Source: Candidatus Poribacteria bacterium (GTDB lineage Bacteria > Poribacteria > WGA-4E > WGA-3G). Taken from it: a stretch of 64,000 nt of DNA. The DNA is taken from the NCBI GenBank assembly GCA_026706025.1, contig JAPOZO010000031.1, forward strand, positions 1 to 64,000, given 5' to 3'. Each line of letters starts with the position of its first letter. Positions within the stretch are counted from its first letter, which is position 1. The notes beneath the pieces are model-generated. The model searched no databases, was not told the DNA's origin, and was given only the letters and a program-made list of their open reading frames with translations. This document shows, piece after piece, positions 1 through 64,000 of the stretch. The position numbers and the translations under genes are program-made.

Positions 1-124
1 GCCCGGCGATGTCTCCATCTTTGAAGTTATCAAAATTCTCACTGTACCACACGTCGCAAAACGCATTGAACCCCAAAAACAAGAGGACACAACTGAATGC
101 CAAACTTCGCTTTAACATCTTCAT
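1..124 (-). CDS. Secreted protein, N-terminal fragment
   Basis: The minus strand opens an ATG at 124 that stays open to the window edge (41 codons). A Shine-Dalgarno AGGAGG lies at 131-136, six bases upstream. The peptide starts MKMLKRSLAFSCVLLFLGF, a basic end followed by a hydrophobic stretch, so it looks like a Sec signal peptide with possible cleavage after the NAFC region. The first mature residues (YSENFDNFKDGD) resemble the opening strand of laminin-G or concanavalin-like secreted domains, but that is a guess from a few residues. Function cannot be assigned because the rest lies outside the window. Confidence 0.7.
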   Translation of the reverse strand, partial: MKMLKRSLAFSCVLLFLGFNAFCDVWYSENFDNFKDGDIAG

Positions 125-398
125 AATAAGCCTCCTAAAAGTTTTGCTACTATAAAGTTTTGCTACTACACGGTGTCACACCATCAATTGTGGCTTCTAT
201 GCCGAAGAAATGCGTCTATTATATCAGAACTTCTGACCAAAGTCAAACGCCTTTTGAAAAAACACTTTAGTCCGACACACGAGGCCGAGACTGTCTCCGA
301 AACCGGCTCCCCACGTCCGAGGTATCGGATACCTCCGAGACACGGACTCAGGATTAGATCTTAGTCTCGGAAACTGTGATAAAGCGAAAAAATTCGTA
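125..398. other. Gene-free spacer with a tandem repeat and a small palindrome
   Basis: No convincing gene is seen. GTTTTGCTACTA occurs twice in tandem (141-152 and 157-168) just upstream of the secreted-protein start. A near-perfect palindrome with arms CCGAGGTATC and GATACCTCCG sits at 317-337, downstream of recA on its strand. It has no T-tract, so it is not a clear intrinsic terminator. Confidence 0.4.
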
Positions 399-1460
399 TT
401 ATTCCGCGACTTCAACGGTGTCGTGGACATCATCTTCGTCTTCAGGAATCGCGCCAGCACCGGCATCTGGTGCCATACTCATTGCTGCCCGGATTTTCGC
501 CTCAATTTCCGCGGCGATGTCAGGGTTGTCCTCCAAATACTTCTTGGCATTAGATCTACCTTGCCCAATGCGTTCACCGTTATAGGCGAACCAAGACCCG
601 CTCTTCTGGATAAACTCATTATCAACGGCGATATCCAAGAGATTCCCCTCCTTGGAAATCCCCTTCCCGAAGGTAACGTCGTATTCCGTTTCCTTGAAAG
701 GCGGTGCTACTTTATTTTTTGCCACTTTGACGCGCACACTGCTTCCAAGAATCTCATTCCCCTCTTTGATCTGCGTGCCACGGCGGAGTTCTAACCGGAC
801 AGAGGCGTGGAACTTGAGTGCGAGTCCACCCGGTGTAGTGTCCGGGTTACCGAACATGATTCCAATTTTCTGTCGGATCTGGTTCGTAAAGATAACACAC
901 GTCTGAGACTTATTGGTAACACCGGATAACTTTCGCAGCGCCTTGGACATCAAGCGCGGCAACAACCCGACGTGCGAGTCGCTCATTTCACCCTCAATTT
1001 CGGCTTGTGGTGTCAACGCCGCGACGGAATCAACAACGACAAGATCAATAGCACCGCTCCGGATGAGTGTCTCAACAATCTCCAATGCTTGTTCGCCTGC
1101 ATCGGGTTGCGCAATCAATAGGTTCTCCATGTTGACACCGATACTTCTTGCGTAGGTGGTATCCAGTGCGTGTTCAACATCAATAAACACAGCAGTGCCT
1201 CCCATTTTTTGGACTTCGGAGACGATATGCAATGCGAGGGTTGTCTTTCCTGTGCCTTCATGCCCGAAAATCTCAATGATTCTGCCACGGGGTACACCAC
1301 CGATACCCAGGGCAAGGTCAAGCGAGAGGGCACCGGTCGGGATCGCTTCGACAGGGACAACATCACTGTCTGTGAAACGCATGATCGCACCTTTACCGAA
1401 TTCACGTTCCACCTGTGAGATCGCCTGGTCGATAGCTTTCTGTTTTTGTTCATCTAACAT
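399..1460 (-). CDS. recA: Recombinase RecA
   Basis: RecA is the DNA strand-exchange ATPase that also triggers LexA cleavage. The 353-residue protein matches the usual length and order: N-terminal helix, ATPase core and C-terminal domain ending in a short acidic tail. Walker A is GHEGTGKTT at residues 66-74, where most RecAs have GPESSGKTT, so proline and both serines are replaced. Walker B is [10 protein letters not shown]. Loop L2 ([21 protein letters not shown] region) is clear; loop L1 reads [18 protein letters not shown] against the usual GDSHVGLQARLMSQALRK. An AAAGGAG lies about 12 bases before the ATG, rather far. It follows thpR and pgsA on the same strand, a common recA neighbourhood. 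No obvious SOS operator was seen. Confidence 0.97.
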
Positions 1461-1521
1461 GTTCTAAAGTTTCTCCTTTATGGCACCTACCACCAAAGGC
1501 AGTGCCGCAGGTTGTGTTGTA

Positions 1522-2193
1522 CTACGCCGAAAAATGACAGACGTTTAGAGGCGTATAGATCGCTCCATTAGGGTGAAGTTGACTTTGCATGACAGTGATT
1601 TCATTGACGTTCACCGTTGCACCATCAATTGTATCATATTTACGTAGAATACTTTTTAGCGGTTGCAGATTCACCGGACTTCTGAGCCGCCCGAGTGTAA
1701 GATGCGGATGAAAGCGGTTGTCCGTTGGAAAACCGAGATGTTTCAGGTCAAGGTTCACGGCTTTCGCAAGGTTTGAGACAGTCGCTGCGCCGTGTTTAAT
1801 ACCCACCCAGATAACGCGCGGACGCGCAAGCGTCGGAAACGCCCCAATACCCCCGAATTCAATAGAAAATGGACACTGTGTCGCAGCGACGTTTTCAACG
1901 GCTTCACTCACAGCACCTATCGCTTCAGGACGAACATCACCGAGAAACTTTAGGGTGAGATGGAAGTTGCCAGGCTTTGTCCACGAAGCTTTGCGAATCG
2001 GCGAAAGCACGCCATCACGATGATCTGCCGAAGCGACCCATCCCGATGATCCGGATCGGGCGACTTCAGAGGGATCGCGTGACTTTCCCAAGGATTGAAG
2101 GCGTGTTTGCACAGGCTTTAGCAACGCCTGTACCGGTTTTGGTATTTCAATCGCTACAAAACAGCGGACTCCATCACCTTTAGCTGCGGACAT
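1522..2193 (-). CDS. thpR: RNA 2',3'-cyclic phosphodiesterase (2H family, LigT/ThpR)
   Basis: This is a 2H phosphoesterase that opens 2',3'-cyclic phosphates on RNA ends (historically 2'-5' RNA ligase). The two catalytic HxTx motifs are visible: HLTL at residues 78-81 and HLTL at 164-167. Length is 223 residues against about 180 for the family. The excess is a segment of roughly 31 residues (about 37-67) between the first strand/helix and the first HxTx motif, rich in S, R and D, encoded by palindromic DNA. Its ATG overlaps the pgsA stop (TGATG), so the two are probably translationally coupled. recA follows 61 bases downstream. Confidence 0.88.
   Translation of the reverse strand: MSAAKGDGVRCFVAIEIPKPVQALLKPVQTRLQSLGKSRDPSEVARSGSSGWVASADHRDGVLSPIRKASWTKPGNFHLTLKFLGDVRPEAIGAVSEAVENVAATQCPFSIEFGGIGAFPTLARPRVIWVGIKHGAATVSNLAKAVNLDLKHLGFPTDNRFHPHLTLGRLRSPVNLQPLKSILRKYDTIDGATVNVNEITVMQSQLHPNGAIYTPLNVCHFSA
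1993..2085 (-). repeat. Palindromic in-frame insertion inside thpR
   Basis: About 93 bases inside thpR encode the extra segment absent from usual family members. Its DNA contains an imperfect hairpin at 2030-2067: GAAGCGACCCATCCCGAT pairs with ATCGGGCGACTTC around a CCGGATC-type centre. The insert keeps the frame and carries no stop. This resembles small palindromic elements that insert inside genes in some bacteria (such as Rickettsia RPEs); whether it is mobile here is inferred. Confidence 0.45.
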
Positions 2194-2831
2194 CAGGCAC
2201 CTGCTTCTGGATCGTAACGGGTTGAAAAAATCAGTGCGGATAACGCTTTGCGGTTATTGACGAGAAACTCCACACCAGACCCAATTGTGAGTGCTAACGG
2301 TAGATACATCATAAAATAGATCGGACCGTGGGATTTCAAAATAAATGCAGTGGTCTGCTCATTCTGGACCGCGAGCAAAACTAAACCGATAATCATGACA
2401 GTTAGCTGGGAAGTCATTTTATATTTTCCCCACTGACTCGCGGAGACCACCTGCCCGTACTTTGCAGCGAAAACAACTCGCAAAAGTGTAACGAGAACTT
2501 CACGCCCCATAATGATAACAACCATCCATATCGGGACGAGTCCACCATCAATGCCCTCAAAAAGGGTTAAACAGATTAAGGCAGCCCCGATCAATAACTT
2601 ATCTGCGAGCGGATCCATAAACTTCCCGAAACTGGTGACCCCTTGTTTCCGCGCGACTTTTCCATCAATATTGTCTGTTAGCGCAGCGAGGACAAAAATG
2701 GCGAGGGCAGGCACCATCATATCTGCCTGAAAACAAAAAATGAAGGGCGGTATCAAGAATAGCCGTAAAATCGTTAGGAGATTTGCCAACCGAAGAAGCG
2801 TACCGAAATCCATAATATATATTGCCGACAT
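2193..2831 (-). CDS. pgsA: CDP-diacylglycerol--glycerol-3-phosphate 3-phosphatidyltransferase
   Basis: PgsA makes phosphatidylglycerophosphate, the committed step to phosphatidylglycerol, in the inner membrane. The 212-residue protein has several hydrophobic segments and the CDP-alcohol phosphotransferase signature DNIDGKVARKQGVTSFGKF followed by MDPLADK. The spacing between AR and the following G is seven residues rather than the canonical eight, which is worth checking. The annotated ATG gives MSAIYIMDFG; a second ATG six codons later (MDFGTLLRLANLLTILRL) fits the usual family start equally well. It precedes and overlaps thpR, with recA next. Confidence 0.93.
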   Translation of the reverse strand: MSAIYIMDFGTLLRLANLLTILRLFLIPPFIFCFQADMMVPALAIFVLAALTDNIDGKVARKQGVTSFGKFMDPLADKLLIGAALICLTLFEGIDGGLVPIWMVVIIMGREVLVTLLRVVFAAKYGQVVSASQWGKYKMTSQLTVMIIGLVLLAVQNEQTTAFILKSHGPIYFMMYLPLALTIGSGVEFLVNNRKALSALIFSTRYDPEAGA

Positions 2832-2863
2832 ATCAGAAATTATCTCATAATCGGAAATAGTTT

Positions 2864-3598
2864 CTAATTTTCGGAAAGATTGATGACCTCGGCATCTTTA
2901 GGCACCACAAATTTGAAAAAGTCCGGTGTAAGTTTTTTATCTCGTTTAATCTCCGAAAACTTAACAATTGCGCTTTGGCGGGATCCGTCTTCAAGTTCAA
3001 TTTCGTGCCCAACTTGAACGGGGAGCCATCCATCGGATTTGACCCAGATTTGAAACTTCTCCTTGACGTTCGGATTCGCGAATTCCTTTTTAGGGGTTAA
3101 CTCAATGTTGTGTATACCTTTCGGATTCGCGAATTCGTCAGGAACAAGTACCATATCAAATCTCGCTTCAAAATCGTCAAGCGATGCGCCGATACCCGGA
3201 AATAACTGACCTTTTGGGTTGTTCAATTTCATCTTATTCACTTGGTTGAGCGTCGGTGTATACGTCCAACCGTACTTCCCATCAAAAACAGTAATTTGGA
3301 TGACTTTAGAGGCATCTTTTCGACCCACATACTCTCTACGGAGCAAATTCGGTTTCCTAAAAACAATTCGCCCGCGCGCAACGCTTTTTTTCTTCGCAAA
3401 CAGCGTTGTCTCCTCAAAATTCGCGCTAAAATTATCAGATTTGTCATACGCCTGTTTGAAATTTTGAAAAATTTCATCAACATTTTGCGGATACGCATTA
3501 CTAACAAACAGCAAAGAAAGGAACAACGCCACGAATAGAAAATTTAGGAATCTGGTAGATTTCCCCGAGGCATTACTCCAATAGGTTCGTTGGATCAT
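2864..3598 (-). CDS. lolA: LolA-like periplasmic lipoprotein carrier
   Basis: LolA-type proteins carry lipoproteins across the periplasm from LolCDE to the outer membrane. I place the start at the ATG at 3598 (MIQRTYW...), which has AGGAGA seven bases upstream and lies downstream of a strong promoter at 3651-3679; the frame is open 27 codons further but without support. The 244-residue product has a hydrophobic export segment (NFLFVALFLSLLFVSNAYPQ), then typical LolA features: a DNFSANFEET opening, RGRIVFRKPNLLRREY, and a C-terminal LTPDFFKFVVPKDAEVI. No LolB was seen nearby. A second, different LolA-like gene is at 50247. Confidence 0.85.
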   Translation of the reverse strand: MIQRTYWSNASGKSTRFLNFLFVALFLSLLFVSNAYPQNVDEIFQNFKQAYDKSDNFSANFEETTLFAKKKSVARGRIVFRKPNLLRREYVGRKDASKVIQITVFDGKYGWTYTPTLNQVNKMKLNNPKGQLFPGIGASLDDFEARFDMVLVPDEFANPKGIHNIELTPKKEFANPNVKEKFQIWVKSDGWLPVQVGHEIELEDGSRQSAIVKFSEIKRDKKLTPDFFKFVVPKDAEVINLSEN

Positions 3599-3650
3599 TG
3601 CCGTCTCCTGTTTCTCCAAATCGTGTTTTGGAAACTGATTTTCACCTAAT

Positions 3651-3679
3651 ATTATACCTATTTTATTTTTGGATGTCAA
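3651..3679 (-). promoter_or_regulatory. Sigma-70 promoter for lolA
   Basis: Read on the minus strand, TTGACA (3679-3674) is followed by a 17-base spacer and TATAAT (3656-3651). Both hexamers are perfect consensus. Transcription would begin near 3645, about 45 bases before the lolA ATG. Confidence 0.85.
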
Positions 3680-3695
3680 CGCATTTTTTTGGCGA

Positions 3696-4082
3696 TTAAC
3701 TCGCCAATCGTGTCCAGTTTGTCAGAATGACCTCGGCATCGTTGGGTTCGTCCAAAGCATGCGCGACGAGCCGTTCCAAAACTTCGGCGACTGGTGGCTC
3801 CCGGAATATCGCCTGAAACCAGTTCGCAAAGGTTTTGATGGCATCCGGGGACTCGGCAGATACCCAGAAAACAACCCGACAGAAATCGAGACCTTCGTCT
3901 ACTGATTTTTCAGAAATCCAGACATCTTCTGGGAAACCGTGAAAAATTGGCAAGAGATCCGCTATGAGAACCGGGAGGTCTTCATTGAGATAAGAAATCT
4001 CTGGAAGGATGTCAAAATGGATGGCGTATTTATGGGAATGTGGTGAACGTTGCAGTTCTTCGTTTCGGTTTTGCATGGGCAT
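3696..4082 (-). CDS. Hypothetical protein
   Basis: No family was recognised. The reading frame is open from 4160, but a TATAAT box at 4125-4130 would place transcription start near 4118, so the likely start is MPMQNRN at 4082 (or two codons later), giving about 128 residues. The protein is acidic, without a signal peptide or membrane segment, with a conserved-looking core around DEGLDFCRVVFWVSAESP. It is divergent from metH and just upstream of lolA on the same strand but with its own promoter. Confidence 0.6.
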   Translation of the reverse strand: MPMQNRNEELQRSPHSHKYAIHFDILPEISYLNEDLPVLIADLLPIFHGFPEDVWISEKSVDEGLDFCRVVFWVSAESPDAIKTFANWFQAIFREPPVAEVLERLVAHALDEPNDAEVILTNWTRLAS

Positions 4083-4124
4083 CTCGTAGACTTTAAATGG
4101 ACAAAGTGGCTTTTGATGTGGTAT

Positions 4125-4130
4125 ATTATA
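4125..4130 (-). promoter_or_regulatory. Minus-strand -10 element (TATAAT)
   Basis: On the minus strand GTTATAATATACC contains a perfect TATAAT. No good -35 box is visible at 16-18 bases. Its position argues against the longer start of the downstream hypothetical gene. Confidence 0.45.
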
Positions 4131-4305
4131 ACACGTAATGTATGCATAGGACGGCCGCATGTCGCACTATGATAGCATAAATAGCAGTTGGCTGTTAGGA
4201 TGTTTTTGCCTAACAAAGTGTTTCTCTACCCGTAGCTCGTAATGTAATGGAGAGCGGATTTATGGAACGCACTTTATCGTTAAAACGTATGTTCTGCCTC
4301 CGCAA

Positions 4306-4338
4306 GGTAAATTAAAAATATGGTAAATTAAAAATATG
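4306..4338 (+). repeat. Tandem 16-base repeat at the metH start
   Basis: GGTAAATTAAAAATATG occurs twice back to back (4306-4322 and 4322-4338); the second copy supplies the metH ATG at 4336. The first copy gives ATG GTA AAT TAA, a three-codon open frame that ends just before metH. There is no Shine-Dalgarno sequence here, and no cobalamin or SAM riboswitch was recognised in the 250 bases upstream. Confidence 0.55.
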
Positions 4339-7300
4339 GTAGATGCTGAACGAATAACATATCTTAAAAACGAACTGGAAAAACGGATACTAATTCTTGA
4401 CGGTGCGATGGGATCACTGTTGCAGACCTATCGGCTGACAGAAGCAGATTTTCGCGGCAATCAGTTTGCAGATCACTCCTGCGAACTTAAAGGTTATAAC
4501 GACCTACTCTCTATAACACAACCCCACATTGTCCGAGAAATACACGCAAGCTATTGCAGTGCAGGTGCGGACATCATCGAAACAAACACCTTTACCAGCA
4601 CATCCGTCTCAATGGCGGATTATCAACTCCAAGATATTGCGTATCAGGTAAACTATGCAGCTGCACAAATCGCTCGTGAAGTCGCAGATAAATGGACATC
4701 ACCAAATAAACCGCGTTTCGTTGCCGGAAGCATGGGACCTACGAATCGCAGCTGCACCATTTCGCCGAACGTCAACGATCCTGGCTATCGGAATATCACG
4801 TTCTCACAACTCGTTTCTGCCTATACAACGCAAGCAGAGGGCTTAATTGACGGTGGTGCTGATTTCCTCCTCGTCGAAACCGTCATGGACACACTCAATT
4901 GCAAAGCCGCCCTCTTTGCGATACAGACCCTCTCAGAGACGCGAGGCATCGATATCCCGCTTATCGTCTCCTCTGACAGAAGTGGCGGTGGTGGACGTAA
5001 TCTTTCAGGGCAAACGGTTGAAGCGTTTTGGAACTCCGTTCGGCATGCCAACCTGCTCGCTGTCGGATTGAACTGCGGGTTTGGTGCGCAACAAATCCGT
5101 CCGTACCTCGCAGAGATGGCAAAAATGGCGGACATACCCGTTATCTGCTACCCGAACGCTGGACTCCCCAACGAACTCGGTCAGTATACACAGACACCAG
5201 CGAAAATGGGGGATTGGATGCATGAATTCGCGCAAAACGGCTTCGTCAATATCATCGGTGGATGTTGCGGCAGCCAACCTGAACATATCGAAACGATTGC
5301 CAAAGTCGCCGCTGAATACCCGCCGCGTCAACCGACACCACAAGAACGCGCCTGCCGTCTCAGCGGTTTAGAAGCGTTTAACATCACACCGGATTCTCTC
5401 TTTGTTAACGTTGGTGAACGGACAAACGTAACAGGTTCACGCCGATTCGCGACACTCATTAAAAATGAGGACTACGAAACCGCGTTAGAGGTTGCTCGCG
5501 ACCAAGTAGAAAACGGGGCACAACTCATCGATATTAACATGGATGCAGGCATGTTAGATGCCAAAACCGCAATCGTCAAGTTCTTGAACCTGATTGCCGC
5601 TGAACCGGACATTAGCCGTGTACCTATCATGCTGGATTCGAGCCGGTGGGAGGTGATAGAAGCGGGATTGGCGTGCGTTCAGGGGAAAGGGGTCGTCAAC
5701 TCGATTAGCTTAAAAGAAGGGGAGGAAGATTTCTTAGCCAAAGCGCGACTGATCCGTCGATACGGTGCCGCCGTTATTGTCATGGCGTTTGACGAAGCCG
5801 GGCAAGCCGATACCTATGACCGGAAGGTGGAGATCTGCCGTAGGGCGTACCGACTCCTGACAGAAGCAGTCGGGTTCCCACCAGAGGACATCATCTTTGA
5901 TCCGAACATCTTCGCCGTTGCAACCGGCATTGAGGAACACAACACATACGCGAAGGCGTTTATTGAGGCGTGTGAGGCGATTAAAGCCACCTGTCCGGAT
6001 GCCTTGGTGAGCGGCGGCGTTAGCAATATCTCCTTTGCCTTCCGTGGTAACGATACGGTACGAGAGGCGATGCACGCAGCGTTCCTCTACCACGCCATCA
6101 ATGCCGGTATGGACATGGGAATTGTCAATGCCGGGCAGCTCGCCGTCTATGACGACCTACCGAAACCGCTTCTCGAAGCAGTGGAGGATGTCCTATTCGA
6201 CCGACGAGAAGATGCCACGGATAGGCTTGTCAACCTCGCTGGCACGCTGCAAAGGAAAGGGAAAAAGAAGCGTGTGAGCCGAAAATGGCGGAAACTTCCG
6301 GTCAAAGAACGACTCAGTCATGCACTCGTTGAAGGCATTATCGAATACATTGAAGCAGACACGGAAGAAGCACGGCTGACATACGAACGGCCGATACAGG
6401 TGATCGAAGGCCCGTTGATGGACGGCATGAACCGCGTCGGTGAACTCTTCGGCGATGGTAAAATGTTCCTGCCGCAAGTGGTTAAAAGCGCGCGTGTGAT
6501 GAAAAAGGCGGTCGCGCATCTCATCCCCTTTATTGAAAAAGAACAAGCGGAAGGGGCTATCCAATCGAGGGGCAAAATTGTGATGGCGACGGTGAAAGGC
6601 GATGTACACGACATCGGTAAGAATATTGTCGGTGTTGTGCTTGGCTGCAACAACTACGAAGTTATTGATCTCGGTGTGATGGTGCCTGCGGAAGAGATTC
6701 TGGAGACGGCACGGAAAGAAAATGCCGATATTATCGGATTGAGTGGACTCATCACACCGTCATTAGATGAGATGGTGTATGTCGCTGAAGAGATGGCGCG
6801 CGAAGGTTTCCGCATCCCACTTCTCATCGGCGGCGCGACAACTTCCAAGATACATACCGCTGTGCAAATCGAACCTACTTACAACGGCGCAACGATTCAC
6901 GTCAAAGATGCCTCCCGAAGCGTTGGCGTTGTCAGCGATTTGATGAGCAGTGAAAGACACGAGGGGTTCACCAAACAAATCCGTGAAGAATATACAGAAA
7001 TCCGAGAACACCGTGCAAAAAACCGCAAACAAGCGAACCTGCTACCGTTCGATGTCGCGCAACAACGGAAATTCACACCCGACTGGCAGAATTACCGTCC
7101 TTCTACACCTTCTACGATAGGCGTTACGGTTTTTGATGACTACGATCTGGCAAAACTTGTTGACTACATCGACTGGAGTCCATTCTTTATGACTTGGGGA
7201 CTCCGTGGCAAATACCCGAATATTTTGGAGAATTCGGACGTCGGTAAGGAAGCAGTCAAACTCCTAAAAGATGCCGAAACACTTCTGCGTATCATTGTCG

Positions 7301-8010
7301 AAGAGAAAAGGTTTCAGGCGCGGGCTGTCGTCGGACTTTTCCCTGCCAGCGGTGTCGGTGAAGCGACCGAAATCTACGCGGATGAAGCGCGGACGGACGC
7401 GATCGGTACACTGTACCACCTACGTCAACAGACGGAACAGCCATTCACGAGGCCGAATCTCAGCCTCGGTGATTTCATCGCGCCGAAAGTGACAACAGTG
7501 TCAGACTATATCGGCGCGTTTGCGGTGACAACGGGTATCGGTGTCTCTGAATTCTGTGCCGAATTTGAGCAGCAGCAGGACGATTATAATAGCATTATGG
7601 CGAAGGCATTGGCAGACCGACTCGCAGAGGCTTTCGCGGAGCGGATGCATCAGTACGTCCGCACAAAACTTTGGGGGTATGCCGCTGACGAGACGTTGGA
7701 TAACGATGCCTTGATTGGCGAAAAATACCGAGGGATCCGTCCAGCACCGGGCTACCCTGCCTGTCCCGACCATAACCAGAAACGGGTGTTGTTTGACTTA
7801 TTGAAGGTTACAGAAAACACGGGTATCTCCCTCACCGAGAGTCTGGCGATGTTCCCGGCGGCATCCGTGAGTGGATGGTATTATTCGCATCCAGAGGCGC
7901 GGTATTTCAGCATCGGCAGAATCGGGGAGGATCAGGTTGCGGATTACGCGGAACGCACCGGCATGGACATCGAAACGGCGAAACGCTGGCTAAAACCGTT
8001 GCTGACCTAA
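4336..8010 (+). CDS. metH: Cobalamin-dependent methionine synthase
   Basis: MetH transfers a methyl group from 5-methyltetrahydrofolate to homocysteine through cobalamin. The 1224-residue protein has all four modules. The homocysteine domain has zinc cysteines C247 (GLNCGFG) and C310/C311 (GGCCG). The pterin-binding domain spans about 350-620 ([14 protein letters not shown]). The cobalamin module has GDVHDIGKN with the lower-ligand His at about 758. The activation domain ends with [14 protein letters not shown] and [15 protein letters not shown]. One oddity lies near residue 220: the usual SGTITDxSGRTLSGQT segment reads [16 protein letters not shown]. No Shine-Dalgarno is present. It is a single-gene unit ending at a strong terminator. 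Confidence 0.97.
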
Positions 8011-8030
8011 GTTTCCCTACAATGAAAAAG

Positions 8031-8066
8031 AAACAGGACGGTGAAATTCAGTTTACCGTCCTGTTT
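8031..8066. terminator. Bidirectional terminator between metH and the VOC genes
   Basis: AAACAGGACGGT and ACCGTCCTGTTT form a perfect 12-base inverted repeat with a 12-base loop, flanked by A-rich and T-rich sequence. It lies between convergent genes, so it can end transcription from both sides. Confidence 0.85.
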
Positions 8067-8125
8067 GTTGTGCGTCTCTGCGTTAAAGCTGCGATTTCAG
8101 ATTGGTGCGATCGCAGATTCGATAT

Positions 8126-8491
8126 TTACGCCTCAGGTTTATACAAACCGAGACAGTTCCCGCTTGGGTCAAGGAACATAGCAAAAGATCCGTTGCCTCC
8201 CGGAATAACGGTAGGAGGTACACAGGTTTTGCCACCGAGACTTTCAGCCTTGTCAAGTGATGCCTGAAGGTCTTCAACCTCAACATAAATCGAGACATAG
8301 TTGGAGACAGGCATGTCGTCGGTTGTCGGAAGTATGTGTCCACATACCTTGTTTTCCGCTGCCGGTTCCAATCCGTAAACACCACCTGGAATTTGGCCGG
8401 CTGCATCCCAATCAAACAACGAACTATAAAATTCGCTCAATGATTCCGCATCCTTTCCGGCTATTTCAAAATGTACGACGGGATTTCCCAT
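8126..8491 (-). CDS. VOC (glyoxalase/bleomycin-resistance) family protein, copy 1
   Basis: The 121-residue protein is a single vicinal-oxygen-chelate unit: it opens MGNPVVHFEIAGKDAE, has the middle strand YVSIYVEVEDLQASLDKAE, and ends GSFAMFLDPSGNCLGLYKPEA. Such proteins dimerise to form a pocket for small molecules; metal use and substrate cannot be told from sequence. It is the last of three tandem paralogues on this strand and is preceded by AAAGGAA. The conserved residues between the copies show that they arose by local duplication. Confidence 0.85.
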   Translation of the reverse strand: MGNPVVHFEIAGKDAESLSEFYSSLFDWDAAGQIPGGVYGLEPAAENKVCGHILPTTDDMPVSNYVSIYVEVEDLQASLDKAESLGGKTCVPPTVIPGGNGSFAMFLDPSGNCLGLYKPEA

Positions 8492-8625
8492 TGGAATTAA
8501 TTCCTTTCTTTACATAAAATTATTTTATATTAAGTAATTATACATTAATATTTATAAAAAAGCAAATTTATTTTTTCATTTAGAACGGAACCGTTTTAGA
8601 TCAAGTTTATCAGTCTGCTGCCGCG

Positions 8626-9039
8626 TTAATTTTCCGATTTCTGATTCGGGTGGCCGCTGTGTGGTTCGTGAGGAATGCTTTGTCTTGGGGCATATAGGCC
8701 GATGCAATTACCGCTCGGGTCGAGAAACAGTGCGAAGGACCCCATGCCACTTGGAATCGCCCGGGGCGGTACAAGTGTCTGTCCACCGAGCCCCTCTGCT
8801 TTCTCAAGCGATGCCTGAAGGTCATCAACCTCAACATAAATTGTAACGCCGTTAGTAGAGCACATATCATCGGTGGTTGTAAAGATGTGTCCATCTACGC
8901 CGTTCTCCGACTCTGGGTCCACACTATAGATGCCGTGCGTGTTGTAGTTAATATTCCAACCAAAGGCGGAACGATAAAATTCGCTCAATGCTTCGCCATC
9001 CTTGCCTGATATCTCAAAATGTACAACTGGATTTCCCAT
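8626..9039 (-). CDS. VOC family protein, copy 2
   Basis: This is the middle paralogue: 137 residues from the ATG at 9039 (MGNPVVHFEISGKDGE), matching the starts of the other two copies; the open frame further upstream lacks homology. AAAGGA lies upstream of the start. It shares the FYRSAFGW, VTIYVEVDDLQASLEKAEG and GSFALFLDPSGNCIGLY segments. It has a longer C-terminal tail (PRQSIPHEPHSGHPNQ...) than its neighbours. Substrate unknown. Confidence 0.85.
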   Translation of the reverse strand: MGNPVVHFEISGKDGEALSEFYRSAFGWNINYNTHGIYSVDPESENGVDGHIFTTTDDMCSTNGVTIYVEVDDLQASLEKAEGLGGQTLVPPRAIPSGMGSFALFLDPSGNCIGLYAPRQSIPHEPHSGHPNQKSEN

Positions 9040-9164
9040 TAAATTTATTTCCTTTCTAAAATGGAACATAATTGGCACCCACAAGGAATGCCTCTACAAG
9101 ATGTCTACCCCTAACAGTATAACATGCATCTGGCGAGGTATCAAACTTCGTCAGTGTATGGGTT

Positions 9165-9527
9165 TTACAATCTTCGCTGCAACAGACCGATCTTGTTGCC
9201 ACTCGGATCACGGAACATCGCGAAGTGGCTTGCATTGCCCGGAATTTCTTGTGGTGGTATAAGGATCTGACCGCCGAGATTTTCCACCCGTGATAGACAT
9301 ACCTGTATATCATCAACCTCCACATAGATGATGACGTTGTTTGCAGAATCCGTTTCTTCGGTTGCTTGAAATAGATGCCCTTGTATCCCTTTGTCTGATC
9401 CCGGATCCGCAATATGCAATTCATCGCTTAACGGAATTATGTCCCACGCAAACACAGCCCCGTAGAATTCGATTAACTTTTCGACATCCTTTCCGCCAAT
9501 TTCAAAATGCACGACTGGATTTCCCAT
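9165..9527 (-). CDS. VOC family protein, copy 3
   Basis: This is the first-transcribed member of the trio, with AAGGAG before the ATG. The 120-residue protein opens MGNPVVHFEIGGKDVEKL, carries VIIYVEVDDIQVCLSRVE and ends SHFAMFRDPSGNKIGLLQ. It is the most divergent of the three, lacking the GSFA motif of copies 1 and 2. The 125 bases between it and copy 2 hold nothing recognisable. Substrate unknown. Confidence 0.83.
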   Translation of the reverse strand: MGNPVVHFEIGGKDVEKLIEFYGAVFAWDIIPLSDELHIADPGSDKGIQGHLFQATEETDSANNVIIYVEVDDIQVCLSRVENLGGQILIPPQEIPGNASHFAMFRDPSGNKIGLLQRRL

Positions 9528-9645
9528 TCAGATACTCCTTAGTATGCGTATTATGAACTTTGATATTAATTATACACCAAACCATCACCCAAAATGCGAA
9601 TTAATCTTTTCATGCTCCCGTAGTTTTCTATTCCTTGAATTTCAG

Positions 9646-9674
9646 TTGATATTCAAGCAAATTTTTGTTATAAT
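9646..9674 (+). promoter_or_regulatory. Sigma-70 promoter for the YgiT/DUF58 transcript
   Basis: TTGATA (9646-9651), a 17-base spacer and TATAAT (9669-9674) lie 28 bases before the ATG of the broken YgiT gene. No other promoter is visible before the DUF58 gene, so it may drive both. Confidence 0.75.
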
Positions 9675-9701
9675 TGAACTTCAAGATTTAGGAGTTAAAC
9701 A

Positions 9702-9927
9702 ATGAAGTGCGATATTTGTGGAGAAGAGGGTGCGCTAACGTTATGTTTCGCGAAGTTATGGCAAAGGTGAGTCACTTCTCGTCATCGAAAATGTGCCTAC
9801 GATCCATTGTCCGAATTGTGGTGAGGGATACTTGACGGCGCAGACCCTAAAAGAAATTGAACGTATTAAGCAGAATCAGCAAACTGTCGCGCCAAAACGC
9901 CCAGTGTCAGTCGCCGTTTTCGACTAA
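9702..9927 (+). pseudogene. YgiT-type zinc-finger antitoxin, frameshifted
   Basis: An ATG at 9702 with AGGAG upstream starts MKCDICGEEGAL, the first CxxC zinc motif of YgiT/MqsA-type antitoxins. Around 9735-9738 one extra base breaks the frame. In the next frame the gene continues RYVSRSYGKGESLLVIE, then HCPNCGEGYLT (second CxxC), then a C-terminus ending in RPVSVAVFD with a stop at 9925-9927. Removing one base from CTAACG restores a protein of about 74 residues. These antitoxins usually pair with a DUF4258 or MqsR toxin; none is visible beside it. Pseudogene and assembly error are both possible. Confidence 0.75.
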
Positions 9928-9944
9928 TTTGGTAAACGAAAAAC

Positions 9945-10835
9945 ATGCAAACATCTCATAAATATTTAGATCCGGTTGCACTTTCTCGGATTGGCGGTAT
10001 GGAACTCGTCGCACGGCTCGTCGTCGAAGGGTTCGTCACGGGTCTGCACAAAAGTCCGTATCAAGGGTTCAGTGTCGAATTCGCGGAACACCGGCAATAT
10101 ATGCCCGGCGATGAAATCCGCTATATCGATTGGAAGGTCTTCGGGAAATCTGACCGGTATTACGTCAAAAAGTTTGAAGAAGAGACGAACCTACGTGCCT
10201 ATATTCTACTCGACACCAGCGCGTCAATGAACTATAAACACGCAGAGGAAGGATTGACGAAGTTTGAATACGGCTGTTACCTCGCGGCGACGCTCACTTA
10301 TCTCATGCTGAAACAGAGGGATTCTGTTGGATTGGCACTCTTTGATACGGACATTACACAATACATTCCACCACGGGGTGCAGCAACACACCTTCAAGCG
10401 ATTATGTCCGCATTGGAGAACGCGACTCCCGGTCAGGAAACCAAGTTGAGCAGTCTTTTCCACGAACTCGCCAAACGGATTGTGCGCCGCGGTTTGGTCA
10501 TCGTTATCTCGGATCTGCTCGATGAACCCTCGCAAGTTATCTCGGCATTGAAACATCTCCGCCACCAGAAACATGAAGTGATCGTCTTTCACCTGCTTGA
10601 TCCTGCCGAACTTACCTTCCCTTATACCGGCTCTGTCGTTTTTCGGGATATGGAAACGGGGGAGACACTTTCAACCCAAGCAGATACACTGAAAACGGAC
10701 TACCTTGAAAAACTGAACGGGTTTATTCAGAGTTACCGTCGTGGGTGCGGGGCAAGCCAGATCGATTACGTGCAGATGGATACCGCGACACCCTTCGACT
10801 ACGCGCTGTCTGCGTACTTATCTCGCCGAAAGTAG
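9945..10835 (+). CDS. DUF58 domain-containing protein (vWA-like fold)
   Basis: The 296-residue protein has the DUF58 signature near the N-terminus (EFAEHRQYMPGDEIRYIDWKVFGKSDRYYVKKFEEE) and then a von Willebrand-A-like core with a MIDAS-like DTSASM at about residues 90-95. It is cytosolic, with no signal or membrane segment. In many bacteria DUF58 proteins are encoded with MoxR AAA ATPases and vWA membrane proteins; none of these neighbours is in the window. It starts 17 bases after the broken YgiT gene and is convergent with the sensor phosphatase. Exact role unknown. Confidence 0.88.
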   Translation: MQTSHKYLDPVALSRIGGMELVARLVVEGFVTGLHKSPYQGFSVEFAEHRQYMPGDEIRYIDWKVFGKSDRYYVKKFEEETNLRAYILLDTSASMNYKHAEEGLTKFEYGCYLAATLTYLMLKQRDSVGLALFDTDITQYIPPRGAATHLQAIMSALENATPGQETKLSSLFHELAKRIVRRGLVIVISDLLDEPSQVISALKHLRHQKHEVIVFHLLDPAELTFPYTGSVVFRDMETGETLSTQADTLKTDYLEKLNGFIQSYRRGCGASQIDYVQMDTATPFDYALSAYLSRRK

Positions 10836-10881
10836 ACATTCGTACGCTGCCGTTTCCGATGCTACATCGGCAATAACATCC

Positions 10882-13800
10882 CTACCCAGATGCAGACACG
10901 CGTTTGATAACAACAAGCGTCAAATCATCGTACTGTTCTGCTTCTTCAACAAACCTCTGAACATCTTCAACGATATGTTGAATCACTTCCTCAGCGGTAC
11001 ATTCGTTTCGGATTTGGGAAACCAATGCTTTTAAGCGATCAGTCCCGTACATTTCTTCGTCAGGGTTGAGGGCTTCAATCAGACCATCGGAATGGAAGAT
11101 AAGCACATCGCCTTCAGCGAAATCAAAAGTGATAGATTCATATTGAACACTCTTCATACTACCGAGCGGTAGTTCACTACTTTCGATTTCAATGATTTCA
11201 GAACCTCTTTTGAGAATAGGGTAAGGTTGCCCACCATTGGCGTAGTCAACACGTTTCTCGGATTCATTCAAGATTGCTAAGTTGAGAGCGACAAAGCTGG
11301 GTCCGTACATTCGGGGTGCTAATCCTGCATTGAGGGTAGTGAGAATGACATCTGCCCTGGATTTGAACCTGGCAACTTCATGCAGCATCCCGTTCGTGAG
11401 CACGGCATTCATTGCACCGCGTAATCCTTTTCCTGCGGCATCTGCGACTGCAATAGCAGTTTGTCCGTTTGCGACGGTCAGGTACTCGTAAAAATCGCCG
11501 CCCACCTGCGTTGCAGGGACCGACACGCCAGCAATATCAAATCCTTTTGTGTCTGGTGATTCTGTAGGGAGTAGCCCCATTTGAATGTTTTGTGCCTCGT
11601 CCAACTCAGCACGGATCCGCTGTATTTCTGCTTCCTCCTTTTGCGACATTTCGTTGCGAAGCTGCACAGTGCGCCTTCGGGTGATGAACAACCTACCGAT
11701 AAGCGCGAGGACAATCGTCATGAACATGAATGTCGGGAGATATGTTCGCCACTGAGCCCAGAAGGGTGGCGGGATACTAAAGTCGACCACGGCGGGGGAC
11801 TGTGTATAGGGCCAATCTTTTCGGAAAGCCTTGACGATGAAACTGTAGGTGCCCGCTTTGAGTCCGGTATATCGTATACATAGAATACCATTTTGGTTTT
11901 GAAATTCCTGATGCACACCATCATTGTCCGTAGGTTGTTGCGTTGCTAATCCGGATGCAGGAAACCATCTATTAGATAGAACGCCGGAAACACTCGCAGG
12001 CAAAAGTGAAAACTCCTCCGCTGACAGCTCTGTCCAGCCAGGACTCTCTAACCCGACTATTTTAAATTGATAGGAGAGGTCTTCCCGGAGCGAACTGATA
12101 CCACGGACATAAAAGGTGATATGCTTGTTTCGGCGTGCCGGTAGGGTAATATTGGATGAGAGGTCAGTGTAGGTCTTATCAGTCTGTAGGGCAGTCAGTC
12201 GATAAAAAGGGAGTCCACCGCGCGTCGGTGTATATTGTGTAACGCCACCTTCAGTTGCGAACCAAATATCTTTGTCAGCAGATTCATAAATTTTCGAGAT
12301 GTTGTTATGTGCCAAACCGTCCTTTGTAGTGAGCGTATCAAAAGTCTCACCATCATAGCGGACGATGCCGCCGCCCTTTGTTGCGAACCATAGACTCCCG
12401 TGACTATCCTCTATCACATCCTGTACATTATCGACAAGAAATCTCTCTTTCCTGGGATTCTGGGATGTACTTTTAGTTGTATACGTTATGAGTCTTTTCC
12501 CGTCATAGCGAACCGCTCCATGAGATGTAGCGAGCCAGAGATCGCCTTCCTGAGAGATCAAGGACGCGTTTACTGAAGCCAGCTCAATATCATTCGTTGT
12601 GATTAACTCTTTGTCAAGATATGTCTTAAGAGCATCTGGAAAGAGGAAAGTGACTTTTCCATACAGTTCTTTCGGGTTCTGCCACACACCGAGCGGGGCA
12701 GCATTAGAATTTCGCTTGAGCACTGCTGGTTTATGCGGCTCGGAGATATTCCAACGTATCAACTTCCCAGTCACGGCGTTGTAAAACCATTTATCACCTG
12801 ATGGCATTTTCAACATTTTTGTGACTTTAATCAGGCGCGGAAGGGTGTCCGGCTGAATATTTATAGCAGTTGCGGGGCCAATTGTTTTTGGATAGGACTG
12901 CACTTTTCCGTTCTCATAAAGCACCCATAATTTGTCGTTAGCATCTGTATGCAAGGCATTTATAGGGGATTCAGCATGCTCGATTTCTAAATCTGTTTGG
13001 AAAGGAATTCTCTGGAAGTGGTTTGTAAACCATGATAACCCAGTCGCGTCTGCTTTGAAGATATGCCCGCCAAAAGCCATCCATCGGTGTTCTCCATCAG
13101 TAACAAATAGATTAGGATTCCTATCAGAGCGTCTCCTGATGTGCCCTGGCCTGGGTTTAATAAAGACCGAAACCTGATCAAAGAGTTCGTTTCTGTACCG
13201 GAAGAACGTGTATTGCGTAACATCTTCGCTGAATATCGGTTTGTTAACAAACCAGATATATCCGTCAATTTCAAATACTTTTACAATGTCTGTCCATAAT
13301 GCAAAATTCGATTTCCCTCGAACGCTACTACCGGTGCCGGTCCCATGATTCTGAATTGCGGGTATCGGGTTAAATACTGTCGCGCCATTATCATGTCCAA
13401 ACCATAAATCCCCGTTAATCGCCTCAAAAATGGTGTGAACTCGGTCAATACCGAGCCCCCCACTGACACGATAAGGCGTTAACTTAAGCGTCGCGTCGTA
13501 TTGGTGTACCTCACCCCGCGCATCAGTAAACCACAAATTTCCCCAGGCGTCCTCAATTTTAAAGACCTCTTGCATATTGCTGGAGGTTTGCAGTTGTGAA
13601 CCATCCCACCACCTTGTGAGACGACCATCACTAAACCAGAGCCGTCCTTTCGTGTCCGTCTCGAATGCGGCTTGCTTGAGAGATCTATACCGCTCAAGAT
13701 TGCTTTGTCCTGAACGTAAAGGGAGCATCTGGTCGAAGGTTTCTCCATCAAACTTCAGGAGCAGGTTATAACCTCCGAACCAAAGATTCCCGGAAGTATC

Positions 13801-14583
13801 TTCCGTTATCGCCTCAATAGCACCAGCGACATTAACGGTATCGTAACGCGTAAACCCGATATTCGGTTGGATGCGCGATGTTTCGGTTTCTGCTTTCTTA
13901 TTTCCGCTTGCCCGATGCGCCTCACGAAAACTAAGGATTACCGCGCTTTTTTCCCGTGTGCCTTCACTACCGCCAAGCCAGAAGGTTCCATCTTCGCTTT
14001 GAAAGATAACCTTTATTGTCAATGTTTCTTCCGTCGATTGGTCTGGCACCTTACCTTCAATTGCGTTGCGATGTTCCTCCGGACGTTTTTGGACACCTGA
14101 GGTGACGTACTTCGTTAGCCACCGATTTTCGCTAACCCACACGTCGCCCCAGTTGTCAACAATTAATAAGTTTCCTGTTCCTATCAGTTTGATGGAAATG
14201 CCATCAAAACGACTGACGCGCCCCGTTTCTTCTGAATCATCTCGCGTAAGAAACCAGATGTGTCCCCACTTATCTTCAACAATTTGCCGCGTCCGTCCGA
14301 GCAATGCCCCGGCGTGAACGCCAGATGCTGGTACCTCCTCCAAAGTGATCGGGGAAGCCATGTAAGGCAGAAAAGTTGTACCATCAAAACGACTGACCCC
14401 GCCCCTACCAGAACCGAACCAAAGCACCCCTCGACTGTCCTCAAAAATAACTGGAATTATAGGACCCACAAGACCATCAGCAACTGTATAGGTTTCCAAC
14501 CGCTCGAAAGCTAAGGAAGATTGAACAAAAATGATGAAGAAACATAAAATTAAGATGAATACAAATTTTATCAAGCTATTCAC
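10882..14583 (-). CDS. Beta-propeller sensor with SpoIIE/PP2C phosphatase output
   Basis: The 1233-residue protein starts at GTG with AAAGGGGG upstream. It has a signal segment (residues 1-25), then a long region of two-component-regulator propeller blades with repeated DSRGVLWFGSGRGGVSRFDG-type units to about residue 800, a Y_Y_Y-like strand domain, a membrane helix at about 948-968, a coiled coil, and a SpoIIE/RsbU phosphatase domain at about 1012-1230. Phosphatase metal residues are seen in VGGDFYEY, VADAAGKG, FHSDG and YDDLT. It probably senses a periplasmic ligand and dephosphorylates an anti-anti-sigma factor or similar partner. In better-known relatives the output is a histidine kinase; here it is a phosphatase. 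It stands alone. Confidence 0.9.
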   Translation of the reverse strand: MNSLIKFVFILILCFFIIFVQSSLAFERLETYTVADGLVGPIIPVIFEDSRGVLWFGSGRGGVSRFDGTTFLPYMASPITLEEVPASGVHAGALLGRTRQIVEDKWGHIWFLTRDDSEETGRVSRFDGISIKLIGTGNLLIVDNWGDVWVSENRWLTKYVTSGVQKRPEEHRNAIEGKVPDQSTEETLTIKVIFQSEDGTFWLGGSEGTREKSAVILSFREAHRASGNKKAETETSRIQPNIGFTRYDTVNVAGAIEAITEDTSGNLWFGGYNLLLKFDGETFDQMLPLRSGQSNLERYRSLKQAAFETDTKGRLWFSDGRLTRWWDGSQLQTSSNMQEVFKIEDAWGNLWFTDARGEVHQYDATLKLTPYRVSGGLGIDRVHTIFEAINGDLWFGHDNGATVFNPIPAIQNHGTGTGSSVRGKSNFALWTDIVKVFEIDGYIWFVNKPIFSEDVTQYTFFRYRNELFDQVSVFIKPRPGHIRRRSDRNPNLFVTDGEHRWMAFGGHIFKADATGLSWFTNHFQRIPFQTDLEIEHAESPINALHTDANDKLWVLYENGKVQSYPKTIGPATAINIQPDTLPRLIKVTKMLKMPSGDKWFYNAVTGKLIRWNISEPHKPAVLKRNSNAAPLGVWQNPKELYGKVTFLFPDALKTYLDKELITTNDIELASVNASLISQEGDLWLATSHGAVRYDGKRLITYTTKSTSQNPRKERFLVDNVQDVIEDSHGSLWFATKGGGIVRYDGETFDTLTTKDGLAHNNISKIYESADKDIWFATEGGVTQYTPTRGGLPFYRLTALQTDKTYTDLSSNITLPARRNKHITFYVRGISSLREDLSYQFKIVGLESPGWTELSAEEFSLLPASVSGVLSNRWFPASGLATQQPTDNDGVHQEFQNQNGILCIRYTGLKAGTYSFIVKAFRKDWPYTQSPAVVDFSIPPPFWAQWRTYLPTFMFMTIVLALIGRLFITRRRTVQLRNEMSQKEEAEIQRIRAELDEAQNIQMGLLPTESPDTKGFDIAGVSVPATQVGGDFYEYLTVANGQTAIAVADAAGKGLRGAMNAVLTNGMLHEVARFKSRADVILTTLNAGLAPRMYGPSFVALNLAILNESEKRVDYANGGQPYPILKRGSEIIEIESSELPLGSMKSVQYESITFDFAEGDVLIFHSDGLIEALNPDEEMYGTDRLKALVSQIRNECTAEEVIQHIVEDVQRFVEEAEQYDDLTLVVIKRVSASG

Positions 14584-14672
14584 TGCAAACCCCCTTTAAG
14601 GGTTCAAAAAAACCACTTAGAATGCCATTGTGAAAAAGACTGAATCCGAGAAATAGCCTTTGAATTAGTGCA

Positions 14673-14816
14673 TTATAGTAAAGCCCATAATTATTTGGAC
14701 GGGCTGTTGCTCGTAGGCGTGTTTTTGCTGAGGTGTTTCTTCGAGGGCAACCGGTTTCCCCTACGAGCGGGCAACGTTATCGTGGAGTGTCAACTTATCT
14801 GCGTGCTTTACTATAA
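14673..14816. repeat. MITE-like element A (144 bp, 12-bp terminal inverted repeats)
   Basis: TTATAGTAAAGC (14673-14684) and GCTTTACTATAA (14805-14816) are perfect inverted repeats. Inside them a second inverted pair (GTTGCTCGTAGG and CCTACGAGCGGGCAAC) makes the whole unit able to fold into one long hairpin. It has no coding capacity. It lies in the 600-base gap upstream of the sensor phosphatase. Confidence 0.7.
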
Positions 14817-14847
14817 AATAAATAAGAAAAATCAGGCATAATTTCTT

Positions 14848-15022
14848 AGGACTTACGAACTGCTTCTTAAAGTCCTCCTGATAAAGGGCGGGGAATGCCC
14901 ATACGGGGAATGCCATAAGGCATTCATACCGTTGATTCTGAGTCTTTAGGGGGTTAAAAACATGGGAAATATCGCTTTTTTGCGTCCAAACGTCCGATAT
15001 TTGCTCAGCTTGCGTAAGTCCT
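14848..15022. repeat. MITE-like element B (175 bp, AGGACTTACG ends)
   Basis: AGGACTTACG (14848-14857) and CGTAAGTCCT (15013-15022) are perfect inverted repeats. Within it GAATGCC ATAA GGCATTC (14908-14925) is a perfect short hairpin. The ends resemble those of small non-autonomous insertion elements; no transposase remains. Confidence 0.65.
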
Positions 15023-15082
15023 ATTTTATTATCTTGAAAAAATAACAGACTTGAGAAATCAAGTCAAGAAAAATCAAACCCG

Positions 15083-15111
15083 TTGACCTCTTAAACGAAT
15101 TATGATACATT
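15083..15111 (+). promoter_or_regulatory. Possible promoter for the Gfo/Idh gene
   Basis: TTGACC (15083-15088) and TACATT (15106-15111) are separated by 17 bases. A direct repeat TATGATACA/TATGATACA overlaps the -10 region. Moderate match only. Confidence 0.45.
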
Positions 15112-15183
15112 ATGATACAATGGAAACATCAACAGTATAGGCAAACGGACGAAGGATAATCAAGCGTGCGAAAGGAGATAACC

Positions 15184-16335
15184 ATGAAAACATATCGGAT
15201 CGGAATTTTGGGATGTAGAGGACGCGGTAGCGCAGCGGCACGGGCATATCATGCCCATCCACGCACAGAAATTGTCGCGCTCTGTGATCTAATTGAAGAA
15301 CGCCTGAATACCCTGGGCGAAGAAGTCAGCGTCACAGCACGGTTCACGGATTTAGACGAGATGATCCAACAGACGCAACCCGACATCGTCGCGATCCCGA
15401 CCGGCACGGAGTTCCATTACGATCTGTGTATGCGTGTGTTGGAACACGGGGTCAATATTGAGGTCGAAAAACCGATGTGCGTAGATCTCGTGCAAGCGGA
15501 TGCTGTTATCGCTAAAGCGAAAGAGAAAGGCGTGCAGGTTGCAGTGCATCATCAGGGACGCGTTGGTGCGTCTATGCAGGCACTCGCGCGCGCTTTTGAC
15601 GCAGGTAAAATCGGTGAACTGCGCTATATGTACGGCAGCGGGAAAGGCTATTACGGCGGCTACGGATTGATGAACATCGGCACACACATGCTGAACAATA
15701 TGCTGCACTTCGGGAAACGCTGCGAAAGCGTTGTCGCACACCTAACGACGGGGGCAAAACAGATCACGCCTACAGATGTTGTACCCTCACCGAGCGGTAT
15801 GGGAACGATCGCGGGCGAATACATCACCGCGACATTACAATATGAAGGTCACGTTACCGGCACGCTGCTCCAACACCGGTTTCATAAGATGGATACCGAT
15901 GCGTATTCTATGGAACTCTACGGCACTGAGGGACGGCTTTTCTGGAAGAGCGGCGGCGCATGGTGTCTGCCGACACCGCACTATCTCCCCGACGGCACAC
16001 ACGACCAGTGGGAAACGCTGGAACTTATCTACCCTGAACACTATGACCCCAAAAGTAGTGCCTCGGAAGCCGATTACTGGTTCGTGGAGGATTATGTCAA
16101 CGCTTTAGATGAAGGCAGACCGCATACGTGCAGCGGTACTGAGGGACGACACATCATTGAGATGATGATGGGGATATTTGAGTCGGCGGCTTACGGCACC
16201 CGTGTTGATCTTCCGCAATCCGATCGGCGGCACCCATTGCTACGATGGCGTGAAGAATCGGGATTGGAATCGCCAACAGAGATGCCAAGAGCCTATGGAG
16301 ATTGGCTGACTTTAGAATCCAACCGAATTCGTTAA
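15184..16335 (+). CDS. Gfo/Idh/MocA family oxidoreductase
   Basis: This is an NAD(P)-dependent dehydrogenase of the family acting on sugars, inositols and related polyols. I use the ATG at 15184, seven bases after AAAGGAGA, giving 383 residues; the upstream GTG at 15166 would overlap the ribosome site. The Rossmann motif is GILGCRGRGSAA near the N-terminus, and the family EKPMCVD motif carries the catalytic lysine. A C-terminal domain with HNML-type region (NIGTHMLNNMLHFG) follows. The neighbour on the opposite strand is another member of the same superfamily but not a close paralogue. Substrate unknown. Confidence 0.9.
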   Translation: MKTYRIGILGCRGRGSAAARAYHAHPRTEIVALCDLIEERLNTLGEEVSVTARFTDLDEMIQQTQPDIVAIPTGTEFHYDLCMRVLEHGVNIEVEKPMCVDLVQADAVIAKAKEKGVQVAVHHQGRVGASMQALARAFDAGKIGELRYMYGSGKGYYGGYGLMNIGTHMLNNMLHFGKRCESVVAHLTTGAKQITPTDVVPSPSGMGTIAGEYITATLQYEGHVTGTLLQHRFHKMDTDAYSMELYGTEGRLFWKSGGAWCLPTPHYLPDGTHDQWETLELIYPEHYDPKSSASEADYWFVEDYVNALDEGRPHTCSGTEGRHIIEMMMGIFESAAYGTRVDLPQSDRRHPLLRWREESGLESPTEMPRAYGDWLTLESNRIR

Positions 16336-16343
16336 AAGTAGTA

Positions 16344-16360
16344 GGCACACGCCGTGTGCC
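16344..16360. repeat. REP-like palindrome (GGCACAC GCC GTGTGCC)
   Basis: A 7-base perfect stem just after the Gfo/Idh stop, within GTAGTAGGCACACGCCGTGT. Near-identical palindromes occur at 51049-51065 and in tandem at 38708-38917. Confidence 0.65.
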
Positions 16361-16370
16361 GTCCCCCAAA

Positions 16371-16406
16371 CGCCCTACTACAAGCAGAACCGTTCGTAGT
16401 AGGGCG
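16371..16406. terminator. Inverted repeat between convergent Gfo/Idh genes
   Basis: CGCCCTACTAC (16371-16381) and GTAGTAGGGCG (16396-16406) form a perfect 11-base stem with a 14-base loop. It lies between convergent genes and may stop transcription both ways, although no T-tract follows. Confidence 0.55.
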
Positions 16407-16492
16407 ATTCATCGCCCGTCGTCTAATCCAAATGATTTAACTTATTTCCCTATCTACGTTCAACGGCACCGAACCCAAATCAAGAAAAACAC

Positions 16493-17455
16493 TTACATTA
16501 TTTCCGCGATAATTGCATTCGTCCGCAACCCCGACTCACCTGAGCACCGGATCGGTTCACCCGTCTTGAGATGATTCACAAAATCTTCTACGAGACCCGT
16601 ATGCGTATGCGGCAACGGAGTCTGATGCAGTTCAACCAATCCTTCTGACTTCGTTTCAAGCGTCAGATTCCCCGAATTCAAAGGCGAACACCGCATACCC
16701 CCTTCTGTGCCGTAGACCTCCACATCGTCAATCGAGACACCGACATTCCAATTGATATTCGCAACGGCATGCGCGCCACTCTCGAAACGGAGCGTAAACA
16801 CAGCAGAATCGTCAACGTCAATGTCCAGATGGACTGCCTCGGCGTAACCTTGCACAGATGCGATGTCCCCCATTAGATACTGCAGGAGCGAGATCCTGTG
16901 GCTACCGAGATCCATCAGTACACCGCCACCACTGATTTCGGGATCCACCCGCCAACTGCTTAGGTCGTGTCGATTCGGGTTATAGAAACCGGTATGATTC
17001 ACCTTCGCAAGCACCACATCACCGATAGTCCCCTCATCTATCAACGTCTTCATCTTTACGATGTTCGGATAGAAGTTCCGGTAATAAGCGAGCATCAAGG
17101 TGACACCGGCATCGTGGCAGGCATCCACCATTCGCTGGCACTCGTCTACCGTCATCGCCATCGGTTTCTCACAGAGAACGTGCTTACCAGCTTCTGCCGT
17201 GCGGATAACGTGCTCACAGTGCAGATACGGCGGCGTCGCGATGTAGATCGCATTGAGTTCATCATCTGCGAGGAGTGCGTCAACATCGGTATAGACGCGT
17301 TTCGCGCCGTGTCGCTCAGCGAAAGATTCCGCTTTGGCACGGTCTCGTCGCATCACAGCAATGAGTTCCGAATCATCAACACCATAAAGCGGCGGTCCGC
17401 CCTTATATTCAGCGACATCGCCACAACCGAGTATGCCCCATCTGAGCGTTGCCAT
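16493..17455 (-). CDS. Gfo/Idh/MocA family oxidoreductase
   Basis: The 320-residue protein has the Rossmann motif WGILGCGDVAEYKGGPP at its N-terminus, AIYIATPPYLH at the end of the nucleotide-binding fold and the catalytic-lysine motif CEKPMAMT at about residue 95. The C-terminal substrate domain includes GGGVLMDLGSHRISLLQYLMG with a likely catalytic histidine. GAGGAAC precedes the ATG. It is convergent with the other dehydrogenase and shares only superfamily features with it. Substrate unknown; a sugar or inositol derivative is likely from the family. Confidence 0.9.
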   Translation of the reverse strand: MATLRWGILGCGDVAEYKGGPPLYGVDDSELIAVMRRDRAKAESFAERHGAKRVYTDVDALLADDELNAIYIATPPYLHCEHVIRTAEAGKHVLCEKPMAMTVDECQRMVDACHDAGVTLMLAYYRNFYPNIVKMKTLIDEGTIGDVVLAKVNHTGFYNPNRHDLSSWRVDPEISGGGVLMDLGSHRISLLQYLMGDIASVQGYAEAVHLDIDVDDSAVFTLRFESGAHAVANINWNVGVSIDDVEVYGTEGGMRCSPLNSGNLTLETKSEGLVELHQTPLPHTHTGLVEDFVNHLKTGEPIRCSGESGLRTNAIIAEIM

Positions 17456-17540
17456 GAAATCTGTTCCTCATGGTTAGTGAAAGGTAGTAACTGAAAGCGA
17501 CCTATAAACACCCGCTACGATACTTCAAAAGCAGTGACGG

Positions 17541-18610
17541 TTAGCGCGAGTCGTTGCCATTCGTCGTTACGATTAAGCCTAAAGTTTGCCAGAACGCCTC
17601 AAGGCTCGGTGTCTGTAGTGCCTCACGGCGCAACTGTCTGAGACGTTGCACGTCGTCTACGTGTTCAAGTGTTGATGCCACCACTTGCAAGTTACGTGCA
17701 TTGAAACGGACTTCCAAATTTTCAAGGATCCCCTCAACAATACTTTCGCGTGTTCCGCGTTCAATGCCTTGTTCAATGCCTTGTTCAATGCCTTGTTCAA
17801 TGCCTTGTTCAATGCCTTTCTGTAGGAAATGTTGGATAACTGATGATTCTTGCATGATCGTCTCCATTATGGTCTCACGAACAGTTGGATAATCAAATAC
17901 TAACCCGCCCAAAATCGCTAAATCTGCCAAATAATCCGCCTTTGCTATATCATCTTGTGGTACAGAGTCGGCGGCTTCAACGCATTGCCGGATCCATTCT
18001 TTAGGTTCCATATTTTCAGGGGCTTCATTAACGGCGTAAAAGGTATCAAACCCTTCATCCCTCCTTCCAGAAACGGTGAACCTTCTAAATCATACAAGCG
18101 GATCACCTTGTATTTGATGCGAATCTCATAATCTTGCATCTCTTGAATATATTCACCCGGGTCTGTTCTACCCGCCCGTGGGTGCAGATAGATAACGTGT
18201 GAATAAATTGGCAGCTGAAAAGACTCAATACCCCTGCCAGCATAACCTGCCATACGATACGGCATCGGTACCTCTCTGCTGTCGTGCGTTTGCATTTCCA
18301 AATGCACAATAACTTCTTTGCCGTGGACATTCGCGCGTATAAAACTATCCGCACGATTGGATTTGACAGTAGGCTGCTCGGTTTCAAGCACCTCAATCAC
18401 CTCTGCTTCCGGGATGCCGAGGCTAAATCTCAACCAGTCTTCAGGATTTTGGTGAATCAGTGCTTTTGAAGCAGTATCATATTGTCCGCGCGCGTTGGAA
18501 GCCGGAAGTTCCTGTTTTCTTGCCATATCGGATACACTTATTGCGGATGCAAGGTCTGTGCTGTTCTCTCCATTCTCGTTGATATGTCGCTGTTGCAGTT
18601 TACCATACAT
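17541..18610 (-). pseudogene. Rpn-like PD-(D/E)XK nuclease-family protein, frameshifted
   Basis: Two overlapping frames together make one protein of the Rpn/PD-(D/E)XK transposase-like family. The upstream part (start at 18610, or MARKQELP at 18526) carries NRADSFIRANVHGKEVIVHLEMQTH, the D...ExQ nuclease core, and ends its homology at LIPFTPLMK. The downstream frame continues ENMEPKEWIRQCVEAADSVPQDD. One missing base near 18021-18024 (AAGGCCCC would restore the frame) separates them. The C-terminal part holds five GIEQ-type repeats (17758-17815) coded by tandem 12-base units, a familiar feature of this family. Rpn proteins nick DNA and promote recombination; whether this one is functional is doubtful. 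Confidence 0.7.
17758..17816 (-). repeat. Tandem 12-base repeats (GIEQ codons)
   Basis: About 4.5 direct copies of CAATGCCTTGTT encode a GIEQGIEQ stretch in the Rpn-like protein. As the unit is a multiple of three, copy-number change would alter length but not frame. Confidence 0.8.
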
Positions 18611-18800
18611 CAACCATGAGTGTCAAATAATTTTCGGTTCCTGCAGAGTTATTTATGTTCGGCAATTGGGACGTGCAGATGTCAAGTGGCCCGTGGGAAT
18701 GTGACGTTTTTTCGCTATTTTTCCGTGTGAGTTATTGACTTGATTCAATTTTAACCTTTAGTTATGAATACACTTTAGTTATGTAACATTTTAGTTAAAA

Positions 18801-18822
18801 AATGTTACACCAGTGTAACATT
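18801..18822. promoter_or_regulatory. Operator-like palindrome (AATGTTACAC-CA-GTGTAACATT)
   Basis: A perfect 10-base inverted repeat with a 2-base centre. Related half-sites (GTAACATT at 18783, GTGTAACATC at 18920) lie around it. It sits between the divergent Rpn-like and VOC genes, where a dimeric repressor could act on both. Confidence 0.55.
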
Positions 18823-19090
18823 TGGTGTACAGGGTATATCACCAGAGAACCCAGTGGATATAAGGGTTTATAGACGTTTTATTTTCCGATTTTCCGCGGT
18901 GAAAAAAATAATTCGGTGGAAGTGTAACATCTTGGATCCTGTAAAGGACATCAGGGTAAAACATGAATCCTATTTCCTGTATAGTATAATTATATCATGT
19001 ATTTGTGCAGGTGTCAAGTTTTTTAGTTTCTTGAATACGGGCGGGAAATCTGTTAGGATATTGGAGAAAAAACAATCAGGAGGATGGACA

Positions 19091-19486
19091 ATGGCAAACA
19101 ACGCAACACTTGAGAGAATCTACCCATTTTTTATCGTCGATAACCTTGCGGCGTCGATTGACTTCTACAATCAAAAACTCGGTTTCGAGACAGATCTACT
19201 TGTCCCAGAAGATGACCCGTTTTTTGGGATTGTGTCTCGTGATAACGTGCGGATACTCCTCAAACATATCACTGAATTTATTCATCCCGTACCGAACCAT
19301 ACCCGACACGAGTGGGCAAGATGGGACGCTTTTATTTTTACTCCCGATCCGGATACGCTGTTTGCCGAGTATCAGTCGCGTGGATTGGAATTCCACGAAC
19401 CGCTTGCAGACACCGACGACGGTCTACGAGCGTTTGAACTCAAGGATCATGATGGATATGTTTTGTGTTTTGGGAAACCGCTTTGA
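19091..19486 (+). CDS. VOC (glyoxalase) family protein
   Basis: I use the ATG at 19091 (MANNATLERIYPFFIV), seven bases after AGGAGG; the open frame upstream from 18854 has no homology. The 131-residue protein has IYPFFIVDNLAASIDFYNQK, the usual first half-unit, and ends DTDDGLRAFELKDHDGYVLCFG, typical of VOC proteins with a conserved acidic metal or structural site. It is not close to the trio at 8-9.5 kb. Its 3' half is duplicated in decayed form at 20874-21074. A TATAAT at 18985-18990 may be its -10 box. Confidence 0.85.
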   Translation: MANNATLERIYPFFIVDNLAASIDFYNQKLGFETDLLVPEDDPFFGIVSRDNVRILLKHITEFIHPVPNHTRHEWARWDAFIFTPDPDTLFAEYQSRGLEFHEPLADTDDGLRAFELKDHDGYVLCFGKPL

Positions 19487-19510
19487 ACAGACAGATTGAG
19501 ATTTGATAAA

Positions 19511-20596
19511 CTATTGTTGGATGTTTTCAATCACTCTCAAAAGATTTCGGGCGAGCCGATAATTAGCCTCAATTTCTATAGCCCGCTCAACAGAACTCTC
19601 CGCTTCTTTACGGGCACCACTTCTGAGATGAGCAAAACCCAAGTTGTAGTACGCTTCTTTAAATTCAGGATCAATGGCTACAGCCTCACTAAACGAACTT
19701 ATAGCCTCGGAAAACTCTTTTGTTTGCAAGTAGGTACACCCAAGATTGTAATGTACTATTGCAGGCTTTGCGTCCGTTTTTATCGCCGTTCTGAAATGTG
19801 CAATTGCTTTGTTATAATCTTTACGGTTAAAGGCTATAACCCCTTGATTATTATGAGACCCTGCTCCAGAAATAACATTCTGAATTTCCTTAAGGGGTTC
19901 TGGGCCAACTACCGTATTAGTATCTTCCTGACTGGTTTTGTTCAATTGATTTCGTAAAGTGGTATTCTCGTTGCGCAAACTTTTGTTCTGAGCAGTGAGC
20001 ACCTCTTTTTCATCCCGCAATTTCTGATTTTGACGTTGTATCTCTATTTTTTCCTCTTTTAACAACTGGCTGGCAGCATTTTGATCTTTAGTCCCGGATT
20101 CACCTCCATCTATTTGACCCTGCAACGGTCGGTTTTTGCTGAGCATAGTCGCATTGTCGTTTCGTAACTGCCGGATTTCAGCATCTTTTTTAACGAGTTG
20201 ACCCTGCAAATTTCGATTTTCACCTTTCAGTGTATCCAGCTGTCTCTGCAAACTTACTACACTCTTAGATGTTGTTCCTCTCGAAGAAATTCCATCACTG
20301 TCTCGGTTTTCCGATCCATTAATTTTTTGACTGAGCGTTTCATTTTCATCTGCTAAGGTTTGAACCGAAGTATTTAGGCTTTGAATTTCCTGATTTTTTC
20401 GACGAATTTCAGATATCTTTTTATCAAGCTGACCTGTCAACACAGCGTTTTGGTGCACTGCATCCTCTGTTGCATTCCTTTGCATTAGAAATAGAACACC
20501 CATGAAAAAAAATAAAACAAAACCGACAATACCTAAAGGAATAACAATAGGCTGCCAACGGTGGAGTTTTGATTTTAGGTTCTCTAAGTGCTGCAT
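19511..20596 (-). CDS. Membrane-anchored coiled-coil and TPR protein
   Basis: The 361-residue protein starts at ATG after AGGAGA. It has one N-terminal membrane helix (WQPIVIPLGIVGFVLFFFMGVLF, residues about 14-36), a long coiled coil (about 50-230) rich in heptad L, N, Q and E, and three or four TPR units at the C-terminus (HNNQGVIAFNRKDYNKAIAHF, VHYNLGCTYLQTKEFSEAI, AYYNLGFAHLRSGARKEAE). It probably scaffolds proteins at the inner membrane. It is convergent with the VOC gene. No more precise function is supported. Confidence 0.8.
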   Translation of the reverse strand: MQHLENLKSKLHRWQPIVIPLGIVGFVLFFFMGVLFLMQRNATEDAVHQNAVLTGQLDKKISEIRRKNQEIQSLNTSVQTLADENETLSQKINGSENRDSDGISSRGTTSKSVVSLQRQLDTLKGENRNLQGQLVKKDAEIRQLRNDNATMLSKNRPLQGQIDGGESGTKDQNAASQLLKEEKIEIQRQNQKLRDEKEVLTAQNKSLRNENTTLRNQLNKTSQEDTNTVVGPEPLKEIQNVISGAGSHNNQGVIAFNRKDYNKAIAHFRTAIKTDAKPAIVHYNLGCTYLQTKEFSEAISSFSEAVAIDPEFKEAYYNLGFAHLRSGARKEAESSVERAIEIEANYRLARNLLRVIENIQQ

Positions 20597-20873
20597 CTCA
20601 ATCTCCTATTCTGATTTTCAGTTTCTTTCGTCTTTGTTGTGCCATTATGTCTCTCTCGCATTTGTTTCAGAGTATATAAAGCCGCTGTTTCATACTGCTT
20701 TTGTTGTAGGCGTGATCACCCGCGGTGCTGTAGTCCGTTCAGCCGTTACAATAAGTATACCGTAAAACGCTAAATTTTTCAACTGTTTCTTCAAGGATCA
20801 ACAAGGCTGTTTAGTTTTCCGGTTTGGAAACTCATTTTCAATACCAATTTCTGCTACTGAACCGAATTTATTC
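20597..20873. other. Spacer without recognisable features
   Basis: Upstream of the coiled-coil gene, 277 bases hold no gene, repeat or clear promoter that I can identify. Confidence 0.3.
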
Positions 20874-21074
20874 ATCCAGTCCCGAACCATACTCGGCATG
20901 AGTGGCAAAATGGAACACTTTCATTCTAACTTCCGATCCGGATGCGCTGTTTGCTGAGTTTCAGCCACGTGGATTGGAATTCCACGACCCCTCTCGGACA
21001 CCGACGACAGTCTCCGTGCCTTTGAATTCAAGGACCATGATGGATATGTTTTGTGTTTCGGGAAACCGCTTTGA
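20874..21074 (+). pseudogene. Decayed partial copy of the VOC gene
   Basis: This matches the 3' half of the VOC gene (from about 19270 to 19486) at roughly 80-85% identity by eye: it starts GAATTTATTCATCC and ends GGAAACCGCTTTGA as the parent does. It lacks a start, has two single-base deletions (one after GAGTGG, one in the CCACGA...CCCCT region) and in-frame stops. The parent's 5' half is absent. It is a dead fragment left by segmental duplication. Confidence 0.85.
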
Positions 21075-21165
21075 AAAGATATGGAATGAAAATAGATATT
21101 TGGTCTTTTATTCTTTAATCGTGTTCGGGGCAAAATTTGCATAGCATCTGAATAATTCGGTTTAA

Positions 21166-22086
21166 TTAAAGGTTGGCTACCCGCGGTCGGAAAACCTCAT
21201 CTAACCTTTCAAGATTCAAACGAAGCCATTCAAATTGATCGCGCCAGTCTTCCTCATTCATCCAATCTACGTTGTTGTAAAAGCCCAGCCTATAAGGTAC
21301 ATTGCGAGAGGATTTCCACCATTTAAATTCTCCATCAAATCCAGATTGGTGATTGTCCAGATGGGCTTTCAGCGTAGAAAAGTGCTCTTTGGCTACACCG
21401 GACAGATGGAGATTAGCAGCAATCTGTCTCTGTCTTGGATCTAGCCATGCTGCTATCCAAATTTGGTCTGTAGAAACACCAATGTCAAAACCCAAATAGA
21501 ACGGGTTACCAGATTGAAAAATATTAGCCGCAATCGGACTGTTCACCTCTTCAGTCAAATATTCACGAAATTTGGACCGGAACCGCACGCGCCAATCACC
21601 CTCTATTACTGGAGGGACCCAATTTTTGGGTTTGGCAATAATAGTGAATTTTGGTGCTGGACGCGAATCATCAATCTGAATTAACTCAAGTTTCACGGCA
21701 AAAAATTGAAATCGTTCATCCATATTTTCATTCAGCCAGTCAAAGGTGTTGCGATGTTCATTCGTGAATTCTGCTGCAATCCAGATGACCGTAACCGCAC
21801 CCAATTCAGCCGCATAAGCCAATACTTTACCAAGGTGATCATGGTCAGTTTCTCCTAACTGATTTTCAATAACTACATGTGAATTATCAGCTGTGTTACA
21901 GCATACAATATCCGCATAAAATTGCCCTACCTCCATTTCTTTCTCTAAAGGGTCAAATTTCATATTCAAAACATCAGCTAGTCGGGTTAGGTTTTCCTCC
22001 TTAAACAGCCACGGTGTGAAGTCTTCATCCTCGCGGGGCCAGATGTGGCGTAAGTCAATAGATTTAAGGTTACCAAGCTCAGGCAT
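21166..22086 (-). CDS. DUF4268-type protein with PD-(D/E)XK-like core
   Basis: The 306-residue protein has an N-terminal nuclease-like core: FYADIVCCNTADNSHVVIENQLGETDHDHLGK, in which D and E-x-Q sit as in PD-(D/E)XK enzymes (E-N-Q in place of E-x-K). The C-terminal half (DWRVRFRSKFREYL to the end) is DUF4268, which occurs in proteins near restriction and defence genes. No partner methyltransferase is adjacent. AGAGGAA lies before the ATG. It follows the frameshifted TPR gene on the same strand with a 15-base gap, so they may be co-transcribed. Confidence 0.8.
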   Translation of the reverse strand: MPELGNLKSIDLRHIWPREDEDFTPWLFKEENLTRLADVLNMKFDPLEKEMEVGQFYADIVCCNTADNSHVVIENQLGETDHDHLGKVLAYAAELGAVTVIWIAAEFTNEHRNTFDWLNENMDERFQFFAVKLELIQIDDSRPAPKFTIIAKPKNWVPPVIEGDWRVRFRSKFREYLTEEVNSPIAANIFQSGNPFYLGFDIGVSTDQIWIAAWLDPRQRQIAANLHLSGVAKEHFSTLKAHLDNHQSGFDGEFKWWKSSRNVPYRLGFYNNVDWMNEEDWRDQFEWLRLNLERLDEVFRPRVANL

Positions 22087-22101
22087 AATTCGGTATTTCC
22101 T

Positions 22102-23582
22102 CTATTTTTCTTTATTAAGTTCTTGAAGCAGTTGTTCTACATCGGCTTTGAGATCCTCTTTACCTTGCTGTTCCGAGAGTTCCAAAGCGATCTGAGAATC
22201 CGATTTTGCTTCCTCACATCTACCAAGAGCATACTTCGCATTTCCTCGATTGTAGTAAGCATCAACATAATCTGGATCTATGCGAATAACTTCATCAAAG
22301 TCGGTGATAGCAGCTTCGTGTTGTTTAAGAATGCCCTTCGCAGCCCCGCGGTTATAGTAAGCATCAATGTAGTTTGGGTTTAAATGGATAGCGTTATTAA
22401 AGTCCGTAATAGCAGCATCATATTGACTGAATATCATCTTGGCAATTCCGCGACTGTAGCGGATCTCGGCAAATTTTGGGCTTAGGTGGATGGCTTTATC
22501 GTAATCGGCAAAGGTTTCGTTATACTGACCAAGCCTTGCATTCACATTTCCTCTATTCGCGTAGGCTTTAGCTAAAGTTGGATTAAGATCAATTGCTTTA
22601 TCATAGTCTTCAATGGCGGCCTCAAGTTGACCTAAATCAGCCTTGGCAGCTCCCGATTGACATACACCTCTGCATCATTCTTTTTACCGCTAATCGCCTT
22701 ATCATAGTCCTTAATGGCAGCCTCAAGTTGACCTATCCTACTTTTTGCATTGCCCCGATTGTAGTAGGCATCAGTGTTGTCAGGGTCTAGTTCAATTGCT
22801 TTATCATGATCAGCAACGGCTTCCTTATGTTTACCAATCTCGCTTTTCACAATACCTCGATTAGAATAGGCCCCTGCATAATCCGGTTTAAGAGCAATCG
22901 CTTTATCATGGTCTGCGATGGCTTTCTTATACTGACCCAATTCTAGCATCACAGTTCCCCGGTTCGTGTAAGGCTCGGCTAAATTCGGATTTAGGTGAAT
23001 CGTTTTATCAAAGTCTGCAACAGCTTCCTTATATAGACCTAAGGCTTTTTTAGAGGCACCACGATTATTATAAGCCTCGGCATAATCTGATTTCAGGCGG
23101 AGTGCCAAATCGTAGGCACAAATAGTCTCTTCTACCTTGCCTGCTTCTGAAAGGATGAAGCCAACCGAGAAGAAAACTGTAGCAGCAAGATCTGTTTCAG
23201 TTTGCTCTAACGTAGAAGCACTACAGTTAGGACCTTCACTAGCCAATTCAACCTTTATTTTCTTTGCCAATTCAGGATAGAGATCTGCTAACTTTGGAAA
23301 GTGGGCATCCTCATACGCTTTAATAAGCATACCGACCAATGCCATTGTTTCCGACAAGGGGTGATCCTCGTCTTCACCAATACCATAGATTAAATCCTCC
23401 AGCACTGCTAAAAGTTGTTGGTACTCGGTTTCTGTTACCGTGAGGAGGCTAAGGTCTTCATTCCGATTCACAATACCTACTAATAGATTTAGCAAACCGA
23501 TAAGCCACTGTGTGGTACTATCTGGGCAGGGCGCAACATCAACAGATTCCTGAGTGGAGGGTTGTGTGGATTTAAGTGACAC
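22102..23582 (-). pseudogene. HigA-like domain fused to TPR repeats, frameshifted
   Basis: Two frames (23582-22632 and 22545-22102) belong to one gene. At about 22660 a run of G is one base short: reading GGGGAGCTGCC instead of GGGAGCTGCC turns VNRELPRLI-stop into VNRGAAKADLGQLEAAIEDY and joins the frames. The N-terminus (start GTG at 23582) has residues 48-97 TETEYQQLLAVLEDLIY ... LIKAYEDAHFP, which look like the N-terminal domain of HigA-type antitoxins. The rest is about twelve 34-residue TPR units (AYYNRGNAKSRIGQLEAAIKDYDK). A HigA-like front end on a TPR protein is unusual. No HigB is adjacent. Loss of function or a sequencing error are both possible. Confidence 0.7.
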
Positions 23583-23804
23583 CTGTTTTTCTAAGTCCTG
23601 TGTTGTGTTTAAGAATTCCTTAGTTCATATTGAATGTTTCGATAGAAGTATGCTTGCCGACAACGCTAAACCTCTACCTTCTATCCTGTTAAGTACCATG
23701 CAAATTATACATCGATTTACAAAAAATTTCAAGGAAAAGAGATCACAAGAACAGAGTCATTCAGTTTTAAGAAATTATAGAGTTTCTCGTCTTTTTTCAG
23801 GATC

Positions 23805-23922
23805 CGGTCCGGTTAGGAACGCAGATCGCAAATGTAAAGCATTCTCACTGGAAAGCAAAATTCGGTTTCCGCGTGTGGGAAACCAAATTTGGGTGTGTAC
23901 ACCGCAAAACCGCACCTACCGG
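23805..23922. repeat. Dispersed inverted-repeat element, copy 1
   Basis: CCGGTCCGGTTAGGAA at the left and AACCGCACCTACCGG at the right form imperfect inverted ends. The same ends and interior words (GCAAAT, CGCAAAACCGCACC, GGCTTGGG) recur at 44974-45034, which is shorter by about half. Confidence 0.65.
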
Positions 23923-24120
23923 GCTTGGGGGGTTCAAAATTGGACTAAAAAACCGAGAGCTGAATGGTTCTGATCAGAAGAATAAATTTGACTTTTTAGA
24001 TTAAATATGTTATCATATATATTGTATTAACGACTCTTTTCAACAAAATCTAAGCCTACAAAACCACCTTCAGAATTAACAGTAAGTTAACAATAAAAAA
24101 TGAGGTAAAATCACATTTCG

Positions 24121-24488
24121 TGAACAATGTAAAAATGAACCAACATCATCGTGTGCCATCATGCCTTGTATCCATTGGCTTTATAGCACCTCAAAGCAAA
24201 GTTCACTGAAAAAAATATTGCCCAATTGTTCACAAAAATTCCGAAAATATAGAATTTTAGAACCCCACAAACCTATGTAACCAGTGGTGTGAAAGCCTTA
24301 CAAATTCACCTATAAGCATCGTGAACAATTTCATGAACAATCATGAACAAAGCAGCATCGCATGAGAGACAAATTATCGAAACGAACGTAGTCTATGGCT
24401 CACTTCAGAGGCTGTCACCCTGCAAATATAAAAAATGAACATTTCGCAATTGTTCATGATTTTTCATGGCATGTTCACGAAATGTTCA
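24121..24488. repeat. Array of TGAACA sites in both orientations
   Basis: The hexamer TGAACA or its complement occurs at 24121, 24227, 24322, 24334, 24344, 24436, 24451, 24472 and 24483, nine times in 368 bases. Longer shared forms are CGTGAACAAT (24119, 24320) and CATGAACAA (24332, 24342). It lies upstream of the membrane-protein promoter and could be a repressor/activator array or iteron-like; no assignment is made. Confidence 0.6.
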
Positions 24489-24656
24489 TAAAATCCCCAG
24501 ATTTTACACCCCAAGATCAAGAAGAAACAACGGTTGAAAAAAGTTAACGTTTAGGTAATTTTAGATAAATTATCGGATTTTCTCAATTTTTGAATCTTCT
24601 TTTTCAAGTCTGAATAACCCAGCCCCATTCGCAGGATCACGGCAACACATCCCCGC

Positions 24657-24685
24657 TTGCAAAGTTACCCGAAACACTGTATAAT
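24657..24685 (+). promoter_or_regulatory. Promoter of the first DUF6785-type gene
   Basis: TTGCAA (24657-24662), 17 bases, TATAAT (24680-24685) followed by AGACG. The promoter at 26764-26792 has the same hexamers, spacing and AGACG downstream. Confidence 0.75.
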
Positions 24686-24717
24686 AGACGCAAATTTGGG
24701 CTTCAGCAGGAATGGGA

Positions 24718-26646
24718 ATGGAAACCAACGGAAACAGGAAACAGAACCTCGTCAAACCGCATATTCTACTGATTGGGTTGGTACTCGTCGCTTTTAATAG
24801 CTACTGGTGCCTGATGGGGACAGAGGTATGGCACTCCACGCAGTTGACAATCGCCTCGCTGTTCTTTAATGCCGTTTTCACCCTCCTCGTTTTCGTGCTT
24901 GTCAATCTACTCTTCCAGCGATTCATGCCGCGGCTGGCGATGTCCGAAGCAGATTTGCAAACCATTTATGTCATGGTCGTGATGGTATCAACCATCAGCG
25001 GACATACAATGATGGGGTACCTCATCCCTGTCCTCGCGCATACATTTCAGTTCGCAACCCCCGAAAATGAGTGGCTATCGCTCTTTGGGAACAGCATCCC
25101 GAGTTGGATCGCCGTCAAAAGCCCGCGTATCGTAGACGGGTTCTACAACGGAGATTCTACCCTCTATAATTCCGCCACTTTAAACGCATGGATACCGCCG
25201 GTGCTATCTTGGTCGAGTTTTGTGATTGCGCTCTGGCTGACGTTATTAGCCGTAACGATCTTCCTCCGTAAGCAATGGACAGAAAATGAACGCCTGAATT
25301 ATCCGATCGTTCAACTCCCGCTGGCATTGACGAGCAACCCGAAACGTTTTTTTACTTCACCGTGGATGTGGCTCGGATTCGCACTTGCGGGGAGTGCGGA
25401 ACTGCTAAATGGACTGAGTTTCCTGTTTCCAGAGATCCCTTCCTTACCGATTAGAAATAAATCGCTTGGACAATTCAGTTCAAAACCGTGGAGTGCGATG
25501 GGACAGATTCGCATCTCCTTCTATCCGTTTAGCATCGGGTTGATGTTCTTCACACCGCTGGATCTCTCGTTTTCGTGCTGGTTCTTCTGGCTCCTGACCC
25601 GCCTTCAGATGGTCGTGACAGATATGTTTGGCGCACGCAATATCTATAACCTCGAACAGCAGACGGGTGCTTGGATCGCGTTCGGATGCATCCCGTTGTG
25701 GATGGGACGACGGCACTATGGACGCATCATTCGGAAGGTATTCGGGATCACGCAACGCCGTGGCGAACCACCGCCTGACGATTCCGGTGAACCGATGCGT
25801 TACCGCACGGCTGCCGGACTGTTCACTGTAGGGTTGATATTCCTTTTCTTCTTCTGCTTTCAAATGGGGATGACGTTCTGGGCGATTGGACTCTTTTTTC
25901 TTTTCTACTTTCCGATGATTCTCGGTATCACGCGTATCCGCGCCGAAATTGGGCCGCCCCTGCATCAACTCGTCCTTGTAGATCCGGGGCGGACGATGGT
26001 ATTGGCGTTAGGCACACGCCGTTTAGGCACAGGTAATCTAATGGGACTGACGTTCCTCTATCCGTTTGTCCGCTGTTTCCGCGCGCACCCGACACCAAGT
26101 GAACTGGAGGCGTTCCGTCTCGCAGAACGGACGAACATCGGGTATCGGCAACTCCTTATCGGGATGATATTGGCGATTGTATTCGGTATCCTGATAACGT
26201 TTTGGGCATATCTACACGTCCTCTACGATATGGGTGCAGGAAGCAAAGCACGCGGCTGGATTGTGTATATGGGGTGGGAAACGTTCAACCGCCTGCAAAC
26301 GTGGCTTGTCAGTCCACGGGAGACGAGCGTACCGGAACTCGGCGTTATCGGTAGCAGTTTCCTCTTCACGATATTCCTGATGGTCATGAAAATACGGTTC
26401 CTGTGGTGGCCCCTACATCCTGCCGGTTACGTGTTAGTCAGCGGCACGGGAATGGGACGGTTGTGGTTCACTATTTTCCTCGGTTGGCTGGCGAAGGCGA
26501 TCGTGCTAAAGATTGGCGGCGTGAAACTCTACCGACAAGCCATCCCGTTCTTTCTGGGACTAATCTTAGGCGATTATACGCTCGGATGTGTCTGGAGCCT
26601 CATCGGGTTGGTGCTGGAAATACCGACCTATATTGTGTGGCATTGA
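24718..26646 (+). CDS. DUF6785/DUF6784-like polytopic membrane protein, copy 1
   Basis: The protein, 642 residues from the second ATG (METNGN, chosen because the paralogue starts there), has about twelve to fourteen hydrophobic segments, including WCLMGTEVWHSTQLTIASLFFNAVF and repeated pairs such as FCFQMGMTFWAIGLFFLFYFP. The segment ITRIRAEIGPPLHQL and the LGTRRLGTGNLMGLTFLYP stretch are shared with the copy at 27554. The family occurs in Planctomycetes and Poribacteria-like genomes and its substrate is unknown; a transporter-like role is likely from the topology. Its promoter and its paralogue frame a phosphopantothenate synthetase gene. Confidence 0.7.
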   Translation: METNGNRKQNLVKPHILLIGLVLVAFNSYWCLMGTEVWHSTQLTIASLFFNAVFTLLVFVLVNLLFQRFMPRLAMSEADLQTIYVMVVMVSTISGHTMMGYLIPVLAHTFQFATPENEWLSLFGNSIPSWIAVKSPRIVDGFYNGDSTLYNSATLNAWIPPVLSWSSFVIALWLTLLAVTIFLRKQWTENERLNYPIVQLPLALTSNPKRFFTSPWMWLGFALAGSAELLNGLSFLFPEIPSLPIRNKSLGQFSSKPWSAMGQIRISFYPFSIGLMFFTPLDLSFSCWFFWLLTRLQMVVTDMFGARNIYNLEQQTGAWIAFGCIPLWMGRRHYGRIIRKVFGITQRRGEPPPDDSGEPMRYRTAAGLFTVGLIFLFFFCFQMGMTFWAIGLFFLFYFPMILGITRIRAEIGPPLHQLVLVDPGRTMVLALGTRRLGTGNLMGLTFLYPFVRCFRAHPTPSELEAFRLAERTNIGYRQLLIGMILAIVFGILITFWAYLHVLYDMGAGSKARGWIVYMGWETFNRLQTWLVSPRETSVPELGVIGSSFLFTIFLMVMKIRFLWWPLHPAGYVLVSGTGMGRLWFTIFLGWLAKAIVLKIGGVKLYRQAIPFFLGLILGDYTLGCVWSLIGLVLEIPTYIVWH

Positions 26647-26652
26647 GGATTT

Positions 26653-26683
26653 AGTTGTCAGTTATCAGTTGTCAGTTGTCAGT
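26653..26683. repeat. GTCAGTT(ATCAGTT) repeat tract
   Basis: AGTTGTCAGTTATCAGTTGT and following copies form a short direct-repeat tract after the first membrane-protein gene. The same words occur at 52289-52308, 52485-52504 and 54539-54594. Confidence 0.65.
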
Positions 26684-26763
26684 TTGCCTCACAGTGAGAA
26701 TCCTATAGCGAAAGGACCTTGATTGGGATAACTGAATGTTTCTGAAGTGAAACACATCCACCC

Positions 26764-26792
26764 TTGCAAACTTATGTAAAAGGCGGTATAAT
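26764..26792 (+). promoter_or_regulatory. Promoter of the phosphopantothenate synthetase/membrane-protein operon
   Basis: TTGCAA (26764-26769), 17 bases, TATAAT (26787-26792), then AGACGG. It is the twin of the promoter at 24657-24685. Confidence 0.75.
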
Positions 26793-26823
26793 AGACGGAA
26801 ACTTCTGCTGAGGTGCTACCCAA

Positions 26824-27576
26824 TTGAGCGACGTTCCGAAAACACATCCCCGATACCTTTCACTCACACTCAGAGATACCATCGTTGCAGGCGTAGAACA
26901 AGGGATTACCTCTATCCACGGACTCATCGCGCATGGACGCGGGGAGGCTTTTGACTACCTTCTCGGAGAGGCGACACAACCGTTTGCGATTGAGGCAATT
27001 CACGCTGCGGCAGCGATGCTCTGTCTGGCAGAACACCCCGTCATCTCCGTCAACGGGAATGTGGCAGCGTTAGCACCGGACAGACTCATCGAACTGGGGC
27101 AGGTCCTGAACGCGCCGTTAGAGGTGAACATCTTCCATACGGAAACGGGACGGGAACAGAAAATCCGAGCGTACCTCCTAAAGCACGGCGCGCCAGATGT
27201 ACTGATGCCGACAACCGATGCGCAACTCTCCTATATCGACTCCAACCGGAAGTTCGTGCATCCAGAGGGCATCTTTAAAGCGGATGTCGTCTTTGTGCCG
27301 CTTGAGGACGGCGACCGATGTGAGGCACTCCGAAAGATGGGTAAAGATGTCGTGACCGTTGACCTGAACCCGATGTCGCGCACCGCGAAGCAGGCGAGCA
27401 TCACGATTGTGGATAACGTTGTGCGGGCATTGCCACTGTTATGCGAAAAGATTCGGGAACTGTCAAGTGATGCTACAGCACAAGACCTTCTGAAAAGATA
27501 CAGCAACACAGCGGTTTTACAGCAAGCACTACAGTACATCAGCAGGAGCGGGAATGGAAACCAACGGAAACAGTAA
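26824..27576 (+). CDS. Archaeal-type 4-phosphopantoate--beta-alanine ligase
   Basis: The 250-residue protein closely follows the archaeal phosphopantothenate synthetase family (EC 6.3.2.36), which joins 4-phosphopantoate and beta-alanine with ATP in CoA synthesis. Visible signatures are KTHPRYLSLTLRDTIVAGVE, GLIAHGRGEAFDYLLGE, HPVISVNGNVAAL, VFVPLEDGDRCEALRKMGK and DLNPMSRTAKQASITIVDN. The start is TTG at 26824, with GAGGTG eight bases upstream. Most bacteria use PanC on unphosphorylated pantoate, so this is unusual; it implies a pantoate kinase elsewhere. It overlaps the following membrane-protein gene by 23 bases, so the two are probably translated together. Confidence 0.85.
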   Translation: MSDVPKTHPRYLSLTLRDTIVAGVEQGITSIHGLIAHGRGEAFDYLLGEATQPFAIEAIHAAAAMLCLAEHPVISVNGNVAALAPDRLIELGQVLNAPLEVNIFHTETGREQKIRAYLLKHGAPDVLMPTTDAQLSYIDSNRKFVHPEGIFKADVVFVPLEDGDRCEALRKMGKDVVTVDLNPMSRTAKQASITIVDNVVRALPLLCEKIRELSSDATAQDLLKRYSNTAVLQQALQYISRSGNGNQRKQ

Positions 27577-29482
27577 AATCAATCTCGTCAAACCGCATAT
27601 TCTGCTGATTGGGTTGGTTCTCGTCGCTTTTAATAGTTACTGGTGCCTGATGGGGACGGAGGTATGGCACTCTACGCAGCTGACGATTGCCTCGCTGTTC
27701 TTCAATGCGGTTTTCACGCTCCTCGTCTTCGTGCTTGCCAACCTATTGCTACAGCGATTCATGCCGCGGCTGGCGATGTCCCAAGCCGACTTGCAAACCA
27801 TCTATGTCATGGTCGTGATGCTGACAACGATCAGTGGGCATACCATGATGGGGTACCTCATCCCCGTCCTCGCGCACACTTTCCAATTCGCATCGCCAGA
27901 AAACGAATGGATCCCACTTTTTGGACATCATATCCCGACGTGGATCGCCGTCAAAAGCCCGCGTATCTTGGACGGCTTCTACAACGGAGATTCTACACTC
28001 TACACCTCTACCACCCTAAACGCATGGATACCACCGGTGTTATCTTGGTCAAGTTTTGTCATCGCGCTCTGGCTGACGTTGTTAGCCGTAACTGTCTTTC
28101 TCCGTAAGCAGTGGACAGAAAACGAACGCCTGAATTACCCAATTGTGCAACTTCCGTTGGCATTGACGAGCAACCCGAAACGTTTCTTTACTTCACCGTG
28201 GATGTGGCTCGGATTCGCACTCGCGGGCAGCGCAGAATTACTGAATGGTTTGAACTATCTGTTTCCTGATGTACCCGCGCTACCCATCAAAGGCAAAACC
28301 ATCGGGCAATTCAGCTCAAGACCGTGGAGTGCGATGGGCCCGATACATATCTCCTTTTATCCATTCAGTATCGGGTTGATGTTTTTCACACCACTGGACC
28401 TCTCGTTTTCGTGCTGGTTCTTCTGGCTTCTCAGTCGCATCCAACTGATTGTGACAGATGCGTTCGGGGCGCGGAATATCTATCATCTCGAACAGCAGAC
28501 AGGTGCGTGGATAGCGTTCGGGTGTATTCCGTTATGGATGGGACGGAAACACTACGGACGCATTATTCGGAAGGTATTCGGCATCGCACAACGCAGAGGT
28601 GAAGCCGCACCCGACGATTCCCGTGAACCGATGCGCTATCGCACTGCGGCAGGACTGTTTACTGTCGGGATGCTGTTTCTGTTCTTCTTCTGTTATCAAA
28701 TGGGGATGACCTTCTGGGCAATCGGACTCTTTTTTCTCTTCTATTTCCCATTGGTTATCGGCATTACCCGTATCCGTGCCGAAATCGGACCGCCACTGCA
28801 TCAACTCATTTTTGTTGACCCCGGGCGGACGATGGTGCTTGCACTCGGAACACGCCGACTCGGTGCAGGCAACCTGACGGGACTAACGTTTCTCTATCCG
28901 TTTGTCCGCTGTTTCCGCGCACATCCGACACCGAGTGAGTTAGAGGCATTTCGTTTGGCAGAGCGGAGTCGCATCGGGTACCGACAATTGCTTATTGGGA
29001 TGATACTGGCGATTGTGTTCGGTATCCTGATAACGTTCTGGGCATACCTGCATGTCCTCTACGATATGGGTGCGGGGAGCAAAGCACGTGGCTGGATCGT
29101 CTATATGGGATGGGAGACGTTCAACCGCCTGCAAACGTGGCTTGTTAGTCCACGCGAGACGAGCGTACCGGAACTCGGCGTTATCGGCAGCAGTTTCCTG
29201 TTTACGATATTCCTGATGATTATGAAGATCCGATTCCTGTGGTGGCCCCTGCATCCAGGTGGCTATGTACTCGTAAGCGGGACAGGGATGGGTGGCTTGT
29301 GGTTTCCGATATTTTTGAGTTGGTTAGCAAAGGCAGTTGTGCTGAAGATTGGCGGTGTGAAACTCTATCGGCAAGCCGTGCCGTTCTTTCTGGGACTGAT
29401 CTTGGGGGATTATACGCTTGGATGTGTATGGAGTCTCATCGGGTTGGTGCTGCAAATGCCGACTTATATTGTCTGGCATTGA
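27554..29482 (+). CDS. DUF6785/DUF6784-like polytopic membrane protein, copy 2
   Basis: The 642-residue paralogue is nearly identical to copy 1 across its length (METNGNSKINLVKPHILLIG; WCLMGTEVWHSTQLT; IGPPLHQLIFVDPGRTMVLAL), differing mainly at loops such as the TPENEW/SPENEW and FPDVPALPIKGK regions. It starts at ATG inside the end of the phosphopantothenate synthetase gene with AGGAGCGGG upstream. The tandem copies on either side of that gene suggest duplication of a promoter-plus-gene unit. Substrate unknown. Confidence 0.7.
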   Translation: METNGNSKINLVKPHILLIGLVLVAFNSYWCLMGTEVWHSTQLTIASLFFNAVFTLLVFVLANLLLQRFMPRLAMSQADLQTIYVMVVMLTTISGHTMMGYLIPVLAHTFQFASPENEWIPLFGHHIPTWIAVKSPRILDGFYNGDSTLYTSTTLNAWIPPVLSWSSFVIALWLTLLAVTVFLRKQWTENERLNYPIVQLPLALTSNPKRFFTSPWMWLGFALAGSAELLNGLNYLFPDVPALPIKGKTIGQFSSRPWSAMGPIHISFYPFSIGLMFFTPLDLSFSCWFFWLLSRIQLIVTDAFGARNIYHLEQQTGAWIAFGCIPLWMGRKHYGRIIRKVFGIAQRRGEAAPDDSREPMRYRTAAGLFTVGMLFLFFFCYQMGMTFWAIGLFFLFYFPLVIGITRIRAEIGPPLHQLIFVDPGRTMVLALGTRRLGAGNLTGLTFLYPFVRCFRAHPTPSELEAFRLAERSRIGYRQLLIGMILAIVFGILITFWAYLHVLYDMGAGSKARGWIVYMGWETFNRLQTWLVSPRETSVPELGVIGSSFLFTIFLMIMKIRFLWWPLHPGGYVLVSGTGMGGLWFPIFLSWLAKAVVLKIGGVKLYRQAVPFFLGLILGDYTLGCVWSLIGLVLQMPTYIVWH

Positions 29483-29613
29483 GGCGTTAATATCTCCTCT
29501 AAATCATCCACAAAAAATTAGCATTTTAAGTGTCTGTATGGTATGCTATATAGTAGTGTAGTATAGGCGAATCAGTCAAACTCGAAAAAGACGGCTCTAA
29601 AGGAGATACGAGA

Positions 29614-30474
29614 ATGGCTCACGTTTGGAGAAAAGAATATAAAAACCACAATAGAATCCTTGATAAATTCTACACTAAACAGGCAGTCGTCAAAAGGTGT
29701 TTAGATGAAGTAAATAAATTACCTTACAGATATGATTGCGTGATAGAACCGTCTGCAGGGGATGGTGCTTTCTACAAAAATATAGAACATGAGACCAAAA
29801 TAGGAATTGATATCGATCCGCAACATGATGAGATTATCAAAGGTGACTGGTTCAATTATAATATTAGTGAAATGTACAAGTACGTATTGGTTATAGGGAA
29901 TCCGCCATTTGGTCAATATCAGAAACTATCTTCAAAATTTATATCTCATGCTCTCTCATTTAATAATGTCCAAACAATCGCTTTTATTTTACCAGATGTT
30001 TATAGAAAACATACACGGCAAAAAATATTGCCTTATGATTGGAGAATAGTCTCTATCACTGAATTAGGAAGGGATTGTTTTACACTGGAAGGGGAGGCAT
30101 ACCATGTGCCTGCAAGTTTCTTCATTTTTGATAAATCAGAAGGAAAAGATCTAAGAGTTAATCCGAATGCCTACACAGAAACGAATGATTTTAAATTCTC
30201 CAATAAAGAGGATTTTGACATATTTGTATTTGGTGCTTCCCCAAAAAGAATTACCAAAACGCCGACACCAAACAACCGAGGCTACTTCCTTAAATCGAAA
30301 ATTCCAGTGGAAGATTTAATAGCCAGAATCAAAGCTGTTGATTGGAGTGGCAATTCTTGTGCAAACGGTGGTGTGTATTGGCTAACAAAATTTGAATTTT
30401 TGGAACAATATATAAAATGCCATGAGCCGAATAGAACTGAAGAAAACCAAGGGAGCTTGTTTGATCTCCTTTAG
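29614..30474 (+). CDS. Adenine-specific DNA methyltransferase (type II RM)
   Basis: The 286-residue protein has the S-adenosylmethionine motif IEPSAGDGAF at about residues 44-53 and the catalytic NPPF motif (IGNPPFGQYQ) near residue 95, the N6-adenine signature. Shine-Dalgarno AAAGGAGA precedes the ATG. It is AT-rich relative to neighbouring genes, a sign of acquisition by transfer. The endonuclease-like gene follows within 10 bases. Recognition sequence cannot be predicted. Confidence 0.85.
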   Translation: MAHVWRKEYKNHNRILDKFYTKQAVVKRCLDEVNKLPYRYDCVIEPSAGDGAFYKNIEHETKIGIDIDPQHDEIIKGDWFNYNISEMYKYVLVIGNPPFGQYQKLSSKFISHALSFNNVQTIAFILPDVYRKHTRQKILPYDWRIVSITELGRDCFTLEGEAYHVPASFFIFDKSEGKDLRVNPNAYTETNDFKFSNKEDFDIFVFGASPKRITKTPTPNNRGYFLKSKIPVEDLIARIKAVDWSGNSCANGGVYWLTKFEFLEQYIKCHEPNRTEENQGSLFDLL

Positions 30475-30481
30475 GTTGAAC

Positions 30482-31087
30482 ATGTTAAATGCTATGAACA
30501 GGAAAGAATTAAATGAAACGATAAGCTTCATATTAGACAATATAGATAGCAGTAGAATCGTGATGAATAGCGTAGCAAGTATTCGGCATCAATTAATTGA
30601 TTTAACCATTGAAGAACAAGTTATTTCTGAAGAGGATTTTTACAAAATAAGCAGCGTTCTGTCCACACAATCAAGGAGTCCTTTGTGGGAAAACTATTTC
30701 ATAAAAAAGCATGATTGTGAAAGAGTTAGTAAAAATGAGAATAGAGGGGATCTAAAAAAGAACGGCAGATACTATGAGTATAAAAGTTCTGGTTACAATC
30801 AGAATAATTCCGTTAATATTCTTCAAATTAGACCGTGGCAGGATTGCGATTACATTATTCAGTCAATCTCCGATGATGGAGCAACCACGTTTGTTTTAGC
30901 ACATGAAGAAATGATGTTAGAAATGGATAAACTTAAAGCCTCTCCCGCACATGGAACTCAAGAAGCTTTAGAAGATAACAAAACCATAGAATACATGATG
31001 AGAGTAGAAAGAGATTCTGCGGATTGGGATAGATGGATTAGCAACGATTGCAAAGAGGGTGATATTTTCAATCCGGAAACAGAATGA
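30482..31087 (+). CDS. Type II restriction endonuclease, PD-(D/E)XK-like
   Basis: I start it at 30482 (MLNAMNRKEL), just past the methyltransferase stop with AGG upstream; a longer frame from 30422 overlaps it. The 201-residue product carries RGDLKKNGRYYEYKSSGYNQ, where D...E-x-K gives the nuclease core, then VNILQIRPWQDCDYIIQ as in several restriction enzymes of this fold. It is AT-rich like its partner. Coding order M then R with nearly no gap is typical of type II systems. Confidence 0.75.
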   Translation: MLNAMNRKELNETISFILDNIDSSRIVMNSVASIRHQLIDLTIEEQVISEEDFYKISSVLSTQSRSPLWENYFIKKHDCERVSKNENRGDLKKNGRYYEYKSSGYNQNNSVNILQIRPWQDCDYIIQSISDDGATTFVLAHEEMMLEMDKLKASPAHGTQEALEDNKTIEYMMRVERDSADWDRWISNDCKEGDIFNPETE

Positions 31088-31110
31088 AACCGTCCGTATC
31101 GCCTATTCTT

Positions 31111-32922
31111 CTACAAACTTCTTTTACCCTCCTGCCCCTTATATTGCAACTGATACAACCGATAATAGATACCAGCCTGTTGCAACAACTCGTTATGTGT
31201 ACCGGTCTCCCGGATTTCGCCGCGGTGCATGACGATAATCTTATCCGCATTCTGGATGGTTGAAAGCCGGTGCGCGATGACGACAGAGGTGCGATTTTCC
31301 ATCAGACGGCTCACCGCATCTTCAATCAGGAGCTCAGTTTCGGTGTCAACACTTGAGGTCGCTTCGTCAAGGATGAGGACACTCGGATCGGAGGCTAAGG
31401 CACGCGCAAAGGCGACCAACTGCTTCTGCCCAACGGATAACCCAGCCCCATCCTCTTTAATCTCCGTGCCGTAGACCTCCGGCATTTTCTGCACAAACCT
31501 GTCCAAATGTACATCTTCCGATGCACGTTTCACCTGCTCCGACGAAATCGATGGATCTCCTAAAGTGATATTCCGCTCAATAGAGTCAGAAAACAGAAAG
31601 ATATTCTGTTGTACGATACTAACCGCGCCTCGTAGATCTTCCAAGTTCATCTCTCGGATATCTACCCCGTCAATCAAGATCTGTCCCTTGTTGATCTCAT
31701 AGAACCGGCAGAGCAGGTTGATGATAGAGGTTTTCCCTGCCCCCGTATGCCCTACGAGTGCGACCTTCTCCCCCGGTTTCACCTTGAACGAGACATCCCG
31801 TAAGACGTAATCATCATCGTTATAGGCGAACCAGACGTTTTTGAATTCAATCTCGCCTTTCAGACTGTCGGTGCCAGTTTTAGGTGCTGCAGAAATGATA
31901 GACGGTTGTGTATCGAGGAGTTGGAAAATCCGTTCCGAGGACGCCATCGCGTTTTGGAAGATGGTATATTTTTCGCTCAGTTCGCGGATGGGCCAGAAGA
32001 ACTGTTGCGCGTAGCCCATGAACATCACCAGCCCGCCAAACGTCAGTGCATTTTGTATAATTTGTCCGCCGCCATACCAGATAATCACAGCTGTTGCGAG
32101 CGATGCCGCCACCTCTATCAGCGGGTGAAAGATCGAAAAATAGAAGATGCTCTTCAGGTTGGCAGCGAGGTATCGCCGATTGCGCTCGTTAAAGCGGAGA
32201 TGGCTTCGCCGTTCTTGTGCGAACAGCTTCATTGTCGTCATACCGACGATGTTTTCTTGTAGAAAAGCATTGATACGCGCAAGCTGCTTACGTTGCTCTC
32301 GAAACGCGCGACGCGAATAGATCTGATAAACAAGCGTCGCGCCGAAAATAATTGGGATCACCGTGAACGTAACGAGTGCGAGCTTCCAATTATAGAGAAG
32401 CATCACCACGACAATGCCACAAATACGGAGCAGATTCGCGAAGATGGTAATCACACCGGAGGAAAAGAGTTCATTGAGGACTTGAACGTCGCCCATAACG
32501 CGGGTCATCAATCTACCGACCGGATTTTTATCAAAAAACTGTACGTCCAAGCGTTGTAAATGCGAAAAAAGCCCCTGACGGAGATCGCGCATGACATGTT
32601 GCCCGATCATCTGTGTGCGATACTCTTCAGAGTACCCGAACACGAACAGACTCATCAATGAGAACACGTAAAGCGTCGCTATTGTACTTAAGCCTTCTCG
32701 TGTACCGGGGGTAATATAGTCGTCAATGGCAAGTTGCATCAGAAACGGTCCTGCCAATTGCGAGAGTGTATTCCCGATCATGAGAAATCCGATGATGAGC
32801 AGCTGGACTTTGTACGGTTTGAGGTACGCCAGAAGTCGCTTCATCAACACTCGGTCATAGACTTTTCCGAGGTCTTGTTCTTCATCGCTATATTCGTATA
32901 GGTCACTGCCCATGCCAAACAT
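31111..32922 (-). CDS. ABC exporter half-transporter, subunit with intact Walker B
   Basis: This 603-residue protein has six membrane segments followed by a nucleotide-binding domain. Walker A is GHTGAGKTS, Walker B is VLILDEATSSVD with the catalytic glutamate, and the H-loop is VIAHRLST. The signature motif is LSVGQKQLVAFARA, with V in place of the usual G of LSGGQ. It is the second gene after the partner at 32993-34780, with a 70-base gap. Together they look like a heterodimeric exporter (TM287/288 or BmrCD type) with one degenerate ATP site. Substrate unknown. Confidence 0.9.
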   Translation of the reverse strand: MFGMGSDLYEYSDEEQDLGKVYDRVLMKRLLAYLKPYKVQLLIIGFLMIGNTLSQLAGPFLMQLAIDDYITPGTREGLSTIATLYVFSLMSLFVFGYSEEYRTQMIGQHVMRDLRQGLFSHLQRLDVQFFDKNPVGRLMTRVMGDVQVLNELFSSGVITIFANLLRICGIVVVMLLYNWKLALVTFTVIPIIFGATLVYQIYSRRAFREQRKQLARINAFLQENIVGMTTMKLFAQERRSHLRFNERNRRYLAANLKSIFYFSIFHPLIEVAASLATAVIIWYGGGQIIQNALTFGGLVMFMGYAQQFFWPIRELSEKYTIFQNAMASSERIFQLLDTQPSIISAAPKTGTDSLKGEIEFKNVWFAYNDDDYVLRDVSFKVKPGEKVALVGHTGAGKTSIINLLCRFYEINKGQILIDGVDIREMNLEDLRGAVSIVQQNIFLFSDSIERNITLGDPSISSEQVKRASEDVHLDRFVQKMPEVYGTEIKEDGAGLSVGQKQLVAFARALASDPSVLILDEATSSVDTETELLIEDAVSRLMENRTSVVIAHRLSTIQNADKIIVMHRGEIRETGTHNELLQQAGIYYRLYQLQYKGQEGKRSL

Positions 32923-32992
32923 TGGTGGATTTCCCCTTTGATAACACGTTGTTGCTCGGCGCGCTTACAAACCGCGCCCGCAGCTGCGTAAG

Positions 32993-34780
32993 TTATAGTT
33001 TCTCAAGTTCCTCTTGCAAGAGTTGTGTTTCATAGATACCGGCATAAATCCCGTTCTGTTCGAGAAGTTGTTCGTGTGTGCCTGCCTCAACAATGCTGCC
33101 CTCGTCAAGGACGACGATGTGGTCGGCACCCTTCACGGTAGAGATACGATGTGAAATGAGGATAGTCGTGCGATCCTTCATAATTTCGGTGAGCCGACTG
33201 AGAATCGTGTCTTCTGTTTGGGTATCCACATTTGCGAATGCGTCGTCAAGGATCAAAATTTTCGGTTTAATGATAATCGCGCGAGCGAGTGCGGTCCGTT
33301 GGCGTTGCCCCCCTGAAATTGTCATCCCACGTTCACCGAGGAAGGTTTCTAACCCATCGGGGAACTCCTCAATCTGTTCAAGGAGATCTGCGGTGTGCGC
33401 TGCGTCTTTTATCTGTACCTCGTCCGGTGTTTCGAGACCGTAGGCGATATTATTTTGCAAATAGTCAGAGAAAAGGAACGGTTCCTGCTCGACGACCCCG
33501 ACGCTGGATCGGAGAACATTTAACGGTATATCCTGAATGTCTACGCCATCGACAAAGACGGTGCCACGTGCTGCTTGACGGATGCGTGGAATGAGGTTGA
33601 CAAGTGTAGATTTCCCAGACCCCGTTCCACCGACAATCGCAAGCGTCTTACCGCGTTCAATTTTGAGGTTAATGCCCTTAAGCACAGGTGTTCCATCGGG
33701 ATACGCAAAATTAAGGTCTCTAAATTCGATCTCACCTTCAATATCTTTGATCCCCCATTTCACCTGCTCGCCATCAAAGATTTCAGGCTTCTCATTGAGA
33801 ATCGCTTGGATGCGTCCCATAGACGCTGCGCCGCGTTCAAAGGTGTTGACGATGAAGCCGAGCGTAATCATCGGACGGATGAGCATCATGAGATAGGCGT
33901 GGAACGCGACGAAATCGCCGAGCGACATTTCGCCGTCAATGACCCGGAGCCCACCCATCCAAAGCAGGACGACAATACCGATCCCTGGCAAACAGCGGAA
34001 GATTGGGAAAAAGAAAGTCATCAGTCGGATCTGTTCGTGGTTACGGTCAACAAACTCTCGGTTCAATGCTTGGAAGTGTTCGATTTCGCTCGCTTCGAGT
34101 GTGTACGCTTTCACCACGCGGACCCCAGACAAATTCTCCTGCACTTTGGTGTTCAACGTTGAGAACGCCTCTTGGATTCGCTCATAACGTGCATGCAACC
34201 GTTTTCCAAGAAAGCGAATCAGGAGTGCGAGCACTGGATAGGGCAGCAGTGCGACAAGGGTCAAACCTACATCAATACGAAGCATAATGGTGAGTGCGAG
34301 TCCGAAAAATACGATTGCGTCTGCTGTATACATGACAGCACTGCTCAGCACCATTCTGATGGCATTTAGATCGCTGGTTGCCCGCGTCATCAGGTCGCCG
34401 GTACGGACGTTATCGTAATACGCTGCCGAGAGTTTTTGAAGATGCAGAAAGAAGTCGGCACGGAGGTGGAACTCCATCTGCCGCGCGACCCCTTGGATGG
34501 TGCGCCGTTGGATGAAGCGTAGGATACCCGCAAAGAGCGCGATCCCAAAGATAAGTAGCGCGAAAAAGAGGATGCGTTCCGGAGAGATCGTAAAGAGTGG
34601 CCCCACATAATCCGGATCATAAGCACTTTTCCAAGCGAGGCCTAACTCATCAACAACCGTCTTGAGGATTTGGGGGCTAATCAGGAGAAGCACATTCGTC
34701 ACGACCACAAGAAAGAAACTGAATATAATGGCGTACCGGTACCGAATGACATACTTCTTAAGACCGAGTAGACTACGAAT
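32993..34780 (-). CDS. ABC exporter half-transporter, subunit with degenerate Walker B (ATT start)
   Basis: The protein is 595 residues if it starts at ATT at 34780 (IRSLLGLKKYVIRYRYAI), seven bases after AAAAGGAG; the nearest GTG at 34708 would drop the first membrane segment region. The family often starts MRSLLxLKPYLxRYR at that place. The ATP domain has GGTGSGKST, signature ISGGQRQRTALARA, and Walker B ILILDDAFANVD where D replaces the catalytic E. That substitution and the altered signature of the partner are the marks of heterodimeric exporters with one non-consensus site. Confidence 0.85.
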   Translation of the reverse strand: MRSLLGLKKYVIRYRYAIIFSFFLVVVTNVLLLISPQILKTVVDELGLAWKSAYDPDYVGPLFTISPERILFFALLIFGIALFAGILRFIQRRTIQGVARQMEFHLRADFFLHLQKLSAAYYDNVRTGDLMTRATSDLNAIRMVLSSAVMYTADAIVFFGLALTIMLRIDVGLTLVALLPYPVLALLIRFLGKRLHARYERIQEAFSTLNTKVQENLSGVRVVKAYTLEASEIEHFQALNREFVDRNHEQIRLMTFFFPIFRCLPGIGIVVLLWMGGLRVIDGEMSLGDFVAFHAYLMMLIRPMITLGFIVNTFERGAASMGRIQAILNEKPEIFDGEQVKWGIKDIEGEIEFRDLNFAYPDGTPVLKGINLKIERGKTLAIVGGTGSGKSTLVNLIPRIRQAARGTVFVDGVDIQDIPLNVLRSSVGVVEQEPFLFSDYLQNNIAYGLETPDEVQIKDAAHTADLLEQIEEFPDGLETFLGERGMTISGGQRQRTALARAIIIKPKILILDDAFANVDTQTEDTILSRLTEIMKDRTTILISHRISTVKGADHIVVLDEGSIVEAGTHEQLLEQNGIYAGIYETQLLQEELEKL

Positions 34781-34887
34781 GGTGAAACTCCTTTTGGGCA
34801 GGTAAACCGCGCGTGATTATTTTATATTTTGACGTAAATGTTAGATATGTGTTTAATCAAGTTTTCGGTCATAGTAAGAAGCCTCTT

Positions 34888-34956
34888 TCTGTAGGATCGA
34901 GCTGTGCTTGCGACTTCTGGAAATGTATGTTCTGTAGGAGCGAGCTGCGCTCGAGA
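34888..34956. repeat. REP-like repeat pair (TCTGTAGGAKCGAGCTG)
   Basis: Two similar copies (34888-34914 and 34931-34956) read TCTGTAGGA-CGAGCTG-GCT; the second contains the hairpin GAGCG AGCTG CGCTC. They lie in the 298-base gap before the WD40 gene. Nothing else was recognised in that gap. Confidence 0.55.
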
Positions 34957-35078
34957 TTCTTGGGAAGTGTGTGAAGGTGCATCCAAAGATGTGCATAGAT
35001 GAACCATTATCTGTATACGGTGTAACGAAATCTATCTATGCAACCTTTATTACAAAGAACTATCATTAAGGAGTCAAT

Positions 35079-37148
35079 ATGAAACAAAATCGAAGACCGG
35101 CACCATTCAATGTTGTGCCGAGTGACACCGAAGGAATTACATGGGCATTACCAGAAGGCGCAATCGCCCGACTTGGGAAAGGAATTGCCTTGTCCAGTGG
35201 AGGACCAAAACTGGGACTCCCTCCCGGCGGCGTGTATTTCGCCGTTCAAACCCGTATAGGTCTCTGGTGGTATGAAATGTCGTCAAAGTCGCCTATAGCA
35301 TTGTGGGAAACAGAGCGCGGAATGATCTCCACTGTCGATTTCTCGCAAGATGGTGAGTGGATTGCTATCGCCAATTACGACGGTATCATTAAGGTGGTGG
35401 ATATTCAGAGTGGTGAATGCCTCGCGCAGATGAAGCGGACGGAAGAACATAATATCTATTGGCGCATTAACTTTTCTCCGGATTGTAAATGGATCGCCAC
35501 CGCGAATTTTAGCGGCATCGTTGAAGTGTTAGATGTCCATCGCGGTGTGTGCATCGCAGAGATGGATCGAGGTGAACGTGAAGTTGTATCAGCTGATATT
35601 TATGGATTGGAATTCTCCCCAAATGGACAGTACGTCGCTGCGACTGCAGATAATCTTGGCACAGAAGGCACACAAACTTACATCTGGGACCCTGAGACAG
35701 GCAAGTTAATTTTCAAGTTTGCGGGTGGAAATTTTAACTTCTCTCAAGACAGTTGTCTACTGGCAGGAGTGACCTCTGACGATCCCATTGGTGATGCCGA
35801 TCCTATTAATCACTACATCTCAGTATGGAATATAACGACAGGTAAACGTATCTCTCACTTTAGCGTGAAAAGTGCTTGGATGGATACTATTATCTTTTCA
35901 CCTTGCGGCGAGTTCCTCGCATCCAGTAGTAGAGATGAAAGCTTACGCGTGTGGGACGTAGCAAAGGGTGCGCAAAAGATGGCTTATAATGACTTTCAAA
36001 CGCCTCGGACAGTGCCATTTTATTCAACAGATGGGGAGTTATTTGCAATTGTGGATAGGCAAGACACTATTGAAGTCTGGAATATGGAACATCGTGAAAA
36101 AATACAGATCCTAGAACTACATCCGAGGAGTATTGATGCCGCATGGTTTAGAGAATTTCCGCAGGTGGCTCTTGCTGACATGTGTACCGACACTACACAG
36201 AACAAAAAGCGTCAGCCTGGTAACATACATACATTCTCAACACTTCGTGAATCTGCCTGTTTTCCAGATCCGGTTATGTTTTTACCGGATGGAAAGACAC
36301 TGGCAACAAGAGGGTATCGGAACGGTATCGTGTTATGGGATGTTGAAAGTAAGCAGGTTCAGGAAACATTATTGGAAGATCAGCGTATTGCCTCTTTTAC
36401 TGTGTTGCCCTCTGGGAACATACTATCTGCCCATAGTGAAGACAACAACATCAAAGTTTGGGATGCCGAGAAACCTGATGCACCGATTGCGGAATTCACT
36501 GAAACCGATCCGGTCCGATTGATATGGAACATCGCATTCGCACCGACAGGTGATCTACTTGCAGTTGGAAGTAGAGAAGGTACTATCTATCTATACGATT
36601 TCATACGTAAGGCGCGGTTAAAACCGCTCATAGGGCATACCGAGCACATTTGGTCGGTGTGCTTCTCGCCAGATGGCAAACGACTGGTAAGCGGCTCAGA
36701 TGATAGAATCGCTCGGCTATGGGATGTTGAATCCGGTGAAGAAATTGCCACATTGCCATTAGGTGAACCTCACACACTTATGGATATAGCATTTTCACCG
36801 TGTGGTAACTTGATCGCGGGTGGACTGTCCGGCGAACTCCGTTTATGGAACGCCGAAACCTTAACAACCCTTTTTGCAATACCACATCCAGAGAGTCGGG
36901 CACCTTGGGCATTGGCATTCTCGCCGTGTGGTAAGTATCTGGCATCGGGCACTTGGTGGGAGGAAGGCATGGAGAAGATGGCAATTCGGTTATGGGAAGT
37001 GGCGAGCGGTGAGAATATCGCGACCCTGTGGGGACATCCGACAGACATTCAGTCGCTTGCATTTTCGCCAGATAGCACAATTTTGGCGAGTGGCAGTTTT
37101 GACTGCTCCACCCTGCTATGGGATTTGAAACCTTTTATAGATTCTTAA
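35079..37148 (+). CDS. WD40-repeat protein
   Basis: The 689-residue protein starts after AAGGAG. It has at least ten WD40 blades, shown by recurrent ends such as LRVWDVAKG, IVLWDVESK, IKVWDAEKP, ARLWDVESG, LRLWNAETL and IRLWEVASG, and FSPDG(K/E) turns. There is no signal peptide, membrane helix or enzyme domain, so it is probably a cytosolic binding scaffold. Two propellers of about seven blades are plausible from the length. Its end is close to, and does not overlap, the gnd promoter. Confidence 0.85.
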   Translation: MKQNRRPAPFNVVPSDTEGITWALPEGAIARLGKGIALSSGGPKLGLPPGGVYFAVQTRIGLWWYEMSSKSPIALWETERGMISTVDFSQDGEWIAIANYDGIIKVVDIQSGECLAQMKRTEEHNIYWRINFSPDCKWIATANFSGIVEVLDVHRGVCIAEMDRGEREVVSADIYGLEFSPNGQYVAATADNLGTEGTQTYIWDPETGKLIFKFAGGNFNFSQDSCLLAGVTSDDPIGDADPINHYISVWNITTGKRISHFSVKSAWMDTIIFSPCGEFLASSSRDESLRVWDVAKGAQKMAYNDFQTPRTVPFYSTDGELFAIVDRQDTIEVWNMEHREKIQILELHPRSIDAAWFREFPQVALADMCTDTTQNKKRQPGNIHTFSTLRESACFPDPVMFLPDGKTLATRGYRNGIVLWDVESKQVQETLLEDQRIASFTVLPSGNILSAHSEDNNIKVWDAEKPDAPIAEFTETDPVRLIWNIAFAPTGDLLAVGSREGTIYLYDFIRKARLKPLIGHTEHIWSVCFSPDGKRLVSGSDDRIARLWDVESGEEIATLPLGEPHTLMDIAFSPCGNLIAGGLSGELRLWNAETLTTLFAIPHPESRAPWALAFSPCGKYLASGTWWEEGMEKMAIRLWEVASGENIATLWGHPTDIQSLAFSPDSTILASGSFDCSTLLWDLKPFIDS

Positions 37149-37177
37149 AACTCAACCACTTCTTCTTTATTTTTCTA

Positions 37178-37207
37178 TTGACATTATTGCCTCCTACAGT
37201 GTATGAT
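37178..37207 (+). promoter_or_regulatory. Promoter of gnd
   Basis: TTGACA (37178-37183), 18-base spacer, TATGAT (37202-37207). Start near 37213 would make the ATG at 37208 untranslatable and supports the TTG start at 37244. Confidence 0.75.
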
Positions 37208-37243
37208 ATGAAAAATACACACTATCATAGGAGGAAAATAGAT

Positions 37244-38707
37244 TTGGCGGCAGATATTGGACTCATCGGATTAGCAGTGATGGGCGAAAACCTCGCACTG
37301 AACATGGAAAGCAAAGGCTTTGAGGTGGCGGTCTTTAACCGGACTGTCTCACGTGTAGACGCTTTCATAGAAGGTGCAGCAAACGGCAAAAATATCACTG
37401 GCGCGCACTCAATTCCAGAATTCATTGGGAAATTAGATACACCTCGGAAAATCATTTTAATGGTGAAAGCAGGGGAACCGGTCGACGCGTTTATTGAGTT
37501 ATTGGTCCCTCACCTCTCAAAAGGCGACCTCATTATTGACGGCGGGAACTCTAATTTCAACGATACCGTCCGCAGACACGCCGAGCTGGCTGAACAGGAT
37601 ATCCTGTTTATCGGCACAGGTATCTCCGGTGGTGAAGAAGGAGCACTCAAAGGACCCGCAATGATGCCCGGAGGTTCAGCCGAGGCTTACGCGCTTGTAG
37701 AGCCGATCTTTACGAAAATTGCGGCGCAGGTAGATGGCACGCCGTGCTGCTCCTACATCGGACCCGATGGCGCGGGGCATTACGTCAAGATGGTGCACAA
37801 TGGCATCGAATACGGCGACATGCAACTGATATGCGAAGCCTACTCGCTGATGAAAAGTGTCTTGGGCATGAACGCGGACGAGATGCACGCCGTTTTTAGC
37901 GAATGGAACAGCGGCGAACTGAATTCCTACCTCATCGAAATCACCGCTGACATCTTCACACAACTCGATAGCAGCGGCACACCTTTTGTGGATGTTGTGT
38001 TGGACCAAGCGGGGCAAAAAGGTACTGGCAAATGGACAAGTATCTCGGCACTGGATCTCGGCATCTCCGCACCGACGATTGCTGAGGCGGTTTTTGCACG
38101 TTGTATCTCTGCTGTTAAAAGCGAACGTGTTGCAGCGGAAGAGGTTATTCAAGGACCAGTGGGAACATTCCAAGGCGACCGAGATGAAGCATTAAAAGCG
38201 ATTCACGACGCACTCTACGCCGCGAAAATCTGCTCTTATGCCCAAGGTTTCGCCTTAATGCGGGAAGCCAGCGAAGAATTCGGGTGGAACTTAGACCTCG
38301 GTCAAATCAGTCTCGGTTGGCGTGGTGGGTGTATCATCCGCGCAAAATTCCTACATCGGATTGCTGAGGCGTTTGAACGCAACCCGGAACTCCCGAATCT
38401 ACTCCTCGATTCCTATTTCCGAGGCGTGATTGAAGCGGCACAACCGAACTGGCGAAACGTCATCGGCACCGCCACGCAACTCGGTGTCCCGATTCCGGCA
38501 TTCAGCTCGGCTTTAGCCTATTTCGATAGCTACCGTAGCGGCAGGCTCTCTGCAAATCTCATCCAAGCGATGCGCGACTACTTCGGCGCTCACACCTATC
38601 ATAAACTCGATGCAGACGGGAACACGGTTCTCGGAAAAGACGGCGAGCCGACGGTCTTCCATACCGAATGGATGCTCGAAGGTCGTCCAGAAGTCGTTAT
38701 TGAGTAA
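37244..38707 (+). CDS. gnd: 6-phosphogluconate dehydrogenase
   Basis: Gnd oxidises 6-phosphogluconate to ribulose 5-phosphate with NADP in the pentose phosphate pathway. From the TTG at 37244 (AGGAGG nine bases upstream) the protein has 487 residues, near family length. It opens AADIGLIGLAVMGENLALNM with the dinucleotide fold, then KIILMVKAGEPVDAFI, the DGGNSNFNDT motif, SGGEEGALKGPAMMPGG, and GAGHYVKMVHNGIEYGDMQL with the catalytic lysine. Near the end are TEWMLEGRPEVVIE. An upstream ATG at 37208 is too close to the promoter. It is probably a single-gene unit. Confidence 0.93.
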   Translation: MAADIGLIGLAVMGENLALNMESKGFEVAVFNRTVSRVDAFIEGAANGKNITGAHSIPEFIGKLDTPRKIILMVKAGEPVDAFIELLVPHLSKGDLIIDGGNSNFNDTVRRHAELAEQDILFIGTGISGGEEGALKGPAMMPGGSAEAYALVEPIFTKIAAQVDGTPCCSYIGPDGAGHYVKMVHNGIEYGDMQLICEAYSLMKSVLGMNADEMHAVFSEWNSGELNSYLIEITADIFTQLDSSGTPFVDVVLDQAGQKGTGKWTSISALDLGISAPTIAEAVFARCISAVKSERVAAEEVIQGPVGTFQGDRDEALKAIHDALYAAKICSYAQGFALMREASEEFGWNLDLGQISLGWRGGCIIRAKFLHRIAEAFERNPELPNLLLDSYFRGVIEAAQPNWRNVIGTATQLGVPIPAFSSALAYFDSYRSGRLSANLIQAMRDYFGAHTYHKLDADGNTVLGKDGEPTVFHTEWMLEGRPEVVIE

Positions 38708-38917
38708 AGTAGCAGGCATGCTCCGCCGTGCCGTAGCCATTGAGCGTTCCAAAGTAGCAGGCACGCCCCGCCGTGCCGTAGCCATTGAGCGTTCCAAAGT
38801 AGCAGGCACGCTCCGCGTGCCGTAGCCATTGAGCGTTCTAAAGTAACAGGCACGCCCCGCCGTGCCGTAGCCATTGAGCGTTCTAAAGTAGCAGGCACGC
38901 CCCGCCGTGCCGTAGCC
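38708..38917. repeat. Five tandem 45-base REP-like units
   Basis: The unit AGTAGCAGGCACGCCCCGCC followed by GTGCCGTAGCCATTGAGCGTT repeats five times, the last truncated at GTAGCC. Each contains GGCACGCNCCGCGTGCC-like stem-loops. The array fills the space between gnd and the HAD hydrolase. Its reverse translation gives a repetitive peptide but no ribosome site, so it is not coding. Confidence 0.9.
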
Positions 38918-38950
38918 CAAGATACTAAGCGTTTTTTGAAAGGAAAATGT

Positions 38951-39847
38951 ATGGCTCAAGAACCCCAACAAGCACTCTACGATTTTGAACCACAGCACGA
39001 GTTTTTTGTCGGCATCGACTCAGACGGTTGCGTTTTCAACAGCATGGAGGTCAAACACAACGACTGCTTCAGCGTGAACCTCGTCAAGCATTTCGGATTG
39101 GCATCCATCTCACGACAAGTGCATCAGGCATGGGATTTTGTGAATCTCTACTCAAAGACGCGTGGCACGAATCGGTTCAAGGCAATCCTGTTGGTGTGCG
39201 ATTTCTTACGCGAGATGTCGCTCGTGCAGAAGATGGGTGTCGTAGTGCCGGAACTGCCCTACCTACGCGAATGGTCAGAAACGGAAACGAAACTCGGTAA
39301 TCCTGCCCTACAAACTGCCATTGACAACGCCACCGGTGAGAGGCTCGACGAACTGAACCAAGTCATGGCGTGGAGTCTCGGTGTGAACGAAAGTGTCGCT
39401 GAGATCGTCTATAACCTCCCACCGTTTCCCGGCGTGCGTGAAACGTTGCAGCGACTTCAAGGCAAAGCAGATGTCATCGTTGTCTCTGCTACACCGGACG
39501 AGGCACTTCAACGTGAATGGGATGAACACGAAATTGATACTTATGTCGCGCTGATCGCCGGTCAAGAGATGGGGACGAAAACGGAACACCTCACGATAAC
39601 GACGAAAGATAGGTATCCCGAAAACCACGTCCTAATGCTCGGTGATTCACCCGGCGACCTGAAAGCAGCACAGGATGTAGGCGCACTATTCTTTCCTGTT
39701 AATCCGGGTGCCGAGGACACATCGTGGCAACTGTTCCTCGATGAAGCGATGGGCAAATTTTTTGATGGACAATACGCAGGTGCCTATGAGGATGCATTGA
39801 TTGATAAATTTCAGGAATTGTTGCCCGAAACCCCACCGTGGCAATAA
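38951..39847 (+). CDS. HAD-family hydrolase
   Basis: The 298-residue protein (start MAQEPQ at 38951, after AAAGGA) has the first HAD motif GIDSDGCVFN at about residue 25-34 (DxDG), a helical cap, and the motif LGDSPGDLKAAQ near the C-terminus, with VVSATPDEAL as the second motif. It is likely a phosphatase on a small phosphorylated substrate. It is followed 120 bases later by a hydroxyacid dehydrogenase, in the same direction. Substrate unknown. Confidence 0.8.
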   Translation: MAQEPQQALYDFEPQHEFFVGIDSDGCVFNSMEVKHNDCFSVNLVKHFGLASISRQVHQAWDFVNLYSKTRGTNRFKAILLVCDFLREMSLVQKMGVVVPELPYLREWSETETKLGNPALQTAIDNATGERLDELNQVMAWSLGVNESVAEIVYNLPPFPGVRETLQRLQGKADVIVVSATPDEALQREWDEHEIDTYVALIAGQEMGTKTEHLTITTKDRYPENHVLMLGDSPGDLKAAQDVGALFFPVNPGAEDTSWQLFLDEAMGKFFDGQYAGAYEDALIDKFQELLPETPPWQ

Positions 39848-39970
39848 AAATCAGAGGGTACGGTGGAAGAAGGACGGAAATTTGGAAGGAACCGTTCCTT
39901 CGCTTACCCATTCCATTCTTCCATTCTTCCACGCTTCCAATTACCTATATCGCATTACGAAAGGAAATCT

Positions 39971-40921
39971 ATGAAAATTCTACTTCAAGGACGTGTTGAA
40001 GGTGAACTCCTCCAGAGATTGGAAAGTATCGTCGGTGATGAACACACCTACGTTGCTCCAGATTCACGCGAGGCACTGATTGAGGAAGGCAAAGATGCCG
40101 ATATCTTCTACGGCTACTGTAGCGAGGACCTTTTCCCGCACTTTCCGAACATCAAATGGATCCAATCTTCCAGTGCAGGCATGGACCGGCACATGTATCC
40201 CGCGCTCCGTGAGAGTGATGTTCTTTTGACAAACGCTGCTGGCTTATATGGAACGCATGTTGCTGACCAAGCGTTCGCACTCCTGCTCGGCTTGGCGCGT
40301 GGTATTCATGAATCCGTTCGGAATCAGGACAACCACCAATGGGGCGGTGCAAGGACAATGCCGATGATCGAGATTGACGGGTTCAAGATCGGTATCGTTG
40401 GGATGGGTGGCATCGGGATGCAGATGGCAAAACGCGCAAAAGGGTTCGATATGCACGTTATCGCTGTCGATGCCTACCGCACCGATAAACCGGATAACGT
40501 CGATGAATTGGTGCCGATGGATCAACTCTCAAACATGATGAGTCAAGTGGATGTCGTGATGATTGCGTGTCCGTTGACTGAAGAGACACGGGGTCTTATC
40601 AATAAGGATAACCTATCAGTGATGCAACCGACAGCGTTTTTTATTAATGTCGCTCGCGGACCGATCGTCAACGAACCCGATTTGATTGAGATTCTACAAG
40701 CCGGTAAAATCGCTGCGGCTGGTTTAGATGTAACTGAGGTCGAGCCTCTCCAAGAAGACAGCCCATTGTGGGATTTTGACAACGTTATCATTTCGCCACA
40801 TTCCGCAGGTGGTTCACAGCACCGCATGCGCCGTATCACCGAGTTCTTCTTGGATAACTTGGAACGGTACCTGAAGGGTGAGGAACTGAAGAACGTTGTA
40901 AATAAGCAGCTTGGATTTTAG
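39971..40921 (+). CDS. D-2-hydroxyacid dehydrogenase
   Basis: The 316-residue protein begins at ATG 39971 after AAAGGA. It has the NAD fold GIVGMGGIGMQMAKRAKGF, the substrate arginine in INVARGPIVNE, the glutamate in VTEVEPLQ, and the catalytic histidine in ISPHSAGGSQHR. It reduces a 2-keto acid; the specific acid is unknown. The preceding HAD gene may share its transcript. A terminator follows at 40941. Confidence 0.88.
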   Translation: MKILLQGRVEGELLQRLESIVGDEHTYVAPDSREALIEEGKDADIFYGYCSEDLFPHFPNIKWIQSSSAGMDRHMYPALRESDVLLTNAAGLYGTHVADQAFALLLGLARGIHESVRNQDNHQWGGARTMPMIEIDGFKIGIVGMGGIGMQMAKRAKGFDMHVIAVDAYRTDKPDNVDELVPMDQLSNMMSQVDVVMIACPLTEETRGLINKDNLSVMQPTAFFINVARGPIVNEPDLIEILQAGKIAAAGLDVTEVEPLQEDSPLWDFDNVIISPHSAGGSQHRMRRITEFFLDNLERYLKGEELKNVVNKQLGF

Positions 40922-40940
40922 CAGAAATATCCATTTTTTT

Positions 40941-40968
40941 AGTGCCTTGATCTTGAAATCAAGGCACT
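40941..40968. terminator. Terminator after the dehydrogenase
   Basis: AGTGCCTTGAT and ATCAAGGCACT form a perfect 11-base stem with a 6-base loop, preceded by a T-run on the plus strand (an A-run for the other direction). Confidence 0.65.
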
Positions 40969-40980
40969 GCTTTGAGAGCC

Positions 40981-41210
40981 ATGATCGAATACAAAAGTTA
41001 TATCGGCGCTGTTGATTTTGCCCAGAAATAGACCCCTTTCATGGAACAGTGATTAATACACAGGACGTAATCACATTTTATGGTGCCTCTGTAACTGAAC
41101 TACGGGAAAAGATGCAAAAGTCACTTGAGGTCTACTTCGAGGTTTGTGAAGAACAAGGAAAAGTGCCAGACAAACCTTTGGCTGAAAAACCACAAGGGAA
41201 ACAGACATGA
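40981..41210 (+). pseudogene. HicB-like antitoxin, frameshifted
   Basis: The ATG at 40981 begins MIEYKSYIGAVDFA, the first strand of HicB antitoxins. At about 41027 a run of C is one base short (CCCAGAAATAGACC needs one more C), after which the other frame gives EIDPFHGTVINTQDVITFYG and SVTELREKMQKSLEVYFEVCEEQG, ending in PQGKQT with a stop at 41208-41210. The last four bases (ATGA) overlap the AAA-protein start. Unlike typical HicB, no ribbon-helix-helix region follows and no HicA toxin is nearby. Decay or assembly error are both possible. Confidence 0.78.
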
Positions 41211-42802
41211 GAAGGTTTGGTACGCAGGGACCTGTGAACCCTGAACAGCACTATGTTGTCGCTCGGACTGACGAACTCGCGGAGTTCATAAAGCGCGTTA
41301 AGGAGGGACGTTATATTGTCATCTTCGCACCACGGCAGACGGGGAAGACGACTTTTTTCCAACGCGCAGTTGAAGTCCTCACTGCTGAAGACTTAACTTA
41401 CTTTCCCATTCAACTGAATTTTGAAACCTATGAAGACTGCACGCGTTCTGAATTTTACGACTCTCTCACGAAACAAATTCGCAAGGAAGTTGAACGGATT
41501 TTCCAAGGGCGCGGAGAAGGATTTGACAAAATCTTAAAGCATTTTCTTGATAATGCTCAGATAACCACCCATTTGTCAATGATGGAGTTCTTTGAACAAC
41601 TTCAGGAACTCTTGAAATACGCGAAGGTCGTCCTGATTATCGACGAATTTGATGGTATCCCCCGATCCGCGCTGAAGGGTTTTTTACACGCGTTTCGACA
41701 TATTTATATCTCTCACGTGACACCTCGATGTCCCTACAGTCTTGGTATCATTGGTGTCAAGAGCATCGCACAACTTAACTACGATCGCTCTGTTTCTCCG
41801 TTCAATATCCAAGATGAATTCGGTTTGGCTAATTTTACGCTTCCCCAAGTGCAAGAACTTTTCGGACAATACACCGCCGAGGTTGGACAAGTTTTCGCCC
41901 CGGAAGTCATTGAATCCATTCACACACAGACAGGCGGACAGCCTTTTCTTGTCAATCGATACGCACAGATACTCACAGAGGAACTGGACATCCCTAAAAC
42001 CGAAGTAATTGCGATGGCGCACTTCGCAACAGCACATACCCAACTCCTTGACGAACGCAACACCAATATTGAACATCTTCTAACCAATATCCGCAAAGAC
42101 CGCCGCTTTGAGACCCTCCTCATGCAAATCGTCTCTTATGAGAACAGCGTGCAATTCAATCCTGACAATGACATCATCAATGAACTCACTACTTATGGTG
42201 TCATCGCGAGAGGTGCTGACAGAAGATGTGAGATTGTCAATCCGATTTACCTGCACCGTATCATACAAGCGTTCAAACCGATAGTCAACGGACTGGAGCG
42301 CGATTACTTCCCCGAAGATACCGATGGATTTCAGTACCTCACCGACACTGGACAGATTCAGATGGAACGGCTCTTGGATAACTTCCGAGACTTTATTGCC
42401 CGCGCAGGCTTTAGGATCCTGCAAGTCCCGGAAACCCCTCAAGAGTTCATCGGACAGCACCTGCTCTTTGCCTATCTTGATCAGTTCATTACCAGCGTGA
42501 ACGGGGCAATGTATATGGAAGTCCCAACCGGACGCGGTAGGATGGATCTGATCATTCTCCACAACCAGAGAAAATATGTCGTTGAAACAAAGATATGGAG
42601 AAGTGAAAGGGGTTATGCCGAAGGGAAGCAACAACTCGCGGCGTATCTATCAACAGAAGGCGTTGTGCGGGGTTACTACGTCGTGTTCGATCACCGCGAG
42701 GCACCGGAACCGCGCACAGAGACGGAGGCGATAGACGGCCTGACGATTCGGAGCTACGTCATTCCTGTGGTGCAAGAGCGGCCTTCAAGAGATGACGCTT
42801 GA
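41207..42802 (+). CDS. AAA-like ATPase with C-terminal PD-(D/E)XK nuclease domain
   Basis: The 531-residue protein has an N-terminal P-loop domain: Walker A APRQTGKTTFF at about residues 46-56 and Walker B VLIIDEFDGIP at about 144-154. A sensor-like NYDRSVSPFN region follows. The C-terminal part has GRGRMDLIILHNQRKYVVETKIWRS, where D...E-x-K fits a PD-(D/E)XK nuclease. It starts at ATG overlapping the broken HicB-like gene (ATGA), so they are coupled. The arrangement suggests an antitoxin-controlled effector, but this is inferred. It is convergent with the nitrate reductase gene. Confidence 0.82.
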   Translation: MRRFGTQGPVNPEQHYVVARTDELAEFIKRVKEGRYIVIFAPRQTGKTTFFQRAVEVLTAEDLTYFPIQLNFETYEDCTRSEFYDSLTKQIRKEVERIFQGRGEGFDKILKHFLDNAQITTHLSMMEFFEQLQELLKYAKVVLIIDEFDGIPRSALKGFLHAFRHIYISHVTPRCPYSLGIIGVKSIAQLNYDRSVSPFNIQDEFGLANFTLPQVQELFGQYTAEVGQVFAPEVIESIHTQTGGQPFLVNRYAQILTEELDIPKTEVIAMAHFATAHTQLLDERNTNIEHLLTNIRKDRRFETLLMQIVSYENSVQFNPDNDIINELTTYGVIARGADRRCEIVNPIYLHRIIQAFKPIVNGLERDYFPEDTDGFQYLTDTGQIQMERLLDNFRDFIARAGFRILQVPETPQEFIGQHLLFAYLDQFITSVNGAMYMEVPTGRGRMDLIILHNQRKYVVETKIWRSERGYAEGKQQLAAYLSTEGVVRGYYVVFDHREAPEPRTETEAIDGLTIRSYVIPVVQERPSRDDA

Positions 42803-42826
42803 TAGCTGCCCCTTCTCTCCCATCTG

Positions 42827-44962
42827 CTATGAATCTTCAGCCTCAATCCGCACGGCGCAGAATTTTAACTCCGGTTGCTTAGACACCGGATCGAGCGCAG
42901 GATTCGTCACGTAATTCGCATTCGTTTCTGCATGGAAGAGATCGCCCCAATGGAACGGTGTGAAGAGCAAGCCTCGACGAATCGCCTCTGTGACACGTGC
43001 CTTCGCATAACACCTTCCACGTCGCCCAACAAGATAAACCCATTCACCGTCTTCAACATTGTTCTCTATAGCATCGTCCGGATGGATTTCCACAAACGGT
43101 TCCGGATCCTTACGCACCAGCTGCGGCACTTTGCCTGTACGGGTGCGGGTATGCCACTGGCTCTCAATCCGTCCCGTCGTCAATCCGAGCGGGAACGCCT
43201 CATTTACCTCCTCATCGGGTGGCTGATAGACCGGCGTTTTGAACTGTGCCTTTCCAGAATCGGTAAAAAACTTCGTGCGGACATATCGGCGCGCCGTACC
43301 CGGATGCCGTGGATGCGGACAGGGCCAGCGCAATGATGTCTTCGCGAGTCGTTCATTCGTCATTCCCATCTGATCACACGGTGTGCCTGCAGTCAGCATC
43401 CGATATTCGTCCCATACCTCCTCAGCAGTATAGAAGTCGAAATTCCGCTTGTATCCCATCGCTCTCGCGACCTGCGTGAATATCCACCAATCCGGCTTCG
43501 CTTCACCGGGTGGGGTCAGGAACTGATCGCTGCGGACGACGAGCCGTTCGCTGTTTGTCATTGTACCTCGCTTTTCGCCCCACTGCGCCGCGGGGAGCAG
43601 CACGTCCGCATACTCGGCAGTCTCTGTCGGGTAATAGCAATCCTGCACGATGACCAAGTCCGCCCGACGCAACCCTTCTTGCGAAACCTTTGTATCGGGC
43701 ATGCTGACGGCTGGATTCGTGCAGGCGATCCAGAGTGCGCGAACCTTACCCTCAGCCGCCGCCTCAAACATTGGCACTGCCGTCAAACCCGGATTCGGAT
43801 CAATGCTACCCGGTGGTACTCGCCACGCGCCTTCCAGATAGGCACGGTGCATATCATTAGTGACGACACGATAGCCGGGGAGTTGGTGCGACAGATAACC
43901 GACCTCTCTGCCACCCATCGCATTCGGTTGTCCCGTCAACGAAAACGGACCCGCGCCCCTTTTGCCAACTTCACCCAACTGTAGATGTAAGTTGATGAGG
44001 GCGACATTTTTGTCAACGCCGCTTGTGCTCTGATTGGTGCCTTGGCAGTAGAAACTGAGTAACCGACTCGGTTTAGAGAGATATTCAACGATCTCGTCAA
44101 TACGTGCGGGATGAATATCACAGGCAGCGAGCAGCGCGTCTTCGTCTAAACTCTTCAGATGGTTCTCATAAGCACTGAAGTTTTCTGTACTTCTGCGGAT
44201 GAAACGGCTATTGACTCGTCCGACGGCAAGGAGACGCTTGGCAATGAGTTGAAGGAAAGCAACGTCACTCCCGGGCGCGAGCGGCACATGGATATCTGAG
44301 AAATCGGCAGTCTTCGTGCGGCGCGGATCTACGGCGATAATCCGTGTATTTGGCTCAACTGCCCGCCGTTTCCGAATCATCTGGAAGAGCACGGGATGAT
44401 TCACCGCCATGTTCGCACCGATAATCAGGAAAACATCGGCGTGCTGAATATCATCATAGCAGGTAGGAGGTCCATCTGAACCGAACGCCTGCATGTAACC
44501 GACCACCGCGGACGACATACAGAGCCGACTATTTGTGTCTACGTTATTCGTGCGGAGAAATCCTTTGAACAATTTGTTGAACACGTAGGAAGTCTCTGTA
44601 TCCAACTGTCCAGAACCGTAGAGCGCAATAGAATCCTTGCCGTGCTCCAGTCGGATTTCGTGAAGCCGATTTGCCGTGAAAGCGATCGCCTCGTCCCACG
44701 AAACCTGGCGCGGGGGTTCACCACGGCGATCCCGAATCATGGGATACGCGAGTCTACCGTCATGATTTTGAAAGACCTGTTTCAGATGCGCGCCTTTTGG
44801 ACAGAGCATTCCATAATTAGGAGCGACATCATCGTCTGCTGAGATTCTCGTAATTTTATTATCTTGGACGGTTGCTTGGATGACGCAACCGACCCCACAA
44901 TAGGGACATACCGCTTTTCCCGTCGAATTTTGCACTGGTTTCTCCATTGTCAAAGATCTCAT
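42827..44962 (-). CDS. nasC: Assimilatory nitrate reductase catalytic subunit
   Basis: The protein reduces nitrate to nitrite with a molybdopterin guanine dinucleotide cofactor and one Fe4S4 cluster. The start is uncertain: 44962 (MRSLTMEKP) is used, while the open frame upstream lies in a dispersed repeat and is not credible; 44947 (MEKPVQ) is also possible. Visible signatures are the cluster cysteines in CPYCGVGC and GMLCPKG, the Mo-ligand motif RLCMSSAVVGYMQAFGSDG, and NPAVSMPDT. The C-terminus carries the usual MopB beta domain. It is the last gene of the nas cluster, after the transporter. No separate electron-transfer subunit is visible, consistent with ferredoxin-type use, but this is inferred. 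Confidence 0.88.
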   Translation of the reverse strand: MRSLTMEKPVQNSTGKAVCPYCGVGCVIQATVQDNKITRISADDDVAPNYGMLCPKGAHLKQVFQNHDGRLAYPMIRDRRGEPPRQVSWDEAIAFTANRLHEIRLEHGKDSIALYGSGQLDTETSYVFNKLFKGFLRTNNVDTNSRLCMSSAVVGYMQAFGSDGPPTCYDDIQHADVFLIIGANMAVNHPVLFQMIRKRRAVEPNTRIIAVDPRRTKTADFSDIHVPLAPGSDVAFLQLIAKRLLAVGRVNSRFIRRSTENFSAYENHLKSLDEDALLAACDIHPARIDEIVEYLSKPSRLLSFYCQGTNQSTSGVDKNVALINLHLQLGEVGKRGAGPFSLTGQPNAMGGREVGYLSHQLPGYRVVTNDMHRAYLEGAWRVPPGSIDPNPGLTAVPMFEAAAEGKVRALWIACTNPAVSMPDTKVSQEGLRRADLVIVQDCYYPTETAEYADVLLPAAQWGEKRGTMTNSERLVVRSDQFLTPPGEAKPDWWIFTQVARAMGYKRNFDFYTAEEVWDEYRMLTAGTPCDQMGMTNERLAKTSLRWPCPHPRHPGTARRYVRTKFFTDSGKAQFKTPVYQPPDEEVNEAFPLGLTTGRIESQWHTRTRTGKVPQLVRKDPEPFVEIHPDDAIENNVEDGEWVYLVGRRGRCYAKARVTEAIRRGLLFTPFHWGDLFHAETNANYVTNPALDPVSKQPELKFCAVRIEAEDS

Positions 44963-44973
44963 ATTATTTCGTT

Positions 44974-45034
44974 CCGGTGCGGTTAGAATGCAAATCACAT
45001 TTGAGCGAGTACGCCGCAAAACCGCACCTACCGG
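44974..45034. repeat. Dispersed inverted-repeat element, copy 2
   Basis: CCGGTGCGGTTAGAA at the left and AAACCGCACCTACCGG at the right. It is the shorter relative of the element at 23805-23922 and lies just upstream of the nitrate reductase start, reading into its false N-terminal extension. Confidence 0.7.
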
Positions 45035-45048
45035 CTTGGGAATGGACT

Positions 45049-46401
45049 TTAGGATAAAGCACCTGCTTCGGTTTTCAGCCGTTGTCTCTCCGCGAGTGCT
45101 GCATCAAACGCCTTTTGCTCTGCAGCTTGGACTGCGGGCGAGAATCTCACTAACACTGTCCCAAACGAAGCAACTGCAACCATTACACCGAGATACAGCA
45201 AGCCTTGCTGCATCGTGATACTCTCAGACCGGAACAGGAAACCCGCTGCAACGGCACCAGCATTGCCACCCGCGCCGACGATACCGGCTACGGCTCCTAA
45301 CGCCTTTCTATTGATAAACGGAACGATTCCAAACGTCGCGCCTTCCGACATCTGCACGAAAAGACTGAAGACAATCATCGTTCCAACGGCAAGCACGAGC
45401 ACCGCCATTTGTGAGAACACCATCAACAGGATCCCTTCACCTAACAGTCCCACGAAGAGGAACATGACACGCCCGCGGAGTCCCATCCTTTTCGCAAAGA
45501 AATCGGAGAAAAACCCACCGAGACTTCGGGCAAAAATATTCATCAAACCGAACAAGCCAGCGATGAGTCCCGCGGTCTTGACATCCAAGTGGAACTGATC
45601 GTGATAGTAGAGCGCAGCGACGTTGTTAATGGTTAATTCCACCCCGAAACAAGCGGCATAAATAAAGAAAAGTGCCCAGACGCGGTAGTCTTTAATCGCC
45701 AGCATGAAAGATTCCTTGCCTTTGCCCTCTGAAGGTTCAAGTTCACCGCGTTCACGGAGTTCCTTATAGTTTCCATCGGGGGCATCTTGGGTCAAGAAGT
45801 AATAAGCAAACCCAGTGATAAACAGCGCGATACCGGGAACAATCATCGCCAATCGCCATCCGAGGAATTCGCTCACACCGAAGCTGAGAATAGCCGTAAA
45901 AATGAGCGGCATGACCATCTGCGTAACACCGCCGCCGAGGTTCCCCCACCCGGCTGTCGTCGCATTCGCTGTGCCGATAACATTCGGTGCGAACATCACC
46001 GACGTGTGATACTGCGTGATGACGAACGACGCACCGATTGCACCGATTGCCAGTCGGAACAGCAGAAACGATTCGTAATTCTGAGCGAGTCCGATACCCA
46101 TGACAGGCAGCGAACCGAGGATCAGGAGCCATGTATACGCCTTTCGGGAACCGATCTTATCGCAGAGCGGTCCGATTAAGACACGCACCAGCACCGTAAT
46201 TGCCACAGAGGCGATAATCGTATTACCGATCTGTGTTTTTGTTAACATTAGGTCTTCGCGCACAATCGCCATAAGCGGAGCAATCCCAAACCAACCGAAA
46301 AATGCGAGGAAGAACGCGAACCATGTGGTATGAAAGGTTCGCATCTGGATCGTTTTTAAGCTAAAGAGATTTATCCGTGTTGCTTTATTTTTTATATCCA
46401 T
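45049..46401 (-). CDS. Nitrate/nitrite transporter (MFS, NarK/NasA type)
   Basis: The 450-residue protein has about twelve membrane segments. The nitrate-signature segments are visible: FFLAFFGWFGIAPLMA, GWGNLGGGVTQMVMPLI and the second-half GIVGAGGNAGAVAAGFLF. It brings nitrate into the cell for the reductases beside it. AAGGAA lies upstream of the ATG. It sits between nirA and the nitrate reductase gene on the same strand, so the three probably share a transcript. Confidence 0.9.
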   Translation of the reverse strand: MDIKNKATRINLFSLKTIQMRTFHTTWFAFFLAFFGWFGIAPLMAIVREDLMLTKTQIGNTIIASVAITVLVRVLIGPLCDKIGSRKAYTWLLILGSLPVMGIGLAQNYESFLLFRLAIGAIGASFVITQYHTSVMFAPNVIGTANATTAGWGNLGGGVTQMVMPLIFTAILSFGVSEFLGWRLAMIVPGIALFITGFAYYFLTQDAPDGNYKELRERGELEPSEGKGKESFMLAIKDYRVWALFFIYAACFGVELTINNVAALYYHDQFHLDVKTAGLIAGLFGLMNIFARSLGGFFSDFFAKRMGLRGRVMFLFVGLLGEGILLMVFSQMAVLVLAVGTMIVFSLFVQMSEGATFGIVPFINRKALGAVAGIVGAGGNAGAVAAGFLFRSESITMQQGLLYLGVMVAVASFGTVLVRFSPAVQAAEQKAFDAALAERQRLKTEAGALS

Positions 46402-46461
46402 AATTTTATATTTCCTTGCGGATAAGTTTCATTGATTGGTAACTTGACCGTTTTCGAGTCG

Positions 46462-46480
46462 CTTTGAACGTTGTTCAAAG
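46462..46480 (-). promoter_or_regulatory. Hairpin between nirA and the transporter
   Basis: CTTTGAAC GTT GTTCAAAG is a perfect 8-base stem in the short gap between two co-directional genes. It could modulate transcript ends; no T-tract follows on the coding strand. Confidence 0.4.
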
Positions 46481-46515
46481 CTAATACTATTTTTCGACAT
46501 TCGGCAAAAGCGATA

Positions 46516-48099
46516 TTACCGCCGTGAAAGGTAAGGGACGAGTCCTTCAAGCACTTGCGGTAAATCGTCACAAGGTACATTTTCCAATACTTTGGGCGCG
46601 ACTTTCGGGTTTGCACCAGCATCTCCTTTGAGGAACACGTCCACCGCATCGGTAACAACACCATCAATCTTAATTCTCTTACCAAGCAGTCCAATATCAG
46701 CGGCAGCGTGATTGCCACACCCGTTCGGACAGCCAGACCAATGTATCGTGAGCGGTTTCGTATTGCCAAGCCTCGCTTCCAAATGCCGGATCGCTTCCAT
46801 CGCGCGTTCTTTCGTTTCAATCAGTGAGAAGTGGCAGTAGTCGATACCTGTGCAACTCACCATACCGCGCATGACTTCCGAAGGATCATAGCGGAGTTCG
46901 TGTAGGAGCGGTTCTGCGGTTAATTCTCCGAGCTTTGCGTCCGGTACGTTGGTAATAATCAGGTTCTGTCCCTGCGTGAGACGGATATCGCCGTTGCCAT
47001 ATTCCTCCGCGAGCCGAGCGACCTCGAAAAGTTGTGTTGTCGTAATACGTCCGACAGGGACAACAAGCCCGACGTAGTTGAGATGTGGCTGTTTCTGTGA
47101 GAAGATACCGGTATGGTCAGTCTTCTTCTTCCCGCGCGCATCTTTACCCGCCCTCAGGAGCGGTTGTTTTCTATGCCGACGACTTTCTAATTCTTCCCGG
47201 AATTTTTCTACACCCCAGTCTGCAATCAGAAAAGCGAGGCGAGATTTATTACGAGCCGTCCGAGGTCCGTGATCTCGAAAAATTAGCGTAATATCCGCAC
47301 ACAAAACCGAGGCTTCCTCAGGGATAATAAACACATCAAGTGGTTGTGCCAGTGTGTACCCCCCAGACCCCATCTTTCCGCCAACAGCGACGTTAAAGCC
47401 TTTTGTCTCCTGACCATCAATCTCCTTTACCGCAGGCGTAAGCGCGATGTCTTGTGAGGCGGTATGCGTACAGTTATCCAAACATCCCGTGATACCGACA
47501 TTAAACTTGCGTGGAATATCGGTGAATTCCTTGTTGCCGACAATGAGGTTCGTGAATTCCCTGCCGACATGCGAAGCGTCAAACAATTCGTTCGGCGTTA
47601 ACCCAGCGACGGGGCACCCAATTACACCGCGAATGTTATCGAAACCGGTTTGGAGTGAACCTAAACCGACCGCTTCCAGCCGATTCCAGATGTGCTGAAC
47701 ATTTTCAATCGTGAAACCGCGGAGCTGTATCTGCTGACGCGTCGTGAGATCCACAAATCCCGGTCCGTGTGCCTCACTGATTTCAGCGATGGCGCGGAAC
47801 TGTTCGGCGTTGCTAAAACCGCTGGACATGCGGAGCCGCATCATAAATGCCCCAGGGGTCTGTTTTCGGTAAAAGACACCTACCCATTTGAGTCGGTCGC
47901 GTTCGTTTGCCGGAATAGATTCCCAACCGTTCCGAATGTAGTTCGGAATGTCGTTGATCACCTCAAGCCCGTTTTTTTCTTGTTTGAGGACCTCTGCGGC
48001 GTTTATCTTGGGCTTCCTTTTTTTCGCAGCCGCCGTTGGTGCTGAACGCACCTTTCGACTTGCAGGAATAACTTTCTTTTTTGATCTTGATTCGTTCAC
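46516..48099 (-). CDS. nirA: Ferredoxin-type nitrite reductase
   Basis: NirA reduces nitrite to ammonia with siroheme and an Fe4S4 cluster, using ferredoxin. The start is GTG at 48099 (VNESRSKKK), seven bases after AAGGAGG; a longer frame from 48129 contains that ribosome site. This gives 527 residues. Cluster/siroheme cysteines are in VSCTGIDYCHF and SGCPNGCGNH (C426, C432, C467, C471 in the longer count). Substrate region signatures TTRQQIQLRG and GITGCLDNCTH are present. It is the first gene after a leader with a terminator. Confidence 0.9.
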   Translation of the reverse strand: MNESRSKKKVIPASRKVRSAPTAAAKKRKPKINAAEVLKQEKNGLEVINDIPNYIRNGWESIPANERDRLKWVGVFYRKQTPGAFMMRLRMSSGFSNAEQFRAIAEISEAHGPGFVDLTTRQQIQLRGFTIENVQHIWNRLEAVGLGSLQTGFDNIRGVIGCPVAGLTPNELFDASHVGREFTNLIVGNKEFTDIPRKFNVGITGCLDNCTHTASQDIALTPAVKEIDGQETKGFNVAVGGKMGSGGYTLAQPLDVFIIPEEASVLCADITLIFRDHGPRTARNKSRLAFLIADWGVEKFREELESRRHRKQPLLRAGKDARGKKKTDHTGIFSQKQPHLNYVGLVVPVGRITTTQLFEVARLAEEYGNGDIRLTQGQNLIITNVPDAKLGELTAEPLLHELRYDPSEVMRGMVSCTGIDYCHFSLIETKERAMEAIRHLEARLGNTKPLTIHWSGCPNGCGNHAAADIGLLGKRIKIDGVVTDAVDVFLKGDAGANPKVAPKVLENVPCDDLPQVLEGLVPYLSRR

Positions 48100-48162
48100 C
48101 TTTGAACCTCCTTCAGAAATAAATGGCATTCAAACGGATACATAACCTGAATATAAAGACAG

Positions 48163-48210
48163 AAAAAAAGGCATCTATCGGCAAGCACAATGCTTCGCCA
48201 AATAGACACC
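48163..48210 (-). terminator. Leader terminator (attenuator) upstream of nirA
   Basis: Read on the minus strand, GGTGTCTAT and ATAGATGCC form a 9-base stem (two G-U pairs) enclosing a second paired segment GGCGAAGC/GCTTGCC, followed by seven T (48169-48163). This is a textbook intrinsic terminator about 65 bases before the nirA start. A competing hairpin AGACACAGGTGTCT (48217-48204) uses its 5' arm, and GTCTGGAACCAGAC (48227-48214) competes with that one. This gives a switchable leader. The adjacent gene encodes an ANTAR RNA-binding regulator. Confidence 0.85.
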
Positions 48211-48261
48211 TGTGTCTGGTTCCAGACCGTCTTTGGTTGGAATCGTCGTTATTATCTATTA

Positions 48262-48299
48262 TGCCTAATAACACAAAACATATTCATCTGTATTAGGCA
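48262..48299 (-). promoter_or_regulatory. Upstream leader hairpin of the nirA transcript
   Basis: TGCCTAATA and TATTAGGCA pair as a perfect 9-base stem with a 20-base loop. It lies between the regulator gene and the attenuator. It could be part of the ANTAR target region, but the usual hexanucleotide loops were not clearly found. Confidence 0.5.
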
Positions 48300-48376
48300 A
48301 AATCGGTAATTCTCATGTGTACGTTTCGTTCATCCTTGAACATACGTACTTTCAAAGCGGAAATGGATATATCCGC

Positions 48377-48979
48377 CTATAATTTATTTGTCAACACTTC
48401 TGCAACCGACAGAATATCCTGCGAGACTTCTGCGAGCCGCTTTCTGCGATTCATCGCCATTTTTCGTAAAATTTGATACGCCTGCGCTTCATTACAGCCA
48501 CGTTGCTGGGCGACAAGCTCCTTTGCACGTTCAATGATTTTGCGTTCAGCAAGGTTTGTTTTTGTCTTTTCGAGTTCCTCTTGCAATGCCCGGAATTCAT
48601 AAAATCGAGCGATGGCTGCCTCGATGATCGTTTTAACTCTGGCACCGGTGAGTTTCCCGACCGCATACGCCGACACACCCGCACGTGTCGCCGCCTGAAT
48701 CGTCTCCGACCGTTCATCGCGCGAAAACATGACCGTCGGACACGGATAGTCCTCATGAAGTGCCGCAACCCAATCGAGTATTGCGTGCCCCGGAAAATCG
48801 ACACCGATCAGTATGATGTCCGGCTTTATGCGTGAGACTTGATCCGCCAAACCTTCCTGTAGACGCAGCGGCACAGCGACGTTGTACCGACTCGCTTCCA
48901 GAATTTGGACTAACGAAGTTGCACGCTCTGGGTTGTTATCAATGATTAAAACGCTCGGTGTTGTGGTGCTTGCTCCCAT
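48377..48979 (-). CDS. nasT: NasT-like ANTAR antiterminator
   Basis: The 200-residue protein starts at ATG 48979 (MGASTTTPS), with GAAGGG upstream; a longer TTG frame from 49027 is less likely. It has a receiver-like domain (SVLIIDNNPERATSLV, VDFPGHAILDWV, VMFSRDERSETIQAATRAGVSAY) and a C-terminal ANTAR domain (ERKIIERAKELVAQQRGCNEAQAYQILRKMAMNRRKR). The phospho-acceptor position reads ILIGVDFPG, with G where a receiver has D, so it is a pseudo-receiver. NasT proteins bind leader RNA to block termination in nitrate genes. No NasS partner is in the window. Confidence 0.82.
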   Translation of the reverse strand: MGASTTTPSVLIIDNNPERATSLVQILEASRYNVAVPLRLQEGLADQVSRIKPDIILIGVDFPGHAILDWVAALHEDYPCPTVMFSRDERSETIQAATRAGVSAYAVGKLTGARVKTIIEAAIARFYEFRALQEELEKTKTNLAERKIIERAKELVAQQRGCNEAQAYQILRKMAMNRRKRLAEVSQDILSVAEVLTNKL

Positions 48980-49268
48980 CTGCGACCCTTCCGAAGTTAA
49001 TGCCTTGTAAATGTGCTGAAATGACAAGGCATGTTAACCTTACATATCAGCATTAGCAAGAACCTTGCCAAAAGTCCGAATTATTGATTTCCGTAGGGCG
49101 CGTAAGGTTTCTGGAAAATGAAAGCTGCAGAGAGCGTCCGCGGGGTGCGAATTTTTGCCTATTTTTTTAGCAGAATTTACGCGTATTTTCCTATTTTTTG
49201 GGCAATACAGAAAAAGAAGACTGGAAGATTGGAGGAAGAGAAAACCGGAAATGGGATTACAACGCCTT

Positions 49269-49937
49269 TCACGCGTTTACGCGTCGGACGGTGTAGATAG
49301 AAACTCGGTTAGTCCTTCCGTCCAACTTAACAGGATAAATAGATTTCTGATAGGTAAAGCCGTTGTCATTGAGCAATTTGAAAAATCCGATAGCGTTCTT
49401 TCGGTTTGGCTCGGAAAAGAGGGCAACACCGTTTGGGGTAAGGTAATCTTGAAGTAAAGTCGCAATCGGTTGCCAGTGGTGTTCTTCATAGATAACATCG
49501 GCGGCGAGAATATAGCGGAATTTGCAGTTGAAGCAGGGCGTATTCCAATCCATCTGGACGAAATCGGCTCTCTTTTCAACGCCGTTTTGTTCCGCGTTGT
49601 GGTGCGCGAAGCGGAGTGCTTCGCGTTCCGCGTCCGTGAAAACCACTTTCGCATCCATCCGACATGCGACAATTCCTGTGAGTCCAAACCCACACCCGAT
49701 CTCAAGAGTCGGTGCTTCTCTGAGTTGTGCGCCAAGTGTCTCTACATGGCGAGCAAGACCGATAGAAGATTCCCAGAGATAGGTCCAGTAAGGGAGATAG
49801 AGTTTACCTTCAGTGTCCTCTCGACTGAGTTGTTCGAGGAACCAATCGGGTTCTTCTATAAGTGTGAGTTGTACGCGACCGGTCTTCAACTTAACGACGG
49901 TACTTGTGAGGGGGTAGTCTCGTAATTGGGTGTCCAT
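49269..49937 (-). CDS. Class I methyltransferase (METTL21-like)
   Basis: The 222-residue protein has SAM-binding motif LEIGCGFGLTGIVACRM, acidic loop FTDAEREALRF, and ILAADVIYEEHHW followed by the distinctive ESSIGLARHVETL segment. These match the lysine-methyltransferase-like METTL21/Nnt1 group, which methylate proteins. Substrate unknown. It is upstream of the NasT-like gene on the same strand with about 240 bases between, and could be unrelated. Confidence 0.75.
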   Translation of the reverse strand: MDTQLRDYPLTSTVVKLKTGRVQLTLIEEPDWFLEQLSREDTEGKLYLPYWTYLWESSIGLARHVETLGAQLREAPTLEIGCGFGLTGIVACRMDAKVVFTDAEREALRFAHHNAEQNGVEKRADFVQMDWNTPCFNCKFRYILAADVIYEEHHWQPIATLLQDYLTPNGVALFSEPNRKNAIGFFKLLNDNGFTYQKSIYPVKLDGRTNRVSIYTVRRVNA

Positions 49938-50246
49938 TTCCGCTATGATACCCCAAAATCAAGTCGTATTCAAGAAAATTGTCCTGAAATATAGCACTTT
50001 ACTTGAAATTGGTTATAGAGTTGGAAGGGAAAAAGAAAGGGCAGCTACCTGTTGATATGATGGTGACACGAACGTGCTCGTTTCGGTTCTGTAAGGGAGT
50101 CGCGACCGGGAGTGCTTCGCAGTGAGAATTCCACAGAAACATGTCGGGATTGAAATCCCTCCTACGGCAAATCTGAAAAACTTGCACTTTAAGATATTTT
50201 GTTATATCATAATAGTATAAGGTGAAAGTGGAAGGATAACTGAGAA
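49938..50246. other. Spacer with weak promoter and palindromic words
   Basis: About 309 bases between divergent genes. A weak plus-strand promoter is TTGCAC (50182-50187), 17 bases, TATCAT (50205-50210). A short palindrome GGGATTGAAATCCC is at about 50143-50158. Nothing else was recognised. Confidence 0.4.
50182..50210 (+). promoter_or_regulatory. Probable promoter of the envelope export operon
   Basis: TTGCAC, 17 bases, TATCAT, placed 37 bases before the LolA-like ATG. The match is moderate. Confidence 0.5.
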
Positions 50247-51041
50247 ATGACGAAATTGAGAAATAAAACACAGAATAAATCGCGGGGTTTGAAGGTCTGG
50301 TTTTTGCTTGCGCTGACTGTTCCGGTTTGTGTGTTGGTGCAAGCCGATGAGCATGTTCCTGATGTTGAAACTATCGTCAAAAAGATTGATCAACTCTATC
50401 GGAGCGAGACAAGCCATGCCGAGATGGAGATGCACATCGTCACGCCACATTGGGAACGCACGCTCGCAATGACGGTTTGGACACAGGGGATGAACAAGAC
50501 TTTTATCCGAATTACGGCACCCAAGAAAGAACAGGGAGTCGCGACACTGCGTATCGGGAACGAGATGTGGAACTATCTGCCGAAGACAAACAAGACGATG
50601 AAGATCCCGCCATCAATGATGATGGGGTCGTGGATGGGTTCCGATTTTACGAATGACGACTTGGTCCGGGAGTCGTCGATGCTCGACGATTATACTTATC
50701 AGTACGTTACACCAGAAGACGCATCCGCGGATCATCTCTATGTCCAGCTGACACCAAAAGAGGATTCTCCAATCGTTTGGGGCAAGATTGTTGCCGCCGT
50801 GCAGTCCGACGATTATATACCGGTGTGGCAGCGGTTCTATGACGAGAAAGGGAACCTGATGCGAGTGATGAACTTCAAAGAGATCAAGACCTTTGGTGAC
50901 AAAATCGCGCCATCCCTGATGGAGATGATTCCACAGAACAAAGAAGGACACAAAACGGTTGTCCGATGGTTGAATGCAACTTTCGATTCGGACATCGACG
51001 ATAAAATCTTCACACGCCGAAATCTTCAGAGAAGAAGATAG
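50247..51041 (+). CDS. Outer-membrane lipoprotein-sorting protein (LolA-like fold)
   Basis: The 264-residue protein has a signal peptide (GLKVWFLLALTVPVCVLVQA at about residues 13-32) and then a LolA-like beta-sheet: YRSETSHAEMEMHIVTPHW, KKEQGVATLRIGNEMWNYLP, MMMGSWMGSDFTNDDLVRE and FYDEKGNLMRVMNFKEIKTF. It is the periplasmic partner of the FtsX-type permeases that follow. In other genomes this family is found with barrels and exporters of lipids or hydrophobic molecules. AAGGATAAC precedes the ATG. It is different from the lolA-like gene at 2864. Confidence 0.85.
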   Translation: MTKLRNKTQNKSRGLKVWFLLALTVPVCVLVQADEHVPDVETIVKKIDQLYRSETSHAEMEMHIVTPHWERTLAMTVWTQGMNKTFIRITAPKKEQGVATLRIGNEMWNYLPKTNKTMKIPPSMMMGSWMGSDFTNDDLVRESSMLDDYTYQYVTPEDASADHLYVQLTPKEDSPIVWGKIVAAVQSDDYIPVWQRFYDEKGNLMRVMNFKEIKTFGDKIAPSLMEMIPQNKEGHKTVVRWLNATFDSDIDDKIFTRRNLQRRR

Positions 51042-51048
51042 GTTAGAC

Positions 51049-51065
51049 GGCACGCGGCGCGTGCC
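51049..51065. repeat. REP-like palindrome (GGCACGC GGC GCGTGCC)
   Basis: A perfect 7-base stem in the 31-base gap between the LolA-like gene and the first permease; it overlaps the permease ribosome-site region. It matches the palindrome at 16344-16360. Confidence 0.65.
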
Positions 51066-51072
51066 TACTACT

Positions 51073-52287
51073 ATGATACTTAAGATTGCGTTTCGTAATA
51101 TCTTCCGCCAAAAACGGCGTACAATCCTTACCGCCCTCGCGATGATTGTCGGTTTTACGCTCTTATCGCTAACTATTGGCTTGTCCGACGGTGCGTATGG
51201 GAATATTATTGCGATGTTTACGCGCAACCGTATCGGACACATTCAGGTGCATCGCGACGGGTATCTCGATAAACCGTCGCTCTACAAAACGATCGACAAC
51301 ACCTCTGCTGTAGGTGAGACGATTCAGCGTATTGTAGGCGTTGAAGCGTGGACCCCACGTGTCTACGGGGCAGGACTCGGCTCGGTTGGTGAAAAGAGTA
51401 CAGGTGTACAAATCATTGGGGTTGATGTGGCACGTGAAACCGCAGCAACCCGTTTTGACCAAAAAGTCGTTGAAGGTAGGACACTCAGCGAAACGCCATC
51501 GCATGAGGCAGTTATTGGGAAAGGGTTGGCGAAAATTGTGTCTGCAACGGTTGACAGTGAAATTGTAATCGTTTCACAGGGGGCTGACGGTTCGATTGCG
51601 AACGACGTGTATAAAATCGTCGGTATCGCAGAGAGCGGAGACGACCTAACGGACCGCGTGGCGTGTTATCTGCACATTGAAGACGCTCAAGAATTGCTTG
51701 TGCTCGCCGAACGCGTTCACGAAATTGTTGTGATTGTCTCAAACATCAACCGGGTCAATAAAATTACGGGCGCAATCGAAACGCAACTCAATGATCCGAC
51801 GCTTGATGTAGCACCGTGGCAGGTGGTCGCCAAATCCTTTTATCGCGCCATGCGAACCGATCAACAAGGTGATATGATCGGTCGTCTGGTGATTATGCTG
51901 ATTGTTGCTATGGGTGTCCTCAATACAGTGCTGATGTCGGTGCTGGAACGGACGCGTGAATACGGTGTGCTGAAGGCAGTCGGGACAAAACCGGTGCAAA
52001 TCTTCTGGCTCGTCGTTTGCGAAGTGGTCATCATAGCACTGGGCAGTATCTGTGTTGGCGCGCTCCTTGGGGCCTTGATTAACTATCTGTTCTCTATATA
52101 CGGTTTCCCTTACCCTGAAGAAATTACCTATGGCGGCATGAAACTCAAGACGTTGTATGCTGAAGTCAACGTTCGATGTCTGGTTACTCCAGCTATCATC
52201 GTTATGTTATCAGCGACGATCTTCAGTCTGTTTCCTGCGATAAAAGCTGCGCGTATTATGCCTGCGAAGGCGATGCGGACACATTGA
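51073..52287 (+). CDS. FtsX-type ABC transporter permease, first
   Basis: The 404-residue protein starts at ATG 51073 (MILKIAFRNIFRQKRRTILTAL), a standard MacB/LolC/E opening; the open frame from 50974 is shadowed by the previous gene. It has a first membrane helix, a large periplasmic domain, and a C-terminal group of three helices with VLMSVLERTREYGVLKAVGTKPVQIFW. It pairs with the permease at 52503 and ATPase at 53836. Its role is to extract a lipid or lipoprotein from the inner membrane. Confidence 0.88.
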   Translation: MILKIAFRNIFRQKRRTILTALAMIVGFTLLSLTIGLSDGAYGNIIAMFTRNRIGHIQVHRDGYLDKPSLYKTIDNTSAVGETIQRIVGVEAWTPRVYGAGLGSVGEKSTGVQIIGVDVARETAATRFDQKVVEGRTLSETPSHEAVIGKGLAKIVSATVDSEIVIVSQGADGSIANDVYKIVGIAESGDDLTDRVACYLHIEDAQELLVLAERVHEIVVIVSNINRVNKITGAIETQLNDPTLDVAPWQVVAKSFYRAMRTDQQGDMIGRLVIMLIVAMGVLNTVLMSVLERTREYGVLKAVGTKPVQIFWLVVCEVVIIALGSICVGALLGALINYLFSIYGFPYPEEITYGGMKLKTLYAEVNVRCLVTPAIIVMLSATIFSLFPAIKAARIMPAKAMRTH

Positions 52288-52288
52288 T

Positions 52289-52504
52289 ATAGTTGTCAGT
52301 TATCAGTTATCAGTTAAGAGGTTTTCGGGGTATCCTAAAGTCTCTTTCTGATAACCGAACTGTTCTCACTGCGAAGCATGACGACTACTGAAAACTGATA
52401 ACTATTACACAGAAAAACCGAACTGTTCTCACTGCGAAGCATGACGACTACTGAAAACTGGAAGGTTTTTTTGAAAAAAAAACGAACTGACAACTGATAA
52501 CTAT
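52289..52504. repeat. MITE-like element between the two permease genes
   Basis: Left end ATAGTTGTCAGTTATCAGTT (52289-52308) and right end AACTGACAACTGATAACTAT (52485-52504) are inverted repeats. Inside, a 45-base direct repeat starting AACCGAACTGTTCTCACTGC occurs at 52353-52397 and 52416-52460. The right end overlaps the next ATG at 52503. It interrupts the spacing of a co-transcribed gene pair. Confidence 0.8.
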
Positions 52505-53732
52505 GTCTTGGATTTTAATTAAACTCGCTTGGCGAAATATCTTTCGGAATAAACGGCGTACGATTATTGCTGCAACAGCGATCGGCCTCGGTTTGGCTGC
52601 GCTGATTTTTGTTGATGCGTTAATGATCGGGATGACAGACAATATGGTGCGGACTGCCACTGCCTCTTTCCTCGGCGACGCGCAGATTCATCGGGCAGGT
52701 TTTCGAGACGTACAAGAGGTCTCATTGACGATTCAGGCACTTGACGAAGTAACGGAGAGTCTCGCTCAGGAAGGGATTGTCGAACATTTCACCCAAAGGG
52801 TACTTGCGCCAGGTATGATTACGTCTCCAGCGAATGTCAGTGCAATTGCGCTTGTGGGGGTTCATCCGCCGACAGAAAAATTTCTGTCCCAAATTGATGA
52901 TGCGATCACGGAAGGTGTCTATTTTGAAGGCGGTAGCAGCCGTGAGATCGTTATTGGTGCGAAACTTGCAGAAATCTTGGAAATTGGGCTTGGGGACCGA
53001 GTGGTCGTGACAGTCGCGCAAGCCGAAACCGGAGACCTCTCCCAAGAGATGTTCAGGATTTCCGGTATCTATTATTTTGCGAGTGAAGAAATGAACGCCG
53101 CCATGGCATTTGTTCGGATTGAAAAAGCACAAGAGATGCTCGCGATTGGGAACGCTGCACATGAAATCGCCATTAAATTTACTGCTCTTGCCTACTCGCA
53201 AGATCCAGCACTGCCGTTTTGGGAGGCGTATTCCCGACACGGCAACGAAGTCTTAAGTTGGACGGAACTGATGTCGCAATTAACAGCGATATTAGAAATG
53301 ACAAAATACAGCAAATACATCATGGGGGGCATCTTGTTTGTTTTGGTTGCCTTTGGAATTATCAACACGCTTTTTATGTCGTTGTACGAGCGGATGTTTG
53401 AGTTTGGTGTGTTACGTGCTGTCGGAACGCGTCCTTTCGGGATGGCACGCGTTATCTTGTTTGAAGCGGGTGCCTTAGCGATCGTGAGTATTGGGCTCGG
53501 GGCGACACTTGGATTTGTTTTGACAGCAGTTTTTGCGCATGTCGGAATTAATTATATAGGCATTGAATTTGCTGGCGTGACCGTACAGGAGTTCATCCGT
53601 CCGGTCATGACGGTTGAACAGTTCACTGCTTATCCGGTGTGGTTTTTTATTTTTACGATCATCGCTGGACTCTATCCGGCACGCTACACAGCGAAAATGT
53701 CGCCAGCAGCGGCAATGCGGCGGAGTTTTTAA
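52503..53732 (+). CDS. FtsX-type ABC transporter permease, second
   Basis: The 409-residue protein starts MSWILIKLAWRNIFRNKRRTI, and has the same layout as the first: one helix, a periplasmic domain, then three helices with TLFMSLYERMFEFGVLRAVGTRPFGMARV. The two permeases are homologous but not near-identical, as expected for a LolC/LolE-type heteropair. Its start lies in the right end of the repeat element, so no normal Shine-Dalgarno is present. The ATPase gene follows. Confidence 0.88.
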   Translation: MSWILIKLAWRNIFRNKRRTIIAATAIGLGLAALIFVDALMIGMTDNMVRTATASFLGDAQIHRAGFRDVQEVSLTIQALDEVTESLAQEGIVEHFTQRVLAPGMITSPANVSAIALVGVHPPTEKFLSQIDDAITEGVYFEGGSSREIVIGAKLAEILEIGLGDRVVVTVAQAETGDLSQEMFRISGIYYFASEEMNAAMAFVRIEKAQEMLAIGNAAHEIAIKFTALAYSQDPALPFWEAYSRHGNEVLSWTELMSQLTAILEMTKYSKYIMGGILFVLVAFGIINTLFMSLYERMFEFGVLRAVGTRPFGMARVILFEAGALAIVSIGLGATLGFVLTAVFAHVGINYIGIEFAGVTVQEFIRPVMTVEQFTAYPVWFFIFTIIAGLYPARYTAKMSPAAAMRRSF

Positions 53733-53835
53733 ATTTTTTACCTATGAAGTTCTCGCTCTGCTTTTTTCTACGTCAAAAGCGGGTTTTCGCTAAATTCAGA
53801 TCCAACTTGACAAAACAGTTTTTTAGGAAGTCACA

Positions 53836-54537
53836 ATGGAACAGGTACAGAACACAGATGTTATTGTTACAGCAGGTGTGACGAAGGTTTATGAAGCGGA
53901 TGGGATTCCTGTCAACGCGCTTAACGGGATCGATTTAACCATTCAGTCGAGGGAATTTACGGCACTGGTGGGGCCATCTGGTTCCGGCAAAACAACCTTT
54001 CTCAACATCATTTCCGGGTTGGATAACCCTACAGCAGGGAAAGTGTGGCTTGCGGGTAAGGTGCTATCGGAGATGAGTGGCAACGAACTCTCTGACTTTC
54101 GGCGTGATAACATCGGATTCATCTTTCAGGCTTACAACCTGATACCTGTGCTGACAGTCGAGGAAAACGTTGAGTACATCATGCTCTTGGCGGGTGTCCC
54201 GAAAGCGGAGCGGCACGAGCGGGTTATCGCAATGCTTGAAACGGTCGGGTTGAAGGGGGTTGCCGACCGAAAACCGACGCAGCTTTCAGGTGGACAGCAA
54301 CAGCGCGTCGCTATCGCACGTGCGATGGTCTCTGAACCTGAGATTATCCTTGCCGATGAACCAACAGCGAATCTCGACTCGAAAACGGGTGCCGATCTGC
54401 TTGAGATGATGCGTCACCTCAATGAAGAAACGGGTATGACGTTCATCTTCTCGACCCATGATCCGATGGTGATGGAGAGTGCAACGCGTCTGATTACGCT
54501 TCGCGACGGGCGGGTAGATACGGATGAGACGAAATAA
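53836..54537 (+). CDS. LolD/MacB-type ABC ATPase
   Basis: The 233-residue protein has Walker [14 protein letters not shown]-loop [18 protein letters not shown] (typical of the MacB/LolD group), signature [14 protein letters not shown], Walker [17 protein letters not shown] with catalytic E, and H-loop STHDPMV. It powers the two upstream permeases. AGGAAG precedes the ATG. Genes are ordered permease-permease-ATPase with a barrel gene next. Confidence 0.92.
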
Positions 54538-54538
54538 T

Positions 54539-54594
54539 AGTTGTCAGTTGTCAGTTTTAATAGTTTTCAGTTTTCGGTTATCAGTTATCAGTTA
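54539..54594. repeat. GTCAGTT/ATCAGTT repeat tract
   Basis: GTTGTCAGTTGTCAGTTTTA followed by TTTCAGTTTTCGGTTATCAG and more copies, directly after the ATPase gene. Related to the tracts at 26653 and 52289. Confidence 0.6.
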
Positions 54595-54613
54595 AGAAAA
54601 ATAAGAATTTCTG

Positions 54614-55834
54614 ATGAAAAAGATCCTGGTACTCGTCATCTATTTAGTAACAACGCTCCTTGTACGGATCGCTGATGCTGAATTCCGAGTTGGTGGTTAC
54701 TACAAAAACTTTTCCACTGTATTCAATTCACCACTTCCAGACGCACCAATAACGGGGATCGTGGTCAATCGGCTACGGCTTAATCTCTCCTACGCCCCCG
54801 CGGACGCGCTTTCATTTGCTTTCGCTTACGATTTTACGCCTCGTGTTCAAGACCCGTTACTCTTTTCGCAGTCGCCGTTTGCTGTCGGTGTCGCTTCGTC
54901 GAGTTACCGCATCGCAGATTTGGACTCGCCAATCTATCCGAGTGAAGAAGAACCAGTTGGCAGTGTCGGTATTTATCATAATCTCGATCGCGCCTCGGTT
55001 CAGTTCAGCACAGAATTCGCTGATTTTTCCATCGGTCGAGACGCTATTGCTTGGGGGAGTGCGCGGATCATAAATCCAACCGATGTTATCGCGCCCTATA
55101 CTTACGATCAACTGGATACGGAAGACCGCGTTGGGGTAGACGCTATCCGGGTGCGGATTCCTGTCGGTGTGATGGGAGAGGTAGATGCCGGTTACATCGC
55201 CGGTGCCGATTTTGATTTTGATAAGAGTGCGGTCTTTCTCCGAACACAATTGAACGCCGCGGAAACGGACTTTTCAATTTTACTGTTGGAATTTCAGAGG
55301 GATCTGCTTGTCGGTTTGGATATCGCTCGCGGTATTGGCGGTGCGGGGTTCTGGTTGGAAACGGCTTATGTTTTGACTACTCCGTTTGATGATGAACCTG
55401 ATGCATCGGCAGATTATCTGCGTACCTCTGTCGGTTTGGACTATAGCTTCGGCGGCGAGACTTACGCCTTTATTGAATATCATTTCAATGGCGCGGGTGC
55501 GAGGAACTCCGAAAATTACCTCACCAATTTAGAGCGATCAGCGTATACCCGTGGTGGTGTTTATCTACTGGGTAGGCACTATCTCGCTCCCGGATTCACC
55601 CATCAACTGACCCCGCTGGTGAGTTTCAGCGGACAGATGCTGTTTAATCTATCCGATCCATCGACTTTCGTTGCGCCACAGATAGCCTATAACGTCGCCG
55701 AGGATATTCACCTCTCTATGGGTGGTTTTGTTAGTATCGGCAAGCGACCTAAAAACGGTGAATCACCCAAATTCCAATCGGAATTTGGTAGTTACCCGAA
55801 TCTTTTCTTTTCCTCATTTCGCGTCTATTTTTGA
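54614..55834 (+). CDS. Predicted outer-membrane beta-barrel protein
   Basis: The 406-residue protein has a signal peptide (MKKILVLVIYLVTTLLVRIADA). The mature part has alternating hydrophobic/polar strands and aromatic ends, such as FAYDFTPRV, FAIGRDAIAW-like and YLLGRHYLAPGFTHQL, and ends FFSSFRVYF with a terminal phenylalanine typical of barrels. It resembles DUF1302-like barrels by layout, but family is not certain. It is the last gene of the export set and likely forms the outer-membrane stage. Confidence 0.75.
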   Translation: MKKILVLVIYLVTTLLVRIADAEFRVGGYYKNFSTVFNSPLPDAPITGIVVNRLRLNLSYAPADALSFAFAYDFTPRVQDPLLFSQSPFAVGVASSSYRIADLDSPIYPSEEEPVGSVGIYHNLDRASVQFSTEFADFSIGRDAIAWGSARIINPTDVIAPYTYDQLDTEDRVGVDAIRVRIPVGVMGEVDAGYIAGADFDFDKSAVFLRTQLNAAETDFSILLLEFQRDLLVGLDIARGIGGAGFWLETAYVLTTPFDDEPDASADYLRTSVGLDYSFGGETYAFIEYHFNGAGARNSENYLTNLERSAYTRGGVYLLGRHYLAPGFTHQLTPLVSFSGQMLFNLSDPSTFVAPQIAYNVAEDIHLSMGGFVSIGKRPKNGESPKFQSEFGSYPNLFFSSFRVYF

Positions 55835-55838
55835 GACT

Positions 55839-55867
55839 TTGACAAGTTGTACGAAAACTGGTATAAT
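55839..55867 (+). promoter_or_regulatory. Consensus promoter downstream of the barrel gene
   Basis: TTGACA (55839-55844), 17 bases, TATAAT (55862-55867), both perfect, starting five bases after the barrel stop. It drives the hypothetical gene at 55910. Confidence 0.85.
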
Positions 55868-55909
55868 GTGTGGTACAAATCAGAAATCATTGGACGAAAA
55901 AAATAAAGT

Positions 55910-56701
55910 ATGAATAAAAAACGGATGCTTTTCATAGGTATTTTCGGCATTGTGGTTTTGTGCGTAGGACTCTTCTATTGGCATACCCAACGCCAAGCGA
56001 ACTACGCGAAAACACGAGAACTTTTCGCGCCTATCTATGAATATTCGGGAAGACTCACACCAGAAGAACAAAAACGTTATTCTGAATTCACGCATTCGAT
56101 TATGAACGTTGAACTTTCTGTGGCGAAAAAATACGTCTTACCCAAGCGAGAGATGCTTCAGTTAGAGGCACACAGCATGACGTTATATCGCAACAATCCT
56201 GAACTGATGTTTGTGAACAGTACGCCGCCTTACCCCGCCGGCACGGATGTCGAGCCGTTTATACGACATTTCAGTATCTTGGCACTGATCGCTAAAACCA
56301 AGTTAGCAGATTTGCCTGCTGACAGCAGAAAGTCAATAATCTCGCACCTTGAAGCGTTCCAAAAACGCCTGACGAAAAATAGCGTTGAGGTCTATATTCA
56401 AGAAGTCAGAGATATGTCTTTGCGTCCGAGCCAAAAACTGCCGCCGATGCGTTTCGGCGTTGCGTCTGCTCCGCAAACAGCAGGCGGGGGTGTTATCCAA
56501 ATCACTGATACTTATGAAAATATGTACGAGGTTGATTTGGATGATCCAACGGATACGGGAACAACAGAGGATACCACCGAATTGTATGCGAAGATTGACC
56601 GGATTTTTGAACATCTTACCGATGCGGAGTTCCAACGGCTTTCGGATCTCAATAAGGCAGACCGTTCGGCAGAAATCGAGAAATTGTTTTTAACAGAATA
56701 G
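55910..56701 (+). CDS. Hypothetical membrane-anchored protein
   Basis: The 263-residue protein has one N-terminal helix (MLFIGIFGIVVLCVGLFYW) and a mostly helical soluble part with no recognised domain, including EEQKRYSEFTHSIMNVE and a C-terminal IDRIFEHLTDAEFQRLSDL. It is likely anchored at the inner membrane facing the periplasm. It has its own promoter and terminator, so it is probably a single-gene unit. No family was recognised. Confidence 0.65.
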   Translation: MNKKRMLFIGIFGIVVLCVGLFYWHTQRQANYAKTRELFAPIYEYSGRLTPEEQKRYSEFTHSIMNVELSVAKKYVLPKREMLQLEAHSMTLYRNNPELMFVNSTPPYPAGTDVEPFIRHFSILALIAKTKLADLPADSRKSIISHLEAFQKRLTKNSVEVYIQEVRDMSLRPSQKLPPMRFGVASAPQTAGGGVIQITDTYENMYEVDLDDPTDTGTTEDTTELYAKIDRIFEHLTDAEFQRLSDLNKADRSAEIEKLFLTE

Positions 56702-56733
56702 ATGTGTCCTGTCACCAAATGAGACGGGCAATG

Positions 56734-56765
56734 AAGGGTTTTCCTACTACGAACCCTTATTTTTT
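56734..56765 (+). terminator. Terminator after the hypothetical gene
   Basis: AAGGGTT (56734-56740) and AACCCTT (56752-56758) pair, followed by ATTTTTT (56759-56765). A normal intrinsic terminator. Confidence 0.8.
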
Positions 56766-56900
56766 AGTTCCAGTTGTTTCATTCCATCCACTTGGTATAT
56801 AAGTCCCTTTTCCCACAGAAACAGTTGTCAGCATTGGTTGATCGCTTGTCGTAATTCTGTCTCTTGCGTTGCAGGTTGGCTTGTGCTAAACTGATGTATT

Positions 56901-58955
56901 ATGCGAAAGCAAGACTTGACAAAAGACAAGACTGACGGCACTGCCCTTATCAAAACGGACCCGTTGCTGAAACCGTATAGAACACAACTGCGTGAGCGGT
57001 TCGCGCACTATCAACGCTTTAAAGCCGAGATTGAGAAGAGAGGCGGTGTATTAGGCGAGATAAGCCGAGGACACCGATATTTCGGTTTCAACCATGGTGA
57101 ACACGAAGGCGAAGCTGGTGTCTGGTACCGCGAATGGGCACCGGGTGCGGAGAGGCTTGCGCTTATCGGCGATTTTAACGACTGGTCGCGCGATGCGAAC
57201 CCGATGTCCGTTGATGATTGGGGTGTGTGGCACATCTTTTTGCCAGACAGCGAACATGCTGATAGGTTCACACACGGCAGCCTCGTTAAGGTGCATATCG
57301 TCTCTGAATTCGGTGGACTTGATCGGATTCCGGCATATATTCAGCGCGTCGTTCAGGAAGGCGATGCTGATTTCATAGGTCAGTATTGGGCACCCCCGCA
57401 TCCGTATCAGTGGCAGCACCGCGCACCCGATTTTGACATCAACACTGAGGGATTACGGATTTACGAGGCGCACGTCGGCATGGCACAAGAGGCGGAGAGA
57501 GTCGGGACTTTCGCTGAGTTTGCGCAAAACATCTTGCCCCGGATTGTGGATTTAGGCTATAACGCTGTGCAGCTAATGGCGGTGATGGAGCATCCCTACT
57601 ATGCAAGTTTTGGGTATCATGTAAGCAACTTTTTCGCTGTTTCAAGCCGTTTCGGGACCCCCGAAGAACTCAAAGAGCTGGTTGATACGGCACACGGTCT
57701 GGGGTTGCTGGTTATCATGGATCTCGTGCATAGCCATGCGGTTAAAAATCTCAACGAAGGGTTGAGCCGTTTTGATGGCACGGAACATCAGTATTTCCAC
57801 GCCGGTGCGAAAGGTGAACACGTCGCATGGGATTCGCTATGTTTTGATTATAGCAAGTACGAGGTACAACGTTTCCTGTTGAGCAATATTCGCTACTGGT
57901 TGGAGACCTATCGGTTTGATGGATTTAGGTTTGATGGTGTCACGAGTATGCTCTATAGCGACCACGGGTTAGAGCGAAAATTTACGGGCTATGCCGATTA
58001 CTTTGACACCGATGTTGAACCGGACGCTATCGCCTACCTCATGTTGGCAAATGAGGTTGTTCATGCTGTCAACCCCGCTGCCATTTCGATTGCTGAAGAC
58101 ATGAGCGGTATGCCTGGTCTCGCACGGCCTATCGAAGAAGGTGGACTCGGCTTCGATTATCGGCTTGCAATGGGTATCCCGGATTATTGGATTCGATTGT
58201 TAAAAGAGAAACAGGACGAAGCGTGGCACATCGGCGAGATTTACGGCATGTTACGCAACCGCCGCGCAGGCGAAAAAAATATCGCTTATGTTGAGAGCCA
58301 CGACCAGTCAATTGTCGGCGATAAGACGCTTGCTATGCAACTCATGGACGCTGAACTCTATACGAACATGAGTATTTCCACGACGAGCCATCTTATTTCT
58401 CGCGGCATCGCGCTCCACAAACTCATTCGACTCCTGACGTTTAGTTTAGGGGGTGAGGGGTATCTGAACTTTATAGGAAATGAGTTTGGACATCCTGAGT
58501 GGATTGATTTCCCACGTGCGGGGAACAATAATTCCTACTGGTATGCGCGCAGGCAGTGGCATCTTGTCGAAGATGAAACCCTCCGCTACAAAGACCTCAA
58601 CGCTTTTGACGGCGCGATGCAGCACCTTGATAAAGCGTCCCATTTACTTACTGATACGGACATCCAGTTATTATTCATTCATGAGGAAGCGAAGCAGATC
58701 GTCTATGCGCGGGGTGGACTTGTTTTTGCCTTCAACTTTCATCCGACTGAATCTGTTACAGATTGGCGGGTCCCTGTCCCTGAGAAGGCGGATTACCGAC
58801 TCGTTCTCAATACCGATGATCCAGTATATGGTGGTTATGGTGCCGTAGCGGGGGTCCACTATCCGTGGCAGGATGTCGCGATAGAGGGGCAGGCACAGTC
58901 GATTCAACTCTACGTCCCTGCCCGAAGTGCGCAGGTGTTAGGGTCTGAATCATGA
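56901..58955 (+). CDS. glgB: 1,4-alpha-glucan branching enzyme, eukaryote-like
   Basis: GlgB makes alpha-1,6 branches in glycogen. The 684-residue protein has an N-terminal CBM48-like region (AGVWYREWAPGAERLALIGDFNDW at about 72-95) and a GH13 catalytic barrel. Catalytic residues are D345 (FRFDGVTSML), E399 (IAEDMSG) and D468 (SHDQS). The segments YNAVQLMAVMEHPYYASFGYHVSNFFAVSSR and LVDTAHGLGLLVIMDLVHSH closely resemble eukaryotic branching enzymes (GH13_8) rather than the usual bacterial GlgB. No Shine-Dalgarno is seen before the ATG. It likely works with the glycogen-synthase-like gene at 61861. Confidence 0.9.
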   Translation: MRKQDLTKDKTDGTALIKTDPLLKPYRTQLRERFAHYQRFKAEIEKRGGVLGEISRGHRYFGFNHGEHEGEAGVWYREWAPGAERLALIGDFNDWSRDANPMSVDDWGVWHIFLPDSEHADRFTHGSLVKVHIVSEFGGLDRIPAYIQRVVQEGDADFIGQYWAPPHPYQWQHRAPDFDINTEGLRIYEAHVGMAQEAERVGTFAEFAQNILPRIVDLGYNAVQLMAVMEHPYYASFGYHVSNFFAVSSRFGTPEELKELVDTAHGLGLLVIMDLVHSHAVKNLNEGLSRFDGTEHQYFHAGAKGEHVAWDSLCFDYSKYEVQRFLLSNIRYWLETYRFDGFRFDGVTSMLYSDHGLERKFTGYADYFDTDVEPDAIAYLMLANEVVHAVNPAAISIAEDMSGMPGLARPIEEGGLGFDYRLAMGIPDYWIRLLKEKQDEAWHIGEIYGMLRNRRAGEKNIAYVESHDQSIVGDKTLAMQLMDAELYTNMSISTTSHLISRGIALHKLIRLLTFSLGGEGYLNFIGNEFGHPEWIDFPRAGNNNSYWYARRQWHLVEDETLRYKDLNAFDGAMQHLDKASHLLTDTDIQLLFIHEEAKQIVYARGGLVFAFNFHPTESVTDWRVPVPEKADYRLVLNTDDPVYGGYGAVAGVHYPWQDVAIEGQAQSIQLYVPARSAQVLGSES

Positions 58956-59089
58956 ATAGTATTTGTTTTGACGATTAGACCTTTATAACATAAAGTCAAG
59001 TGAAAAATAGAAAAGGCAGGATTCCGCAAAAATATTCACTTTTTTGACCAATTGTGATATGATTCTGAAAAAATGTTGAGAGGTGAAAA

Positions 59090-59602
59090 ATGAAAAAATC
59101 GAGACAACGCACGGATCGCAATCGCTGGGTACCTGTGCTGGCTGGGTTGCTTTTTTTGTCACTTATTATTGTCGGCATTGTATTTGAGAATAGGAGCCAA
59201 AAGAGTTCAGAACCTCGTATTTCTAAGCCAACCCCACAGTTTAAGGATGTAGAATCTCAAGTTAGCGAGCCTACTTATCAACCAACGGTCACATCTATTT
59301 CGGCGGATAAACTTTATGAAGCGTATGACGCAAACGCTATTGATGCAGATATGACATACAAAGGCAGAACCATAAATATTTATGGAACAATAAAAAATAT
59401 TGGGACCGATATTCTCAACCAACCTTATTTAGTTGTTGGAGGGAGCGGATTTCTTGATGGTGTTCAATGTATATTTCCTAAAGAGCAAATGTCTTCTCTT
59501 GCTAAATTATCAAAAAATCAGTACGTTCGTATCAGAGGCGAGGTCCAAGGCAAAGTGGTTGGTAATGTTTTAATGAAAAAATGCCTTTTGCTACCAAACT
59601 AA
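59090..59602 (+). CDS. OB-fold (tRNA_anti-like) membrane-anchored protein
   Basis: The 170-residue protein has one N-terminal helix (WVPVLAGLLFLSLIIVGIVF) and then a C-terminal OB-like domain: ISADKLYEAYDANAIDADMTYKGR, INIYGTIKNIG, and YVRIRGEVQGKVVGNVLMKKC, as in the PF12869 tRNA_anti-like family. Such proteins are small and of unknown function. AGAGGTG precedes the ATG. It lies between glgB and the PhyH genes. Confidence 0.75.
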   Translation: MKKSRQRTDRNRWVPVLAGLLFLSLIIVGIVFENRSQKSSEPRISKPTPQFKDVESQVSEPTYQPTVTSISADKLYEAYDANAIDADMTYKGRTINIYGTIKNIGTDILNQPYLVVGGSGFLDGVQCIFPKEQMSSLAKLSKNQYVRIRGEVQGKVVGNVLMKKCLLLPN

Positions 59603-60086
59603 TAATGACGAAATGAGCGATATAGCATAAGGCACGCCTTTTTCTTTTATAAAAAAAGACAAAGAAAAAATCGCGATAAATGACAAAACCGTGCTGACAA
59701 AGGGTTCTGATAATTTTCATAATGTCCTCGTTTCTGTCACTTCTTTATCCTCATGCCTCTCGTGTAAAATCCGCCCGTAATGCAAAATCGCCTATTTTTG
59801 AGTTGAATTCTGTGTTTCATACGACTAAGTGTAGATCGCCAAGCATGTGTTTCGGTCGTACAGGCGTTTTTTAGCCGTTTCAAGTTTGAATTTTAGGTTA
59901 TGTTCGTAGTAGTGCAATCTTGCGGTGTACTCGCCCAAATGTGCTCTGCATTATTGCACTACTTCGCAGCGAGAACACGCCCCAAACGGGCAATAAATTG
60001 CCCTACTACAAACCACATTGTCTACTTCCAATTTCAAAATGGACAAAACACTATGCTTCTCGATCGCGCCGAATTGACCTTTGTCA
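59603..60086. other. Gene-free region with small inverted repeats
   Basis: No gene is seen. GTAGTGCAAT (59909-59918) and ATTGCACTAC (59953-59962) are a perfect 10-base inverted pair. An A/T-rich inverted run (CTTTTTCTTT...AAAGAAAAA) at about 59637-59671 may end the OB-fold transcript. Confidence 0.45.
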
Positions 60087-60929
60087 TCACGTGGTATTAT
60101 TATCCAACGAATACGCACGGTTTCCACCCGGACCGCCACCAATTGCCCATGTGCCACGGAACAACGATTGGCGTTTCGGTGGCATCGTTTCGATAATTTC
60201 GTGGCTCAGGTTCAGCCGATGCCACTGTGCCCAGATGGAGTTATAGCAATTGAAAACAGCGCACCGTGGATTCGATGGATTCGTCCAATCGTTGGCAGCA
60301 TGGACGAGACTTTCCGTGAAGATGACAACAGAACCCGGTGGGCAGCTATAGTCATCCATCATCTCACGCATGCTCCCTTCCCACGGTGATTCGCCGATAT
60401 TCGGACGATACTTGTCAGGACCGCCGTAGTTGAAATGCGCTTTATGGGATCCACTGAGGAAAGAGGTAGCACCTTGTCCTGCCTTCACCTCTTCAAGTTC
60501 CCAGACGACACGCGTTAGCCCCGCAAAAATCTTTTCACCGGCGACCTGATACCGCATCGCGTTCGCCTGCTGCGGTGGACGTACAACGTGCGGCAGCCCG
60601 TTATCGCCACGTTCCGACACAGTCCAACCGGGTTCTCGGACAGTAGTAAAAGACCCCTCACACCGAAATCCGTAGCAATCGTCGTGTTGTACAAAAGGGG
60701 CTTCGGACAGAATTTCATTTAGAACCCCTACAATTGCAGGATGGTCAAGGAGGTTCTGAAGTGCGCCTTGATAACTTTGTCTTGCACCCGCATACACTTC
60801 TGCTTTCATCTCTTCGATTTCTGAGTCCGATAATATTGATGGCAATAAAATCCAACCCCGTAAATCGAAGAAAAACTTCTGTTCTGGGGTCATCGGCACG
60901 GGTTGATCATTAAACGTTTCTTTTGTCAT
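60087..60929 (-). CDS. Phytanoyl-CoA dioxygenase (PhyH)-like protein, copy 1
   Basis: The 280-residue protein belongs to the Fe(II)/2-oxoglutarate PhyH superfamily. AAGGAGA precedes the ATG. Visible features are HDD at 82-84, GLPHVVRPPQ (H114), SGSHK (H162), SLVHAANDW (H210, likely the distal iron ligand) and PRCAVFNCY (R222, likely 2-oxoglutarate site). The usual HxD proximal motif is not clear, so activity is uncertain. It is a tandem paralogue of the upstream gene, with about 75% identity by eye. Substrate unknown. Confidence 0.8.
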   Translation of the reverse strand: MTKETFNDQPVPMTPEQKFFFDLRGWILLPSILSDSEIEEMKAEVYAGARQSYQGALQNLLDHPAIVGVLNEILSEAPFVQHDDCYGFRCEGSFTTVREPGWTVSERGDNGLPHVVRPPQQANAMRYQVAGEKIFAGLTRVVWELEEVKAGQGATSFLSGSHKAHFNYGGPDKYRPNIGESPWEGSMREMMDDYSCPPGSVVIFTESLVHAANDWTNPSNPRCAVFNCYNSIWAQWHRLNLSHEIIETMPPKRQSLFRGTWAIGGGPGGNRAYSLDNNTT

Positions 60930-60962
60930 GGATATCTCCTTGTAACTTGAAAAGTCTTTGAA

Positions 60963-61823
60963 TTATGTGGTGTTATTCTCCAGCGAATATGCACGATTCC
61001 CACCGGGACCACCACCTATTGCCCAAGTGCCACGGAATAAAGATTGACGTTTCGGCGGCATCTTTTCTATGATTTCATGACTTAGATTCAGTCGAAACCA
61101 TTGCGCCCATATTGAATTGTAACAATTAAACACAGCACAACGCGGATTGTCAGGGTTCGTCCAGTTGTTGGTAGCATGTACAACGCTCTCAGTAAAAATA
61201 AGCACCGACCCAGGCGGACAACTATAGTCCTCCATCATATCCTTTATCTTATTCTCCCAAGGGGATTCACTAATATTCGGACGGTATGGGTCCGGTCCAC
61301 CATAGTCGAAATGCGCCTTATGAGACCCATTCAGAAAAGTCGTGCCCCCTTGTCCGGCTTTCACCTCTTCAAGTTCCCAAATCACACGTGTGAGTCCTGC
61401 GAATATCTTTCCACCGGCAACCTGATACCGCATCGCATTTGCTTGTTGTGGCGGTCGTACGACATGTGGCACCGCAGTACCCCTATCAGAAGCAGTGCTC
61501 CAGCCAGGTTTCCTGACCGTCGTAACCGAATTCTCACATCGAAAGCCGTAGCAATCGTCAAAGATAAATCGTTCATCAGCAAGGATTTCGTTGAGAATCC
61601 CTACAAGCGCAGGATGATCCAGTAAATTCTGGAGTGCTCCCTGATAACTATGTCTGGCACCCGCATAGACTTCCGCTTTCATCTCTTCGATTTCCGACGC
61701 TGATAATACCGATGGTAATAAAATCCAACCCCGTAAGTCGAAGAAAAACTTCTGTTCGGGTGTCATCAATTTCTCTCCGGGAGCCAATGGCATTGGATCA
61801 TTAGAATTACGGACTTCTCGCAT
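60963..61823 (-). CDS. Phytanoyl-CoA dioxygenase (PhyH)-like protein, copy 2
   Basis: I use the ATG at 61823 (MREVRNSND), after AAAGGA; the earlier TTG is too close to that site. The 286-residue protein shares nearly all of copy 1, including MTPEQKFFFDLRGWILLPS, PHVVRPPQQANAMRYQVAG, NGSHKAHFDYGG and SVVHATNNWTNPDNPRC. Where copy 1 has QHDDCYGF, this one has FDDCYGF, losing the histidine. It is the first-transcribed of the pair. Substrate unknown. Confidence 0.8.
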   Translation of the reverse strand: MREVRNSNDPMPLAPGEKLMTPEQKFFFDLRGWILLPSVLSASEIEEMKAEVYAGARHSYQGALQNLLDHPALVGILNEILADERFIFDDCYGFRCENSVTTVRKPGWSTASDRGTAVPHVVRPPQQANAMRYQVAGGKIFAGLTRVIWELEEVKAGQGGTTFLNGSHKAHFDYGGPDPYRPNISESPWENKIKDMMEDYSCPPGSVLIFTESVVHATNNWTNPDNPRCAVFNCYNSIWAQWFRLNLSHEIIEKMPPKRQSLFRGTWAIGGGPGGNRAYSLENNTT

Positions 61824-61860
61824 AATAACCAAATCCTTTTATGGACAAACTGTCCAAATA

Positions 61861-63609
61861 TTACAACGCCTGTTTCAATCCAGGCAAGAAATAATCCTTA
61901 ACGACAACCTCCCAACTCATCCGGGAAGCGATGTCGTAGCCTTCTCGCAGCATGTCCTCTACATCACGGGGTTTACGCGGCAAGCGTCCTAAAAGCTTCG
62001 CCGCGATGTCTCGGCTATTCTCCATTTCAATCGCGTTCCGTTCCGCTAAGCCAATGTGCAGCACATCATCCAACGATTTCGGCGGGATCTGTAGCTGCGT
62101 ATAGTCGGCAACGACAATATTCGGGACTTCGCGGTTGTCGGTGGCACGTTGAATGAAACCGCAACATCCGCACACATTGCTAACGACACAAATCGCGCCG
62201 AAACTCAGCGGTTCCACTTGGGCGATTCCGAAGGGTTCATAAATAGACTGCCCAAACTCTGCATCACTTCCCTTACGGATGTCCATGAACTCCATCTCTA
62301 CCGGCATCCGTTTGCCGCAAGCGTCCTGGCTCCATCCAAACTGATTGACAAAGACGACTTTGATTGCCTTAGATTGTAGGTTGAAAGCCGAGACACCGTT
62401 GTTCAATTCGATTTCTGCGCCGACCAAATCCGGATAACCGATTTTATGGTACATGGGCCATCCGTAGGCTTCCTCCATTTCGTGAATGCTTTCGTTCGGT
62501 CTTCCTGTTGCAATTTCTGTGGAGAGGATGAACAGCACAGCGGTTTTATCGTTAGAAGCGAGGAGGTCATCAAGATGCATGAGCACCTGTAAATCGCGCC
62601 ACAAGCCTTTGCTTTTAACGAGCCGCGTTACGTGTGTAAAGACGTAATCGGGACGATAATCTAACAATGTTTTCGCATATTTTTGGAGCAGGGCTTTCGA
62701 TGTTAACTTTTCTTGTAGACTCACCTCAAACGCCGGGATACCGTTATAAACAAGGTTAATCGGAAAATCCTCAAACGGTTTTGCCAAGAACCGGAGTTCG
62801 TCTACAACGAGATCTCCGACCGCAAAAATGGTATCACAAAGGTGTGATTTGTCAATCAAGGCGTGCTTGAAATACCAGAACGGATCGTCAAACACATCGC
62901 GGATGGATTGTCCTTGCGCTTTTGCCTGATCTAAAGCGTTGTAAAAACGGACATCGTGGCCGGGATGCCCTTCAACAATCGGACGTATCGTTGCCACTTC
63001 GTGCGCGTAGAAGACGGTGCGCATGTTCTGCGCTTTTTCATTCTTCTTCCGTTCAATAAGCACTTTGAGCGCAAGGGGCATCCCCATGAATTCGTGCGAG
63101 ACAACAAACACAGGGGTCGTTGTCTCTTCACCGATGATTGCCTGCAGTGCCGCATACGCGGGTTCGGCAAGACGGACGTATTCCTCAAATTCCCATTCGC
63201 TTTCGTAACGATTTGATTCTATTTGGAAGTGTTCATAAAGCTGCCATTTGAATTGACCAGTCAGTGCTTCGTTGCTGCTGGAGACGTTCACCAAGATGAC
63301 ATCTGTGAGGATTGTAACTTTCTGACTTTTGTCCTCAAATTGTCGTTGTCCATAGACGAGTTCCACATGGTAGGTCTGCTCAATCTCACTAAGCACCTTT
63401 GCGTGCGGTGTATCTATTATCCCACTGCTCGCGTGGTACAAGAGGGTATCTAATCCCCCTAAATCGGCACCCGAAAAGAGAGGACCCACGAGAAAAGTGC
63501 GCTCAATCGCTGCGTTGTAGCTGCGGGTTGTCAATAATCCTTCCAAAACTGCACCGATGCCCCCCATTTTTTGGATGGCTTCGTGTGTAACGTGAACAAC
63601 AATGCTCAA
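61861..63609 (-). CDS. Glycogen-synthase-like GT-B glycosyltransferase
   Basis: The likely start is TTG at 63609, seven bases after GAGG, giving 582 residues; an upstream TTG at 63648 has no such site. It has the synthase N-terminal glycine motif THEAIQKMGGIGAVLEGL, and a C-terminal SIYEPFGIAQVEPLSFGAI, where the E-x7-E motif and donor-site residues are clear. It resembles glycogen/starch synthases (GT5-like) more than the eukaryotic GT3 type, though the match is distant. With glgB close by, glycogen synthesis is the best guess. It ends 38 bases before the PhyH gene on the same strand. Confidence 0.75.
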   Translation of the reverse strand: MSIVVHVTHEAIQKMGGIGAVLEGLLTTRSYNAAIERTFLVGPLFSGADLGGLDTLLYHASSGIIDTPHAKVLSEIEQTYHVELVYGQRQFEDKSQKVTILTDVILVNVSSSNEALTGQFKWQLYEHFQIESNRYESEWEFEEYVRLAEPAYAALQAIIGEETTTPVFVVSHEFMGMPLALKVLIERKKNEKAQNMRTVFYAHEVATIRPIVEGHPGHDVRFYNALDQAKAQGQSIRDVFDDPFWYFKHALIDKSHLCDTIFAVGDLVVDELRFLAKPFEDFPINLVYNGIPAFEVSLQEKLTSKALLQKYAKTLLDYRPDYVFTHVTRLVKSKGLWRDLQVLMHLDDLLASNDKTAVLFILSTEIATGRPNESIHEMEEAYGWPMYHKIGYPDLVGAEIELNNGVSAFNLQSKAIKVVFVNQFGWSQDACGKRMPVEMEFMDIRKGSDAEFGQSIYEPFGIAQVEPLSFGAICVVSNVCGCCGFIQRATDNREVPNIVVADYTQLQIPPKSLDDVLHIGLAERNAIEMENSRDIAAKLLGRLPRKPRDVEDMLREGYDIASRMSWEVVVKDYFLPGLKQAL

Positions 63610-63764
63610 ATTTTTACCTCGTTTAGCGTTTTTTATATAGGTCTGCAAGTAAAGTCCTAAAAGAATAAAAAGATAATAAGGACGGTTCAGGAATCATATA
63701 TCCGTTGCGAAATTATAACACAATGTTCAAATAGATGTCAAATTCGTGTCAGTGTCTATTACGC

Positions 63765-63793
63765 TTGACAACCCCACCGAAAGTAACTATAAT
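63765..63793 (+). promoter_or_regulatory. Consensus promoter of the winged-helix gene
   Basis: TTGACA (63765-63770), 17 bases, TATAAT (63788-63793), both perfect. It lies in the 310-base divergent gap and reads toward the end of the window. Confidence 0.85.
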
Positions 63794-63919
63794 ATATTCT
63801 CGAGCCTTGTGCGGCACCTTTTGATTTACTATAAGAAATTTTCGGCGTAAACTGTACAAGGCATAGGCTAAAATGTATTCAAAAAATCCCTCAATTTTTA
63901 TATGCTTTTGGAGGTAGCA

Positions 63920-64000
63920 ATGTTAGAAGATATTGGAAGCGTAGCGGGTGCTATCTGGCACTACCTTGAAGAAAATAGCGAAGCCACCGTTACCAAATTA
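63920..64000 (+). CDS. Winged-helix (DUF2582-like) protein, N-terminal fragment
   Basis: An ATG at 63920 with GGAGG five bases upstream opens MLEDIGSVAGAIWHYLEENS, which looks like the first helix and strand of the DUF2582 winged-helix family. The frame runs to the window edge (27 codons). Function unknown. Confidence 0.65.
   Translation, partial: MLEDIGSVAGAIWHYLEENSEATVTKL

Follow-up and report, generated by a model that had tools for sequence, protein, structure and literature searches.

What is the stretch of DNA between a nasT-like gene and nirA in a poribacterial genome for: does it form an RNA switch and, if so, what sets that switch? A first-pass annotation of the 64-kb stretch analysed here (the window; contig G000:C31 of a 6.27 Mb genome) had described a minus-strand leader with three overlapping hairpins, and had proposed nitrate-controlled attenuation through the ANTAR protein encoded next door. 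We found that the switchable leader is real and that this interpretation was correct in outline, but that the anatomy given for it was wrong and that the nitrate-controlled step is unproven. Every one of the nearest named relatives of the source genome is a MAG of Candidatus Poribacteria, an uncultured bacterial phylum whose best-known habitat is marine sponges. Our literature search returned only a general receiver-domain survey and no description of NasT/ANTAR antitermination in this phylum; the annotation, too, had remarked that the lineage is poorly described in this respect.

Gene Content of the Locus

The genes of the locus are arranged on the minus strand in the order nasT, a 277-nt leader (48376-48100), nirA, a NarK-family transporter gene and a nasA-like reductase gene. 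The features outside the leader RNA itself are as follows:

48377-48979, minus strand: nasT-like gene (200 aa), with an Asp-less CheY-like receiver and, at the C-terminus, an ANTAR RNA-binding domain (PF00072, E 5.1e-8; PF03861, E 2.4e-17, over the cut-off)
48107-48113, minus strand: AAGGAGG, ribosome-binding site of nirA, read from the sequence
46516-48099, minus strand: nirA, ferredoxin-nitrite-reductase-like, first gene after the leader, GTG start at 48099 (PF01077, PF03460)
45049-46401, minus strand: NarK-family nitrate/nitrite MFS transporter (PF07690; TIGR00886 at 306 bits, under the cut-off of 312)
42827-45019, minus strand: nasA-like molybdopterin oxidoreductase of the NasA/NasC type (PF00384, PF01568, PF04879)

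The nasT start was placed at an ATG at 48979, with an alternative TTG at 49027. The best NCBIfam match of nirA was PRK09566, ferredoxin--nitrite reductase, at 543 bits and so below the cut-off of 594. Fdh-alpha and NasC were the best matches of the nasA-like protein, neither reaching its cut-off, and judging by context the gene encodes the catalytic subunit of an assimilatory nitrate reductase.

Two further features of this neighborhood may be mentioned. A Methyltransf_16-type methyltransferase gene (window 49269-49937, minus strand) is conserved as the immediate upstream neighbor of nasT in almost every member of the genus; we know of no link between it and nitrate use. Just past nasT (window 48348-48318, minus strand), a palindrome or hairpin is conserved near GTACGTATGTTCAAGGATGAACGAAACGTAC; most members of the genus retain TGTTCAAGG.TGAAC there, which could represent an operator or a further structured RNA.

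Structure of the Leader RNA

The letters, the strand, the seven-T run (48169-48163) and the mutual overlap of the hairpins are as first described. The inverted repeats GTCTGG-AA-CCAGAC and AGACAC-AG-GTGTCT are also present, but loops of 2 nt are impossible in RNA, and the realistic hairpins are GTCT[GGAACC]AGAC and AGAC[ACAGGT]GTCT. The latter corresponds to P2 of the ANTAR motif. The account of three hairpins was nevertheless incomplete, as the key P1 hairpin (48242-48220) had been overlooked. It appears in the centroid fold, and the 101-nt leader region folds 3.7 s.d. more stably than its shuffles (z = -3.7). The revised elements are:

48220-48242, minus strand: P1 hairpin TTCCAACC[AAAGAC]GGTCTGGAA, hexaloop with A1 and G4 (centroid fold; covariation; AAnGnn loops in 32/32 canonical leaders)
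48204-48217, minus strand: P2 hairpin AGAC[ACAGGT]GTCT, hexaloop with A1 and G4 (100% of cells paired; A1/G4 loop in 42/42 leaders)
48163-48211, minus strand: intrinsic terminator with a 10-bp basal stem (AGGTGTCTAT/ATAGATGCCT), an apical stem and seven T (99.7% of cells paired, 30 sequences)
48214-48227, minus strand: GTCT[GGAACC]AGAC, in which the P1 3' arm may pair with the P2 5' arm as a competing fold (minimum-energy fold; zero compensatory changes)

ANTAR target RNAs have been defined by dual A1/G4 hexaloops together with a terminator overlap (PMC3369931). The leader has two stem-loops, each with 3 bp or more and a hexanucleotide loop carrying A1 and G4 (AAAGAC in P1, ACAGGT in P2), and the end of the P2 loop together with the P2 3' arm (48211-48204) doubles as the 5' arm of the terminator, so that P2 overlaps and excludes it. 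The P1-P2 linker is short, 2-3 nt when counted from the full P1 stem and about 8 nt from its top three pairs; curated sets span 2-25 nt, whereas eut leaders, with 5-12 nt, have longer linkers than the poribacterial ones past the full stem. The terminator at this locus has a predicted energy of -22 kcal/mol, and about 60 nt separate its T-run from the nirA start.

When both strands of the 64-kb window were scanned for two A1/G4 hexaloop hairpins with a terminator overlapping the second one, the leader was the single site returned, against 0.025 expected (mean of 40 Markov surrogates). No Rfam family matched the leader, even at E up to 1.

Conservation and Covariation in Relatives

We gathered 42 distinct poribacterial leaders and computed pairing statistics on 30 distinct aligned sequences. 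The first reading withstood the check set for it, as competing stems are conserved in relatives: P2 with A1/G4 and the overlapping terminator are found in 42/42 leaders, while canonical P1, with its AAnGnn loop, is found in 32 of them, namely all those without the insertion described below. Pairing of P1 and P2 holds in 89.7% of cells, compared with at most 53% in slid registers, and 15 cells are compensatory versus 4.8 in shuffles (0 of 500 shuffles reached 15), bearing in mind that the leaders share ancestry and that such counts and cells represent non-independent events. All four P2 pairs form in 30/30 aligned sequences, with the outer pair changing among A-U, G-C and G-U. Pairing of the terminator is kept at 99.7% while the length of the whole element ranges from about 45 to 90 nt across the 42 leaders. 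Moreover, changes in the base common to P2 and the terminator are matched by both of its partners (17 leaders with G-C-G, 12 with A-T-A, 13 with G-U pairs, none broken). This three-way covariation is direct comparative evidence that two structures exclude each other.

These data bear on a simpler explanation, in which the seven-T hairpin would be a plain terminator of nasT, with the nirA promoter downstream of it and no switch at all. Such an arrangement would fit both the location of nasT, immediately ahead of the leader on the same strand, and the distance left between the T-run and nirA; a sigma-70 consensus scan placed no minus-strand promoter on either side of the terminator. A by-eye inspection of the leader for a sigma-54 promoter likewise gave no match with correct spacing. 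However, a plain terminator leaves unexplained the conserved P1 and P2, the invariant A1/G4 positions and a base whose changes track those of two alternative partners. Additionally, in two loci (L026 and L039) the whole leader unit lies about 390-550 nt away from nasT with every part retained together, and a leader relic in a genome without nasT (G047) has a broken P1 loop and has lost its T-run. We therefore regard the plain terminator as very unlikely.

A second explanation keeps the three nested hairpins of the first-pass annotation (GTCTGG/CCAGAC, AGACAC/GTGTCT and the terminator) as a 1-2-3 switch that attenuates independently of any protein. The minimum-energy fold of 48250-48150 does pair GGTCTGG with CCAGAC beside the terminator, and this pairing could be an anti-antiterminator. 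Yet no cells of this first hairpin changed on both sides, and its lower pairs break down in distant leaders and are missing in L001-L003, so it did not hold up as a conserved switch element; it is an accessory alternative fold at best. The empty Rfam search gave no known riboswitch either, and the invariant bases of the P1 and P2 hexaloops are those required by ANTAR proteins (PMC3369931). A protein-independent switch seems to us extremely improbable.

Probable Antitermination by NasT

The nasT product combines an N-terminal receiver fold with a C-terminal ANTAR domain, and it shares 36-43% identity over its full length with NasT of other phyla. Its relatives of solved structure include the Rv1626-type antiterminator 1s8n, the response regulator 6wsh, NasR and AmiR. 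In NasR, alanine mutants of R340, R366 and the aromatic W362 abolish RNA binding (PMC7496416); the corresponding positions in the NasT encoded here are R147, R173 and the likewise aromatic Y169.

nasT and intact nirA occur together. ANTAR genes occur in single copy in each of 40 of the 60 related genomes; in 40 genomes the nasT reading frame is open and intact, and the sole ANTAR gene found in the source genome is the one adjoining the leader. nirA (at least 89% identity) is present in 36 genomes, and nasT accompanies it in 36/36. The genus member without nirA at this identity (G002) also lacks nasT, in a genome that is only 86% complete. Within the genus, each genome had a single strong match to a covariance model built from the poribacterial leaders, located beside nasT. 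The model also matched gammaproteobacterial nasT loci (L076, E 6e-6; L075, E 4e-4), whose P1 and P2 letters are nearly identical to the poribacterial ones, and a generic scan detected dual hexaloops plus terminator at 17/37 nasT loci from other phyla. Most of the weak model matches inspected as further ANTAR sites in the genomes were intragenic and chance-like, and were rejected, one other being the relic in G047. A search of viral_contigs gave no match.

Anatomy, conservation and co-occurrence thus support an ANTAR-dependent attenuation leader of an assimilatory nitrite/nitrate operon beside a NasT-like gene, as the annotation had suggested. We consider it highly probable that the leader attenuates transcription as a switch of the ANTAR/NasT class, with NasT binding and read-through taken by analogy from characterised relatives; the protein encoded next door probably grips the leader RNA and averts early termination. 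While NasT is inactive, the transcript would fold into the terminator (48211-48163) and the polymerase would halt ahead of nirA. Active NasT would bind, as a dimer, to P1 and P2 at their A1/G4 hexaloops; P2 would then take 48211-48204 from the terminator stem, no terminator would form and nirA-narK-nasA would be transcribed. This scheme follows EutV, NasR and the NasT proteins of Paracoccus and Bradyrhizobium (PMC3369931, PMC7496416, PMC3795266, PMC6759348).

One of the closest likenesses is with the NasS-NasT systems that act on nas/nir/nos leaders of Paracoccus denitrificans, Bradyrhizobium diazoefficiens and Pseudomonas, where a receiver-ANTAR NasT also adjoins its target and a dual A1/G4 hexaloop leader overlaps a terminator. 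In B. diazoefficiens, nirA is a predicted direct NasT target as well (PMC6759348). The eut leaders of Enterococcus faecalis, controlled by EutV-EutW, similarly have two small A1/G4-hexaloop hairpins with P2 and the terminator mutually exclusive (PMC3369931), and NasR of Klebsiella oxytoca shares with the poribacterial protein the RNA motif class (nasF leader), a nitrate/nitrite assimilation operon and the conserved RNA-binding patch. The leader therefore belongs to the known NasT/ANTAR antitermination class and, as an RNA switch, is an ordinary member of it; its description widens the range of this well-defined RNA-protein mechanism to include Candidatus Poribacteria.

Missing Signal Inputs

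The poribacterial system departs from its relatives in how a signal might reach NasT. In NasS-NasT systems, NasT is sequestered by an NrtA-like nitrate-binding partner, and at most of the loci examined in other phyla a NasS or NrtA-like relative follows nasT. This is not so in Poribacteria: a NasS query gave no match at the locus or elsewhere in the 60 related genomes, although 8 of 9 control genomes were positive at E 5e-62 or better. A search with Pfam NMT1_2 returned one weak partial match, a 429-aa frame in the source genome distant from nasT.

Phosphorylation, by which EutW activates EutV, also lacks its target, since the receiver phospho-acceptor Asp is replaced by Gly in 40/40 poribacterial NasT copies; the SPDRDTLE stretch that other NasT proteins commonly carry is lost as well. 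Whereas NasR senses nitrate through its own NIT domain, the poribacterial protein consists of receiver and ANTAR only, and PF08376 was not found in a search made without a positive control. AmiR, acting on amiE of Pseudomonas aeruginosa, offers a further comparison as an ANTAR protein with an Asp-less pseudo-receiver and phosphorylation-free control, and Asp-less receivers are enriched among ANTAR proteins in general (PMC4395418). The loss of Asp alone is for this reason not unusual. What is unusual is that both known controls, NasS and the phospho-Asp, have been lost together. The novelty of the locus thus lies in signalling, where the known inputs are gone, while the RNA mechanism was already known. 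AmiR is restrained by the ligand-binding protein AmiC, and no partner of such a binding-protein type was found in Poribacteria.

Because NasS was not detected and the phospho-Asp is Gly, we do not accept nitrate control, the last step of the first-pass reading, as shown; given these two absences, NasT might even be constitutive.

Leader Variants and Relics

In 10 of the 42 leaders (L018, L013, L015, L019, L024, L029, L031, L035, L036 and L037) the P1 3' arm is split, just upstream of P2, by a segment at most 39 nt long, and P2 and the terminator are intact there. As this insertion interrupts P1, the full two-hairpin motif is not universal. The segment contains a palindromic repeat of about 29 nt, with the palindrome ACAAATTGTGCCTTGATGGCACAATTTGT. 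A second copy lies elsewhere in G024, with weaker copies in G024 and G021 (G024 contigs C218 and C190), which indicates a dispersed repeat. Loop position 1 is also G instead of A in four of the 10. A reading of these leaders as a variant P1 with a pentaloop was rejected, because the alignment reveals an insertion.

Other changes affect the genes. In G019 (L066/L039), where an insertion separates nasT from the leader, nirA is a pseudogene of which only a short piece with a stop is left, and nasA is apparently truncated; nasT and the ANTAR leader, by contrast, remain intact. In G047, which belongs to another family and has no detected nasT, the leader relic (L136:2042-2084, contig G047:C21) stands between two ammonium-transporter genes, and its P1 loop starts with G, not A. 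A truncated nasT remnant was observed at L101:6004-6342 beside the usual methyltransferase gene, with the nir/nas operon missing.

Together with the missing NasS and the Asp to Gly change in all homologues, several of these cases (the 10 interrupted P1, four with A1 to G; the truncated nasT of L101 without its operon; the nirA pseudogene of G019) could suggest a former ANTAR switch that is now decaying, with a constitutive or inert NasT that antiterminates always or never. Nevertheless, both hexaloops and all stems are kept in 32 leaders, the RNA-binding patch of NasT is retained and its frame remains open in 40 genomes, when loss would be expected for a purely constitutive regulator plus terminator. 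We thus consider decay unlikely.

Under the preferred reading, a functional attenuation switch of the ANTAR/NasT class, we tentatively propose, with somewhat less than even confidence, that NasT switches without NasS or phosphorylation, its pseudo-receiver being run by another partner or by direct binding of a small molecule, and that one subclade has rebuilt P1 around an inserted dispersed palindrome. If true, this would be a signalling mode not described so far for nitrate-assimilation leaders. The locus poses in any event the question of how a NasT lacking both nitrate-sensing partner and phosphorylation site is controlled, and the 42 natural variants, including the 10 with interrupted P1 and one relic leader after nasT loss, make the requirement for P1 testable.

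A different arrangement was found in the family of L073, L083 and L002, in which nasT lies behind an ammonium-transporter gene and a canonical leader precedes nirB. Upstream of nasT itself (L073:5887-5990, L083:5886-5990, and in L002), a P2-like AxxGxx hairpin overlaps a T-tailed terminator, with no clear P1. In the f4 family the covariance model additionally flags a P2-plus-terminator element ahead of nasT. In L073, L083 and L002, such an element ahead of nasT may reflect autoregulation of the gene.
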